45,671 nt of DNA, taken from positions 1-45,671 of the IMG/VR virus record IMGVR_UViG_3300045257_000224. One strand, given 5' to 3'. This DNA is from a virus. Positions 1 through 45,671 of this stretch are shown here, in pieces. Each line of letters opens with the position of its first letter. The stretch's first letter is position 1. A program made the position numbers and the translations under genes. Under the pieces are notes generated by a model that did no database searches, had not been told where the DNA came from, and saw only the letters and a list, made by a program, of their open reading frames with translations.

Positions 1-147
1 AGTTGGGCGGTCGAAGCGGACGACGCCGCCGCGACAGCACCAACGGCCCGTTCGACCGTCACCGCGTCCGTCGAGATGGCCGTGACGTGCATCATCTCGC
101 CGGTTGCGAGGTTGCGCAACGTGTCAACGGCGGCAACGGACAAGCCC
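1..147. repeat. Terminal direct repeat, left copy
   Basis: Bases 1-147 match 45525-45671 in the same orientation except at 127 (A versus T) and 137 (C versus G). The overlap lies in the major capsid gene and keeps its frame across the join. This is the signature of a circular or circularly permuted genome assembled slightly past its start. The two mismatches change V to D and V to L, and could be strain variants or end-of-contig errors. Confidence 0.95.
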
Positions 148-404
148 TGGCCGGCGGTGACGTTGATGGTGGTGTCGCCGGACGCAGCCGACGCCGACAG
201 CGTGATGAGCCGAGGGCGGAGCTGGTCTTCGAGCCACTCGATCTTCTCTCTCACGGCGCCCCTGGAGCCGAGCTTGGTGAGGAGAGTGACGAACTGGGAG
301 TCGTCGGGGTCGAGTTCGGCGAACTCGTTCCGCATGTCGACTACCTGCTCGTCTGCGAGCGGGTCCGACGTGGTGATAGAGCCTTTCTTGACTGTGACTG
401 CCAT
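1..404 (-). CDS. Major capsid protein, N-terminal part (continues at 44762-45671)
   Basis: The ATG at 404-402 begins MAVTVKKGSITTSDPL and runs off the left edge. Joined to the right-end piece it gives 388 residues plus stop. The early block (residues about 25-60: ELDPDDSQFVTLLTKLG, then IEWLEDQLRP) and the later 'ATGEMMHVTAIS' block match the HK97-fold capsid family of phage SU10 (DUF5309 type). It follows the scaffold gene, as in many podoviruses. No strong ribosome-binding site is visible; GGAG lies about 14 nt upstream. Function is by family resemblance read by eye. Confidence 0.85.
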   Translation of the reverse strand, partial: MAVTVKKGSITTSDPLADEQVVDMRNEFAELDPDDSQFVTLLTKLGSRGAVREKIEWLEDQLRPRLITLSASAASGDTTINVTAGQGLSVAAVDTLRNLATGEMMHVTAISTDAVTVERAVGAVAAASSASTAQ

Positions 405-532
405 TTAGGTGTTCTGACTCCGAAGTTTGGAATTGACAAGGACTGTCGGTTCCGTTTTCGGACGTGACCCGCGAAAGCGGGGGTCTCAGAACCAGGGGAT
501 GATGGCCTACCAAGTAGCCCTTTCGGGGTTGG
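405..532. other. Scaffold-capsid intergenic spacer with hairpin
   Basis: This 128-bp spacer is unusually long for the otherwise overlapping structural operon. It contains a hairpin at 466-485 (GACCCGC, loop GAAA, GCGGG with a GG bulge). On the leftward transcript the hairpin lies between the scaffold stop and the capsid start, without a clear U-tract. It could be an RNA processing site, a partial terminator or a stabilising 5' structure for the capsid message. A TTGTCA lies further downstream in the same sense but no good -10 follows. Confidence 0.4.
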
Positions 533-1558
533 TTATTCGGCCATCCATACGCCGAGACGTTTCCGTTCGGCTTCCTGGCGGAACTCTTCCCGCCACTGCT
601 CCTGCGGAGTGGGCGGCGGGGCTGGGTCTCGGGTTTCCGAGACGGATGGTGTCACCACATCCTGTGTGGTGGTCGTGTCCCCATCCCCAGTGGGGGTGAG
701 GGCGAGCGTTTGGAGAGTGTCCCCGACCGCTAGATGGTAGAGGGTCTCGATAGCTCCTTCGATCTGTGCCGGATCGCCCGAGTTCGTCGCCTGCTCCAAC
801 GCCTTCCCTGCGAACGGATGGTTTGCCAGGGTTGTTTCGATGGCGTCGTTGTAGTTGGTGAACTGCGGATTGCGGTTGAGCACACTTTGTAGTGCGAGAT
901 GGACGGTGGAGTCGCGAGGAAGTTGTGCTTGCGACTGGATTTGTGCCTGCATCTGCGCGTACGTCGCCTGGTTCTCGAGCCGGTTCGTGTAGACCGCCGC
1001 TTCGTACGGGTCGATCTCCTTCCACACCGACAAGCCACGCCGAACGAGAAGCTGGTTCCCCTGCTGCCTGGCCCATTCGAGAGCCTGGGCCGGGTTTTCC
1101 ACCACCTGCTGGTCGTACGTCGCCTGGTCGACGAACTGCTGTTGCGGCTGGTTTGCCTGCTGCATCGACTGGCTGAGGGTGGACAGTTCGTCCACCATGC
1201 GGCGGAGCTCGCCCACCTCGTTCGACTGCTCGCCGGCCTTTCTCTGAAGATGGACTGCGCCTTCGAGGGCTTTGTCGACGTCGCCTCCGTACTTCTTCAG
1301 AAACGCTGCGACAGCCGGATCGCCCTGCGGCGTGTCGGCGTCTACGACCTCGTCCGTGGTCTCCTCGACCTCGGTGTCTTCGGCGGTGGTGTACTGGCCT
1401 AGATCATTCCGAAGAGGTCCGGGTGTCCCCTCAACGGGGTCCTCCACCGCTTCAGGCTCGGGGAAGCTGGGGCGGCGGATCGTGTCCGCGCCTGCCTCTT
1501 CGAGTTTCGCCTCGACTGCTGCTTCAGCGTCCAGGGCGTCGGTTCCGCGATCACTCAT
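533..1558 (-). CDS. Putative capsid scaffolding protein
   Basis: 341 residues, acidic at the N-terminus (about residues 1-80) and rich in Gln, Glu and Ala, with predicted helical stretches around residues 105-170. The C-terminus is charged (EQWREEFRQEAERKRLG). Composition, size and position between portal and major capsid are those of podovirus scaffolding proteins, which assemble inside the prohead and leave before maturation. The sequence has no catalytic motif, so the call rests on context and composition. Its start overlaps the preceding gene by 8 bp. Confidence 0.7.
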   Translation of the reverse strand: MSDRGTDALDAEAAVEAKLEEAGADTIRRPSFPEPEAVEDPVEGTPGPLRNDLGQYTTAEDTEVEETTDEVVDADTPQGDPAVAAFLKKYGGDVDKALEGAVHLQRKAGEQSNEVGELRRMVDELSTLSQSMQQANQPQQQFVDQATYDQQVVENPAQALEWARQQGNQLLVRRGLSVWKEIDPYEAAVYTNRLENQATYAQMQAQIQSQAQLPRDSTVHLALQSVLNRNPQFTNYNDAIETTLANHPFAGKALEQATNSGDPAQIEGAIETLYHLAVGDTLQTLALTPTGDGDTTTTQDVVTPSVSETRDPAPPPTPQEQWREEFRQEAERKRLGVWMAE

Positions 1559-1823
1559 CCGCGGATTCCTCCTTCAGTGTTTCCCGCAACAGGATTGCTG
1601 CGGCCTTTTCGGGGGCGCTCAACAGAGCGCGTATCCCGTCAAGTTTTCCCATTGAGCGCGCCAATTCGACGTCGGTCGGGAACTTTCCCGCCGCGACGTC
1701 TGCGCGGTGTCGCGCCCAAAACTTCTCCTCTTGCTCGCCCAGAACGGACGCTAGTTCGTCCCACGCAGGCGTGTGTTTCAGCGATTCGATCCGTGCCGCA
1801 CGAGCCTTCAGGTCAGTTTCCAT
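1551..1823 (-). CDS. Small head-module protein of unknown function
   Basis: 90 residues, charged and helical (METDLKARAARIESLKHTP at the start), with no membrane segment or metal motif. It overlaps portal upstream (11 bp) and scaffold downstream (8 bp), so translation is probably coupled to both. Small helical proteins at this place in related modules can be head accessory or scaffold-associated proteins, but nothing in this sequence decides it. Confidence 0.6.
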   Translation of the reverse strand: METDLKARAARIESLKHTPAWDELASVLGEQEEKFWARHRADVAAGKFPTDVELARSMGKLDGIRALLSAPEKAAAILLRETLKEESADE

Positions 1824-3693
1824 TCACCGGCTCCGGCTGTCCGACGTTCGCCGCGCCGCCCTGTGAGGCGAGAGCCTGCGCGAGAGCCGCCGTACCTGAG
1901 TTAGCGAAGCTGTCTGACGCTTGCGGGGCTGTCACACCGTTCGCTCCTTGAGGGCCGGGCGGGGCTTGGGCGGGCTGCTGCGGTAGCTGTTGGGGTTGGG
2001 CTGCGAACCAGGCGTCCTTGTCTTGGATTCCGTACGCGTCCAGCATATTCTCGAGCGGCGCTTTCAGATTCAACGGCATCCCGGCGGCAGCATAGACGGG
2101 TGCGGCCTGAACAACGACCTGCATGAGAGCTTGGGCTTCGCCACGGACTTCTTGACGGAGCAGGCTTTCGTCCATCTGCTCAACGTCGATCTGATACCTG
2201 CCTTGCAACAGCATCGGTTGGATCGTCTCCATAGCCAACGCACCGTCTTTGCCTACGACGGGGACGTAGCGGTCGCTGGTAATCATCTGTTGGTTGAGAG
2301 CCAACCATTGTTCGCCGGTCCTTTTTGCAGCCCATTTCGTCATCTGTTTCTTCATCGCCAAACGTCTTTGGGCGAGAGTGGTGACGAGGTTGATCTGGGT
2401 GGCGGTCGCGGCCTGGTCAAGCTGCCCGTTCGCTGCCGGGCTAGCCCCGATCAGGTTTTGGAGGTCGTTGCGGGCTACGCCTTCGGCGTTCATGGACAGG
2501 TCGGCGATCTGCATGTTCGGCGTCCACATCTGCACCTGCGACGGGTCAGACACGAGATTCCTAGCGCCGGGATAGAAGTCGAAGCTGTCGGGGTCGTCGA
2601 TGTCGTCACGGAGAAGAACGATGGCGTTGTTGATGAGTTGGAGGTTGTCGAGCCGCTGGTTGAGCAAGGTCCACAGGATCTCCTGCGTCTCACGTATCAG
2701 TTCGACCTCGCCGACACCGGGAATCCTGAACATGTCCGGCGTCGTACTGCACACGACGAACGGGTAGCGGTTGTTCAAATGCTCGAACCGGAACGGATTC
2801 CCCATATCCCGGAGGACAACCTTGCGGTTGCCGATCGACACGACCCTGCGACCGTGGTCGATCCAGCATTCCAGCACCTCGATCTTGTCTCTCGTGCGGT
2901 CCGTCTGGAACAGGTCCTGTTCACGCGTTTTTAGCGTGTCGCCGGAGAAATCCTGTGATTCCAACAGGTCGTCGACGTTCTTGTAGATGCCTTGCTGTTC
3001 GAGTTCTTTCAGTTCTCCGATGTCTTTCCACACCCGGTGCGTCACCCGGATCGCAGAGTCAAGACTGGTGGCTGCCTGATGCCAGATGAAATCCCTAACG
3101 TCGATCGGCAGGCTGGTCGGCCCGTCGAAATACGTCTCCGAACCTGACGTGCCCTGCGTGACTTTCGGGACGAACCCGATGATCTTCCCCGAGTTCGGAG
3201 CGTAGATCGGTTCCGACGTGATCTTCGCTGTCGGAGCAGGGCCGGTTGTGCGTTTCCAGTAGTTCTTCGACACCGTCAACCCGGTGATGAGATTCTGGAG
3301 GAGGAATACGACCTGTTTTTCTCCGTACCCGTCCACGATCAACTCGTCCGCGAGCAGAAGTTCGTTCGCTTTCACTCCGTCCGTCAACTGCTGAATGTTC
3401 GGTACTTCTCCCGGACCGACCATCCGGGGCCTGGCCCGGAGTTTCCACTGCGGGTCGGGGTCTACGAGTCCGGCGAGGATAGTGTCGATCGCCTGGTAGA
3501 CGAGCGCGGGACGCTGCTTGTTCGTCCAGCCTGCCGCCTCTGACCGCCGCTCGAGGATGGCACGCCACGACCTGTAGTTCCGCTCAACCTTCTCACAGAA
3601 CTGTGCGTGGCTTTTCTCGTCCTCGTCGAAGCCGCGGAGACAGTAGTCGAGGATCGACTCGGAATCTCCCTGTCCGACCGGGCGACGCGCCAT
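1813..3693 (-). CDS. Portal protein
   Basis: 626 residues. The portal dodecamer forms the DNA entry channel of the head and docks the terminase. The N-terminal half has the typical pattern of P22-like portals: a helical start, WTNKQRPALVYQAIDTILAGLVDPDP (about residues 58-83, quoted in two parts: WTNKQRPALVYQA then IDTILAGLVDPDP), and a central DIDDPDSFDFYPGARNLV region. The C-terminus is Gln/Pro/Ala-rich. Location between large terminase and scaffold/capsid and the size support the call. Downstream start overlaps its stop by 11 bp. Confidence 0.8.
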   Translation of the reverse strand: MARRPVGQGDSESILDYCLRGFDEDEKSHAQFCEKVERNYRSWRAILERRSEAAGWTNKQRPALVYQAIDTILAGLVDPDPQWKLRARPRMVGPGEVPNIQQLTDGVKANELLLADELIVDGYGEKQVVFLLQNLITGLTVSKNYWKRTTGPAPTAKITSEPIYAPNSGKIIGFVPKVTQGTSGSETYFDGPTSLPIDVRDFIWHQAATSLDSAIRVTHRVWKDIGELKELEQQGIYKNVDDLLESQDFSGDTLKTREQDLFQTDRTRDKIEVLECWIDHGRRVVSIGNRKVVLRDMGNPFRFEHLNNRYPFVVCSTTPDMFRIPGVGEVELIRETQEILWTLLNQRLDNLQLINNAIVLLRDDIDDPDSFDFYPGARNLVSDPSQVQMWTPNMQIADLSMNAEGVARNDLQNLIGASPAANGQLDQAATATQINLVTTLAQRRLAMKKQMTKWAAKRTGEQWLALNQQMITSDRYVPVVGKDGALAMETIQPMLLQGRYQIDVEQMDESLLRQEVRGEAQALMQVVVQAAPVYAAAGMPLNLKAPLENMLDAYGIQDKDAWFAAQPQQLPQQPAQAPPGPQGANGVTAPQASDSFANSGTAALAQALASQGGAANVGQPEPVNGN

Positions 3694-4062
3694 CTAAGCC
3701 CCGTGCGCTTGCGCCATCAGGCGCGGACTGAGCTTCCCGGCGAGAGCCTGATGATGCTCCTTGTCCACGTTCGCGAGATACTTGTGGAGAGCAGAAACAG
3801 CAGTCGAAAACGCCGCCTTCAACGCAGGGTCCTGGGCTTGTCCGGCTGCTTGGAGGAGATGCTGGGCTGCGGTGTCGGCGATCTGCCTGTCACTGTTTCC
3901 GCCCTGTGGGGGGACGGGCAGCCCAGCCGGAAGCCCCATCCCTTGAGGGGGAGACGGAGCGCCGATCGGTGGAGACAATCCAGGAGGTCCGCTCATGCTG
4001 GCTTGCATGGGGAGTCCTTGGTGGCCTCTTGCGGCCATGAGTAGCTGTTCGATCGGGTTCAA
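3694..4062 (-). CDS. Small Pro/Gly/Gln-rich head-module protein
   Basis: 122 residues. Residues about 20-55 are low complexity (Gly, Pro and Met rich) and the rest is helical (DPALKAAFSTAVSALHKYL). It overlaps the upstream gene by 4 bp (ATGA) and abuts portal, so it belongs to the packaging-head operon. No recognised family. It might be a head accessory or portal-associated protein; this is inferred from position only. Confidence 0.55.
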   Translation of the reverse strand: MNPIEQLLMAARGHQGLPMQASMSGPPGLSPPIGAPSPPQGMGLPAGLPVPPQGGNSDRQIADTAAQHLLQAAGQAQDPALKAAFSTAVSALHKYLANVDKEHHQALAGKLSPRLMAQAHGA

Positions 4063-4505
4063 CAGGTCTGACTCCTAGCCGGGTCTAGCGGAACGAGAAG
4101 GTAGTAGCCGATCAGAAACACATCGTTCTCTTTGGTCTGCTTGAGAGTGCCGCTAGGGTTGTGTACGCAGCGGTATCCCTTCATCACGACTACATGGTTG
4201 GGTTCGTTGTCAATGATCCAATCGACTCTGCTGATCTGCCCTATCCAGTACCCACGCGGGGGCCAACTCTTAGCCTTTTCCCACGTCCGTTTGCGTTGGA
4301 ACTCAGCGAACTGTCGAGCGTGACATTCGGCGAAGTAGAGGTGAAACCCTCGACCGGCAAGCCACCGTCTCTCTTGATCGTACTGACTAGCGGCTGTCAC
4401 TTTGTCCGACCAGAAATCAGGAACATCCTCGATAGGGAGTTCGAGGATCGTGGCGTAACAGGAGGCTACGCAATCGTGGTCGTGGCGAGGTTTCGCGATC
4501 TTCAC
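4059..4505 (-). CDS. Putative Cys/His peptidase-like protein (C39/papain-like)
   Basis: 148 residues from the GTG at 4505, chosen because it overlaps the terminase stop as GTGA. Near the N-terminus is HDHDCVASCYATILELP (Cys12 and Cys16 at a helix start). About 90 residues later comes EPNHVVVMKGYRCVHNPSG (His104, then His115-Asn116). A Cys-helix followed by a beta-strand His and Asn/Asp is the layout of C39/papain-like peptidases and related enzymes. It sits between large terminase and portal. Whether it processes head proteins, acts on the host or is inactive cannot be told from sequence. Confidence 0.45.
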   Translation of the reverse strand: MKIAKPRHDHDCVASCYATILELPIEDVPDFWSDKVTAASQYDQERRWLAGRGFHLYFAECHARQFAEFQRKRTWEKAKSWPPRGYWIGQISRVDWIIDNEPNHVVVMKGYRCVHNPSGTLKQTKENDVFLIGYYLLVPLDPARSQTC

Positions 4506-6214
4506 GCGACCCTCTGCCACGGGTACGGTGCGACGGGTTTGCGTTTCGGTTTCCTCTCGGTGCGGCGCTTCCCGCCAATATCACCGAACAGCCGGAACAT
4601 TTCCAGGCTGATAGCAGCGGCCATCACCCGGTCGTCGCGGGACCCTTCCCGTGCTCTTGGGCTGACGCCGTGGTTGTGATGGACGAACTCCGTCAACTCG
4701 TCATGGAGTCCCCTTGACACCCACGGGAACGTTCTCTCCCTGAGGTGGCGCTCCATCTGGTTCAGGATCAGCGGCCGGGTCTTGGTATTGGTGGGGAACC
4801 CGTACGTTTTCGTGATCGGCTTATCCGGTCTTGAGGAGAGGATGTGCCGGTACAGCTTCGGGTACGCTCGCCGTCCCGCTGCCCCGTCGCGCAAGGCGAT
4901 GATGACGGCCTCTCCGTACCCGCCCGCAGTCTCGACAGCGATCAGCGCGGTGTTATACCTGCGGCCGAGGTAGTGGAGGTCTTTGGCGAAGATGTCGGCT
5001 TCGATCTTGCCGTGGCACTCCGCGACGAGTTCGGCGTTGGTGAGGTCGATGACGTAGGCGGCGGAGTAGTCCATGCCTCTGCCTGTCGCTACGTCTGCCC
5101 CGATCGCGTACGGCCTGTCGGCAACGGGTTCAGCGTAGACGCGGACTCTACCCAGGTCGTGCTCTGCGATCTTCGCCTGACCTGGTCCGGTAACGTCGAA
5201 GTCGTAGCGCCTGAGGGGTTCCTTTATACGCTCCAGGTACTCATGGAGGGCGTCGGGGTCGAAGAACGAACGGTCGGAGAGGGCGAACGCTTCGCCCTCG
5301 TCCCTCGGGAACTGCTCCTGCCGCTTCCACACCGGCAAACTGAGAACTTCCGACTCGGTGTCGTACCAGTTCTCATCCCGCTCAGGATGCAAATCGAAAG
5401 GCAAAAACACGCGGTCGTAGCCGACCTCTTCCGCCTGTGTCCAGAGGCGGTGGAATTCGTTTCCGTCGCCTGTTTCGGGGTTGGACCTGCCGTTAGCTGT
5501 GCTGATGAGGTCGATGTGGGCGTTCCCGGCGGCGGGTTCGATCGCCGCCCGGATCGACAGGAGGAGTTCGATGTGGGCGGCTTCGTCACACATCACCCGG
5601 CGAACAGAACGTCCATGCCCGGAACTGGCGGCTGAGGTCATAGGAACGATCTCGGAGAAGGACCCGTTCGCGAACTTCAACACTACTCCGTCACGGGCGG
5701 GACGGTCGGCTTTCCCTTCGGCAGGTTTGTTGACGGTGACCGGTCCGACCTTCGACCCTGCGGGGACTTTTTGGAGGAGCCAGTCGGGGAGGCTGGTGTA
5801 CAGAATCCACCAGCGGCGGACGTTGTCGATCGCCTCATCCTCCCGCTGCCGAAACAACAGACTCGTGGTGCCGGGTTTGAGGAGTGCTTCGGCGACGTCT
5901 ACGGCGAGGTGAATCCAGGTGTCGCCGATCTGCCTCCCTTTCAGGTCGATGCAGCGTTTCTCTGAGAGGGCGCGGTCTACGATCCAGCGTTGCCACCGCC
6001 AGTTCTTGTCTCTGGCGCGGAGCTTGTTGCCTTCCAGCCACACCTCTCCGGGTTGGAGCGGGTCGCGGATGTGGTCGAACGTGAACCCGTCACCGGTCCG
6101 CTGGTCGATCGCGGACATGAGGCTGATGAGATACGGAACGTCGCGGTCGCGAAAAACCCTGCGGCGAACTATCTCTCGTTCGGCAAGAATGCGGGTGACG
6201 CCAGCGGCGTCCAC
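4502..6214 (-). CDS. Terminase large subunit
   Basis: 570 residues. This is the ATP-driven DNA packaging motor with a headful or site-specific nuclease. The ATPase domain has a deviant Walker A around RQIGDTW (residues 94-100) and Walker B VMCDEA (about 207-212). The RNase H-like nuclease begins at IGADVATGRGMDYS (Asp374) with a second block AVETAGGYGEA (426-436). A GTG at 6214 is preceded directly by an in-frame TAA, so the N-terminus cannot extend further; no good ribosome-binding site precedes it. The missing upstream signal may relate to the element end at 6236-6261. Confidence 0.9.
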   Translation of the reverse strand: MDAAGVTRILAEREIVRRRVFRDRDVPYLISLMSAIDQRTGDGFTFDHIRDPLQPGEVWLEGNKLRARDKNWRWQRWIVDRALSEKRCIDLKGRQIGDTWIHLAVDVAEALLKPGTTSLLFRQREDEAIDNVRRWWILYTSLPDWLLQKVPAGSKVGPVTVNKPAEGKADRPARDGVVLKFANGSFSEIVPMTSAASSGHGRSVRRVMCDEAAHIELLLSIRAAIEPAAGNAHIDLISTANGRSNPETGDGNEFHRLWTQAEEVGYDRVFLPFDLHPERDENWYDTESEVLSLPVWKRQEQFPRDEGEAFALSDRSFFDPDALHEYLERIKEPLRRYDFDVTGPGQAKIAEHDLGRVRVYAEPVADRPYAIGADVATGRGMDYSAAYVIDLTNAELVAECHGKIEADIFAKDLHYLGRRYNTALIAVETAGGYGEAVIIALRDGAAGRRAYPKLYRHILSSRPDKPITKTYGFPTNTKTRPLILNQMERHLRERTFPWVSRGLHDELTEFVHHNHGVSPRAREGSRDDRVMAAAISLEMFRLFGDIGGKRRTERKPKRKPVAPYPWQRVA

Positions 6215-6235
6215 TTAGCGTCTAGCGCTCTTGAA

Positions 6236-6261
6236 TCGGGAATTATCCCTTCGAGGGAGAG
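6236..6261. repeat. 26-bp inverted repeat, left copy (element end?)
   Basis: Exact reverse complement of 19399-19424. The core reads GGGAATTATCCC then TTCGAGGGA, two nested palindromes. At the other copy the phage DUF5131 frame breaks exactly where this sequence starts, which suggests it is the terminal sequence of an insertion element. Here it lies directly upstream of the terminase start. Confidence 0.85.
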
Positions 6262-6300
6262 AACGAGTCATCATCGGCCCAACCAACCACGGAGGCGACG

Positions 6301-6678
6301 ATGACGCTTAGGGACGAAATCGACCGGATCGTGACCTTCGAGGCCACAGCTTCGGCCTTGATCCAAGACGCGCTCCAAGGCCCGGTGAACATCGACGAGA
6401 CGCACACGCGTCAACTGTTCGTCGCCGTGTTCACCCTCCTTCGCGGTGTAAACGAGGCCCTGTTCCGGCTCGCGGATGATGTAGGGCTTCATCGCCCGCT
6501 TCATCCGGTGACGGGAGTGGAGACGTTCTTGTTGGTTCCGACAGTGAAGTGTCCGTTGAACGCTTCCGGCAGCACCCCAACCTCTGAGCTTCCGCCAACA
6601 ACCACGGAGGGGATGCGTCCGGTTTGGGCGTTGCCGGTGCCGCCGCCGAAACTCGTCTGCTTTCCACGGATCGGGTAG
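6301..6678 (+). CDS. Rightward ORF in late region, probably a truncated foreign gene
   Basis: The ATG has a strong Shine-Dalgarno (GGAGG at 6290-6294). The first about 70 residues look like a genuine helical protein (DEIDRIVTFEATASALIQDA), with GC-rich third positions. After about 6510 the frame is only the antisense of a leftward phage gene, so the real gene is probably cut there. It lies just inside the 26-bp repeat at 6236, fitting a remnant of an inserted element. An alternative leftward ORF occupies 6271-6504 and overlaps the upstream stop as ATGA; only one is likely to be real. Confidence 0.4.
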   Translation: MTLRDEIDRIVTFEATASALIQDALQGPVNIDETHTRQLFVAVFTLLRGVNEALFRLADDVGLHRPLHPVTGVETFLLVPTVKCPLNASGSTPTSELPPTTTEGMRPVWALPVPPPKLVCFPRIG

Positions 6679-6728
6679 GTCATGGTGTCGACGTTTTCGC
6701 CTGCCGGAGGGTGCGGTGTGTCGCTCAT
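6501..6728 (-). CDS. Small Gly/Thr-rich phage protein
   Basis: 75 residues with no charged core or membrane segment; rich in Gly, Thr, Pro and Ser (TSFGGGTGNAQTGRIPS). ATGA overlap with the preceding gene places it in the pre-terminase operon. Composition resembles small virion-associated or decoration proteins, but there is no family motif. Its last residues may be affected by the junction with the foreign segment at about 6500. Confidence 0.5.
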   Translation of the reverse strand: MSDTPHPPAGENVDTMTYPIRGKQTSFGGGTGNAQTGRIPSVVVGGSSEVGVLPEAFNGHFTVGTNKNVSTPVTG

Positions 6729-6937
6729 GAGTCTCCTGGGCCGTTGTAGTAGCCGGTGTTGTGGTCTTGCACGTTCTTCGACGTAGCCGGACTCGAAACC
6801 GACTTCGAGATGGTGGCGACTTCCTCAGGTGTGGCCCCTCCCATTCCGACGCAGCACGTGTCGGTGGGGAGTCCGCAGTCGAGGTTGTTGGGGTCGAGGA
6901 CCTGGTTTCCGTTGAGCGCCATCAGTGAGGGTTCCAT
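6725..6937 (-). CDS. Small protein of unknown function
   Basis: 70 residues, start ATG at 6937, overlapping its upstream neighbour by 16 bp and its downstream neighbour by 4 bp. It has a PTDTCCVGMGG segment with adjacent cysteines and an Asn/Gly-rich tail, and no transmembrane helix. Position before terminase suggests a packaging or virion role, without direct support. Confidence 0.5.
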   Translation of the reverse strand: MEPSLMALNGNQVLDPNNLDCGLPTDTCCVGMGGATPEEVATISKSVSSPATSKNVQDHNTGYYNGPGDS

Positions 6938-7104
6938 CCGCCGCTGGTCCGTTTCCCGCCGCGCGGCGCGAGCCCGGTGGTGGTCTTCTTCAGGCCGGAC
7001 GACTGCATGGGGCCGGCGTGTTTGGCGGCGGTCTCGGCGTGCATCGCGGCCATCTGCTGGTTGGCGGGGCTGGTGCGTCCGTAGAAGGAAGCGGGGTCAG
7101 TCAT
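6922..7104 (-). CDS. Small Gly/Lys-rich protein of unknown function
   Basis: 60 residues from the ATG at 7104, which overlaps the preceding stop by 8 bp. It has an Ala/Met-rich helical centre (NQQMAAMHAETAAKHAG) and a basic Gly-rich tail (LAPRGGKRTSGGWNPH). Part of a tightly overlapping set of four small genes before terminase. Function unknown. Confidence 0.5.
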   Translation of the reverse strand: MTDPASFYGRTSPANQQMAAMHAETAAKHAGPMQSSGLKKTTTGLAPRGGKRTSGGWNPH

Positions 7105-7438
7105 CGTCTGTCTCCTTTTCGAGTAGAGCAAGCAAGTCTTCGTCGGACAGGTCTGCGAAGTCGCCAACAGTCTGCCGGGCCTGGGCTGGAGCTTCCCGGT
7201 GAGTGCCGACCTTCCCCTCGAGCTGTTCCATGACGAGTTGGGCGGCTTTCGCCCTTTCGAACATGTTGGGCACGGCGAAAGGTGTTTTTTTGTGGCAGTG
7301 CTTACATTCGATCCATTCGGTTTTGGTGGCGTTCAACGCCTCCTGGATCGACTCCACCATCTTCGGAACGATCTGTTCCGGTGGGAGCTGCTGCCGGAGA
7401 AGCTGACGAATGGATCGTGCTTGCGGCTTCTCGGCCAT
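7097..7438 (-). CDS. Candidate terminase small subunit
   Basis: 113 residues. It has a basic helical N-terminus (ARSIRQLLRQQLPPEQIVPKM), a CxxC pair followed by basic residues (ECKHCHKKTPF, about 43-53), then helix and an acidic tail (LSDEDLLALLEKETDDD). A DNA-binding helical part plus an acidic C-terminus, about 0.9 kb before the large terminase, fits a small terminase subunit, which recognises pac DNA. The CxxC is unusual for that role, so a zinc-binding regulator is an alternative. Confidence 0.4.
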   Translation of the reverse strand: MAEKPQARSIRQLLRQQLPPEQIVPKMVESIQEALNATKTEWIECKHCHKKTPFAVPNMFERAKAAQLVMEQLEGKVGTHREAPAQARQTVGDFADLSDEDLLALLEKETDDD

Positions 7439-7490
7439 TAGGCGCAGGTATCCAGGCTCACCGAAGGCTTATATCAGACGGGATCGGATG

Positions 7491-7958
7491 TTAGGCGGCT
7501 GGTCTGCGCCATGCGTCCCAGAGTTCGTCCGGTACGAACACCTCTCCACCAAACTCCGAGACCAGGAACGTCTCTCCGTGAAAGACTCTGACAGGGTCGA
7601 CCCAGGCGGGGACGATCGGCTCGCGGACTCGGCGTTCGACCATCTCGAATCCTTTCCCTCGTGACCGTTTGGCGCGAACATGTTTTGTGACGCACCGCCA
7701 TTCCACCCCGCACCTGTACGCCTTCACATGTCTGAGCGTCGGAAGGTCTGTCTCCTCGAGGACGGTGAGGCAGCGGTCGAGTTCCACCACGGACGGATGC
7801 CCGGCCATCCTGGACAGCATAGGAGGGAGTCCTGACCCGCCGCCTCTGCCTGCTCCGCTAAGGAAGGGACCCCAGATCACATCCCAGTTGTCGAGGAGGA
7901 ACCGGACCCGGCCTAGGCGGGATTCGAGGTGTTCGTATCCGCGAGGGTCTAAGTCCAT
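7491..7958 (-). CDS. Conserved-looking phage protein, function unknown
   Basis: 155 residues, mixed alpha/beta, basic in the middle (TKHVRAKRSRGKGFEMVERR, about 90-110) and ending in GGEVFVPDELWDAWRRPAA. No catalytic motif. It sits in the operon running from the RHH regulator and recombinase into the packaging genes. A late-gene regulator or nucleic-acid-binding protein is possible from charge and position only. Confidence 0.55.
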   Translation of the reverse strand: MDLDPRGYEHLESRLGRVRFLLDNWDVIWGPFLSGAGRGGGSGLPPMLSRMAGHPSVVELDRCLTVLEETDLPTLRHVKAYRCGVEWRCVTKHVRAKRSRGKGFEMVERRVREPIVPAWVDPVRVFHGETFLVSEFGGEVFVPDELWDAWRRPAA

Positions 7959-8086
7959 GCGAATGTGTACGAGGCGCTTTCGATACGAACGAGTTCGTAT
8001 CGAGGGCTGTAGGGAAGACGGACGGTGATCGGGCCGATGTAGCGAAGAATCAGAGCGATCCGCTCCTTGCTGAGACCGTCAGTCAC
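7949..8086 (-). CDS. Small 45-residue protein
   Basis: GTG start at 8086-8084 inside the end of the preceding gene (GTGACTGA), and a stop TAG just after the next gene's ATG (ATGGACTTAG). Sequence starts MTDGLSKERIALILRY and is a plausible small alpha/beta protein. Both overlaps argue for a translated coupling gene. Function unknown. Confidence 0.5.
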   Translation of the reverse strand: MTDGLSKERIALILRYIGPITVRLPYSPRYELVRIESASYTFAWT

Positions 8087-8255
8087 GCGTTAACTCGACT
8101 AGCGCAAGCGGGTTCATTAGTGCTTCCAGAGACAGATCCACGAGACGAATCAAGTTAGAGTCCGGCTGTTGATCGTATAGAGCCACGCGCGCTGCGAGAA
8201 GATCGGCGGTCGCTTGAACGAGTGCGGCGTCAGTGTGGATCTCGAATCCGGTCAT
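8079..8255 (-). CDS. Small helical protein downstream of recombinase
   Basis: 58 residues from the ATG at 8255, which overlaps the recombinase stop as ATGA. Largely helical (ALVQATADLLAARVALYD), acidic, with no motif. The overlap suggests co-translation with the recombinase; an accessory role is possible but unsupported. Confidence 0.5.
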   Translation of the reverse strand: MTGFEIHTDAALVQATADLLAARVALYDQQPDSNLIRLVDLSLEALMNPLALVELTRD

Positions 8256-8878
8256 ACGCCATCCAACCGGCACACAGCCCTCACCGTGCTAGGCCACCAT
8301 TTCGCCCCGGAACGTGCGGGAGGGACACGGCGGTTGTTCAACTCGGCAGCGACCGCCGTATAGCCCAGGCCACGCTTGCGTAGGTCGGCTATGAGGGAGA
8401 CGACGACAGGGCTGACGCTGCGCGGACGTCCGATCTGGACTCCTTCCGCTTTCTTCACCGCCAACGCTGCTTTCGTCCGTTCCCCGATCAGCCGTCTTTC
8501 GAACTGTGCGAACGCTGCCAACACGTTCGCCATCACCTCGCCTGCCGCCGTAGAAGTGTCCACTCCGAGGTCGAGGCAGATGAGTGCCCACCCCTCAGAT
8601 CGGCTTCTCTCGACGAGGCCGGCGAAGTCGAACACCGACCGGGACAACCGGTCGAGTTTGGACACCATGAGCGCGTCCGCCCCGCCAGCCTTCAACCGTT
8701 CCAGGGCGTCGGCGATTCCCGGCCGGTTCAGATCCTTCGCAGAGAACCCCTCATCCGTTACGAAACCTGCTAGTTCGTAGCCTGCCGTAACGCACGCCGA
8801 CCGGATAGTCGCCTCCTGCACTCTGAGCCCCGCCGCCTGTTCGTCTGTTGAGACCCTCACGTAGCCGAGCACTTTCAC
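8252..8878 (-). CDS. Small serine recombinase (resolvase/invertase family)
   Basis: 208 residues. Serine recombinases cut both strands at a 2-bp core through a phosphoserine link and rotate the ends. The N-terminal catalytic domain has GYVRVSTDEQ (nucleophile Ser10, Arg8) and the KLDRLSRS motif (about 74-81); the long E-helix follows (AFAQFERRLIGERT). After GRPRS comes a short DNA-binding HTH ending in WWPSTVRAVCR. It lacks the large C-terminal domain of phage serine integrases, so it resembles resolvases/invertases. GTG start with GGAGAAGG upstream. It lies between the 26-bp inverted repeats at 6236 and 19399. Confidence 0.9.
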   Translation of the reverse strand: MKVLGYVRVSTDEQAAGLRVQEATIRSACVTAGYELAGFVTDEGFSAKDLNRPGIADALERLKAGGADALMVSKLDRLSRSVFDFAGLVERSRSEGWALICLDLGVDTSTAAGEVMANVLAAFAQFERRLIGERTKAALAVKKAEGVQIGRPRSVSPVVVSLIADLRKRGLGYTAVAAELNNRRVPPARSGAKWWPSTVRAVCRLDGV

Positions 8879-9048
8879 GGTGCCTTCTCCTCGGAATCAA
8901 GTCCCTCAACACAATCACACGAGCCGTTCGGGAACGCCGGTTCGTTGTGAACCGAACAGTCGGAAGCGTGAAGAACGCCCTCCGAACACGCCTCGCACTG
9001 ACACCCGCTCCGAAGCTCCGGCCTCCGTGCGTCCTGGCTACCCCTCAC
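8875..9048 (-). CDS. Cys-rich 57-residue protein
   Basis: GTG start at 9048 overlaps the RHH stop as GTGA, and its own stop overlaps the recombinase start as GTGA. The 57-codon frame carries six cysteines (16, 18, 21, 31, 44, 46) in CxCxxC and CxC groups with an acidic tail (CVEGLDSEEKAP). This suggests a small metal-binding or redox-sensitive protein. Double overlap makes translation likely; function is unknown. Confidence 0.55.
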   Translation of the reverse strand: MRGSQDARRPELRSGCQCEACSEGVLHASDCSVHNEPAFPNGSCDCVEGLDSEEKAP

Positions 9049-9320
9049 GGCTTCCCTCCACGCGGATCAGGACCCCGAAACACCTTCGCGCCACTCGCGG
9101 GAACGGAGGAGACGCTTCCAGTCCGGTGAGGTTCTCCGGCCCCGGCCACGCCCACGTCCGATCCTCTATCGGACAGCTCCGCTCCCGCCAACGGCGCAAC
9201 CTCCACCGCAGCCTTATCGCACACCCAGTGAATCCAGTTCGCCAAAGACCGTCCCTGCTCCACAGCAGCAGCCTCCCAACGATCCTGAACCTCAACCGAA
9301 GGACGCAAAGTAAAAGCCAT
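9045..9320 (-). CDS. Ribbon-helix-helix regulator (Arc/CopG-like)
   Basis: 91 residues from the ATG at 9320. Residues 1-38 (MAFTLRPSVEVQDRW, then AVEQGRSLANWIHWVCDKA) form a beta-strand followed by two helices, the RHH fold of Arc/MetJ/CopG repressors and some antitoxins; the rest is a flexible Gly/Pro/Ser tail. It is the first gene of the leftward operon and starts 6 nt after a -10 box, so its mRNA is probably leaderless. Repeated TGGTAT sites overlie the promoter, consistent with autoregulation. No toxin partner is evident. Confidence 0.65.
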   Translation of the reverse strand: MAFTLRPSVEVQDRWEAAAVEQGRSLANWIHWVCDKAAVEVAPLAGAELSDRGSDVGVAGAGEPHRTGSVSSVPASGAKVFRGPDPRGGKP

Positions 9321-9365
9321 ACCACCACCATACCAACCCGATACCACGGTGTCAAGCTGATACCA
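9319..9365 (-). promoter_or_regulatory. Leaderless promoter with phased operator repeats
   Basis: On the minus strand TTGACA (9355-9350), a 17-bp spacer and TATGGT (9332-9327) precede the ATG at 9320 by 6 nt. TGGTAT occurs four times, at 9324-9319, 9335-9330, 9346-9341 and 9365-9360; three of them are spaced exactly 11 bp. RHH dimers bind such phased half-sites, so the first gene is a likely autorepressor here. Confidence 0.65.
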
Positions 9366-9643
9366 CGCCCGCACCCACAAAACGCTAGCACCAGATCCTG
9401 TGAGAACCGGCAGCCGTCAGGGACCCACGGTCGATCGCAGCGCAGCGGGGGTGGGGGTGCCCTCGAGCCCCTAGTACAGCCCGACTGGTGCAGCCGTGGA
9501 CGGGCGGGAATGGCTCAACCATGCGGTGCGTACACTAAACGGATGGTTCGTGTACGCGGCGAGGTGTAGCCCCTAGCCCTCGCGCGCGCGTGAAAGACCA
9601 CAAGGTCACGGCCGAGATGCCGAAAGCGGCTAGTGCTGGCGTG
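9366..9643. other. Non-coding control region with candidate rightward promoter and 8-codon ORF
   Basis: No gene-sized frame is supported here. A -10-like TACACT at 9531-9536 lies 6 nt before an ATG at 9543 that opens an 8-codon ORF (MVRVRGEV, stop 9567-9569), again a leaderless arrangement. No good -35 is seen. The rest is GC-rich with repeated TAGCCC motifs. A rightward transcript from here would end at the hairpin at 9664-9682. It may be a leader or small RNA. Confidence 0.3.
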
Positions 9644-9663
9644 TTAGGGCGTTAGCCCTCTAG

Positions 9664-9682
9664 CCCCCTTTGGGGGTTGCTT
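9664..9682 (+). terminator. Possible terminator hairpin
   Basis: CCCCC, loop TTT, GGGGG, then TTGCTT. The stem is short, but the T-rich tail on the plus strand fits a rightward terminator. On the minus strand it lies inside the last codons of the interrupted HTH gene. Confidence 0.4.
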
Positions 9683-9989
9683 ACCGCGTGGTGTTGGTGT
9701 CGCACCCCTGGTGCGGGGTGCTCCTGGTGTGAAGTGCTGGGGGTTTGGCCCGCCGGTTGTCCGCGATGGTGTGTCTAGTCCACGAGGGTCGGCGGGCCGT
9801 TGAGAGTGTATCCCCACTGGCTTTCGTAGCTCCCGGACGATACGTAAGGCGTCCGCGCGCCGGATGCGCAGCCTGAACGCCACCTGAGACGCCGAAATGT
9901 TCGGCTCCTCCCTGAGAAGACCAGCCACCCTCACCACAAGATCATCCCTGACCGTGCGGGGACGGCCAACCGGACGGTTGCCCTTAGCG

Positions 9990-9997
9990 GCCTGATG
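9990..9997. repeat. Target site duplication, left
   Basis: GCCTGATG directly outside the left inverted repeat, identical to 13221-13228. Eight bp is within the range of IS1-family duplications. Confidence 0.9.
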
Positions 9998-10016
9998 GGT
10001 ACTGGGTCAGTTTGAA
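9998..10016. repeat. Left terminal inverted repeat of IS element
   Basis: GGTACTGGGTCAGTTTGAA. It matches the reverse complement of 13202-13220 at 18 of 19 positions (third base differs). Confidence 0.92.
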
Positions 10017-10897
10017 CGCAAGTCCTCCCGGTGCTTCTTGTAGGGGCCGCGATCGCGGGGCTTCGCATCCTCGGCGGACTCAAGGAGCCCGATGAGGTCT
10101 TGGAGTGTCCAGACGTGATCGGTGAGGCCAGCTGCGACCGCTGGGGTCGTCTTGAGCGTTGAGTGGACGCGCACGAAGTTGTAGTGCGTGAAGTGCAACG
10201 CCACGGCGCAGATGAGGTTCTCTAGCTTCTTGCTGTGGCCGTTGGTTAGCCGCGTGAAGCGGCGCATGCTCATCCGCATGGTCAAGTTCTGCCGCTCGAC
10301 ATAGCTTGTAGAGATCGTCGCCGGATCAGGATTGCCCGACCGGATGCGCGTGTCGATTCCCGTGCAGACCGGAGGGCTGTACCGGGCGTGTCCCTCGCGC
10401 TCGCTGCCGTACTTCTTGATCAGCTGCGCGAAGTCCACGTCCAGACCGAAGTTGTCGCGGATCGCCTTGACGTATGGCCCGTGCCCGTCCGTCGTCAGTT
10501 GCACGTCCCCGACGAGCCGGTCGGAAAGGTCGGCCATGAAGTTCTGTGCGTCCTCGGCCTCGCGCTTGCCGACGAGGTACGACACGACGAGCTTGGTGTC
10601 CGCGTCGATGCCGGTCCACGTCCAGACGTCGCCGTGACCCTCCCCCACGTTCTCGGGCTTGACGTTCTTCTGCTTGGCGAAGCAGAACGACCAGATCTCG
10701 TCGCATTGGACGTTCACAGCCTCGATCCCCCGCACCGTGTCGTAGTGGTGCGTGAGGCAGGCGTAGCCGAGATCGACCAGGAGCTTCGTGACGGTGTTCT
10801 TGCTCGCCCCCGTCATGCGGCACGTCGCGCGAATGCTGTTGCCCTCGACGAGCGCGCCGACGATTGCCGCGCGCTTCTCAGGTGAGAGCCGATTCAT
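10007..10897 (-). CDS. IS1-family DDE transposase
   Basis: 296 residues from the ATG at 10897. An upstream in-frame extension to 11101 exists but crosses the operator region. The N-terminal HTH (residues about 5-42: SIRATCRMTGASKNTVTKLL) binds the ends. The catalytic domain has CDEIWSFC (Asp66), TTDGHGPY (Asp137) and SYVERQNLTMRM (Glu201) followed by the basic RRFTRLTNG segment, the DDE signature of IS1-type enzymes. It is intact. No programmed frameshift is needed, unlike classical IS1. The stop lies inside the left inverted repeat. Confidence 0.92.
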   Translation of the reverse strand: MNRLSPEKRAAIVGALVEGNSIRATCRMTGASKNTVTKLLVDLGYACLTHHYDTVRGIEAVNVQCDEIWSFCFAKQKNVKPENVGEGHGDVWTWTGIDADTKLVVSYLVGKREAEDAQNFMADLSDRLVGDVQLTTDGHGPYVKAIRDNFGLDVDFAQLIKKYGSEREGHARYSPPVCTGIDTRIRSGNPDPATISTSYVERQNLTMRMSMRRFTRLTNGHSKKLENLICAVALHFTHYNFVRVHSTLKTTPAVAAGLTDHVWTLQDLIGLLESAEDAKPRDRGPYKKHREDLRSN

Positions 10898-11065
10898 ACT
10901 GACCAGTATGCATGAGCGGACGAGGTTGTCAAATATGCTTGCGTGCGGATGCTTGCGGAAGCGGACAAAAAGTCGACGTGCTTTGTACCTGCAAATCCCA
11001 CGATTTGGTGCCTGATTTGCCTTGTCTTGTCGGCATGCTATTCTGCATGCTTGCTCGGCAAGCAT
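10895..11065. promoter_or_regulatory. Divergent control region of the IS element with palindromes and repeats
   Basis: Between transposase and P63C genes. CATACT-GACC-AGTATG (10895-10910) overlaps the transposase start codon. ATGCTTGC occurs at 10935-10942, 10949-10956 and 11047-11054. The last copy forms a perfect palindrome with GCAAGCAT (11058-11065) around TCG, 17 bp before the P63C TTG start. These look like operator sites for an element-encoded regulator. Confidence 0.5.
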
Positions 11066-11082
11066 AGAGAAGGGTGGAATCG

Positions 11083-12114
11083 TTGGCAACCAATCAGCCA
11101 CTGAAGAACGCGGCGTCAGCTGGAGGTAAGGCTCGGGCGCAGGCGCTCAGCAAGAGCGAACGCAGCGAGATCGCCCGTGCAGGCGCGCTAGCTCGCTGGG
11201 GAACAGACGCAGTTCCCGCGATCAATGACGGCGCTTTGCAGATCGGCAACCATGAGATCCGCTGCGCCGTCTTGGAGGATGGTCGGCGCGTACTTGCGCA
11301 GCAGACGATGCTGCAGACGCTTGGCCGTGCCCGGAGCGCAAAGGGCGGCACGGGTAGCGAGGCCGGCGGTCTCCCGCCGTTTCTTACCGCTTCGAACCTC
11401 CAACCATTCATCACGGACGAACTACGGGAGATGCTCGATCCGATCCCATACCGTCCACTCACGGGAGGCCGTGCCTATGGGTATCGGGCCGAGATCCTTC
11501 CGCTTGTCTGCGACGTGTACCTCGCCGTTCGCAACCTCGGAAAGCCGACGAAGGCGCAGCTACGAGTCGCGGAGATCTGCGAGGTCCTCGTTCGAAGTCT
11601 TGCGAAGGTAGGAATCATCGCGCTTGTCGACGAAGCGACCGGCTACCAGGATGTTCGCGCGAACGATGAGCTACGCAAGATCTTGGAGCTTTACGTCCAG
11701 GCTGAGCTTCGCCCGTGGGTCAAGGTGTTCCCGGACGAGTTCTTCGAGAGCATCTACAGACTGCAATCCTGGCCCTACCGTCCGGGCAATGCCAAGCGGA
11801 CTCCGTATGTGGGAAAGCTGATCAACCGCTACATCTACGAACAACTGCCGCCCGGCGTTCTTGATGAGCTGCGGGAGTTGAACCCCCGTACTGACAAGGG
11901 ATACCGGCGGAACAAGCATCACCAACATCTGACCGCCGACACTGGCAACGTTCACTTGGATAGACAGATCTCGACAGTGACGACCCTCATGCGGATCGCG
12001 CGCGACAAGCAAGAGTTCGAGGACATGTTCGAGCGCGCCTTCCCGCCGCCACAGCTGCGTCTTCCGCTTGTCCTCGAGACGCTCGACGCAGATGCCAAGT
12101 CTCGCGCGGCCTAA
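11083..12114 (+). CDS. P63C-domain protein (IS cargo)
   Basis: 343 residues from TTG 11083, chosen because AGAAGG lies about 9 nt upstream; GTG 11074 is also in frame. N-terminal about 30 residues carry a basic Gly/Ala motif (AGGKARAQALSKSERSEIAR, ending ALARWG). The C-terminal half (YGYRAEILPLVCDVYLAVR, GKPTKAQLRVAEICEVLVRS, and RNKHHQHLTADTGNVHLDRQ) is the P63C domain found in phages and mobile elements, of uncertain function. Expressed away from the transposase. A regulatory or protective role for the element is possible but unproven. Confidence 0.8.
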   Translation: MATNQPLKNAASAGGKARAQALSKSERSEIARAGALARWGTDAVPAINDGALQIGNHEIRCAVLEDGRRVLAQQTMLQTLGRARSAKGGTGSEAGGLPPFLTASNLQPFITDELREMLDPIPYRPLTGGRAYGYRAEILPLVCDVYLAVRNLGKPTKAQLRVAEICEVLVRSLAKVGIIALVDEATGYQDVRANDELRKILELYVQAELRPWVKVFPDEFFESIYRLQSWPYRPGNAKRTPYVGKLINRYIYEQLPPGVLDELRELNPRTDKGYRRNKHHQHLTADTGNVHLDRQISTVTTLMRIARDKQEFEDMFERAFPPPQLRLPLVLETLDADAKSRAA

Positions 12115-12350
12115 CGTGACTTCCAGCGAGCGAGCGCGGCCTTGCGTGCCGCCTCGCTCCGCTGTTCGGGCGTCATGCTGTCGGCGCGAGCCCGCCCGCC
12201 CTTCAATCCCCCCTTGCGTCCGAGCGCGACCGCCGCAGGATCTTTACCTTCGTCCGGGTCGAACTTGGGAGTCTCCCCCGTCGCTTCGCCTACGAGCTGC
12301 TTGGCAAGCTCGTTCGGGTCGGTCGGTCGCTTGCGCGAGCGCTCAGGCAT
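12111..12350 (-). CDS. Small basic KGG-motif protein (IS cargo)
   Basis: 79 residues from the ATG at 12350. The C-terminal half (GRKGGLKGGRARADSMTP, then EQRSEAARKAALARWKSR) is basic and nearly repeats the N-terminal motif of the neighbouring P63C protein. Such KGG-type motifs occur in small DNA/RNA-binding and stress proteins. Its stop overlaps the P63C stop on the opposite strand by 2 bp; its start is 16 bp from the divergent membrane-protein gene. Binding to nucleic acid is inferred from charge. Confidence 0.65.
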   Translation of the reverse strand: MPERSRKRPTDPNELAKQLVGEATGETPKFDPDEGKDPAAVALGRKGGLKGGRARADSMTPEQRSEAARKAALARWKSR

Positions 12351-12366
12351 GAGAGGATCGTAGCCG

Positions 12367-13041
12367 ATGCTCGAACGGTTCCTCAACTGGCTCGACTACT
12401 GGTTCCATCACTGGTTCCACCACGTCCCCGAAGCCCATTTTTACCATCCCGCGCGTCATGTGAACTGGGACTCGATCGCCCTCAGCGCTACGGCGTTAGG
12501 GACACTGATCCTTGCCGGAGGCGTGATCGTCGCCCTTTTTGGCTTGTGGGATTCCAAGAAGACACGCCACGGCGCTCTCGTGACAGAACTCTCGGCCCGT
12601 TGGGACGACTTCCCGGTCTCCGAGTCGCTACAGCTGTTTTCTCAGCACGGTCCGCATGGCGTGATCGAACTCGTCGAGCGCGTCTACACGGGGACCACCA
12701 TCGACACAGCAGACCTCTCTCTACTAAGCAGGCTTACGCGCTTCCCCGACCTCATAGAGGCCGTTGGCGTGCTGTGGGACGAAGGAGTGATTGCGCTGGA
12801 GGTCGTCTACAAGATGTGGGGGCCCCAGATCCTGGTCGCATGGCTTGTATGGGAGCAGCCCGTAGCCCGCATTCGGGAACTTGACGCGTACCCGATCGCG
12901 TACCGGTACTTCGAGAAACTCGCGGAAGCGCTAGAGAAGGAGTGGGCTAAAGACCCGGCCGCGGTCGCGGCCGGGTCCCCGTCGGCCCCGTCCGCACCTC
13001 AAGAGGAAGAGGCGGGGCCGGCTGCGCGAGTCGATCAGTAA
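12367..13041 (+). CDS. Single-pass membrane protein (IS cargo), unknown
   Basis: 224 residues. A His/Trp-rich N-terminus (WLDYWFHHWFHHVPEAHFYH) precedes one transmembrane helix (ALSATALGTLILAGGVIVAL, about 38-58), then a soluble domain with conserved-looking Trp-rich helices and an Ala/Pro/Glu tail. AGAGGA lies upstream of the ATG. It resembles small membrane-anchored proteins of mobile elements. No enzymatic motif is visible. Confidence 0.65.
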   Translation: MLERFLNWLDYWFHHWFHHVPEAHFYHPARHVNWDSIALSATALGTLILAGGVIVALFGLWDSKKTRHGALVTELSARWDDFPVSESLQLFSQHGPHGVIELVERVYTGTTIDTADLSLLSRLTRFPDLIEAVGVLWDEGVIALEVVYKMWGPQILVAWLVWEQPVARIRELDAYPIAYRYFEKLAEALEKEWAKDPAAVAAGSPSAPSAPQEEEAGPAARVDQ

Positions 13042-13201
13042 GCGAGAACTCGTTCATGGTGCCCCCTTTCCGTAGCTAACGCTGTTAGCTGCACCTACCA
13101 AGATACATCAGTTATCGGAGTTACGTGGCTTGGCAGGCATGTGCGTACAACGTGCTTACAGCACTTATCGGGTTCGCTGCCAAGACCTGTAGTCCTCGCA
13201 T
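13042..13201. other. Non-coding right end of IS element
   Basis: No supported gene. It contains a perfect palindrome AGCTAAC-GCT-GTTAGCT (13074-13090), possibly the end of the membrane-protein transcript, and a pair CTTGGCAG/CTGCCAAG around 13130-13190 that can fold. These may also be subterminal transposase sites. Confidence 0.4.
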
Positions 13202-13220
13202 TTCAAACTGACCCAGTGCC
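13202..13220. repeat. Right terminal inverted repeat of IS element
   Basis: TTCAAACTGACCCAGTGCC, the reverse complement of the left end with one mismatch. Confidence 0.92.
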
Positions 13221-13228
13221 GCCTGATG
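13221..13228. repeat. Target site duplication, right
   Basis: GCCTGATG, identical to 9990-9997, at the exact break of the HTH gene. Confidence 0.9.
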
Positions 13229-13241
13229 CGCTATCCACCGC

Positions 13242-13439
13242 TCATACGGATCGTCGGAACCGAAATCTCCGATCCCTTCGAAGCCAGGATCGCTCACGAA
13301 CGGCTCTCTCTTCATGTGGCACCACCTCCCTTCGCATGTTCGGCACGATGCTCTCGTCCGGCAGCGTGGCGAGCACGTCCCGCACATCCCCGATGTGGAG
13401 TTGGAAGTCGACGTCGTCTACGTACGGCTTCAGAATCAT
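13242..13439 (-). pseudogene. N-terminal remnant of a DNA methyltransferase
   Basis: The frame starts MILKPYVDDVDFQLHIGDVR and continues DVLATLPDESI, the opening of phage N6-adenine/N4-cytosine methyltransferases ('...LHxGDxxxVLxxLPDESV', normally followed by TSPPY). Here the frame runs instead into the ribosome-binding region and start of the next gene and ends at 13242. The catalytic body, including the PPY motif, is missing, so this is a deletion remnant. Alternatively it is a short independent peptide. Confidence 0.55.
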
Positions 13440-13455
13440 CGGCAAAGGAGGGTAG

Positions 13456-13485
13456 ACCGCCGGCAAGATCGATCCTGCCGGCGGT
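13456..13485 (-). terminator. Strong hairpin downstream of DUF2303 gene
   Basis: A 10-bp perfect stem (ACCGCCGGCA / TGCCGGCGGT) with a 10-nt loop lies 10 bp after the stop of the leftward gene at 13495. The U-tract is weak. It probably separates the replication-type operon from the genes to its left. Confidence 0.6.
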
Positions 13486-13494
13486 CGTTTCCCT

Positions 13495-14319
13495 CTACGC
13501 CCTGGGCGTTCCCACGTAGACGTGCGGGAACGTCGCAGCGAGCCGTTCGGCGACGTCTGCGAGTGCGTCCCGAACGATCACGTCGGGACGGTCGAGCACG
13601 TATCCGAGAGTGAGCGATCCGCTATTGAGACGGTAACGCAACCTGGCCGTGAGCTTACGGTCGGGTTCCCCGACGAACGGGGCAAGCACCAGCATTATCA
13701 TCGCAGGCACGGTCAGTTCGCCCTTGTGACCCGCGCTTGCCGCGATCGTCTCGTCGTACTGGAACTGCTGCTCTCCCGACGTGAGACGAGTAGCAGACCG
13801 GAACGACGCCTTGCTTGTGGCGTGGAACGACTGAGCGATCTCGAGGACGGTCGCTGCGTCAGGGTCTTCGATCTCCTGCATTCCACGTTCGATGTGCTCC
13901 GCGAACTCCGTCTGTCCGACCATGTTCCCGTCCTGGGCTGTCCAGAACAGCCACTCTGGAGTGTGGGCGAGAGCAAGCGAAGCTCGGTGTTCGCCCCACT
14001 GCGGACCCTCGGGGCCGTGGTCGTCGATGATCGCTACGACGTTGCCTTCGCTCGGATGAACCCACACGCTCGTGCTGTCGGCTTCGTCGTGCTGCTTGAC
14101 GTAGGCGATCAACGCTTCGACGGTCGCGGGATGTGCTGTGCCGGTCTTCCGTGTCGGAACTTCCCGCCAGTCGTGCAAGTCGGGAAGCTTGAACTCCGCG
14201 CCTTGGGGAACGATCACGCCCTGCGGCACCTGCGGATCAAAGACGCTCGGAACGGCTGCGGCCTGGGCCGCGTCGATCACTGCCTGCATATCTCCAGAGA
14301 CGGTTTCGAGTTCAGTCAT
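13495..14319 (-). CDS. DUF2303 family protein (YfdQ-like)
   Basis: 274 residues. The order of motifs (LPDLHDWREVPTRKTGTA, about 45-62; SVWVHPSEGNVVAIIDDHG; GEHRASLALAHTPEWLFW; then SASAGHKGEL-like and FRYRLNSG-like C-terminal strands) matches the DUF2303/YfdQ proteins widespread in prophages. Their biochemical role is unknown. They usually lie near recombination or replication genes, as here. The ATGA overlap at 14319-14316 couples it to the preceding gene. Confidence 0.8.
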   Translation of the reverse strand: MTELETVSGDMQAVIDAAQAAAVPSVFDPQVPQGVIVPQGAEFKLPDLHDWREVPTRKTGTAHPATVEALIAYVKQHDEADSTSVWVHPSEGNVVAIIDDHGPEGPQWGEHRASLALAHTPEWLFWTAQDGNMVGQTEFAEHIERGMQEIEDPDAATVLEIAQSFHATSKASFRSATRLTSGEQQFQYDETIAASAGHKGELTVPAMIMLVLAPFVGEPDRKLTARLRYRLNSGSLTLGYVLDRPDVIVRDALADVAERLAATFPHVYVGTPRA

Positions 14320-14657
14320 GCCGTCTCCGCCTTCAACTCGGCCGCGTCACGGAGCGGAAGTTCCGGCTGCGCCGGATTGTTGCGGGTCAGGTTTCCGTGC
14401 TGGTCGTAGAAGAACATCGAAGCGCCCTTCTCCGGCTCGGGGATCGTGAGCTTGATCTTGTCGTTGACAGTGACGGTAGCTCCGTCCTTGTTCGGCGTGA
14501 CCTTGATCGAAAGCGAGAGCGACCCGACCTTGCCCGTCTCGGCTACCGCCTGGATCAGCTCACCGAAAGCGTCGGTGAGTTCACCGTGGAGTCCGCCCTT
14601 GCGCTGCTGCTGGATGAACGCGGCGAACGGTGTCCGCTGCGTTGCGTCTGAATCCAT
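14316..14657 (-). CDS. Small protein paired with DUF2303
   Basis: 113 residues from the ATG at 14657, with AGGAGG 5 nt upstream. Predicted helix (LTDAFGELIQAVAETGKVG) then beta-strands (SLSIKVTPNKDGATVTVNDK). It overlaps the DUF2303 start by 4 bp; such a partner gene commonly precedes DUF2303. Function unknown; joint action with DUF2303 is inferred from coupling. Confidence 0.65.
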   Translation of the reverse strand: MDSDATQRTPFAAFIQQQRKGGLHGELTDAFGELIQAVAETGKVGSLSLSIKVTPNKDGATVTVNDKIKLTIPEPEKGASMFFYDQHGNLTRNNPAQPELPLRDAAELKAETA

Positions 14658-14677
14658 TAGAGCCTCCTGGTTCGCTG

Positions 14678-14764
14678 TCAAGTCCGCGCCTCTCGACTGT
14701 CAGTGACGAGCAGCGCGAAAGACGCGGGCTTCACAGCGGATACAAGAGGATTGCTGCCCGTCAC
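14678..14764 (-). CDS. Possible 28-residue ORF in gap
   Basis: The GTG at 14764 opens a 28-codon frame (MTGSNPLVSAVKPASFALLV...) in the 117-bp gap between two genes. It has no ribosome-binding site, so support is weak. Its stop TGA overlaps an in-frame TTG of the next gene (TTGA), a pattern seen elsewhere in this genome. The rest of the gap shows nothing. Confidence 0.22.
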   Translation of the reverse strand: MTGSNPLVSAVKPASFALLVTDSREART

Positions 14765-14774
14765 AGATACAACA

Positions 14775-15035
14775 TTACACGGTCGGTCGGTCGGAGTCCA
14801 CAAACTCGACGTTGGCAAGTCCCGCGTTCCAGAGGTCTACCGCTCGGATGTGCCTGCACTCGCCACGATAACTACCGCTCTCGCACGTACAAACCCAGAC
14901 CTCTTTGCCGATCCGGTCATCGAACTCGAAACTCACGTTGTGGAACTGACCCGGCCTTGAACGGGATTCCACCAGCGCCTGCTTGATCCCTTGTATCGGC
15001 AGATGGACACGCTCGCCATTGACCAACAGTTTCAC
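14775..15035 (-). CDS. SWIM-type zinc-finger protein
   Basis: 86 residues. VWVCTCESGSYRGECRHIRA (about 46-65) has the CxC...CxH pattern of SWIM zinc fingers, which bind DNA or proteins. A beta-rich N-terminus precedes it. It overlaps the helicase-loader-like gene by 4 bp. In phage early operons such proteins often accompany recombination functions; that role here is inference. Confidence 0.6.
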   Translation of the reverse strand: MKLLVNGERVHLPIQGIKQALVESRSRPGQFHNVSFEFDDRIGKEVWVCTCESGSYRGECRHIRAVDLWNAGLANVEFVDSDRPTV

Positions 15036-15562
15036 GCGCCAGCCAGAATCTCTACCGCACCAACCCGAGGCGAGCCAGCGTCAACCCAGCCCCGCCTAAC
15101 CTCCTCATACTCCTCCACCGTGTAAGCATCCGGGGTGAGCGGCTGAGGAAGCTGCGGAAACTCGCGCACCCTCACCGGGTTCCGCTCCTCCACCGGCCCT
15201 TGTGCGGTCGTGTTCGCCGCCTGCCTCGAGGTGAGTGTCCGGTTTTTATGCCACCACCACACCTGAACCCACTCCGGCACCCCAACATCAGCCGGGGCGG
15301 ACTCCTTCCGAGCAATCGCCTTAGCAGACCATTCCTCCGCTTCAACCTCGCGCCGCACCTTCCTGGCGTACTCGCGCAGCTCAGCCACAGACGGAAACCA
15401 CTTCTCAAGCTTCACCCACTCCAAACCAGCCCTATACACAACCCGGTAATCCAAACCAGATAGGAGTTCCTGGTAGAGACGGACAGACCCGTCAGGCATG
15501 TCAAAACGAGGATACGCCCTCGCTAACAGGTTGAGAATGTCGGCGGACTCTTCCGAAGTCAC
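15032..15562 (-). CDS. Helicase-loader-like protein (G39P-type)
   Basis: 176 residues, GTG start at 15562. The N-terminal about 75 residues show the pattern of phage helicase loader/inhibitor proteins: ILNLLARAYPRFDMP, then RVVYRAGLEWVKLEKWFPSV and AELREYARKV. The remainder is a charged, Trp-containing linker and Pro-rich tail. Such loaders bring the host or phage replicative helicase to the origin. No phage helicase was recognised, so it may recruit the host enzyme. Family assignment is by pattern and moderate in strength. Confidence 0.5.
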   Translation of the reverse strand: MTSEESADILNLLARAYPRFDMPDGSVRLYQELLSGLDYRVVYRAGLEWVKLEKWFPSVAELREYARKVRREVEAEEWSAKAIARKESAPADVGVPEWVQVWWWHKNRTLTSRQAANTTAQGPVEERNPVRVREFPQLPQPLTPDAYTVEEYEEVRRGWVDAGSPRVGAVEILAGA

Positions 15563-15612
15563 ACGCTGTCTCCTACCCGGACAAACGCACGGCGGTGAGT
15601 TGCCGTGCTCAT
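15559..15612 (-). CDS. 17-codon leader ORF before helicase-loader gene
   Basis: The ATG at 15612 follows GGAGG by 5 nt and encodes MSTATHRRAFVRVGDSV. Its stop TGA overlaps the GTG start of the next gene. A hairpin (15587-15593 with 15602-15608, GCACGGC/GCCGTGC) covers the ORF. The real Shine-Dalgarno and overlap suggest translational coupling to the loader gene, possibly as a regulatory leader. Confidence 0.35.
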   Translation of the reverse strand: MSTATHRRAFVRVGDSV

Positions 15613-15625
15613 TCTGTCCTCCCGT

Positions 15626-16252
15626 TCACGTCGCCACCTTTGAGGCGTTGCGGGCCATGTCGAGAAGAACGTCACGGAACGCGAGCGGCGTCGAGTTGCT
15701 CTTGCCCTTGTCAAGCATGATCGCGCGTCCCGTTCCTGGCTTGCCTATCTGCGCGAACGCGCTCACTTGGGCCACGGCCGGCGGCTCATTCCAGAGAAGC
15801 GGCGGCGGATCAGGACCAACGTAGTAGATCCACGTTCGCTTGCGAGCTAGGTGTCCATACGCAACTTGTGACACAGCGGAGCTGTAGCCGTGGTCGTCGA
15901 ACGCCTGCGTCCAGCCACCGTGCCCGGGCAGCGGAAGTCCGTAGCGATACCAGGCGAGCGAATACGCGGGGTGCTCCAACACGCCGCCCCATTGTCGGAC
16001 AGCCGCAAGCGCAGCCTCAAAGCATCCCCCATCGTTGCCAATCGCGTACTTGTCTCCGAGGTACGCGAGCTTCGCTGCGACGATCGGTGCCAGCTGACAC
16101 CACCTGGCGCAAGGCGGGTGCGCCACGACGGGCCACGGGCCGGCGTACAGTCTCGCGTCGCGCTCCTCGTCCCACGGGTCTACGTCGGGCAGGCCGCAGT
16201 AGACGCCACCCTTCTCGACGTACAACGCTGCGACTTGGATTCCCGCGCTCAT
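15626..16252 (-). CDS. Phage protein with AHPPCxxW motif, possibly methyltransferase-related
   Basis: 208 residues. It contains VAALYVEKGGVYCGLPDVDP near the start and PVVAHPPCARWCQLAP (about 41-56), then GGVLEHPAYSLAW. Proteins with this arrangement are common in phages. The PPC followed by an aromatic residue recalls the cytosine-methyltransferase motif, but no clear SAM-binding loop is seen. Modified-DNA or nucleotide functions are possible; I do not assign one. ATGA overlap with the upstream gene. Confidence 0.5.
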   Translation of the reverse strand: MSAGIQVAALYVEKGGVYCGLPDVDPWDEERDARLYAGPWPVVAHPPCARWCQLAPIVAAKLAYLGDKYAIGNDGGCFEAALAAVRQWGGVLEHPAYSLAWYRYGLPLPGHGGWTQAFDDHGYSSAVSQVAYGHLARKRTWIYYVGPDPPPLLWNEPPAVAQVSAFAQIGKPGTGRAIMLDKGKSNSTPLAFRDVLLDMARNASKVAT

Positions 16253-16581
16253 TCCGGTTCTCCACCCTCACCAGCAGCAGCCTGATCGTCAGGCCAGCAA
16301 GAGCGGTAGGCGATCTCGCGAATACGGAGCGCTATCGTCTTGTTGATGCACCCGTCAGCCCGGTCAGAAATCGCGAGGGCACCGCAGCGCATCAACTCCT
16401 CGCGGAACCGTTCCACGTCGTCCAGCATCCATCGGACGTACTCAATGAACGATCCGTCCTCCACCAGCGTCATCACATGCGCTTCGTGGTCGTCGTCAAC
16501 CCATCCACGGAGGAGCGAGAGCAGGCGTTGCGGCGTGTCCTCCGTTGGACGCACGAAAGTCTCGTTTCCAGCCGCGCTCAC
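16249..16581 (-). CDS. Small helical protein of unknown function
   Basis: 110 residues, helical and acidic (LLSLLRGWVDDDHEAH; YVRWMLDDVERFREELMR), with two separated cysteines and an acidic C-terminus. Overlaps both neighbours by 4 bp, so it is part of the leftward early operon. No family recognised. Confidence 0.55.
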   Translation of the reverse strand: MSAAGNETFVRPTEDTPQRLLSLLRGWVDDDHEAHVMTLVEDGSFIEYVRWMLDDVERFREELMRCGALAISDRADGCINKTIALRIREIAYRSCWPDDQAAAGEGGEPE

Positions 16582-17117
16582 GTCGCTTCTCCTGACTCAG
16601 CAGGAGCGGGGCGCGCGGGCACGTTTTCGCCGCAGCCGGGGCATACGAACGCCTCTCTGTACGTGTGCTCGTATCCGAGCTGGAAGCGGCGCGTCTCGAC
16701 TGGACAGTAGATCGTTCCTGCGACAAACCGCATGTGCTTCGCGGGCGGTGGGGCGGGTTCACCAACAGCAGCGGCGGGGGAGGGAGATCCGCTGTTGGAT
16801 ATTATCTCCCGATCTTGTGACGGGTCACGCAAAACAGCAAGCGCGGCCCGAGCATCACGCAGATTGCCGGCGACAGCCCGAGCCAAAGCTAGGCCGGTCG
16901 TCAGCGCCATTGTCTCGGCGTCCTCAATGCAGCCGTCGAGTTGCTTCAAGAGCCATTCGTCTCGCTGGTCGCGTTGCTGTCTCTCGGCTAGAAGCACATC
17001 CAACGCAGCGAGGGCATCGTCTCGCGTCTCGTAGTTTCCGGAGCAGAACTGACCGGCCCGAGCGGGAATTGTGCGTAGTAGCGCGCGGCGGATGGTGTCC
17101 TCCGGCGGCTCAGACAC
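16578..17117 (-). CDS. Coiled/helical protein with C-terminal zinc ribbon
   Basis: 179 residues, GTG start. Helical N-terminal two thirds (DALAALDVLLAERQQRDQRD), then a Pro/Ala-rich linker. Near the C-terminus are YCPVETRRFQLGYEHTY and FVCPGCGENVP, where CPGCG provides a CxxC knuckle and an earlier Cys may complete a metal site. Function unknown; a nucleic-acid-binding role is possible. Confidence 0.55.
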   Translation of the reverse strand: MSEPPEDTIRRALLRTIPARAGQFCSGNYETRDDALAALDVLLAERQQRDQRDEWLLKQLDGCIEDAETMALTTGLALARAVAGNLRDARAALAVLRDPSQDREIISNSGSPSPAAAVGEPAPPPAKHMRFVAGTIYCPVETRRFQLGYEHTYREAFVCPGCGENVPARPAPAESGEAT

Positions 17118-17256
17118 GGCGAAGCACCTGACCCGTATGCAAAATCAGCTTCCATGAGATCGCCGTGTGGCCGCGGCTCTGCGTCGTGTCGGCTACGACC
17201 CCGATAGGAGCCTGCTCCGGGCGTGGTGCGGCTGCGTGGTCAGGACGCTCGCTCAC
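17110..17256 (-). CDS. Small 48-residue protein sharing N-terminal cassette
   Basis: The GTG at 17256 overlaps the upstream stop (GTGA) and the stop at 17110 lies inside the next gene's start. Begins MSERPDHAAAPRPEQ, encoded partly by the 20-bp repeat at 17229-17248 that recurs in other early genes, then a short hydrophobic segment (AISWKLILHTGQVL). No recognised function. Confidence 0.5.
   Translation of the reverse strand: MSERPDHAAAPRPEQAPIGVVADTTQSRGHTAISWKLILHTGQVLRRV
17229..17248. repeat. 5'-coding cassette repeat, copy 1
   Basis: 20 bp identical to the start of the cassettes at 17438 and 21723; encodes the RPDHAA part of the N-terminus in antisense. Confidence 0.85.
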
Positions 17257-17486
17257 AGCGCCACCAACTTGAACCGCTCCCCGGCATTCAACTCAGCGTG
17301 ACGAGCACAGTCCCCGCAGAACACGACAAGCTTGTCCGATTCAAGATCGCGGTACAGGAAGGCACCATGCGTGCAGTCCTCGTTCGCGCAGTGATTCACC
17401 GGGAACGGAGGACGAAGCCGCCCGAACGCCGAACGCGCGGCTGCGTGGTCAGGACGCGAATCAGCGGCAGAACGCGGATCAGACAT
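17253..17486 (-). CDS. Small zinc-finger protein with repeated N-terminal cassette
   Basis: 77 residues from the ATG at 17486. Begins MSDPRSAADSRPDHAA, encoded by the repeated cassette. Then NHCANEDCTHGAFLYRD and VVFCGDCARHAELN give CxxxxC...CxxC, a likely zinc site. It overlaps the replication-type gene upstream by 8 bp. Function unknown; one of several Cys-rich small proteins in this operon. Confidence 0.6.
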   Translation of the reverse strand: MSDPRSAADSRPDHAAARSAFGRLRPPFPVNHCANEDCTHGAFLYRDLESDKLVVFCGDCARHAELNAGERFKLVAL

Positions 17487-17488
17487 CA
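17438..17488. repeat. 5'-coding cassette repeat, copy 2 (longest)
   Basis: Its first 30 bp are identical to 21723-21752; its last 29 bp match 22000-22028 with two mismatches. It covers the start codon and first 16 codons of the gene at 17486. Confidence 0.85.
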
Positions 17489-18246
17489 GAACCTCCCATC
17501 GCGACAATCCTGTCAGACAACGAAGACTTCCTCCCGTTCACACCGGCCCGCAAGTCCGGCCAATGCTTCGCCAACGCCTCCAACGTCAGATCCGCGTCCG
17601 GCCACTTCAACCGATACCGTCCCGCACGAACACTGATCTCGCCGGGAACAAGCCCAGCCGTGAGTGACGAATCAGCCAAAAGCTCCTTCTGCACCCGCCC
17701 GAACCTCGAGCGGTGCCCTGGGGTGGTGGGCTTCCCGAACACTTCTTCTAAAGCAATCCAGACAGCGTCTTTTTCCTGTTTCGACGGCGAAGCCGGAGAG
17801 AGGGGTACTGACGGTTCAACTGATGGTTCTATATAAGGAGAGATTGCAGGATTTACGGGTAGATCCGACCCCGTGGAACGGGTAGATCCGACCTCGTCAC
17901 TATATGACGACGTCGGAATTTCCGACCCCGTGAATGGTTCGTTGAGCACGAACGGAAGACGGTCGTAGTTCGGCTCGATGAGTCCCGAAAGGATGACCCG
18001 GTAGACGTTGATGCGCCGCCTTCCCCGCTGAGCTTTGCGAAGCTCGAGAGCGCCGTCTTTGACGAGCGCGGTGACGAGTTCAGAGACATGCTGAAGGCTC
18101 ATCCGCGTCTTGCGGGCGATGTCTTCGCGGGGAGGCCATGCGATCCCATCATCGTGTGCGTTATCAGCTATTGCGAGGAGAATGAGTCGACGTCCGAGTT
18201 TCTCGTCGCTCTCCTCCAAGACCCGTGAAAGGACGCGGACGCTCAT
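17479..18246 (-). CDS. Replication-type helix-turn-helix protein
   Basis: 255 residues from the ATG at 18246. Residues 1-90 (MSVRVLSRVLEES, LLAIADNAHDDGIAWPPRED, then TRMSLQHVSELVTALVKDGA) form the winged-helix domain typical of phage replication-initiation/DnaD-like proteins that bind the origin. A Ser/Pro-rich linker follows and a C-terminal helical domain (about 165-255) with the WPDADLTLEALAKHWPDL segment. No ribosome-binding site is visible, because an IS1595-type fragment begins just upstream and may have replaced the natural leader. An origin has not been identified. Confidence 0.65.
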   Translation of the reverse strand: MSVRVLSRVLEESDEKLGRRLILLAIADNAHDDGIAWPPREDIARKTRMSLQHVSELVTALVKDGALELRKAQRGRRRINVYRVILSGLIEPNYDRLPFVLNEPFTGSEIPTSSYSDEVGSTRSTGSDLPVNPAISPYIEPSVEPSVPLSPASPSKQEKDAVWIALEEVFGKPTTPGHRSRFGRVQKELLADSSLTAGLVPGEISVRAGRYRLKWPDADLTLEALAKHWPDLRAGVNGRKSSLSDRIVAMGGSDV

Positions 18247-18263
18247 GCTGCGTCCGCCCACTG

Positions 18264-18443
18264 GGCGACGTTCACACGCAGACCGTGGACGGGTTCTTCG
18301 GCTTGTTCAAGAACGGCATCCGGGCCACGCATCACGGCGTCTCGCACAAGTGGCTCCAGGGGTACGTCAACGAGTACGCCTACCGTTGGAACCGCCGGAA
18401 CGAACCCGCACGGATCTTCGGCGACTTGCTCGAAGCGATCTAG
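18264..18443 (+). pseudogene. 3' fragment of IS1595/ISXO2-type transposase
   Basis: About 60 codons: GDVHTQTVDGFFGLFKNGIR, then THHGVSHKWLQGYVNEYAYR and WNRRNEP. The H-TQT-x-GFF-KNG, VS-K-LQ-Y-NE and RWNRR pattern is the C-terminal end of IS1595/ISXO2-family transposases. The N-terminal two thirds and the left element end are absent. It abuts the start of the leftward replication-type gene. Confidence 0.8.
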
Positions 18444-18574
18444 GACTTCGGCTTCTTGACCGGCGGGACAAGCCGGTCGAAGTCCGCTTCCACCTGCTCG
18501 CGCTTCGGCACCGGGATCTCCAAGCCCTTCTCGGTGCGCTGCGTAGAGACCGCCGGTTGCTTCTTGCCGCTCAT
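18440..18574 (-). CDS. Small 44-residue basic passenger protein
   Basis: The ATG at 18574 encodes MSGKKQPAVSTQRTEKGLEI and ends PVKKPKS; its stop overlaps the transposase-fragment stop on the other strand. The GLEIPVPKREQV segment resembles a family of tiny basic proteins often next to mobile elements in actinobacteria. Function unknown. Confidence 0.55.
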   Translation of the reverse strand: MSGKKQPAVSTQRTEKGLEIPVPKREQVEADFDRLVPPVKKPKS

Positions 18575-18592
18575 TCATGATGAGGTTACCCC

Positions 18593-19396
18593 GTGGCCTG
18601 GTCGACGGACGGTTGCCGGGAACGACTCGCGCGGTTCCGCGATCACATGGACGCCCTCAACGAGCGGCACTCCCGGTACGTCAAAAGTGAGCCGTATGAG
18701 ATTGTCCCCGAGTTCGAGCCGGACACCGGCTGGCACACGATCTATGTCGTTGCCGAACCTGTCCCGCCGATCATCGGGGTGCTTGTCGGCGAAGCAGCGC
18801 ACCAACTCCGATCCGTCCTCGACAACCTCGCGTGGCAACTCGCCAACGTGAATGGCCCACCGCCGTTCCCGGACAAGGTCATGTTCCCGATCATGTCCCG
18901 GCAACCCAAGGTCTTTGCCAGGGCCAACGCGGTAAACGGGATGCGATCCCAGCACAAGACAATCCTGGAGGACTTTCAGCCGTACAAGACTCGGAAGAGC
19001 CCGTCCGACTTCGAGCTTCTTGAACGACTCGCATGGATCGACAACACGGACAAGCACAAACTCGTCCATACCGTGGCTTCGCTCGCCGAGGACATAGCTC
19101 CTCAGACCTTGCAGGCGTACGAGGGGTACCGACTCGCGGGTTCGGAGTTCGTCGAGGGTCGGATCATGCTGGAAGGAAAGACATACATCGGTCGCGTCTG
19201 CGTCCGGCCCACCAAACCTGACCTTCAGATGCACATGCAGGGTGCAATCGACCTTGGCGTAGCGTTCGGCGATCCCAACTCTCCCCTGTACGGGGCACAT
19301 GCGGACGGCACTCTGCGCCTCTTGGAAGAGCTGGTCGAAATGATGGTCGGACTGTTCGACCGGCCCGGTCAAAACGGCTCACCGCCCTGGCCGTAG
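18593..19396 (+). CDS. Passenger gene of IS1595-type remnant, unknown
   Basis: 267 residues, GTG start with a GAGG about 7 nt upstream. Helical core with VGEAAHQLRSVLDNLAWQLA (about 62-81) and LAWIDNTDKHKLVHTVASLA, then beta-strands. The RSVLDNL...DKHK pairing recalls HEPN-like cargo proteins common in bacterial accessory DNA, but the RNase motif is not clear. Lies between the transposase fragment and the 26-bp end repeat, so it is a mobile-element passenger rather than a phage gene. Confidence 0.6.
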   Translation: MAWSTDGCRERLARFRDHMDALNERHSRYVKSEPYEIVPEFEPDTGWHTIYVVAEPVPPIIGVLVGEAAHQLRSVLDNLAWQLANVNGPPPFPDKVMFPIMSRQPKVFARANAVNGMRSQHKTILEDFQPYKTRKSPSDFELLERLAWIDNTDKHKLVHTVASLAEDIAPQTLQAYEGYRLAGSEFVEGRIMLEGKTYIGRVCVRPTKPDLQMHMQGAIDLGVAFGDPNSPLYGAHADGTLRLLEELVEMMVGLFDRPGQNGSPPWP

Positions 19397-19644
19397 CCCT
19401 CTCCCTCGAAGGGATAATTCCCGAACCAGTCCGACCATGAGCAGGTGAAGATCAGCCGCGAGCCGTCCATCTTCAACGGCGCGGTAAACTTCGTCTTGGA
19501 GTGCCGGACGATCTCGGGGTCGTGCCCGTACTGTCTCTGCTCACGGAACATGTAGCAGTGGTCGCATCCGTCGCTGACCTTCGTGCAACCCATCCACGGA
19601 TTCCAGGTGCTCTCCGTCCATGAGATCCCCGTTTCGTCGCTCAT
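19369..19644 (-). pseudogene. DUF5131 (phage Gp37/Gp68) gene, truncated
   Basis: Starts MSDETGISWTESTWNPWMGC with AAAGGAG 7 nt upstream. The SWTESTWNP...GCTKVSDGCDHCY motif with CxxxxxxxCxxC defines the DUF5131 family, which may bind an iron-sulphur cluster. Homologues continue after the SWSDWF motif for another 150 or so residues with a conserved LTKRP. Here phage sequence stops at about 19425 and the last codons (about 16) are read from the inserted element. So it is a 5' fragment. Confidence 0.8.
19399..19424. repeat. 26-bp inverted repeat, right copy (element end)
   Basis: Exact reverse complement of 6236-6261. The outer base pairs of the core (GGGAATTATCCC read leftward) begin precisely where DUF5131 homology ends, which marks the right end of the inserted IS1595-type segment. 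It lies 2 bp after the passenger gene's stop. Confidence 0.85.
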
Positions 19645-19654
19645 CCCGTGCTCC

Positions 19655-19679
19655 TTTCGTGACAGTTGGCATCACGAAA
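19655..19679. promoter_or_regulatory. Palindromic operator candidate upstream of DUF5131 gene
   Basis: TTTCGTGA, 9-bp spacer, TCACGAAA: a perfect 8-bp inverted repeat. Its left arm adjoins the AAAGGAG ribosome-binding site of the DUF5131 fragment, so a bound protein or RNA hairpin would block translation or transcription. Confidence 0.45.
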
Positions 19680-19700
19680 TCTAGCACGAAGGGGTGAAGC

Positions 19701-19748
19701 CGGGCAGGCGGGAGCATGGAAGCGCCAACCGCCACGACCGCCTGCCCG
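19701..19748 (-). terminator. Hairpin after alanine-repeat gene
   Basis: CGGGCAGGCGG and CCGCCTGCCCG form an 11-bp perfect stem around a 26-nt loop, just after the leftward stop at 19762. No U-tract; it may act as a terminator or as an mRNA 3' stabiliser. Confidence 0.45.
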
Positions 19749-19761
19749 ACAGGGGAGAAGG

Positions 19762-20712
19762 CTACTCACAGCCGAGCATTCGATCCACAAGCAGCAACGC
19801 CGACACCTGCAACTGCTTCACTGTCGGCTCTAGAGCGGCCCTGGCTGCGGCCCAGGCTGCGGTCCTGGCTGCGTCCCTGGCTGCGTCCCTGGCTGCGTCC
19901 CTGGCTGCGTCCCTGGCTGCGTCCCTGGCTGCGTCCCAGGCTGCGTCCCAGGCTGCGGCCCCGGCTGCGGTCCCGGCGGTGTCCCAGGCTGCGTCCCAGG
20001 CTGCGGCCCCGGCTGCGGTCCCGGCTGCGTCCCCGGCTGCGGTCCCGGCTGCGGCCCTGGCGGTGTCCCAGGCTGCGTCCCAGGCTGCGTCCCAGGCTGC
20101 GGCCCCGGCTGCGGTCCCGGCTGCGTCCCCGGCTGCGGTCCCGGCTGCGGCCCTGGCGGTGTCCCAGGCTGCGTCCCAGGCTGCGTCCCAGGCTGCGTCC
20201 CCGGCTGCGTCCCAGGCTGCGTCCCTGGCGGTGTCCCAGGCTGCGTCCCTGGCTGCGTCCCTGGCTGCGTCCCTGGCTGCGTCCAGAGTCGGCTGCGCCT
20301 TCTCTGCCCGCTTCGTGGTTGTCAGGGCGGCGAGTCCTTCGAGTGCTTCCGCGTGCTCGGTCAGTCCGGCGAGACGAAGGAACGCAGGCGCGCACTCTCG
20401 GGCAAGCCAGTCCGCCGCCATCCACGCACGCTTCTCCTCCACCCGCGACGACGCCTTCGTCCCGACGAGACGGGGGATCAGCGGGATCAACATCTGCCGG
20501 TCACTGTCAGAGAGGCCGTCATTCCACGTGCGAAGGAACGCTCCGATCACCGGGGACGCGCATTCGGGATGATCCGACCACGGTTCGCCCGCGATGTACG
20601 AAACCGCTTCCATCGTGCAGGCGTGTACGAGCCCGTTGTCGGGGGGGTCGTGCCCTCCGGCTTCGAGGTGGAGTTCTTCCAGGTACGGCAGACGTTCCTC
20701 GATTACGCTCAT
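19762..20712 (-). CDS. Alanine-rich tetrapeptide-repeat protein
   Basis: 316 residues from the ATG at 20712 (GGAGG upstream). Residues 1-140 form a helical domain seen in many actinobacterial and phage proteins (YLEELHLEAGGHDPPDNGL; CTMEAVSYIAGEPWSDHPEC; WMAADWLARECAPAFLRLAG). Residues about 144-293 are tandem four-residue repeats of the type DAAW, DAAR, GTAA and GDAA, then a short end domain (VKQLQVSALLLVDRM). The repeat part should form a long Ala-rich helix. Related proteins have been linked to immunity-type or unknown roles; function here is unknown. Confidence 0.7.
   Translation of the reverse strand: MSVIEERLPYLEELHLEAGGHDPPDNGLVHACTMEAVSYIAGEPWSDHPECASPVIGAFLRTWNDGLSDSDRQMLIPLIPRLVGTKASSRVEEKRAWMAADWLARECAPAFLRLAGLTEHAEALEGLAALTTTKRAEKAQPTLDAARDAARDAARDAAWDTARDAAWDAAGDAAWDAAWDAAWDTARAAAGTAAGDAAGTAAGAAAWDAAWDAAWDTARAAAGTAAGDAAGTAAGAAAWDAAWDTAGTAAGAAAWDAAWDAARDAARDAARDAARDAARDAARTAAWAAARAALEPTVKQLQVSALLLVDRMLGCE
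19835..20284. repeat. 12-bp coding minisatellite
   Basis: About 37 tandem copies of a 12-bp unit close to GCTGCGTCCCTG on the plus strand (Ala-Ala-Arg-Asp in antisense), with blocks of higher-order duplication. In-frame length changes are expected by slippage or recombination. Confidence 0.9.
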
Positions 20713-20730
20713 AGTGTCCTCCTGGTCCTC

Positions 20731-20785
20731 AACTCGTCGCCCCAACCTGTGCAGCAGGGCAGCCTCGAGGCGGAGGCGACGAGTT
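20731..20785. other. Intergenic inverted repeat
   Basis: AACTCGTCGCC (20731-20741) and GGCGACGAGTT (20775-20785) are a perfect 11-bp inverted repeat with a 33-nt loop, in the spacer between the lysin and alanine-repeat genes. Rest of the 144-bp spacer shows no ORF of note. Possible terminator or operator. Confidence 0.45.
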
Positions 20786-20856
20786 CAGGATCGAAAGGAA
20801 CGAGACTGCCCATAGCTGACTTCTACCACGGGCAGCCACGCCCTGTCAAGGCCAGA

Positions 20857-21435
20857 TCAGTAGCCGCCGTTCGCTTCGTGGTACGCGGCATTGATCGGAT
20901 CGCCCCACCTACGCTTGATGTAGTCGAGCATCCACTTCACCTGGGTCCGCCACCGATCCAAGTGTCCTCGCCATTGTGTCGGGCAAGGAGTCGCCTGCGG
21001 AATACCACAAGCGTTCGAGCAGACACCGTCGTTCGCACATATGACAGTTCCGTCGTAGGTGCAGTCGTGGTGGACGCTCGGCCAATGGGCGCATGAGTCC
21101 CATCCCGACTCCCTGCTGACTAACTGATCGGTTGCGATCCACTCGGCGCTACCCCACCCGTACAACCGCCGCTCGAGCCGCTTCGTGTAGAGCCACGGCG
21201 GAACAAGCCGGGCGCGAGCTTCGCGTACCCACTTCCGTGCGACCTTGGTCCTCCACCTCCAGTAGCTACGAGAGTGCGGCGGGGACGCGAACGGAGCCCG
21301 GAGTTCCGCTCGGGCTTGTCTTAGCTGGTGGCGGGCGCAGACAAGCTCAGCACGCGGATGGAACTCCCCGCAGTTGCGGTGATGGTGCGGGTGCGGTGCA
21401 AGTGCGACGATGAGAGCAACTATCCAAGCGATGAT
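20857..21435 (-). CDS. Transglycosylase-like lysin, non-canonical start
   Basis: The C-terminal about 100 residues (LYGWGSAEWIATDQLVSRES with catalytic Glu in SRESGW; NACGIPQATP; WMLDYIKRRWGDPINAAY) match SLT/Rpf-like transglycosylase domains that cut peptidoglycan. The frame continues upstream of the first TTG (21165) through a basic region to a hydrophobic signal-like segment (AIIAWIVALIVALAPHP). AAGGAG sits 5 nt before ATC-ATC at 21435-21430, with no ATG/GTG/TTG there. Either a rare ATC start, a sequence error, or a late TTG start. Unusual in an early operon, far from the main endolysin. Confidence 0.6.
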   Translation of the reverse strand: MIAWIVALIVALAPHPHHHRNCGEFHPRAELVCARHQLRQARAELRAPFASPPHSRSYWRWRTKVARKWVREARARLVPPWLYTKRLERRLYGWGSAEWIATDQLVSRESGWDSCAHWPSVHHDCTYDGTVICANDGVCSNACGIPQATPCPTQWRGHLDRWRTQVKWMLDYIKRRWGDPINAAYHEANGGY

Positions 21436-21516
21436 CGCTTCTCCTTCTCGTTGGCATGGCGCTAGCAGGGCGCCCCGAAGGGAACGGCGGCCCTTGATCG
21501 GGGGTAGACTTCGGCG

Positions 21517-21759
21517 TCACGCGGCCACCTGGAAATGTTCGGCGCACGGAGCGCACATGAAGTATTGAACGTGGCAGTACGGCGTAGGGCCAATCTCAAC
21601 CGTGCCGCGTTCGGTGTAGCAGGAGGCGCACATCTTCTCCTTCTTCGACCAGAGCGCAAGTTGCTCGAAGGCGGCGGCGATGTCGAGGGTCACCTGCGCG
21701 AGACTCTTATAGCGAGTCGGGCCGGCTGCGTGGTCAGGACGCGAATCAGCGGGGCTCAC
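21517..21759 (-). CDS. Small Cys-rich protein with repeated N-terminal cassette
   Basis: 80 residues, GTG start overlapping the upstream stop (GTGA). Begins MSPADSRPDHAAGPTR from the repeated cassette, then a helix, then MCASCYTERGTVE and CHVQYFMCAPCAEHF, giving two CxxC pairs plus His, a probable zinc-binding module. Function unknown. Confidence 0.6.
   Translation of the reverse strand: MSPADSRPDHAAGPTRYKSLAQVTLDIAAAFEQLALWSKKEKMCASCYTERGTVEIGPTPYCHVQYFMCAPCAEHFQVAA
21723..21752. repeat. 5'-coding cassette repeat, copy 3
   Basis: 30 bp identical to 17438-17467, about 4.3 kb away in the same orientation, inside the start of the gene at 21759. Confidence 0.88.
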
Positions 21760-22028
21760 TTCTTGTCCTTCCGGTAGTCCACGCCGAGCGCGAAGTACCG
21801 CGCCCGGTCGTTCTCCATGTCGAGCCGGTTGCAGAGCATGGCTACACGTGAGCCGCGCTCCCTACTTTCGGGCGAACGCATCTCGGCGTCGAGCGCGGCC
21901 AGATGTTCAGTGACGTCGGAACTGAGGGCGCGCAGGTGCTTCTTCACCTTCCGAAGTTCCCGCGCGGCTGTGTCGGGTTGAGCCGTGAGATCAGGAAGCG
22001 GATCAGCGGCAGAACACGGCTCAGACAT
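21756..22028 (-). CDS. Small helical protein with variant cassette
   Basis: 90 residues from the ATG at 22028 (TGATG overlap). Begins MSEPCSAADPLPDLTA, encoded by a diverged copy of the repeated cassette, then a charged helix/coiled segment (AARELRKVKKHLRALSSD) and a C-terminal YFALGVDYRKDKK. No metal motif or enzyme signature. Confidence 0.55.
   Translation of the reverse strand: MSEPCSAADPLPDLTAQPDTAARELRKVKKHLRALSSDVTEHLAALDAEMRSPESRERGSRVAMLCNRLDMENDRARYFALGVDYRKDKK
22000..22028. repeat. 5'-coding cassette repeat, copy 4
   Basis: 29 bp matching 17460-17488 with two mismatches; includes the start codon of the gene at 22028. A shorter relative (17 bp, one mismatch) is at 22242-22258. Confidence 0.8.
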
Positions 22029-22258
22029 CACAGCGGCCACCACCATTTCGAGCCGGTCGCATCGAGGCGGCAGTCTGTGTGTCCACCATCGCCCCAATGG
22101 GCCACTCCGCGCGGAGAGACGATGACGAGGTTCGCCACCACGTCGCCGTGATACAGCTTCGGACGGCACCGCTTGCAGAGTCGCTTCACCTCCGGGCGCG
22201 GAACTTCCCAATCGTCGCGTGGTGCGGATGTGGCTGTAGAGGAACACGGCTCAGTCAT
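22028..22258 (-). CDS. Small basic Cys/His protein
   Basis: 76 residues, ATG at 22258 (ATGA overlap). Begins MTEPCSSTATS; then RLCKRCRPKLYHGDVV with a CxxC, and GGHTDCRLDATGSKWWW with His and Cys that could complete a zinc site. Function unknown; nucleic-acid binding is plausible from charge. Confidence 0.55.
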   Translation of the reverse strand: MTEPCSSTATSAPRDDWEVPRPEVKRLCKRCRPKLYHGDVVANLVIVSPRGVAHWGDGGHTDCRLDATGSKWWWPL

Positions 22259-22485
22259 GCTTCCTCCTCCGCAGACTCCAAAAGCTCGAGCGCCTCATGC
22301 TGGCACGAGCACGGTATGAACACTCCGGCACCGTTTTCGTCGGTCACCATCACTCCGACACCAGCGACGAATCCTTCGCCCATGCCGCCCGGAACGCGGC
22401 GCTCCACGACGGTGGCGGTCCAGCCTGACCGGATGAGTTCGGCAAGCCACTCACGAGTGCCATAGCTGACAGCCATAGTCGCCAT
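22255..22485 (-). CDS. Small beta-rich protein of unknown function
   Basis: 76 residues from the ATG at 22485 that overlaps the RHH stop (TGATG); a GTG one codon earlier is possible. Sequence MAVSYGTREWLAELIRSG leads into beta-strands (GFVAGVGVMVTDENGAGVF), ending PCSCQHEALELLESAEEEA. Second gene of the leftward early operon. No family recognised. Confidence 0.55.
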   Translation of the reverse strand: MATMAVSYGTREWLAELIRSGWTATVVERRVPGGMGEGFVAGVGVMVTDENGAGVFIPCSCQHEALELLESAEEEA

Positions 22486-22655
22486 CACTCTCCGCTCCGC
22501 TCAATGGTTCGCGGGTTGAGGCCCCGGTCGACGAACACCGCCGCCAGATTTGAGAGTGAGCGATCTGCTTGCTCCGCTTGGACGCGGAGTTGGTCGTGGA
22601 GTTCCGGGGTGAGATAGATTGTTAGAGCGACCTTCGTCTTCGAGTTGGTAGCCAT
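22485..22655 (-). CDS. Ribbon-helix-helix protein (CopG/Arc-like)
   Basis: 56 residues from the ATG at 22655. KVALTIYLTPELHDQLRVQA is a beta-strand plus helix, followed by a second helix (SLSNLAAVFVDRGLN), the RHH DNA-binding fold. First gene of the leftward early operon, 7 nt after a candidate -10 box, so probably translated from a leaderless mRNA. It likely represses its own and perhaps the divergent promoter. It differs from the RHH gene at 9320, so the phage has two such regulators. Confidence 0.65.
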   Translation of the reverse strand: MATNSKTKVALTIYLTPELHDQLRVQAEQADRSLSNLAAVFVDRGLNPRTIERSGE

Positions 22656-22719
22656 TGGCCGCAGCGTATCACATGGCTCCCACTTGACGCAAGGGGCTAC
22701 ACCTTGCTAAGCTGCTCGC
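22656..22719. promoter_or_regulatory. Divergent leaderless promoters with shared -35 region
   Basis: Rightward: TTGACG (22684-22689), 18-bp spacer, TAAGCT (22708-22713), ATG at 22720. Leftward: TTGCGT (22692-22687), 18-bp spacer, TACGCT (22668-22663), ATG at 22655. The -35 boxes overlap, so one polymerase should exclude the other. A palindrome GCAAGG-7-CCTTGC (22689-22707) overlies both and could bind a repressor. Promoter calls are by consensus only. Confidence 0.55.
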
Positions 22720-22875
22720 ATGATCCTTCTCTACTGGTTCCTGATCGCTACCTGTGCTGGTGTCGACCTCGACCTCGCCTGGCACCACGACGGCATACGA
22801 CTCGCCGGCTGCTCCCTAGCCCTGTTGGCGTTCCTTGCGGTTCGGCGCGACCTCACGGACGAGAAGACACTGTGA
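22720..22875 (+). CDS. Small membrane protein, first gene of rightward operon
   Basis: 51 residues. Hydrophobic N-terminus (MILLYWFLIATCAG) and a second hydrophobic helix (LAGCSLALLAFLAV) before a charged tail (RRDLTDEKTL), likely two membrane passes. ATG is 6 nt after the -10 box. Stop overlaps the next GTG. Possible host takeover or membrane anchor; no family known. Confidence 0.5.
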   Translation: MILLYWFLIATCAGVDLDLAWHHDGIRLAGCSLALLAFLAVRRDLTDEKTL

Positions 22876-23087
22876 AGGCTTGGATGTTTCATCTACGTCT
22901 CCTCCGTGTACCACTGTGGCCGGAAGCGATCTGTGAGAAATGCCGCTCCGTTGCGTCACTGACGGACGTAGAACTGGACGCCGACGGCTACGCCGTATGC
23001 CCCACCTGCGGGCACACCACATTCTCCTCAAACGGAGTACCACTTCCATCAGTCATCGTCGAGAGCACGGATGCGTCTCGTGGCTGA
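22872..23087 (+). CDS. Small zinc-ribbon protein
   Basis: 71 residues from the GTG at 22872 (GTGA overlap). EAICEKCRSVASLTDVELD and YAVCPTCGHTTF give two CxxC knuckles about 25 residues apart, a zinc ribbon. Function unknown. Transcription-modulating zinc ribbons are common in phage early regions. Confidence 0.6.
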   Translation: MKAWMFHLRLLRVPLWPEAICEKCRSVASLTDVELDADGYAVCPTCGHTTFSSNGVPLPSVIVESTDASRG

Positions 23088-23265
23088 TATGTCTGCACAT
23101 GGCCTCGACCAGGACTACCCGCTCCTCATGGAGCAGAGTCGCAAGTTCGACTTCGTGGAGCGTCTCGGCGGCTGTTCTGACCCGCTCATGGCCGAGATCG
23201 ACAAGGCTCTGCGCGAACTTTGGGATGCTCACGCCTATCTGAAAGACGAGCCGAACCGTGTCTGA
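23071..23265 (+). CDS. Small helical protein
   Basis: 64 residues, ATG inside the end of the preceding gene. Acidic and helical (MAEIDKALRELWDAHAYLKD), no motif. Overlaps the next gene's GTG by 8 bp. Function unknown. Confidence 0.5.
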   Translation: MRLVADMSAHGLDQDYPLLMEQSRKFDFVERLGGCSDPLMAEIDKALRELWDAHAYLKDEPNRV

Positions 23266-23434
23266 GATGTCTGCGACTGATCTGATCGCTGCCGCCGACC
23301 GGCTCGGAGTAGACGCCCACAACCTCCGCGAGATCGCTGACAGGTATGACGCTATCAGTGTGCGGTTGCGGGAGTTGGGGTTCCTCATGCTCGTCAACGA
23401 ACCGAAGAGTGACACCGATGAGAGGACGATCTAA
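23258..23434 (+). CDS. Small helical protein (58 aa)
   Basis: GTG at 23258 (ATG at 23267 is an alternative). Starts VSEMSATDLIAAADRLGVD and contains a helical core (LREIADRYDAISVRLRELGF). Stop TAA overlaps the next ATG (TAATG). Good codon pattern and overlaps support translation; function unknown. Confidence 0.5.
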   Translation: MSEMSATDLIAAADRLGVDAHNLREIADRYDAISVRLRELGFLMLVNEPKSDTDERTI

Positions 23435-23709
23435 TGGCAACCATCCGCAAGACGATCTACCGTTGCGATGCGTGCGGCGAGACGGTACCCGCGAAGCGTG
23501 ACCTCGTGCAGTTCCGCGTCGAGCGCGGGCCGCGCGGATATTACTCCAGCGGCGTGACTGGCATCAGAACCGACCTGTGCGACTCATGCGAGGTCGGATT
23601 CCTGACGAACCTGCCGCCATTCTACGGAGACGCGGACGCGATCAACAAGACGCTCCGCCGCGATCCGCCCAAGCCTCCCAAGAAGAAGAAGGAGACTCAG
23701 AGTGGCTGA
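23434..23709 (+). CDS. Zinc-ribbon protein
   Basis: 91 residues. IYRCDACGETVPAKRDLVQF and TDLCDSCEVGF give two CxxC pairs about 40 residues apart. Tail is basic and Pro/Lys rich (PPKPPKKKKETQSG). Overlaps the SSB-like gene by 8 bp, so it may act with it at DNA, but this is inference. Confidence 0.6.
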   Translation: MATIRKTIYRCDACGETVPAKRDLVQFRVERGPRGYYSSGVTGIRTDLCDSCEVGFLTNLPPFYGDADAINKTLRRDPPKPPKKKKETQSG

Positions 23710-24163
23710 CCTGGCTCGCACCATCACCGTCGAACACGTAGACGAAAAAACAGGCACCACCAACGGACGCGACTGGAAGGTGTACAAGATCAAGTCCGAA
23801 GACGGAGCCTTTTTCGCCACGTTCGACGGCACAATGGGCTCCAACGCTAAAGCCGCCCAAGGCCGCCGCGCGCACATCACGTACACCAGCACCGAGAAAG
23901 GCAACAACCTCGTCTCGTTCGTCGTGGACGAATCCTCGCAGGCTCCCGTGGAACCAGTCCGGGACCGGACCGACGGAGACGAACCGGACTGGGATTTGAT
24001 CGGGCTTCGGAAGACGCGGTGCGCGTTGTGGGCGGCAGCGATCGGTGCAAGCTTCGAGAACGGAGGATTTGACGCGGACGTGTGCCACCAAATCGTGCTC
24101 GCGGCTGAGGTCGACATCTTTCATCGTGCTCCTGCCACCGCAACCAGCGACATTCCGTTCTGA
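23702..24163 (+). CDS. Single-stranded DNA-binding-like protein
   Basis: 153 residues, GTG start. N-terminal about 80 residues are beta-strand rich (WKVYKIKSEDGAFFATFDG; RRAHITYTSTEKGNNLVSFV) as in an OB fold. The C-terminus ends in TSDIPF, the acidic/Phe tip SSB proteins use to bind partner enzymes. A helical segment (ALWAAAIGASFE) separates them. It would protect ssDNA during replication and recombination. Similarity is by layout, without a database hit. Confidence 0.6.
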   Translation: MADLARTITVEHVDEKTGTTNGRDWKVYKIKSEDGAFFATFDGTMGSNAKAAQGRRAHITYTSTEKGNNLVSFVVDESSQAPVEPVRDRTDGDEPDWDLIGLRKTRCALWAAAIGASFENGGFDADVCHQIVLAAEVDIFHRAPATATSDIPF

Positions 24164-24546
24164 TGAAGCCTCCGTCGCAGAACGACCGCATCCTCGCCGT
24201 CCTCCAAGACGGCCAGGAACACGAGATGCGCGACATCCACCGTGTCGCCGGGTTCTGCCGGTTGAACTCGAGGGTCAGCGAGCTTCGCAAGCGCGGCCTC
24301 ACGATCACCTGCCGCCGCGAAGGGTCGAGCTACTACTACCGGCTCGTCAAGCCGTTCGTACACGTTGATCGCTTCTTTCCGCCTTGTGAGTGCGAGGCCT
24401 GCGAGAAGGCGCGTATGCCGATTCCCTGCTCCGAGCCTGTGATCGCATGTGTCGTGGATGAGAGTGCTGGCCACGCGGAGCAGTTGGCGCTCACTGATTC
24501 CGTAGCCGCACACATCCGACGCGATATGGACGGGACCCCGTTGTGA
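24163..24546 (+). CDS. Winged-helix DNA-binding protein
   Basis: 127 residues (TGATG overlap). QNDRILAVLQDGQEHEMRDI, then NSRVSELRKRGLTITCRREG and YYYRL form a winged helix common in phages. A later PPCECEACEKARMP segment has three close cysteines. Likely a regulator or replication accessory protein; target unknown. Confidence 0.65.
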   Translation: MKPPSQNDRILAVLQDGQEHEMRDIHRVAGFCRLNSRVSELRKRGLTITCRREGSSYYYRLVKPFVHVDRFFPPCECEACEKARMPIPCSEPVIACVVDESAGHAEQLALTDSVAAHIRRDMDGTPL

Positions 24547-24899
24547 GCCGCAGCGAAGCATCAAAGGAAGTCTCTCGCAGGCTGTCCCGCGAAGCCAAGC
24601 AGCGGCGGCGCGGAATCTGCGAAGACTGTGGAGCGAAGACGCGTTACAACGGCCACGGGGTTGCGCGCTGGTGTAGGACGTGCGGACCGAAGCACGCCGG
24701 ACTAGCCAACCAGGGAAACGGCCCGTTGCAGCGGCGACTCTATGCACTCCTAGACGCTGGCATGTATCGCTTTACGGATCTCCAACGCTCGCTAGGAATC
24801 AGGACCGATCACATGGGGACGATGCTCAACCGCGAGTTGAAGTGGGGCCGCATTGAGCGGTTCGCTCGCGGCCACTACCGGCGAGTACCCGATGCCTGA
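24543..24899 (+). CDS. Zinc-ribbon plus winged-helix protein
   Basis: 118 residues from the GTG at 24543 (GTGA overlap). The basic N-terminus is followed by CEDCGAKTRYNGHG and WCRTCGPKH (two CxxC), then a winged helix (LYALLDAGMYRFTDLQRSLG to GRIERFARGHYRRVP). The combination suggests a DNA-binding regulator. Confidence 0.6.
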   Translation: MSRSEASKEVSRRLSREAKQRRRGICEDCGAKTRYNGHGVARWCRTCGPKHAGLANQGNGPLQRRLYALLDAGMYRFTDLQRSLGIRTDHMGTMLNRELKWGRIERFARGHYRRVPDA

Positions 24900-25017
24900 C
24901 CGGGCAGGGGATCGCATGATCGGCGCATCGAACAAGGGATACCCGATCCGCGTCCAGGTTTACATCGGCGGTTCGTGGCGTTACCTCGGACAACGGAGGG
25001 CACACCGTGGCCACTGA
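24892..25017 (+). CDS. Small 41-residue basic protein
   Basis: ATG at 24892 lies in the end of the preceding gene, and stop at 25017 lies inside the next gene. MPDRAGDRMIGASNKGYPIR continues with beta-like VQVYIGGSWRYLG. Overlaps support translation. Function unknown. Confidence 0.45.
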   Translation: MPDRAGDRMIGASNKGYPIRVQVYIGGSWRYLGQRRAHRGH

Positions 25018-25192
25018 CCAGCCTGCCACTTCTCGACGCGATCCGTACGACGCCCTCCGCGACGGGGACTCAGAGGCCCGTTACGAGTCAGATCCGCGTG
25101 CGGAACCGGAACAGTGGGAAACAGACGAAGCCAGGTTCGTGAAAGAGCATGGGGGCTATCTGTTGGACGAAGACTCCGGGTTTCGCGGATGA
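25007..25192 (+). CDS. Small acidic protein
   Basis: 61 residues, GTG with GGAGGG upstream. Very acidic (ALRDGDSEARYESDPRAEPE), so it could be a DNA-mimic or antirestriction-type protein, though nothing specific proves it. ATGA overlap with the next gene. Confidence 0.5.
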   Translation: MATDQPATSRRDPYDALRDGDSEARYESDPRAEPEQWETDEARFVKEHGGYLLDEDSGFRG

Positions 25193-25866
25193 GCAAGGTG
25201 GTGTGGAGAGAAAAGCTAGAGGAACTAAAACGCGCCCGCGCAGAATGGGTCCTGACCCAATTGCGTGCAGGAGCTTCTATAAAGGAGATCGCCGCGTCTC
25301 AAGCAATTTCTCGCCAGAGCGTTGACCAATGGCTGAACCGATACGACGATCTCTGGACTGAGTACCACGAGTTCATTGAAGATGAACGGGAACGTAAAGC
25401 GCAACAGAGAGCCGAAGAGATATGGGAGCGCGCACTTAGGAACCGATCTCGCAAAAAGACTCTGCCTCGGCGGTGGACAAACGAGCAATTGGAACAGTTC
25501 GTCCGTGACGCCGCTGCTGAACTTGGGGAACCTCTCTCATCGTTGGCGTTCCGTGATTGGCTCATACCTAGAGATGCTCCTACCTACCGTGGTCTCGTAG
25601 TCCGACTAGGGCGTTCTTGGAGTCAGGTATGCGAACGTTGCGGCGTCGTTTCTGTGGGGGGACGGGGGATTAGCCGAACAGTTGAAGAGTGCGAACGAGT
25701 AGTACTTCGGCTAACAGACTTCTTAGGACGTCCCCCCACTATCGAGGAATACGAGCGATTCAAAATGCCATCTGATCCCTCAGCGTCAACCGTGCGGGAA
25801 CGCCTTGGCAACGGGACATGGTCTGGAGTAACTAACGCGTTCTTAGATCATGCGGTCGAGTCGTGA
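25189..25866 (+). CDS. HTH protein with homing-endonuclease-associated repeats
   Basis: 225 residues from the ATG at 25189. An N-terminal HTH (GASIKEIAASQAISRQSVDQ) is followed by two copies of a repeat: about 103-160 (RWTNEQLEQFVRDAAAELGE to SWSQVCERCGV) and about 165-222 (SRTVEECERVVLRLTDFLGR to TWSGVTNAFLDHA). This matches the HNH/homing-endonuclease-associated repeat family that reads DNA next to nuclease domains. No HNH or GIY-YIG domain is present. Codon use looks more AT-rich than its neighbours, suggesting acquisition. Confidence 0.6.
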   Translation: MSKVVWREKLEELKRARAEWVLTQLRAGASIKEIAASQAISRQSVDQWLNRYDDLWTEYHEFIEDERERKAQQRAEEIWERALRNRSRKKTLPRRWTNEQLEQFVRDAAAELGEPLSSLAFRDWLIPRDAPTYRGLVVRLGRSWSQVCERCGVVSVGGRGISRTVEECERVVLRLTDFLGRPPTIEEYERFKMPSDPSASTVRERLGNGTWSGVTNAFLDHAVES

Positions 25867-25884
25867 CCTTCCTCGACGGCCAGC

Positions 25885-26268
25885 ATGTCTGAGTCTCTTT
25901 GGGTTCCAGCCGACCGTCTGTTAGCCGTCATCGCCGAACATCCCAACCCCACCAGCGCCCTCAAAGGGCAGAACTGTGAACGCACCTTCCGGTATGTGAA
26001 AGCAGGGACCCGTGCGTTTGTGTCGCTACGAGCAGCGGACTCGATTCTGACCCGGCTCGGGTTGAACCATCACTGGCACACCCCGAAAGACCAGGGCGGG
26101 CTAGCCGACATTTACGAGGACGGAGCCCAGTACGGTTCCCCGGTCAGTCCTGCTTTCACCGGGCGTCCGGCAACGGTCAGGTATGAGTCGGAGGATGATC
26201 GGTGTGAGGCTCGGCGGCGGTCGTGGCGGGAGTACAAGCAGCGGCAAAAAGAACGCTTCGATGGCTAG
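25885..26268 (+). CDS. Phage protein with HTH-like N-terminus
   Basis: 127 residues. WVPADRLLAVIAEHPNP and SLRAADSILTRLGLNHHWH resemble short HTH-like phage proteins of actinobacterial viruses; the C-terminal third is charged (RCEARRRSWREYKQRQKERF). Separated by 18 bp from the previous gene and overlapping the endonuclease VII gene by 8 bp. DNA binding is inferred. Confidence 0.5.
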   Translation: MSESLWVPADRLLAVIAEHPNPTSALKGQNCERTFRYVKAGTRAFVSLRAADSILTRLGLNHHWHTPKDQGGLADIYEDGAQYGSPVSPAFTGRPATVRYESEDDRCEARRRSWREYKQRQKERFDG

Positions 26269-26659
26269 GAGATTCTGGTCGTGTCCTGGCTGCGGTTTCC
26301 GTAACGAACGAACGAAGCAGAAATGCCAAACCGCAGGCTGCAACAGGTCCCGTCCGAAGCCGCGAGTCCCGAAGCACGCCGTGACGTTACGCGACGACAG
26401 CTACGACCACTATGAGGCGCACTCCATGCTGGTCCACGGAGGAGAACCGGACTCATGCCGCGTCTGCGGACGCCCACGCCATGAGGCGATGCGTCATCAC
26501 CGCGACCACGACCACGTAACCGGCAATCCGCGCGGAGTTGTGTGTTTCCAGTGCAACAGTCTGATGCCGCGCCTGCTCACCCTCGAGCGGGCACGGCTCA
26601 TCACCGCTTACCTCGAACGCGATGCCGCGTACTGGCAAGCGCCCGTCTCCGACGACTAG
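26261..26659 (+). CDS. Recombination endonuclease VII family protein
   Basis: 132 residues from the ATG at 26261. An N-terminal zinc ribbon (CPGCGFRNERTKQKC...C) precedes the endonuclease VII core: CRVCGRPRHEAMRHHRDHDH and TGNPRGVVCFQCN. HHRDHDH with the flanking CxxC pairs is the His-Me metal site that resolves branched DNA before packaging. Last gene of the rightward operon; converges with the leftward lysis cluster with 1 bp between stops. Confidence 0.85.
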   Translation: MARRFWSCPGCGFRNERTKQKCQTAGCNRSRPKPRVPKHAVTLRDDSYDHYEAHSMLVHGGEPDSCRVCGRPRHEAMRHHRDHDHVTGNPRGVVCFQCNSLMPRLLTLERARLITAYLERDAAYWQAPVSDD

Positions 26660-26660
26660 C

Positions 26661-26834
26661 CTACTCGCGCACCCACGGTGACGCCGGACCGTAACCGCCG
26701 AGCAGCGTGGAGAGGACCCAGCACGCGAGGCTGATCGCGACGAGACTCAGTCCGCCGTGGTGGAACAGGGAGCCGCCGAACCCGGCGATCAAAAACAGGA
26801 TGAACGCGCCGACTCTGAGAATTAGTGAGATCAT
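26661..26834 (-). CDS. Small membrane protein (57 aa), lysis cluster
   Basis: Start ATG at 26834. Two hydrophobic helices (VGAFILFLIAGFGG and LSLVAISLACWVLSTLLGG) with a short tail. Last gene of the leftward late operon, overlapping the holin-like gene by 4 bp. It could be a second holin or antiholin. Confidence 0.5.
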   Translation of the reverse strand: MISLILRVGAFILFLIAGFGGSLFHHGGLSLVAISLACWVLSTLLGGYGPASPWVRE

Positions 26835-27034
26835 GGAGTCTCCTTCGGTTGTGAGTCAGGTACCCGCTTCGCAGAGTTCCGATACGTCAACGCCACCCAT
26901 AGGCCGAGCACAGCGTTCACGGTCAGAGTGATCGCGCCGGTCTGCCGGTCGCTGAGCGTCACCCCGAACGCAGCAACCAACGCCATGAGCGCGTTCGCCA
27001 GCACGATGATCTGGGCTTTCGTCGTGTTAGTCAC
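26831..27034 (-). CDS. Holin-like protein
   Basis: 67 residues. Two membrane helices (IIVLANALMALVAAFGV, then LTVNAVLGLWVALTY) joined by a short Asp-containing loop and a charged C-terminal tail, as in class II holins that open the inner membrane for the endolysin. ATGA/TGA overlaps link it to the other lysis genes. Call is from topology and position. Confidence 0.6.
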   Translation of the reverse strand: MTNTTKAQIIVLANALMALVAAFGVTLSDRQTGAITLTVNAVLGLWVALTYRNSAKRVPDSQPKETP

Positions 27035-27378
27035 GGTGTTCCTTTCGTGGACGGGATCGCGTGCCGGGTGAGTAGAAACACGACGATGCCGGTGACAAGC
27101 GGGACCAGCACCGCCGCGAGAACCAGTCCTCCAAGCAGCTTCGACTGGAATGCCTCGAGCCTCCCGAAACGGTCGTTGGTTTCGTGAAGGTCGCGGTCGT
27201 ACACGTCACGTCGGACAGTCAGTTTCGCGACGTCGTCGGCGCGGCGGTACTCGTTGTTCAGCCCTTCCAGACGCCGTTCGATCTCTTCTACGGCGAGCTC
27301 TACGGCGCGTTCCTGCGCTTGGAAGCGTTGCTCATAGCGGCGGTCGCGTTCGGCCTGGACGCGCGCCCACGGATTCAT
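27031..27378 (-). CDS. Coiled-coil membrane protein, lysis cluster
   Basis: 115 residues from the ATG at 27378. Long charged coiled coil (AVELAVEEIERRLEGLNNEY; DRFGRLEAFQSKL) then one C-terminal membrane helix (LVLAAVLVPLVTGIVVFLL). This resembles the DUF7201-type proteins beside holins in actinophages; possible role in holin timing or spanin-like action. Confidence 0.55.
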   Translation of the reverse strand: MNPWARVQAERDRRYEQRFQAQERAVELAVEEIERRLEGLNNEYRRADDVAKLTVRRDVYDRDLHETNDRFGRLEAFQSKLLGGLVLAAVLVPLVTGIVVFLLTRHAIPSTKGTP

Positions 27379-27638
27379 CGCAGACCGCACCCGGACGTAT
27401 GCACGTCATCCGTCAGGAGACGGTCGTAGAAGCGTAGCGCGGCCCGTTCCTTTACCCGCGGCAGATGCTGTTTCTGAACGGCGGTCTCGATCGAGCAGAC
27501 GACGGCGTGCCATACGCGGCCCGTGTCCGTGCTGCGCTCGTAGAGCGCCCAACCGGCGAGAATGACGGCGGCGGCTGATGTGAACGCGAGAACTGCGAGA
27601 ATGAGGCGGTAGCGGCGGTTGAGGTTCCGTTCGGTCAT
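27375..27638 (-). CDS. Membrane-anchored protein with Cys pair, lysis cluster
   Basis: 87 residues. N-terminal basic stretch then one membrane helix (LILAVLAFTSAAAVILAGWA), and a periplasmic/outside domain with two cysteines (VVCSIE and TSGCGL) that could form a disulphide. The layout is common in lysis cassettes. Function unproven. Confidence 0.5.
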   Translation of the reverse strand: MTERNLNRRYRLILAVLAFTSAAAVILAGWALYERSTDTGRVWHAVVCSIETAVQKQHLPRVKERAALRFYDRLLTDDVHTSGCGLR

Positions 27639-27883
27639 GGCAAACGGTGGGTCGCGCTGAGGATGCTGAGCGCGAACACGATGGAACTCCCGGCGATGGT
27701 GAGCGCGAACGTGAGCAGCATCCGGCGGAGGCTGTTGAACGCGACGGTGAGGGCGGCGACGTCGTTGCGGAGATACGTGAGGTCGCGTCTGTCGTCGTCA
27801 ACCTTTCGCCGCCACTCTTCGGTCTCTTCGCGGAACTTGACGAGTTGGTCGACCTCGTACCGGAGGAGGGAGTTCGCTTCCAC
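27635..27883 (-). CDS. Coiled-coil protein with C-terminal membrane helix
   Basis: 82 residues. Charged helix (FREETEEWRRKVDDDRRDLT) followed by a membrane segment (LLTFALTIAGSSIVFALSIL). Topology parallels the gene at 27378. ATGA overlap with the next gene. Likely lysis-associated by position. Confidence 0.5.
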   Translation of the reverse strand: MEANSLLRYEVDQLVKFREETEEWRRKVDDDRRDLTYLRNDVAALTVAFNSLRRMLLTFALTIAGSSIVFALSILSATHRLP

Positions 27884-27889
27884 CGCTCT

Positions 27890-28513
27890 CTACCGCTCGA
27901 AGTCGAGGTAGCGGACACCAGGCTTACCGATCGACTGAAAGTACGCGTTCATGCCGGACAGGGTGTTCCGGTCGGGTGCTCCTTGATGCCCGAACCCGAC
28001 GCAATACCAGTCGGCTCCTCCCGCGATGTGCTCCGTGATGAACGCGGTGTGTGTTCCTGTGCCTGGCCCCCACACCGCGACAATCCCAGGACCAGGCATG
28101 GAGACGCGCTTGCCTTTCTGGAGGAGCGTCCCGGTGTAGTCGGTCGACGTGACTGTCTTGACGCCGCACCATTTAAGGATCGTCGCGACGAACTGTGAAC
28201 AGTCAGACGACGCCCCGAAGAACACTCCGACCGCGAACCGGAAGAAGCGTTGCCGTAGCGTCCAGTTCTCGGTGTACGTCATCTTCCCCGCGTAGGCGAG
28301 GGAGATGTGGCACCAGTAGACGATGTGGTCCTCGAGGGTTGCCGTGCGGTGCGGCTTGACGTGCGGGTGCCCGATCGGAAGCGGATGACTCTTAGGGGCT
28401 TGCGGGTGGTTCGGGTCGATCGCCGCCGGATTACTTTTCCTCCGGTTGATGAGGGTGAGGTGTCCGTGGATGCGCGTCCAGAACGGTGACAAGCTCCAAT
28501 CTCTAGGTCTCAT
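27890..28513 (-). CDS. Endolysin, Cys/His amidase or peptidase type
   Basis: 207 residues. ASSDCSQFVATILKWCGV (nucleophile Cys105) and GPGTGTHTAFI (His155) form the catalytic pair of NlpC/P60/CHAP-like peptidoglycan hydrolases, preceded by a His/Pro-rich basic N-terminus (about 1-60) that may bind the wall. No signal peptide, so it needs a holin; the holin-like genes follow immediately. Bond specificity cannot be set from sequence. Confidence 0.7.
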   Translation of the reverse strand: MRPRDWSLSPFWTRIHGHLTLINRRKSNPAAIDPNHPQAPKSHPLPIGHPHVKPHRTATLEDHIVYWCHISLAYAGKMTYTENWTLRQRFFRFAVGVFFGASSDCSQFVATILKWCGVKTVTSTDYTGTLLQKGKRVSMPGPGIVAVWGPGTGTHTAFITEHIAGGADWYCVGFGHQGAPDRNTLSGMNAYFQSIGKPGVRYLDFER

Positions 28514-28525
28514 CCTCTGTCCTTT

Positions 28526-31498
28526 CTACTTGCCGGTTTTGACGTTGTAAGCGTGATGCAGACTGGACAGGAGTTTCCCCGGCCCCCACCCGTTCCCGAA
28601 TCCCAAATACTCCCACGCCTCATACTCCCAATGGGCAGCGTCCCGGTCAGACATGCCAGGGATCGCCGACACCGCACCCCGAAACGCCTTAGCCGTCAAC
28701 AACCCGTTCTTGCGGAGAATTCCGAGCGTGATCTTGTACGACTCGCCAGGAGTGATAGTCCCCGACTTCGCCGCTCTCCGGGCCTGGTCTTTCGCGAGGT
28801 TCCGTTGCACCTCCAGCCGGGTCGCTTTCACATACAAAGGCCGATACTTCGGGTCAACTTTGAGCGTGTCCATCTGCTGGTTGAGGCCGTCCGGCCCTGT
28901 CAGTGCTTTCGCGAGGGTGGACTTGACTTTGCCGGGAGAGTTCGCTGCTGCTAGCGCGCTGTACGATTGAACACCCACACCCGACCCCGACAGAAGTCCT
29001 GCCCCGATCCCGCCTGCGACTGAGTGTGTCTGCTGGTAGGTGGAGAGGGCGTCCTGCGGCGACATCGGCTCCCACAGGTTCGACACCAGACTGTTCGTGT
29101 CCAACGGATTCGGATTGAAGTCGAGGGGCTGGCCGAACTGGTTGCCTTTCAACGCCGTGATAGCGGTAGACGCCACCGGGTTCGTCTTGTTCTCGAGGAA
29201 CTGCAACCCCACATCGAACAACGTGGACTGTCCGAACCCGCCCGCCGTCAGATCAGTGACCTGTCCGGTGGTGGTGGATTTGCGTTGCATTGTGGCGAAC
29301 TGTCCGTACAGGTGGAGAAGCTGGTTGAACCCTGCTCCGAGGTCGATACGGGTGTCTCCGTGCCGGATCTTCCCGAAGTCCGCACTGCGGGGGTCGAAGC
29401 TGACGTGTCCTCCGGCCTGTTCGATAGCGAGTAGCGCCAGCCCGATCGCACCGAAGAACCGCGATCCGGCCTTCATCGCTTCCATTCGTGCATACGGATG
29501 TAGGCGCGCGTACCAGAGCGGGTTGAGGAAGTTGACCCTAGACATGAGCAACCTGGGCGAGAACAGGAGGGCGTTCAAGGTGGCGGTGTGGTTCTTGAGG
29601 AGTTTCATGTCGCCGCGTCCGGTCAGCGAGTTCACGACTTCCGATATGTCCTTCACGAGCTTGTCGCCTGACTCGCCTGTGAGGTGGTATCCCTTCTCGG
29701 CGGCGTTGTGGAGCATGTAGTCGCCTAGATGTGCGCGTTGAAGGTTCCCGACCCCGACATAGCCACGGTCAGAGGCGCGAATCTTTCCGCCGATAAGAGG
29801 GAGACGTTCGGCATAGTTCGACGGCATCGCCTCCTCGCGCGTGTAGATGCTGGACGATCCCTTCGCAGCGTTCTCTCCGATGTCGGTGAACGCCGTACCT
29901 CCATGCACTAGCGTCGCATGGGTCGGCATGTCCTCAACGGACCGCATGGCGTCCTGGAAGCCCTTCTCCGACCCCATCAGCTTCATTCCAGGCCAATACG
30001 TGGACAGCCAGATTTTAGGGTTGTACGCCAACGCGACCGCTCCCTGCCGCATCGGGAACGAAAAGTCCAGAGACGACCGCAGAGCCCTGCTGATGCCGAG
30101 CACGTCGTTGACGGTGTTACCCCACCCGTTCCGTTTCGCTTCCGCGATCAGACCGTCCGGCACTTCCTTCCCGAACGCACGCTCCAACAATTTCTGCTCG
30201 CCCACCGTCGGAACGTGGCCGTTGAGAGCTTTGTCGAGAGCTTCGGCGGCGTTCACTTTCTCGAAAGGCCGCATCCTCGGATGGTCGAAAATGTGGTTGA
30301 TAGCTTCGTCTCGTAGTTCCGGCGTCAACTTGGCGAGGCCGCGATACTCCACGCTCGGAAGTTCGCCCTTCAAAACAGTCTTAGCCGCGACCAGCTTGTC
30401 CAATCCCGACTTGTCAGCTGACGCCCGTTCGATAGCGGCGGCGCGGCGGGACAGTTCCGGGCCGCGCAACGCCTTCTGCTCCTTCCTGAGCAGAGCCGGA
30501 TCGTCCAGTTTCGCCCCAGCCTTCTCGAACCGTCCGCCTGTTTTCAGATCAGGGTTGAGTCCCTGCCGGACGATCTGGCCCACCTTTCCGCCCGTCTCCG
30601 CCGTGACTTCTCCCGGTTTCAGCACGTTGACCGGGCCGCCCATCTTCCCCTCAGCCCGCGCTATATCCAGCAGAGCCGCATCCTTCCGAGAACGTTCAGC
30701 GACATGCGCGAGCGCCTGCTCCTCCGACCGTTTCGGACCCCTGACGAGCGCCTTCCTTGCGGCCCGTCCTGCAAGGGCACGACTCACACGGCTCTCCGGC
30801 GCAACCCTGTCGGCCGCTTCCGCCGCCTTCGCCGCGTCTCCGAGTTCGGCCACCTTTGCGAGTTTCCCGAACGGAAGAATCCCCGCCAACGCGATCGTGT
30901 CCGCCAACGGGCCGCTACGCACCGGATGCTCGAGCGTGGGGATACCCGTCATCTGCCACGAAATCTCTTTCCAGTTGTGGAGATTCTCGCCGGAGAGAGG
31001 ATTCACCATCGCCTGCAAGTCGCTCAGGTCCTGCTTGTCAATAGCCGACTCGCGGGCCAGCCAGTTTGAAGCCTTCGGTGTCAACCCGGTGAATCCCGGC
31101 TGCCCATACATCGGCACCGTCGAATGCGTCCGCGCATACCGCATCTGTTCCCGTGTGGCCGCAGAAACAGGCGAGTTGACGATGTGGGCTTCCTGGTAGG
31201 CGATCGTGCCGGGCGTCATGGACGCTGGAAGGTGCGGGCCGAGCAGTCCGGGAGGCCCAACCCTGGACGCCCGTGCCCGGTCGAGCTTCTTCTGCGTCTC
31301 AATCTGGACATACCTGTGTTCAGCCGGGGACAGGTCACCGATCGGCTCAACCGGAATGAGCGGCGCTTGGCCTGCCCGGACACGGGCGACATGCTGACGG
31401 ACATGCCGGTCAAGGACGGCTTTTCGTCCGGTTTTCGCGGCGGCATGTTCGACGGATTTGCCGATGTTGGCTAGCGTCTTGAAAGGATCGTTCGCCAC
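28526..31498 (-). CDS. Large internal virion or injection protein
   Basis: 990 residues, GTG start. Helical N-terminal half with many Ala/Lys stretches; C-terminal half has RVNFLNPLWYARLHPYARME, a hydrophobic helix (FFGAIGLALLAIEQAGGHV) and GDTRIDLGAGFNQLLHLYGQ. Similar very large proteins lie between tail and lysis genes in podoviruses and are ejected to form a DNA channel through the envelope. Position after the NlpC/P60 virion protein fits. No enzymatic domain was recognised. Confidence 0.55.
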   Translation of the reverse strand: MANDPFKTLANIGKSVEHAAAKTGRKAVLDRHVRQHVARVRAGQAPLIPVEPIGDLSPAEHRYVQIETQKKLDRARASRVGPPGLLGPHLPASMTPGTIAYQEAHIVNSPVSAATREQMRYARTHSTVPMYGQPGFTGLTPKASNWLARESAIDKQDLSDLQAMVNPLSGENLHNWKEISWQMTGIPTLEHPVRSGPLADTIALAGILPFGKLAKVAELGDAAKAAEAADRVAPESRVSRALAGRAARKALVRGPKRSEEQALAHVAERSRKDAALLDIARAEGKMGGPVNVLKPGEVTAETGGKVGQIVRQGLNPDLKTGGRFEKAGAKLDDPALLRKEQKALRGPELSRRAAAIERASADKSGLDKLVAAKTVLKGELPSVEYRGLAKLTPELRDEAINHIFDHPRMRPFEKVNAAEALDKALNGHVPTVGEQKLLERAFGKEVPDGLIAEAKRNGWGNTVNDVLGISRALRSSLDFSFPMRQGAVALAYNPKIWLSTYWPGMKLMGSEKGFQDAMRSVEDMPTHATLVHGGTAFTDIGENAAKGSSSIYTREEAMPSNYAERLPLIGGKIRASDRGYVGVGNLQRAHLGDYMLHNAAEKGYHLTGESGDKLVKDISEVVNSLTGRGDMKLLKNHTATLNALLFSPRLLMSRVNFLNPLWYARLHPYARMEAMKAGSRFFGAIGLALLAIEQAGGHVSFDPRSADFGKIRHGDTRIDLGAGFNQLLHLYGQFATMQRKSTTTGQVTDLTAGGFGQSTLFDVGLQFLENKTNPVASTAITALKGNQFGQPLDFNPNPLDTNSLVSNLWEPMSPQDALSTYQQTHSVAGGIGAGLLSGSGVGVQSYSALAAANSPGKVKSTLAKALTGPDGLNQQMDTLKVDPKYRPLYVKATRLEVQRNLAKDQARRAAKSGTITPGESYKITLGILRKNGLLTAKAFRGAVSAIPGMSDRDAAHWEYEAWEYLGFGNGWGPGKLLSSLHHAYNVKTGK

Positions 31499-31507
31499 TC
31501 CAGCCTC

Positions 31508-32947
31508 CTAGCGGTACCGTCTCGCGCCCATGTATCCGCCCATCGCAGGCGAGAACACGCTGTCAATGCGTACGCCGTACCCGGTCCCGTACGCATTGAT
31601 GATCTTGCCGTGGCCGATATAGATGCCGACATGGCCTGGCAGCACCTTGCCGTTCTGGACGATCGAGTCTGAACCCTTATAGAACACAAGATCGCCAGGC
31701 CGCAAGTTCCGTTTCCCGACCGCGTGGCCGTTCGGTGCCGTCCACTGCGTGTACGTCGTCCGGGGAATCTGGATTCCAACCTTGCCGTACACGTATTGCG
31801 CGATCCCGGAACAGTCGAACCCTTTCGGAGATTCGCCGCCCCACTCGTACGGGATGCCGAGATATTCGCGGGCCAGATCAACGATCTTTCGACCGGCCGG
31901 ACTTGTGATGTATGCGGAGGGGACAATGCCGGCCCCGAAGGAACCGGCCCCATTAGGGTTTGGCTTCACCCCCGGCAAGGTCGGGAGTCCTCCCGACGAT
32001 CCTCCCGACTTCTTCACCGGAATCCTCCGGCCCTGCTTGTTCAGGATCGGATCGCCGTTGTAGTCGACGACATACCCGTACACCTTCGACAGGGAAGCGT
32101 CCGGGCGGTGGCCTTTCTGGATTGCCGACCACACAGCCTGCGCGTCCTTCCTACGGGCCAGCCCGATGCGCTCCTGCGCCATCTGGACTGACAACTGGTG
32201 GTACTGATGCGTCTCCTGAAGGGCCTGAGCGCGGAGCTGGACGTTCTGTTCGGAGATCCCGATCCGCTGCTGCGCCTGCCTCGAGGCTTGCATTTGCGCG
32301 ACGAGCTGCCGGTACACGTCCGGGCGGGTGGCCGCGATCTTCGCAAGCTCAGCCTGCAACGACTGAATGTTTGGGTCGTTGCCGAGAATGCCTGCCGCCG
32401 CCTGCTGCCCCTGGTGAAGCATGTTGCCGGGAGCGAGCTGGGCTGCCGCACCGAACGCCGCCCCTTCCCTCTGGAGGCTCGTAGCCGGTATGAGGCCTTG
32501 TGTTCCGTACGCCAGCCCGCCAACCGGGGGAGCCGCTTGTAACGCCCCCTGGGGGGTTCCCATATTCGTGAGGAACGCGTTCTGTGCCTGCTGGTTCTGT
32601 GCGAGGGGGGCTTGGACCATGTCTCCTAGCCCTTTCGCGTACCCGGCGGTCGCATCTGCGGCGTTCGCGTATCCGGACTGGACGTTCGGTGCGGCCTGCT
32701 GCATGAGCGCCGCCGCCGCTTTCGCGAACCCCATCTGTGCCTGCGCTTTCGCAAGGTTCGCGGCGCGTTCTTGTGCGAGCTGGTGAAGGATCGGCTGTTC
32801 CGCCGCGTGGATCTGCTGGTTAGCGACCCGCGCCAGGCCGTGCGCGATCTTCGGCCCCCGCACTCTCCCCCCCTGACCTCCCTGACTGCCCCTGTTCTTT
32901 GGTCCTTTCGGGGTTGGCCCTCTCGGGCCTGCGGGTGCTTGTGCCAT
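31508..32947 (-). CDS. Virion protein with C-terminal NlpC/P60 hydrolase
   Basis: 479 residues. The N-terminal about 300 residues are Gln/Ala-rich helices typical of internal virion proteins. A Ser/Gly linker leads to the NlpC/P60 domain (about 351-479): YLGIPYEWGGESPKGFDCSG (Cys near 379), LRPGDLVFY, and GHVGIYIGHGKIINA (His near 439). It would cut the peptide stems of peptidoglycan during entry. Separate from the endolysin at 27890. Confidence 0.8.
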   Translation of the reverse strand: MAQAPAGPRGPTPKGPKNRGSQGGQGGRVRGPKIAHGLARVANQQIHAAEQPILHQLAQERAANLAKAQAQMGFAKAAAALMQQAAPNVQSGYANAADATAGYAKGLGDMVQAPLAQNQQAQNAFLTNMGTPQGALQAAPPVGGLAYGTQGLIPATSLQREGAAFGAAAQLAPGNMLHQGQQAAAGILGNDPNIQSLQAELAKIAATRPDVYRQLVAQMQASRQAQQRIGISEQNVQLRAQALQETHQYHQLSVQMAQERIGLARRKDAQAVWSAIQKGHRPDASLSKVYGYVVDYNGDPILNKQGRRIPVKKSGGSSGGLPTLPGVKPNPNGAGSFGAGIVPSAYITSPAGRKIVDLAREYLGIPYEWGGESPKGFDCSGIAQYVYGKVGIQIPRTTYTQWTAPNGHAVGKRNLRPGDLVFYKGSDSIVQNGKVLPGHVGIYIGHGKIINAYGTGYGVRIDSVFSPAMGGYMGARRYR

Positions 32948-32959
32948 ACCGTCAGACTC

Positions 32960-34144
32960 CTAGATCGCCGGGATAGGGGGCTTCACGGGCGGAGGCCCGA
33001 GAGTGGGTCCGAGAGGCCACGTTCCGTGCGTGAGCGGGTTTCCGCCAGGGAACGGCCACGCGCCCCTCGACGGGTCACCTAGAGGGGCTGGCGGTGCGCC
33101 CAACGGGGCGTTCAGTGCCGGGCCGGGCGGCGGATTCTGTGGTGGCGGCGTTCCTCCGCCCTGACCGGACGGCAGTCCCGGCCCACCACCAGGCGGAGGA
33201 GGTGGCGGCAGAGGAGGAGGCGGGGACGGGTTGTGGCCGGGATGGGTCATGTCGTACGGCGGAGGGACAGGTGCAGGAGGAGGCGGCGGTACCGGTGCGG
33301 GAGGCGGGGTTGGGGCTCCGGCGGTGAGTTGGCCGTTCGCGTTCAACGTGTACACCGCCCCCGACGACGAGTTCGTCAGCGTCCATGTTCCATCCGCGTT
33401 CATCGTTACCGCGTACTGCGACCCGGAAGAATCCCTATACGTGCCTGTTTTTGGGTCGTATTGCAAATGGAATCCCTGGTTTTGGGGAAGGCTCGACTCG
33501 AACGCGAGCGCCGCCTGAAGTCCCTGCTGATACTGCTGCTGCTCGCTTGTCTGCGCGTTCAAGTACTGCGACTGGTAGCCGTTGATGCCGGCCAGGACAC
33601 TGGCCAACGCTTGCTGCTGCTGTTGCGCGTACGCCTGATCTTGAAGGTTTGTCCGGTACGCGTTGTCGCCGGACCCGAGAGCACCCCTGGCCGCGAGGGC
33701 GTTCCTGAGTGCTGTGATCGCGTGAGACTGGCCCTGCTGAAGTTGCGCCTCAGTAGACAGCCCGGACGCGGTGTTCTGACGTGCGAGGGCGGCAGCGGCA
33801 GGGTCGATATCCTGCTGCAACATCTGGATTGCTTGCGGTGACAGTCCGAGCGACGACGCGAGGCTCGAGAAGTCTGGTACTTCTCCGAACTGGATGAGGG
33901 CTTGCTGGGTTGCGGCCTGCCGTTGCGAGGCGTCCTGTATCCCCTGAGCACTGAGGTACTGCTGCAACTGCTGGAAGACGGGGTCCTGCTGGATAAGCGC
34001 CTGATAGTCGGGCGTGTAGTTGACAGACAGCGGCATCGGCTCCGCAGGGTCGCCCGGAATGTTGTGCGGACCGGCAGGCGGCGGCGGAAGATACGGAGGA
34101 CTGCCGGGTCCGGGTGCTGGCTGAGAGTAAGGAGAGGATGCCAT
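32960..34144 (-). CDS. Gln- and Pro-rich virion protein
   Basis: 394 residues from the ATG at 34144. Residues about 1-45 Pro/Ser/Gly-rich; 50-220 helical and Gln/Ala-rich (SEQQQYQQGLQAALAFES); a small beta domain (GFHLQYDPKTGTYRDSSGSQ); then about 150 residues dominated by Pro and Gly (poly-Pro runs of up to seven). Lies between tail and internal virion genes. The pattern suggests an internal or tail-tip protein with an extended arm. No family known. Confidence 0.55.
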   Translation of the reverse strand: MASSPYSQPAPGPGSPPYLPPPPAGPHNIPGDPAEPMPLSVNYTPDYQALIQQDPVFQQLQQYLSAQGIQDASQRQAATQQALIQFGEVPDFSSLASSLGLSPQAIQMLQQDIDPAAAALARQNTASGLSTEAQLQQGQSHAITALRNALAARGALGSGDNAYRTNLQDQAYAQQQQQALASVLAGINGYQSQYLNAQTSEQQQYQQGLQAALAFESSLPQNQGFHLQYDPKTGTYRDSSGSQYAVTMNADGTWTLTNSSSGAVYTLNANGQLTAGAPTPPPAPVPPPPPAPVPPPYDMTHPGHNPSPPPPLPPPPPPGGGPGLPSGQGGGTPPPQNPPPGPALNAPLGAPPAPLGDPSRGAWPFPGGNPLTHGTWPLGPTLGPPPVKPPIPAI

Positions 34145-34163
34145 CAGGTGTCTAACTCCAGGT

Positions 34164-35378
34164 TCAGTTTTTGGTGTAGAGAATCCAGTTGGTGCCGTTC
34201 CAGACAAACATCATCCGCACACTCGCTCCCGGCCCTGTTGTCGCGGGAAGGGTTGTGCCGGGGCCAAGATATATGCCGTCCCATGCGTAGGTGAGAACGC
34301 CTCCACTGGTGTTTCTGAAATCAAGAAACACGGCTGCTGACTGGCTTCCGGTCGGCGGATTGGAAGGAGCGTTCACCGTGACAGTGCCGGGGCCAAGACT
34401 GTACGTGTACGCGAAATAGTTTCCCTGCGAAAGATCAGGGGTCACGCTCGCCGTCCCCGACGGGCTGCCAGAGGTGAGCAGCATTTTGGCTGGTTTGCCT
34501 ATGACTGCGCCGTCACCGGATACGAGCGCGTCACCGTTGGCGTCTTCGATGAGGGCGGCTGTCCCGACAGGAAACGTGGACGCTCCCGGCGGCGGCGAGC
34601 CTGCACCGTTGTAAGTGCTCCACATGGTCGGGCTTGCCGTTTCCGAAGACACATAGGTGGTTGCGGCCTGACGAAGCAGTATCGACGCAGCCGGAGGAGT
34701 AGCACCGGAACGTTCGATCGCGTAAATACGGAATCCGGTCGCGCCGGTAGGGAGCGCAGGGACGGATACGGATACTTGGATGGAAGGGTCGGGAGGGTTG
34801 CGAGGGATGCGGAGCGCGTTGCTGACCGGGGATGGGGCGGATTCGTGGCCGCTACCGTCGATCCAGGTGTAACAGACGAACGCATACCAGAATCCGGCCA
34901 CGTTGACGCTGATGTTTCCCGCACCGTACGCCACCGAGATCGTCGGAGCCACAACCGGGTCAGCCACCCGTGTTTTCAACGTCAACACGCCGCCCTGTTC
35001 GATCGTGTTCCCAGCCGTCGTCAGATGAACGTCACCAGTAAAGGTCACAGCCGCCGCCGCCTGCAACGGTGCGACTGAGGCGTCAACCCATGTTCCGGGA
35101 GAACCCGCCAACGTACACACCCACACATGGCCGTCCTGTGCGATCACCAGGTCGCCCTTCTGGAACGAACCCTGCGTCGGAGCCCCCGAAGTGGTAGACC
35201 CCACCAGCCGCGAAGACTTCGTAGCGCCGGTCAGTCCCGTAGAGCTAATGATCGGCGACGACACCGCTCCCGACGGGATCGGGTTCAACGCTGCGTACTG
35301 CAACAGGTAGTCGAGGAACTCGGGGGGAAGGTTGATCGGGTCGGCCAGAATCCGGGCCACCTGCGCTTGCAACGTCAA
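34164..35378 (-). CDS. Tail-associated beta-rich protein
   Basis: 404 residues from the TTG at 35378, chosen for its TTGA overlap with the nozzle stop; the upstream open frame is antisense of the nozzle gene. Beta-rich: KGDLVIAQDGHVWVCTLAG, an FN3-like stretch (WYAFVCYTWIDGSGHESAPS, GATGFRIYAIERSG) and a C-terminal domain ending MFVWNGTNWILYTKN. This resembles fibre/appendage proteins that display immunoglobulin-like folds. Probably on the tail or head surface. Confidence 0.55.
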   Translation of the reverse strand: MTLQAQVARILADPINLPPEFLDYLLQYAALNPIPSGAVSSPIISSTGLTGATKSSRLVGSTTSGAPTQGSFQKGDLVIAQDGHVWVCTLAGSPGTWVDASVAPLQAAAAVTFTGDVHLTTAGNTIEQGGVLTLKTRVADPVVAPTISVAYGAGNISVNVAGFWYAFVCYTWIDGSGHESAPSPVSNALRIPRNPPDPSIQVSVSVPALPTGATGFRIYAIERSGATPPAASILLRQAATTYVSSETASPTMWSTYNGAGSPPPGASTFPVGTAALIEDANGDALVSGDGAVIGKPAKMLLTSGSPSGTASVTPDLSQGNYFAYTYSLGPGTVTVNAPSNPPTGSQSAAVFLDFRNTSGGVLTYAWDGIYLGPGTTLPATTGPGASVRMMFVWNGTNWILYTKN

Positions 35379-37225
35379 AGTTGTCCGACTCCGATAGGTG
35401 AGTAGTCCACTTCGAGCGTGTACAGCTTCGCCGTCGCGTACGGCCCCATCACAGCTGCTTTCAGACACAGCATGTTGCTTCTCGCCGCCCCGCCAATAGT
35501 CGGGTTGAGGCTGCGCCGTTTCCTGTCAAAATCCGTGGTCTCAGGAAGCACACCGCCGCTCACATTCGTGTACGCCCCGGTAGGTGTGGTCGCATACGAC
35601 AACGTCACCACCGGGTTGTCTGTGGCGGCGTCTCGGAGGTCGTAGTCGATGTACAGGAACCGCCACTTCTGTTTCCCCATCGACTGAATCCACCTTCGGT
35701 GCAGCCTGTCGTAGCCGCGAAACGCGCCAGTCTCAATGACCGGGGCAGGGACCGTGCCGTCACCATCGGTTTTCACCGAAGCGGACGGAGACCACAGCGA
35801 GGACAGTTTCGCCACCCGGCCCGCGTTCCACAAACCCATGTAGCACTCCTCCTGCAAGCTCGAGGTGACGTTCACGAACGCCGACCCGTGAAGATTCGTG
35901 AGCCGCCACATCGACTGCGACGCAAGATTCACACACAAACAATCAACCAGTGTTGAGCCGTTGTTGACGGAGACGATGTAATGGTCGCGGTACACGCCCG
36001 CGCTGATCCTCCACGACGACGAATACCCCGCCATAAGCGACTGCCAGTACGTCTTCATTTGCGCGTTCGCAGTGAGGTCGACGTCGGTCGCTCCGTCCGT
36101 CATGTAGATGCCTCCCGACGAGCAGAACACGAGCCGGTTCCGCCACGACACCACCGAGTACGGGTCCAAACAGCCGTACCCGAGAAACGGCTCCAACGTC
36201 ATATCCGACCCCGGCGGAGGCGTCGTCCCTCTCAGCCGTTCCACCGAGTCCTGGTGGAAGATCAGGATCGCGTTCAGCAGTGTCCCTACAGCGACGACGT
36301 CTCCGGTGGTGTCCCACCAGCCGAAGTTTGTGTCCCACGTTGTCGGGTCCCCGGCGGCGCTGAACCAGAGCCGGTTCGGGTTCGCCGCAGTGTTCGCAAG
36401 GATCGCGTGATCCTTATATGTCGCCGCGAGCTTCGCAGGCGGGGGAGGCGACACAATCACGAACGACGTGGCGGCGAACGTGGAGTGAGCGCCGGTAGTG
36501 GTTGACGGGTACGCGACACCGCCCGTCCCGGTGAACGTGACTGTTGCTGTCGCGCCCGTCCCTGAACGCGCTGCGGCTGTCACGTTGGCGGGGGCGGCAG
36601 TGCCAGCGAAGTAGTCGGTCCCGGACACTCCGGTCTGGTTTACGGCTTTCACGAGCGCGTCCAATGTCAGGTCTCCGGTCGCTCCGCGTTGCACGTCGTT
36701 CGCTGCCCCCATCGTCGTCTTGATCCGGTACGTGACGTTGTTGACGGTGCAGGTGTCTCCGTCCGCGAACGGCGTAGCACCCTCCGTAAGAACAGCGGTC
36801 ACGTTACTCGCGACGTTCGGTAGAGCTCCTAGCGTGGTTCCGTCGTAGTAGGTGACAGGCGTGACGCCGTCGTTGTTGGGGATGATGAGTTTGCCGCGAT
36901 GGTAGGCGGGAGGACCCGCCGGGATCGTCGGAGTCCCCGAAATGCTGGTGGCGGCGGCGACGTCCCATAGTTTCGGCTGCTGATCTATCGCAAGCACCTT
37001 CCCGCCCGCCGTAAACGGCGCATACGACAACGACTGAATGCGTGTCGCGCCAGCGAGACTGTTGCCTGCGTACGTCCATCCGCCCCGCCCTGAAGCGGCA
37101 GCGGAAAGCTCGTCAGGGATGAAATCGACAAGGTTCCATACCGACCCGCCCGGTAGTTGGGCGCGGTCGATGTCGCGGCGCATCCCCTCCGTGAAAACGC
37201 TGACAAGCGGATACGGGTGCGGCAT
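35375..37225 (-). CDS. Tail nozzle / stabilisation protein (beta-propeller-like)
   Basis: 616 residues. It starts MPHPYPLVSVFTEGMRRDID; repeated beta-blades include YHRGKLIIPNNDGVTPVTYY, NRLWFSAAGDPTTW, and SWRNRLVFCSSGGIYMTDGA. This pattern is that of podovirus nozzle or packaged-DNA stabilisation proteins (P22 gp10 or T7 gp12-like), which extend the portal-adaptor channel. Directly after the adaptor gene, as expected. ATG overlaps the adaptor stop. Confidence 0.7.
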   Translation of the reverse strand: MPHPYPLVSVFTEGMRRDIDRAQLPGGSVWNLVDFIPDELSAAASGRGGWTYAGNSLAGATRIQSLSYAPFTAGGKVLAIDQQPKLWDVAAATSISGTPTIPAGPPAYHRGKLIIPNNDGVTPVTYYDGTTLGALPNVASNVTAVLTEGATPFADGDTCTVNNVTYRIKTTMGAANDVQRGATGDLTLDALVKAVNQTGVSGTDYFAGTAAPANVTAAARSGTGATATVTFTGTGGVAYPSTTTGAHSTFAATSFVIVSPPPPAKLAATYKDHAILANTAANPNRLWFSAAGDPTTWDTNFGWWDTTGDVVAVGTLLNAILIFHQDSVERLRGTTPPPGSDMTLEPFLGYGCLDPYSVVSWRNRLVFCSSGGIYMTDGATDVDLTANAQMKTYWQSLMAGYSSSWRISAGVYRDHYIVSVNNGSTLVDCLCVNLASQSMWRLTNLHGSAFVNVTSSLQEECYMGLWNAGRVAKLSSLWSPSASVKTDGDGTVPAPVIETGAFRGYDRLHRRWIQSMGKQKWRFLYIDYDLRDAATDNPVVTLSYATTPTGAYTNVSGGVLPETTDFDRKRRSLNPTIGGAARSNMLCLKAAVMGPYATAKLYTLEVDYSPIGVGQL

Positions 37226-37998
37226 CTAGTAGCGGCTTCCCACGTCCACACCTGGGTTGGGCACGTAGACGCGCCGGTTACGCGGCGGGATCGTTATCCC
37301 GCCGAGATGCTTCCCGCCTTTCTTTCGGACGTCCTTTTTCATCGTGCCAACGAATCCGTCGCGCTGTTCTGTCCCCGGAGGAGAGTTCGGATCGCCCAGA
37401 TACATGCGCCGGTACGTTTCGCCGTTCTGTGAGCCTTCGTCGTCGAACGCATCCCCGGCCTTCCACATCATGTACAGCTCGAGGCCGTAATGGTATTCGG
37501 ACGGGATGCCGCCCAGGATCGCAGTAGAAGGATCGTCGGTCGGGGCGGAGAGAGCTGTGGGCTTGGGGACGTAGTAGACGGTGATGGTGTCAGCCTGCGT
37601 CGGGGCCGGGTACACCATCAGCAGGTCTGCGCCGCTCATCGCGTAATACTGGACGGGAGCACCCGACGACGTTTGGAAGACGCGCAGGTTGACAAGGTCG
37701 GTGGTTGACTTCCGCCACACCCGGTTGTTCTGACCGTTGGAGGTCATGTAGATGTCGTCTATCGCGATAACGGACGGGTCGAGACGGTAGTCCCCGACGT
37801 TCGGGGTCATTGTGAGCGTGGCGGGGGCGATGTAGCAGTGGGTTCGGCGCAGCATGTCGGTGACGGCGTCGTTCGCCCAGCCAAGCAGGCGCGGCCCGTC
37901 ACCCGCAGCAGGAGTGGCGCTGTCGAAGTCGAGTCCGAGAACACCGGCTACATTTGTTTCGAGTGTGGCGAGAGTGGCTATAGCTGGCCCCGTTTCAC
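37226..37998 (-). CDS. Head-to-tail adaptor with apparent 1-nt frameshift
   Basis: From GTG 37998 (overlapping the tailspike stop as TAGTG) the first codons are in another frame. If one G is added to the CCCC run (plus strand) at 37988-37991, a single 257-residue frame results: MKRGPAIATLATLETNVAG, then DGPRLLGWANDAVTDMLRRT and the rest. Without it, the only start is ATG 37855, which omits about 48 residues that look like an adaptor N-terminus. The protein, ending in an NRRVYVPNPG tail, resembles P22 gp4/T7 gp11-type adaptors. The indel may be an assembly error or a real slip. Confidence 0.65.
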
Positions 37999-39992
37999 TA
38001 GATGTCTCCGGTTGAGCGGCCCGTCTCGATAAGGATCGTCCCGCTCACGGTGTCGCCGACAAACGCGAGCGTCCGCTTCTTCGTGCTGGCGGGAGAGGTT
38101 ACGGCGGTGACTTTTTGGAACGCGGCTGCGAGCGTCACAGTCCCCATCGCTCCTCCGCTGTTGTTGAAAATGACGAGAGTGCAGCACGCACCGGGATGAC
38201 TGTTTGTCGGGTTCACGGTGAAGTTGTTGCTGTCTGTGACCGTGATGAACTGCACGGAGCCAAGATCAAGGTCGGCCGTGACAATCCCGGAGGCAGTGGC
38301 AGGATAAGTTGGAGTGTTCACGGTTTGCGGCTGGAAACAACTGAACGTCGGCTGTCCCGCCGTCGTGACGAGTGAATAGTCGATCTCTTTAGACGGAATG
38401 TTCACGATGTTTACGCACGCGCCGGCAGCAGTCGAGGCGGCGAGGATGCGGACAGTGCATCTTCGCGCTATACCGCCCGACGTGTACGAGCTAGTCGCGA
38501 CGAACGCTGAGCCTTGCAAGTCGAAATGGTCTGCGTCGATGACGGTGATGAGCCACTGTTCGTTCGCCTCGGGGACGCCGCCGACTTTGTCCACGACGAT
38601 CCGGTTATTCGTGGCGTACCCGTGACCCACACACGTGATCCGGATGAGCCCTGCCCCGTTGTCTGCGGCCCCGGTGATCGCCGGGATTACGCGTCCGTGC
38701 CGTCCGATGATGGTCGTCGGTCCGCCTGAAGATTGAAACACAGAGATACCGCACGTCCCTTGTCCTGCTGTCGGGCTTCCGCTGGTGACGTTGACGGCGC
38801 TATTGACGACGAGGTCGGGTTCGATGATCGTGGCGTGGCCTTCAAGGTAAATCTCGGCTCCGCGCGAACCAGTCGGCGCGGTCCCCCAGGCTCCCTCACA
38901 GTGGGTGCAGTCAAGCTTGCCGCTGAGGACATACATGCGGACGTTCTCGTTGTACGCGCCAAGACACGTACCCCCGATAACACGTCCGCCGGGGATAGCC
39001 TTGCCTGAATCGCCTAGCTGCACGCCGATCAGACAGCTGACGGTGTTCGGGTTTTTCACCTCGAACGACGAGATGCCAGCAGACCCGCTCCCCTGGTGGG
39101 CGTAAATGCCGATTCCTGTGATGTTTGTCGGCATTGACGCGGTGCAGTCGTCGCAGACTCCCTGGTAGATCGTGTTCGCGGTCGCCTGGTTGTAGAACTC
39201 GATCCCGTGGCATGTCGGAGCGGTCGCGGTCCCCTGCATCACCTCCAACATGCGAACCACGAAGAAGGCGAGATACCCGCTAGCGATGTTGTTGTCCCAG
39301 AACCGGAACCCGAACGCACTGTTGTGGTCGATCTTGCACTGAAGTCCGTGCGCGAGCATGTACCGCCACCGAAACCCGTTGTTCGAAACGATGATGCCGG
39401 AGCTAGATGTCGTCATGTGGCATGTCGCCCCGTACCCGCTGATCTCGATCTGCTCGAACACGTCCCTGGCGATCTGCCACGTGACAAGCCCGTCCAGGAG
39501 GTAACTGCCGGGAGGGACGTACAGTTTCGCCCCGGACGTAGCAGGGTTCCCAACATACGCGACAAGAGCCGCCCACGCATTGTTGAACGCCGCGACCGAT
39601 GACGCGACCCCGGTCGGGTCGGCCCCGTACGCGGTGACGTTGAACACGCCAACCCTGCCCGCGTCCACATACGTTTTCGTGGCCTTCTGTGAAGCGACCT
39701 TGGTGTCGCTGTTCGCGGCGAGCGTCCCGTCCGTGTCAAGCTGAGACGCCTTCAGTTGGGCGTCGTTCGTTACGTTCCCCAAACCCACATCCGACGACGT
39801 GAGTCCGAGCGCGGTCTTCAATTGCGCGTACGTCTTATAGATCCAGCCTCCCGCCCCGTCCCCGACTGGGACAGTGCCTGTGGCGGCGTCCGGCCCGTAC
39901 GGAGCCGCCCCGATTCCGTCCTCGATGTGGTTCAGGTTGGTCGGGCCGAGCTTCGTTGAGCCCTCAACCCAGTTGGTCTTGTCGTATGGCAT
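37998..39992 (-). CDS. Tailspike with parallel beta-helix
   Basis: 664 residues. An N-terminal virion-binding part has repeats also found in the fibre at 40822 (GGWIYKTYAQLKTALGLTSS; DVGLGNVTNDAQ). GVFNVTAYGADPTGVASSVA (about 113-132) is the classic entry to pectate-lyase-like beta-helices, followed by LYVPPGSYLLDG and repeated rungs to the C-terminus. Such spikes bind or cut surface polysaccharide. The catalytic residues cannot be read off. Confidence 0.8.
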   Translation of the reverse strand: MPYDKTNWVEGSTKLGPTNLNHIEDGIGAAPYGPDAATGTVPVGDGAGGWIYKTYAQLKTALGLTSSDVGLGNVTNDAQLKASQLDTDGTLAANSDTKVASQKATKTYVDAGRVGVFNVTAYGADPTGVASSVAAFNNAWAALVAYVGNPATSGAKLYVPPGSYLLDGLVTWQIARDVFEQIEISGYGATCHMTTSSSGIIVSNNGFRWRYMLAHGLQCKIDHNSAFGFRFWDNNIASGYLAFFVVRMLEVMQGTATAPTCHGIEFYNQATANTIYQGVCDDCTASMPTNITGIGIYAHQGSGSAGISSFEVKNPNTVSCLIGVQLGDSGKAIPGGRVIGGTCLGAYNENVRMYVLSGKLDCTHCEGAWGTAPTGSRGAEIYLEGHATIIEPDLVVNSAVNVTSGSPTAGQGTCGISVFQSSGGPTTIIGRHGRVIPAITGAADNGAGLIRITCVGHGYATNNRIVVDKVGGVPEANEQWLITVIDADHFDLQGSAFVATSSYTSGGIARRCTVRILAASTAAGACVNIVNIPSKEIDYSLVTTAGQPTFSCFQPQTVNTPTYPATASGIVTADLDLGSVQFITVTDSNNFTVNPTNSHPGACCTLVIFNNSGGAMGTVTLAAAFQKVTAVTSPASTKKRTLAFVGDTVSGTILIETGRSTGDI

Positions 39993-40141
39993 CAGGCAGC
40001 CTCCAGCGTGAGCGTCCCAGGCGTTGTGACTCCCAGGCCCAATCCCATGTCGGTGCAGGCGAGGATGCTAGAGCACGACAACTTTTCCGAGCACACAACG
40101 GCGGGAGGAGACGCCGCGACCGGGGTGAGTGTGAGTGGCAT
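39992..40141 (-). CDS. Small protein before tailspike
   Basis: 49 residues, ATG at 40141 and stop overlapping the tailspike start (TGATG). MPLTLTPVAASPPAVVCSEK, three cysteines, then a Gly/Thr-rich tail. Translationally coupled; may be a fibre accessory. Function unknown. Confidence 0.45.
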   Translation of the reverse strand: MPLTLTPVAASPPAVVCSEKLSCSSILACTDMGLGLGVTTPGTLTLEAA

Positions 40142-40321
40142 TTAGTGTGCGCTCACATTCGTCCATCCGGCCAGCGTCTTCTGCATGACAGGAGTCCCGG
40201 CCGCGTTGCCTGGGCTCGTTTTACCGGCGATCACCGTCCACCCTGCCGCAGTCTTCTGATCGACTGGTGTTCCGGCGGCGTTGGCTGGGCTGGTCTTGTT
40301 GGCGATGGTGGTGGCTACGAC
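40142..40321 (-). CDS. Two-repeat ORF without own start (possible readthrough extension)
   Basis: 59 sense codons with no ATG/GTG/TTG at the beginning, in the same frame as the gene at 40322-40441 and separated from it only by a TGA. It encodes two imperfect copies of a 27-residue unit (NKTSPANAAGTPVDQKTAAG and GKTSPGNAAGTPVMQKTLAG) whose DNA differs mainly at synonymous sites, so both are under coding selection. Explanations: TGA readthrough, sequence error, or an internal GTG start for one repeat only. Confidence 0.45.
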   Translation of the reverse strand, partial: VVATTIANKTSPANAAGTPVDQKTAAGWTVIAGKTSPGNAAGTPVMQKTLAGWTNVSAH

Positions 40322-40441
40322 TCACTGACTCCGTTTGTCTTCGCGGGACTGTTTCTTCTTACCGCGAGCTTTGCGTGCCTTCCGAGTCCTGTGCGTGGGA
40401 GAACCGTTATGGAAGCTCGAAGTTCCGGCGTGACGGCCCAT
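40322..40441 (-). CDS. Small basic protein (39 aa)
   Basis: The ATG at 40441 directly follows the upstream stop (TAGATG). Very basic: MGRHAGTSSFHNGSPTHRTR then KARKARGKKKQSREDKRSQ. Could bind nucleic acid or act as a flexible linker if the following TGA is read through. See the next ORF in the same frame. Confidence 0.45.
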   Translation of the reverse strand: MGRHAGTSSFHNGSPTHRTRKARKARGKKKQSREDKRSQ

Positions 40442-40822
40442 CTATGACGGCAACCAAATCTTGTCGGTCGGTTTCGGCTCTTGTGCGCGACGGGCTTTCT
40501 CTTTCACCTCGTCATCCTCTGCGCGCAACTCTGCGAGCGTCCGGGACGGACCGATCGTCGTCACACCGTCGAACTGGACTGCGAACTGGCGGGACTGTTC
40601 CGTCCGCATCGGAAACCCGCACGCGCTACACGACATCGGGAACGGCCCCGACGACTGCGCCTCGCCACACTCGATGCAACAGTACCCCTCCCGTATGCGG
40701 CCGATGTCGTATTCGGTGTAGACAAGTTCGAGTTCCTGATACCGGGTCCCGGTCCTGGTGTCAACCCGGACACGGGTCAGGTCTTCGGCCACGTCGACGG
40801 GGAGGGCGGGACGCATGTCCAT
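40442..40822 (-). CDS. Zinc-ribbon virion-module protein
   Basis: 126 residues (TAATG overlap with the fibre stop). CCIECGEAQSSGPFPMSCSA, with the next CG, gives CxxC...CxxC, a zinc ribbon in the middle; beta-rich N-terminus and charged C-terminus. Unusual among tail genes; could be a structural metal-binding adaptor. Function unknown. Confidence 0.5.
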   Translation of the reverse strand: MDMRPALPVDVAEDLTRVRVDTRTGTRYQELELVYTEYDIGRIREGYCCIECGEAQSSGPFPMSCSACGFPMRTEQSRQFAVQFDGVTTIGPSRTLAELRAEDDEVKEKARRAQEPKPTDKIWLPS

Positions 40823-42471
40823 TATCCGACCGCCGTGTAGTCGAGGAAGAATCCGATGACGTTCACGGCACCAACATAGGTGTCTGCCGCGTCCGCTCCT
40901 ACCCGTCGAATGTTGATTCGGATGAGGAAGTCCGCTGAGAGCGTCGCGTTGATCTGGTGGGCCGATTCGATCACTGCAACTCCCGCTGTCCGTGCCGCTG
41001 AATCACCTGTCCACGCTGTCGTCGTTCCCGCGCCTGCGACAGTTGAGCCTGACGTGATGTTGCGTTCGTCAACTGACCATCGCACCGTATGGGATGAGGC
41101 ATCCGTTGATCCTGGACTCCAGACAATGCGGATGTTTAGAGGTTGATTCGCTAAAGCGTCTTTCGGGGCGGCGCTAAACAAGGCGTAGAATCCCTGCGTG
41201 GCCGCGTCAGCAAGCTGGACGACACTTATCGAGTCGGGAACAGAGCCGAGCTGCACGACTGTTCCGCCGTCCATGTCGGACGCCTTGTACGCAGGAACAA
41301 ACAACGACCGGGTCGGGACCTGGCTGAGATACAGCGTGTCGAAATAGGTTTTGAGGTACGCCTTCAGATTCGCGAACGACAGCCTCTTCCCAATGTTCGA
41401 GGCTGCACTGTCAGAAATCGCGACCTCGTCAGCATCAACCGGAGTGGTCTTGGCCGTAAGGCCGTGAGCGACAGTCCCGACATCGATTGCGCTCAGAGTG
41501 TTGCCGGACTTCGACAGTCCCGCCCCGGCGGTGATCTCGCCCGCACCGGAGAACTGCGTATAGGTGATCGCTGTGGTTCCGATGGTGATGGTGCCGGTGT
41601 TGGTGTTGACGAACCCCGAGTCGCTGTTCGCGGTGCCTTCCTCCACGAACGCGAACGCTCCGACGATCTCCGCTGACGAGTCAGAGTCCGTCGCGCGTGT
41701 CAGCACAAACGCGACAAGAGACGTACCTGCGGTCGTGCATTTGTAGATTCCGTTCTGTGCTTGCGCGACCTGATCCTTCACCAGGACCCGGTCGTTGAGT
41801 GCTACGGCTTGCCCGTCGATGGTGAGAACGCCGAGCCCGACCGCGACCAGCGTCGACCCGACCAGCGTCACAGCAGGAAGAGCGGCTGCAGTTGCGAGCC
41901 GGACAGACTGTTTCACCGACAACCCCTGCGCCGTCGCATCCACATACGCCTTCGAGGATGCGTCCGTGTCGTTGACCGGGGTCGGCACGGTCACCGTCCC
42001 CGTAAACGTCGGTGACGCCAGGGGAGCTTTTAGGGCGAGCGCGTCAAAGACGGCGTTACCTGACGGGGCCACGGTCGTGTGGCCGTCCGTGATGGTGTCT
42101 TCGACCTTCGCGTCAATCGCTGCCTGCTGGGCGGTAGAGACAGGCTTCGCAGTGTCAGCGGTGTTGTCGACGCTGCCCAATCCAACATCTGCTTTGACGA
42201 GCGCGAGCGCGGTTTTGAGCTGCGCGTACGTCTTCTTGACCCATCCCGCACCGTCCGACGCTATCGCGCCCGAAGTGGACGAGTCGAGTGCGGCGATAGC
42301 GGTGAGGTCGCTGTCGAGCGGCTGAGCGGCGGCAGCAGCCGCGTCAAGTTCGGCCTGTGTCGCCATGTCGACCGCGAATCCAGGGTTCGGGAAGGTGCCG
42401 GAGAGAACACCTCCAGCGGCACCGGACGGGACACCACCGCCGCTGCCTCCAGTCGCCCCAGTCCTGGTCAT
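40822..42471 (-). CDS. Tail fibre protein
   Basis: 549 residues. Low-complexity Gly-rich start; then collagen-free repeats shared with the tailspike (GAGWVKKTYAQLKTALALVK; ADVGLGSVDNTAD), typical of fibre stalks (about 15-180, 'NTSDANKPVS'-like). The centre has the VATTAALPAVTL / NGIYKCTTAG domain common in fibres, and a beta-rich C-terminal domain (380-549). Likely recognises the host. No lyase motif. Confidence 0.75.
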   Translation of the reverse strand: MTRTGATGGSGGGVPSGAAGGVLSGTFPNPGFAVDMATQAELDAAAAAAQPLDSDLTAIAALDSSTSGAIASDGAGWVKKTYAQLKTALALVKADVGLGSVDNTADTAKPVSTAQQAAIDAKVEDTITDGHTTVAPSGNAVFDALALKAPLASPTFTGTVTVPTPVNDTDASSKAYVDATAQGLSVKQSVRLATAAALPAVTLVGSTLVAVGLGVLTIDGQAVALNDRVLVKDQVAQAQNGIYKCTTAGTSLVAFVLTRATDSDSSAEIVGAFAFVEEGTANSDSGFVNTNTGTITIGTTAITYTQFSGAGEITAGAGLSKSGNTLSAIDVGTVAHGLTAKTTPVDADEVAISDSAASNIGKRLSFANLKAYLKTYFDTLYLSQVPTRSLFVPAYKASDMDGGTVVQLGSVPDSISVVQLADAATQGFYALFSAAPKDALANQPLNIRIVWSPGSTDASSHTVRWSVDERNITSGSTVAGAGTTTAWTGDSAARTAGVAVIESAHQINATLSADFLIRINIRRVGADAADTYVGAVNVIGFFLDYTAVG

Positions 42472-42770
42472 CAGCCGATCGCCAGGTAGGTGACGCCTTC
42501 ACCGTCAACCGACGAGTCGATCCAGACGGTTGAGAGGTCGAGAATGTCGAGACTGACGGACTCCGACTTAGCCAACTGGAACCCGTTCGCGGACGCGACG
42601 TTACTGCCACCGACATAGATCGTCCCCGTGTTCCCGGCGAGAGCTTTGACGGTGACGGACGTGATGGGCTGCGCGGACGCGAGCGCGACCCTGGTCCCCG
42701 CCGTCGTCACGGCCTTCTTGCCGGTGTAAACGACGGGAAGTCCCGCCACCAGGACTTTCGACAATCCCAC
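42471..42770 (-). CDS. Small beta-rich virion protein
   Basis: 99 residues, beta-rich: VVYTGKKAVTTAGTRVALAS, SVTVKALAGNTGTIYVGGSN and VWIDSSVDGEGVTYLAIG. This compact beta-sandwich layout is common in small virion proteins that decorate heads or fibres. Overlaps fibre downstream and coiled-coil gene upstream by 1 bp. Confidence 0.55.
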   Translation of the reverse strand: MGLSKVLVAGLPVVYTGKKAVTTAGTRVALASAQPITSVTVKALAGNTGTIYVGGSNVASANGFQLAKSESVSLDILDLSTVWIDSSVDGEGVTYLAIG

Positions 42771-43081
42771 TACGCGCCGAGAAGAACCTTGATCGCTTTC
42801 GCGAGATCCTCGGCAGCAGCCAACTTCTTCGAGTTCGCGCCCGAAGCGTTACCCGCCGCGCTCGCAGCCGACTGAGCATCCGACGCCTGCCGTGCAGCCT
42901 GCGCCACCTGCCGTTCCAGATCCTCGACCTGCGCCTCGAGGCTGGCGATCTTTTCGCGACCGTTCAACGCCTCGGACTGGAAAGCCCCGAGCGTCTGGAT
43001 GCGCTCGAGATGGTTGTTGATGTCGTTCTGTTTCTGCTCCAACTGGGCGTGAAGCTGCTTCACCTGCTCTTTCGCATCCAA
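42770..43081 (-). CDS. Coiled-coil protein of the tail module
   Basis: 103 residues from the TTG at 43081, chosen because AAGGAG is 6 nt upstream; an upstream TTG overlapping the glycosyltransferase stop is also possible. Long coiled coil (EQVKQLHAQLEQKQNDINNH to KIASLEAQVEDLERQVAQAA), then Ala/Ser-rich and short helix. May be a fibre-connecting or chaperone-like protein. Confidence 0.5.
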   Translation of the reverse strand: MDAKEQVKQLHAQLEQKQNDINNHLERIQTLGAFQSEALNGREKIASLEAQVEDLERQVAQAARQASDAQSAASAAGNASGANSKKLAAAEDLAKAIKVLLGA

Positions 43082-43104
43082 AGAACTCTCCTTGCTCGTA
43101 GTTG

Positions 43105-44139
43105 TCAACCCGTAATAGCTTCCAGCCAAAGATGAATGTTCTTCTCGATCGTCCGCTCAGACAGGACGTAGTCGCGCGCATCGGCTGCGAGAGCGGGGAT
43201 CTCGTCGCGATGGCGGACCGCCCACCGGATCGCGTCCTGCCAGTCTTTCGCGGTCGTACAAGTGAGGGTACGGTCATGCCACGGCTTGTACGGGCTCGCG
43301 GTACTGACGATCGGCCACGCACCCGACATCGCCGCCTCTAACGCTTTCAGATCCGACTTGTACTGCGACCATTCCGTCTCGATGAGTGGGCACACCATCA
43401 CATCGCACCGGGACTGGTTAGCACGGTACGTTGCCTGGTCGTCCGTCCACGGAACCTTCTTCACGCCGCGCGTGAACTCGTAGATGTCACCGATACCGAA
43501 CACCCACACTTCGACGTTCGGTTGCGCTGCCGCCCACTTGAAAGCCTTATGGACGAGCGGAGCGTCTATGAGATGGGAATGCGAGCCGCCCCACCCGATC
43601 CGCAAAACACCGTCATCTTGTTTCTGTGAGGCGAGCCAGTCGGAAGGTTCAACCTGGTTCGGGCACACGTACACGTTCGGGTTGACCTGGCTGTAAAGGT
43701 CTGCAAGGTCAGGAGTGGCGACAATGATTCCGTCCGCGAACCGGCACAACTTCTCGTGGGCGGCGAGGCTGAAACGGTCAGTGCTGCCGTCGGTGTCAAG
43801 TTCGGCCTGCCAGCCTGCACCTAACGCAACGTCGGGAAGGTGAAGGTAGGAGTCGTCCACTTCGACCAGCACACGGATACCGTCATCCTGCATCCCCGCC
43901 ATGATCGTCCCCGTAGTCGCGTTGCCGGGAAACTGCCAGATAGCCGCCCCTTGCTGACGCGGATAGACGATGTCTCCGTCATTGTTCTCGGCGAGGTCTG
44001 ACCCTTTCATCGCGAGCACCTGTCCGGGCAGGCGACGGGCAGGCATAAGGCACCGCCAAAAGTAGGTGCCGGTCGACTCCTGCCGCCACCATGTCGCCTT
44101 CGGCTCCGGCGGGACAAACTCCTCGCTACGCAGCGACAA
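43105..44139 (-). CDS. Glycosyltransferase (GT4-like)
   Basis: 344 residues from the TTG at 44139 in the end of the preceding gene. IRVLVEVDDSYLHLPDVALG, CRFADGIIVATPDLADLY and VYVCPNQVEPSDW, then LRIGWGGSHSHLIDAPLV, DVMVCPLIETEWSQYKSDLK and ALEAAMSGAWPIVSTASPY follow the order of two-Rossmann-fold GT-B enzymes of family 4. Substrate unknown. Placed between capsid and fibre genes, it may glycosylate a virion protein or a host wall component. Confidence 0.75.
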   Translation of the reverse strand: MSLRSEEFVPPEPKATWWRQESTGTYFWRCLMPARRLPGQVLAMKGSDLAENNDGDIVYPRQQGAAIWQFPGNATTGTIMAGMQDDGIRVLVEVDDSYLHLPDVALGAGWQAELDTDGSTDRFSLAAHEKLCRFADGIIVATPDLADLYSQVNPNVYVCPNQVEPSDWLASQKQDDGVLRIGWGGSHSHLIDAPLVHKAFKWAAAQPNVEVWVFGIGDIYEFTRGVKKVPWTDDQATYRANQSRCDVMVCPLIETEWSQYKSDLKALEAAMSGAWPIVSTASPYKPWHDRTLTCTTAKDWQDAIRWAVRHRDEIPALAADARDYVLSERTIEKNIHLWLEAITG

Positions 44140-44695
44140 CCTCTCCCTGGACAGCGTCGGCCGGGATCGCGAGCTTCTCCTCCAACCCCGAGATGACACT
44201 GTCACGGTTCTTGTTCGCCTGCTCCCATGCGAGCGCCTCATGCAGCAGGCCAAGCTCGGCTGCGAGTCCAGGAATCTTGAAATGGTGGGTCGTGTCGTAC
44301 GACGCCCACGGGATACCCGCGACAGCCTCGACCTTGCCGGCCTGGACGAAATCCTGCCCGTAGTTCGGCTTCGCGAGAAGGTACTGCTCAACCTTCGCCG
44401 TCGTGGCGTCGTCCCAGCCCTGCCGGGCCTGCTCTTCGACGGTGTCGAATACGCCGATCCTCTGCGCGAGCGGCTCCAAAGTGACCGAATCAGCCTCGAG
44501 ATAGCGGCCTGTGAACCTGTTTTCGGGGAAGAAGTGGAGAGCGAAGTTGATGTCGTCCTGGGTGAGGTATTCCTGCGAGAACTGGACGCTCACCGAATCC
44601 TGAGTCTGGTCGCGTTGGCCGTCGAGAGCGAGGACAAACTTCTCCTTCACCACCGTCCCAAGTCCGAGCTTGGGGTTGATGGAGACGAACCGCAT
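44126..44695 (-). CDS. Head-module protein downstream of capsid
   Basis: 189 residues from the ATG at 44695, with AGGAGG 6 nt upstream. N-terminal strands (VSINPKLGLGTVVKEKFVLA), then helices (NYGQDFVQAGKVEAVAGIPW; LHEALAWEQANKNRDSVISG). Directly after the major capsid gene; may be a head completion or decoration protein. No family recognised. Confidence 0.55.
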   Translation of the reverse strand: MRFVSINPKLGLGTVVKEKFVLALDGQRDQTQDSVSVQFSQEYLTQDDINFALHFFPENRFTGRYLEADSVTLEPLAQRIGVFDTVEEQARQGWDDATTAKVEQYLLAKPNYGQDFVQAGKVEAVAGIPWASYDTTHHFKIPGLAAELGLLHEALAWEQANKNRDSVISGLEEKLAIPADAVQGEVVAA

Positions 44696-44721
44696 TGTGT
44701 ACCTCCTGATTGTTGGTGGCG

Positions 44722-44751
44722 GGAGGGGCCAGCCGAAGCCAACCCCTCCCA
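44722..44751 (-). terminator. Hairpin downstream of major capsid gene
   Basis: GGGAGGGG and CCCCTCCC form an 8-bp stem around a 14-nt loop between the capsid stop and the next ribosome-binding site. No U-tract, so it is likely a partial terminator or 3' stabiliser that raises capsid mRNA over downstream genes. Confidence 0.5.
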
Positions 44752-44761
44752 CTGTGCTGCT

Positions 44762-45671
44762 CTACCCCGTGATGCCTGTCCACAGGGCGTGCGTGCTTTC
44801 CTGCATGAACTCGAGCGAGTGCTCGGTGAGATACTCGCGCGAGTCGACGTCGTCTCCGGGAGCCTGCCGCTTCAACAGAAGCTGCGTGTCCCGGTCGCGG
44901 AGCGGTGCGTACCGGACATAGTCCATGTCCAGCAGGAACGCCGCCCCGCCAGGACCGTTCACGGCGGACGTGGAGAAGTTGTTCCAGTACCGCTTGATGA
45001 ACACCGGGATCGGCGTCCCGTACGCCCCTGAGATCCACGAGTCGACGTGGACTCCCCACTTCGTCTCGTCGGGGGTTGCGCGAACCCAGTTGTCGCGGAG
45101 GAACCCCGACATGGCCTTCGCCACGATCGGAGCCACAAACAACGCCTTCGACGCCATGTTGCCGTGCTGCAACGCCGAAGTGATGTTCGTGTCGAACGTC
45201 GACTTGTCGAGTGTCCCGACGGACTTGTTCACGTTCGTCGAGATGAACTCGTACGCGCCTCCGCAGTATCCGCGCTTGTTCGTCGAGTCGAACGAACGGG
45301 CACCCCAGAAGCATGTCTGTTCGATCGACTGCTTATGCTCGATCAGCTTCTTCACCTGCTCCTTCATCGGGTTCCGTCCGCCGTACTCTTCGATGGCGGT
45401 TTCCGTCCCGGTGAAGCTGAACGGGTCTCTCTGAATTTGCGAGTAGTTGTATCCGAGGATGCGCTGCACGATGCGGCTGGTCCCGAACGACGCGCCCTGC
45501 TTGTACGCCGAACCGACAAGCAGCAGTTGGGCGGTCGAAGCGGACGACGCCGCCGCGACAGCACCAACGGCCCGTTCGACCGTCACCGCGTCCGTCGAGA
45601 TGGCCGTGACGTGCATCATCTCGCCGGTTGCGAGGTTGCGCAACGTGTCATCGGCGGCAAGGGACAAGCCC
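44762..45671 (-). CDS. Major capsid protein, C-terminal part (begins at 404 in window)
   Basis: Runs from the right edge to TAG at 44764-44762. Contains SFGTSRIVQRILGYNYSQI, QRDPFSFTGTETAIEEYGG, then KEQVKKLIEHKQSIEQTCFW and RYWNNFSTSAVNGPGGAAFL, and ends HSLEFMQESTHALWTGITG; these fit the peripheral and axial domains of the SU10/DUF5309-type capsid. Joined across the contig ends after removing the 147-bp overlap, the whole gene is 1,167 nt (388 residues). Confidence 0.85.
   Translation of the reverse strand, partial: GLSLAADDTLRNLATGEMMHVTAISTDAVTVERAVGAVAAASSASTAQLLLVGSAYKQGASFGTSRIVQRILGYNYSQIQRDPFSFTGTETAIEEYGGRNPMKEQVKKLIEHKQSIEQTCFWGARSFDSTNKRGYCGGAYEFISTNVNKSVGTLDKSTFDTNITSALQHGNMASKALFVAPIVAKAMSGFLRDNWVRATPDETKWGVHVDSWISGAYGTPIPVFIKRYWNNFSTSAVNGPGGAAFLLDMDYVRYAPLRDRDTQLLLKRQAPGDDVDSREYLTEHSLEFMQESTHALWTGITG
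45525..45671. repeat. Terminal direct repeat, right copy
   Basis: Matches 1-147 at 145 of 147 positions; differences at 45651 and 45661. See left copy. Confidence 0.95.

What the first reader, a model, noticed from the sequence alone, without database searches (positions are those of the whole stretch)
22656..22719. 64-bp bidirectional switch: two leaderless promoters with overlapping -35 boxes and a shared palindrome
Both start codons lie 6-7 nt from their -10 boxes and the two -35 elements overlap head to head at 22684-22692. A GCAAGG/CCTTGC palindrome covers both. Such geometry forces mutually exclusive transcription of the two early operons, without long leaders. The first leftward gene is itself an RHH protein.
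Basis: partly seen in the sequence, partly recalled or inferred. Interest (0 to 1): 0.6.

Follow-up and report, generated by a model that had tools for sequence, protein, structure and literature searches.

The report
Compact two-way leaderless phage promoter
In an uncultivated bacterial virus, 64 bases carry two back-to-back promoters that start two opposite operons with almost no untranslated leader; the layout is real and neat, but it belongs to a known kind of compact phage control region, and whether it acts as an either/or switch is untested.

Summary
Between ATG 22655(-) and ATG 22720(+) lie two promoter-like sites, TTGCGT-N18-TACGCT-N7-ATG leftward and TTGACG-N18-TAAGCT-N6-ATG rightward. 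Their -35 hexamers overlap at 22687-22689, and the -10 of each is preceded by TGN. No Markov window (0/400) gave this geometry. The 64 bp are two-fold symmetric about 22688 (18/32 pairs, mean 8.4). Neither start has a Shine-Dalgarno, unlike most operon-internal genes, so leaderless initiation is well supported.

The palindrome does not cover both promoters: it sits in the right promoter's spacer and touches only the edge of the left -35. Alone it is unremarkable (19% of 64-nt stretches have one), although a 17/19 near-copy lies at 9559-9577 (per-site chance about 0.7%). Overlapping -35s imply competition for RNA polymerase, not mutually exclusive operons; that needs a regulator with unequal effects.

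My model: RHH1 (56 aa, Arc-like), first gene of the weaker leftward promoter, binds the palindrome, represses rightward transcription and so favours its own side. This is P22 Arc/Mnt-like or pLS20-like logic; binder and effect are inferred. No relative holding this region was found. New member of a known kind.

The parts
22656..22719 (.). Intergenic bidirectional promoter region between divergent ATGs, two-fold symmetric about 22688
   Evidence: Sequence; symmetry 18/32 versus genome mean 8.4; 0/400 Markov windows with this geometry
22684..22713 (+). Rightward promoter: -35 TTGACG (22684-22689), N18, extended -10 TGC-TAAGCT (22705-22713); predicted transcription start at or near ATG 22720
   Evidence: first T of TANNNT is at -12 from the ATG, where bacterial leaderless signals peak (PMC3160421)
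22663..22692 (-). Leftward promoter: -35 TTGCGT (+ strand 22687-22692), N18, extended -10 TGA-TACGCT (+ strand 22663-22668); predicted start at or near ATG 22655
   Evidence: -35 weaker (3/6) than the right one (5/6)
22689..22707 (.). Palindrome GCAAGG-N7-CCTTGC, putative operator; centre 22698 = -22 from the right start and -43 from the left start
   Evidence: near-copy at 9559. Arms alone are not beyond chance
9559..9577 (+). Near-copy of the palindrome: GCGAGGTGTAGCCCCTAGC, 17/19 identical to the minus strand of 22689-22707; similarity stops at the palindrome ends; both differences at symmetric positions 3 and 17
   Evidence: per-site chance about 27/4000
22485..22655 (-). RHH1, 56-aa ribbon-helix-helix protein, first gene of the leftward operon; candidate regulator
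   Evidence: Pfam RHH_5 above cut-off; PHROG Arc-like repressor E 5.8e-5; weak NCBIfam ORF56 copy-control match
22720..22875 (+). First rightward gene, 51-aa hydrophobic, probably membrane, protein; stop overlaps the next start (GTGA)
   Evidence: no family match
22720..26659 (+). Rightward operon: small proteins, zinc ribbon, winged helix (24163-24546), HTH/HNH-repeat protein (25114-25866), endonuclease VII (26183-26659)
9045..9320 (-). Second RHH-like protein (by eye only), with a third leaderless extended -10 promoter TTGACA-N17-TATGGT-N6-ATG
   Evidence: no Pfam, PHROG or NCBIfam match

Best explanation
A compact, two-fold symmetric bidirectional promoter for two early operons of a novel high-GC phage. 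The host's housekeeping RNA polymerase binds either face through overlapping -35s; each face uses an extended TANNNT -10 and starts at the first base of the start codon, giving leaderless mRNAs (layout shown; start points inferred). Because the -35s overlap, the two polymerases compete (inferred). The 19-bp palindrome lies between the -35 and -10 of the rightward promoter, so whatever binds it should mainly repress rightward transcription and, by relieving competition or by touching polymerase from -43, favour leftward transcription (inferred). The likeliest binder is RHH1, the 56-aa Arc-like product of the first leftward gene (inferred). The outcome would be a regulator-driven handover or balance between a 4-kb rightward early operon and the leftward replication/late operon, not exclusion imposed by geometry.
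For: Exact geometry and ATG spacing. 0/400 Markov windows with it; TGN-TANNNT-N6/7-ATG enriched 3 versus 0.075. No Shine-Dalgarno at either start (-1.7 and +0.4 kcal/mol), whereas most operon-internal leftward genes score -5 to -12. TANNNT about 12 bp before the start is the bacterial leaderless signature, commonest in Actinobacteria and Deinococcus-Thermus (PMC3160421). TGN-extended TANNNT promoters are the more active class in M. tuberculosis (PMC3898074). RHH_5 / Arc-like match of the first leftward gene. A 17/19 near-copy of the palindrome with similarity ending at its edges. The weaker -35 faces the regulator gene, as the weak promoter does in pLS20 (PMC4207663).
Against: No transcription start, binding or expression data. 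No relative carrying this region was found, so no conservation test. The palindrome arms are within chance, and any 64-bp stretch has a 12% chance of some 19-mer near-copy. The near-copy at 9559 is not at a recognised promoter. -10 boxes match E. coli consensus at only 3/6. Host unknown. A helix-turn-helix protein of the phage or a host factor could be the binder instead.
Confidence: 0.5

Rival explanations
1. Plain co-regulation: a symmetric bidirectional promoter gives roughly balanced early expression of both operons, and the RHH protein represses both in negative feedback; there is no switch.
For: Strong two-fold symmetry and near-identical -10 regions (TACGCTGC / TAAGCTGC). Both operons carry DNA-metabolism genes. 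Autorepression is common for RHH proteins (established knowledge).
Against: The palindrome is not central: it lies inside the right promoter, predicting unequal effects. -35 strengths differ (5/6 versus 3/6).
Confidence: 0.3
2. One reading: the overlap itself makes the two operons mutually exclusive, as a lysis-lysogeny type decision.
For: -35 overlap. Polymerase can bind only one of two overlapping promoters at a time (PMC4207663).
Against: Occupancy is exclusive only for the time before promoter escape. No integrase or CI-like gene was seen among the genes searched, although a 208-aa serine recombinase exists. The left operon contains replication and structural genes and the right an endonuclease VII, so neither looks like a lysogeny module.
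Confidence: 0.08
3. Only the leaderless promoters are real; the palindrome and its near-copy are chance, or belong to another DNA function such as a recombinase or partition site.
For: 19% background for the palindrome; 12% of random 64-bp stretches have a comparable near-copy of some 19-mer; the 9559 copy lies in a non-coding stretch with an 8-bp perfect inverted repeat, upstream of a serine recombinase gene.
Against: The near-copy matches precisely the palindrome and no more, including its 7-bp spacer; only 2 of 152 comparable palindromes in the window have such a copy.
Confidence: 0.3

Closest known systems
P22 immI region (Pant/Pmnt with Arc and Mnt, both RHH); from own knowledge, not tested here
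   Same: Small RHH protein about the size of Arc (53 aa); divergent promoters; operator between the -35 and -10 of one promoter; predicted repression of one side and help to the other
   Different: Here the genes start leaderless and the -35s overlap head to head; only one RHH gene is adjacent; no sequence homology of operators was tested
pLS20 overlapping divergent promoters Pc/Pr with RcoLS20 (PMC4207663)
   Same: Overlapping divergent promoters of unequal strength, with the regulator encoded by the weaker one
   Different: Conjugative plasmid, a tetrameric regulator with looping and two operators; here an RHH protein and one local palindrome
PY54 telomere-phage cI/cro region (PMC4488713)
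   Same: Divergent phage regulatory genes, both transcribed as leaderless mRNAs starting at AUG (mapped by RACE)
   Different: CI/Cro repressors, different promoter arrangement, lysogeny gene on one side
Mycobacteriophage BPs 33-34 region, Prep/PR with gp33 (PMC4557955)
   Same: Short divergent control region with a palindromic operator next to a -35, plus further operator copies in the genome
   Different: Lysogeny repressor with integration-dependent immunity; more operators; different repressor
Closely juxtaposed divergent leaderless promoters of M. tuberculosis, e.g. prpD/Rv1129c (PMC3898074)
   Same: TANNNT -10, leaderless on both sides, regulator divergent from its target
   Different: Chromosomal; no fixed -35 overlap reported

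Membership tests
Bacterial leaderless promoter (TANNNT class) | TANNNT -10 about 12 bp upstream of the start codon (first T) | tested here: met
   First T at -12 (right) and -13 (left); 3 TGN-TANNNT cases versus 0.075 expected
Bacterial leaderless promoter (TANNNT class) | No Shine-Dalgarno at the start, although the genome uses one elsewhere | tested here: met
   -1.7 and +0.4 kcal/mol versus mostly -5 to -12 at operon-internal genes
Bacterial leaderless promoter (TANNNT class) | 5' end of mRNA at the start codon | not testable with these tools
   Needs RNA 5'-end mapping
RHH (CopG/Arc) repressor family | RHH domain in the first leftward gene | tested here: met
   Pfam RHH_5 31.8 bits against a cut-off of 26
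RHH (CopG/Arc) repressor family | Binds an operator in its own promoter region | not testable with these tools
   No binding data; palindrome present
Overlapping divergent-promoter switch (pLS20 Pc/Pr type) | Core promoter elements overlap | tested here: met
   -35 hexamers share 22687-22689
Overlapping divergent-promoter switch (pLS20 Pc/Pr type) | Unequal promoter strength and a regulator with opposite effects | tested here: inconclusive
   -35 match 5/6 versus 3/6 suggests unequal strength; regulator effect unknown
Lambda-like lysis-lysogeny switch | Divergent CI-like and Cro-like repressors with a lysogeny module on one side | tested here: not met
   One side starts with an RHH gene, the other with a 51-aa hydrophobic protein; no CI or integrase match among the genes searched

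The most novel reading that the evidence does not exclude
A minimal 64-bp symmetric leaderless bidirectional promoter in which one RHH protein, by binding a single palindrome in the stronger promoter, flips polymerase occupancy to its own side, making a one-protein, one-operator positive-feedback switch that times early versus later phage transcription, with a second operator copy at 9559 linking it to a remote locus.
Probability: 0.15. Interest if true: 0.55.

Novelty: new member of a known kind. Interest (0 to 1): 0.3.

Why it matters
It is a clean, very small example of how a phage of a leaderless-type host can run two opposite operons from one symmetric piece of DNA, and it offers a tractable test of how much pure promoter overlap, versus a repressor, contributes to choosing a direction. 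It does not overturn known principles.

Tried and rejected
RHH1 relatives: none in viral contigs, genome contigs, the phage collection or the L002/L003 records. Neighbour proteins gave only L003 (78% identical terminase, 25-kb fragment; no RHH1 match in it) and L002 (43% over part of the replication protein). The palindrome core searched in viral contigs gave one hit inside an apparent coding stretch of an unrelated contig, judged chance. The exact full geometry in viral contigs gave 5 hits against 5 for a shifted-spacing control; the 5 test hits are AT-rich with no ORFs leading away (the control hits were counted, not read). No hit in 296 genomes of the phylum of a Solirubrobacteraceae MAG. 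IS transposase relatives (mostly 50-61% identity, in many phyla) did not reveal the host. A structure prediction of the 153-aa rightward protein, to test an SSB idea, was too poor (pLDDT 38.7), so SSB is not claimed. Sigma-70 consensus and Rfam scans found nothing. An iid estimate (0.001) made the near-copy look stronger than empirical controls allow.

Full report
What is there. The gap between the divergent start codons at 22655 (-) and 22720 (+) is exactly 64 bp. Rightward: TTGACG-N18-TAAGCT-N6-ATG. Leftward: TTGCGT-N18-TACGCT-N7-ATG. Both -10 boxes carry the TGN extension. The two -35 hexamers interlock in TTGACGCAA (22684-22692), sharing 3 bp. The whole element is symmetric about 22688: 18 of 32 base positions pair, genome mean 8.4, sd 2.6, top 0.09% of centres.

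Is it more than chance? By E. coli consensus neither promoter is convincing, and the consensus scan lists none. By the TANNNT leaderless rule they are: TGN-TANNNT-N6/7-ATG with a TTG-like -35 occurs three times in the window against 0.075 in Markov sequence and 0-1 at other spacings; the head-to-head form with start codons occurs in 0 of 400 Markov windows. The third case is the start of a small RHH-like protein at 9320 (-). The phage otherwise uses Shine-Dalgarno sequences inside operons (mostly -5 to -12 kcal/mol; several rightward genes are weaker), but these two starts have none (-1.7, +0.4). The position fits published leaderless signals (PMC3160421), and TGN-TANNNT promoters are the more active class in M. 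tuberculosis (PMC3898074).

The palindrome. GCAAGG-N7-CCTTGC at 22689-22707 is real, but 19% of 64-nt stretches of this genome have one as good. It lies from -31 to -13 of the right start and from -34 to -52 of the left start, so it does not 'cover both'. Support for function comes from a near-copy at 9559-9577: 17/19 identical, identity ending at the palindrome's edges, both differences at mirror positions. Only 0.7% of random 19-mers, and 2 of 152 comparable palindromes, have such a copy; but any 64-bp stretch has a 12% chance of containing some such 19-mer. Suggestive, not proof.

Setting. The window is a virus record with a 147-bp direct terminal repeat at 98.6%, so a probably complete genome of about 45.5 kb at 60-66% GC. 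The only close relative found in the collections is a 25-kb fragment, L003, in which no RHH1 match was found. Leftward from the element: RHH1, small proteins, replication initiator, helicase-loader-like protein, terminase, portal. Rightward, 4 kb: a 51-aa hydrophobic protein, zinc ribbon, winged helix, HTH/HNH-repeat protein, endonuclease VII. Both sides look lytic; no integrase or CI-like repressor was found among the genes searched. The host is unknown; leaderless starts and high GC make an actinobacterium or similar likely (inference).

How it probably works. Overlapping -35s mean one polymerase at a time (inference from geometry; principle in PMC4207663). That alone gives competition, not exclusive operons. 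A protein on the palindrome would block the right promoter directly and could help the left by relieving competition or by contact from -43. RHH1, encoded by the side with the weaker -35, is the natural candidate. This resembles P22 Arc/Mnt (own knowledge) and pLS20. Steps shown: sequence layout, RHH family, absence of Shine-Dalgarno, symmetry. Steps inferred: start points, competition, operator function, binder, direction of effect.

Known or new? Divergent leaderless phage regulatory genes are documented in PY54 (PMC4488713), closely spaced divergent promoters are common in M. tuberculosis with a leaderless pair at prpD (PMC3898074), overlapping divergent promoters in pLS20 (PMC4207663), and operator palindromes in BPs (PMC4557955). 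The exact geometry was not found recurring elsewhere: viral contigs 5 hits against 5 in control, none in 296 genomes. This is a tidy new member of a known kind.

Noticed in passing
9290-9400 (-): Promoter of a second RHH-like protein (ATG 9320): TTGACA-N17-TATGGT-N6-ATG with three direct repeats GTGGTATC/GTGGTATC/TTGGTATG across it; looks like an autoregulated operator.
   Followed up: partly
9526-9577: Non-coding stretch with a perfect 8-bp inverted repeat GCGTACAC-N14-GTGTACGC right beside the palindrome near-copy, upstream of a serine recombinase gene (8252-8878); possible recombination or partition site.
   Followed up: no
1-147 and 45525-45671: 98.6% direct terminal repeat; L003 aligns across the junction, so the record is probably a complete circular or circularly permuted genome.
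   Followed up: partly
10007-10897 (-): Transposase-like ORF with relatives at mostly 50-61% identity in many phyla; its own start also fits a leaderless promoter (TTGACA...CATACT-N7-ATG).
   Followed up: partly
17438-17488, 21723-21752, 21991-22030: 30-40 nt repeats shared by the first codons of three leftward small genes (SAADSRPDHAA-like N-termini).
   Followed up: no
6236-6261 and 19399-19424: 26-nt perfect inverted copy in two distant places; function unknown.
   Followed up: no
13455-13486: Near-perfect 32-nt palindrome (around CCGCCGGCAAGATCGATCCTGCCGGCGG) followed by TCGTTTCCC; terminator-like hairpin.
   Followed up: no
19762-20745 (-): Alanine-rich repeat protein (AARDAAWDAA units) whose DNA matches hypothetical genes of Pseudomonas phages PPpW-3 and AF at 86-88%, probably low-complexity similarity.
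   Followed up: no
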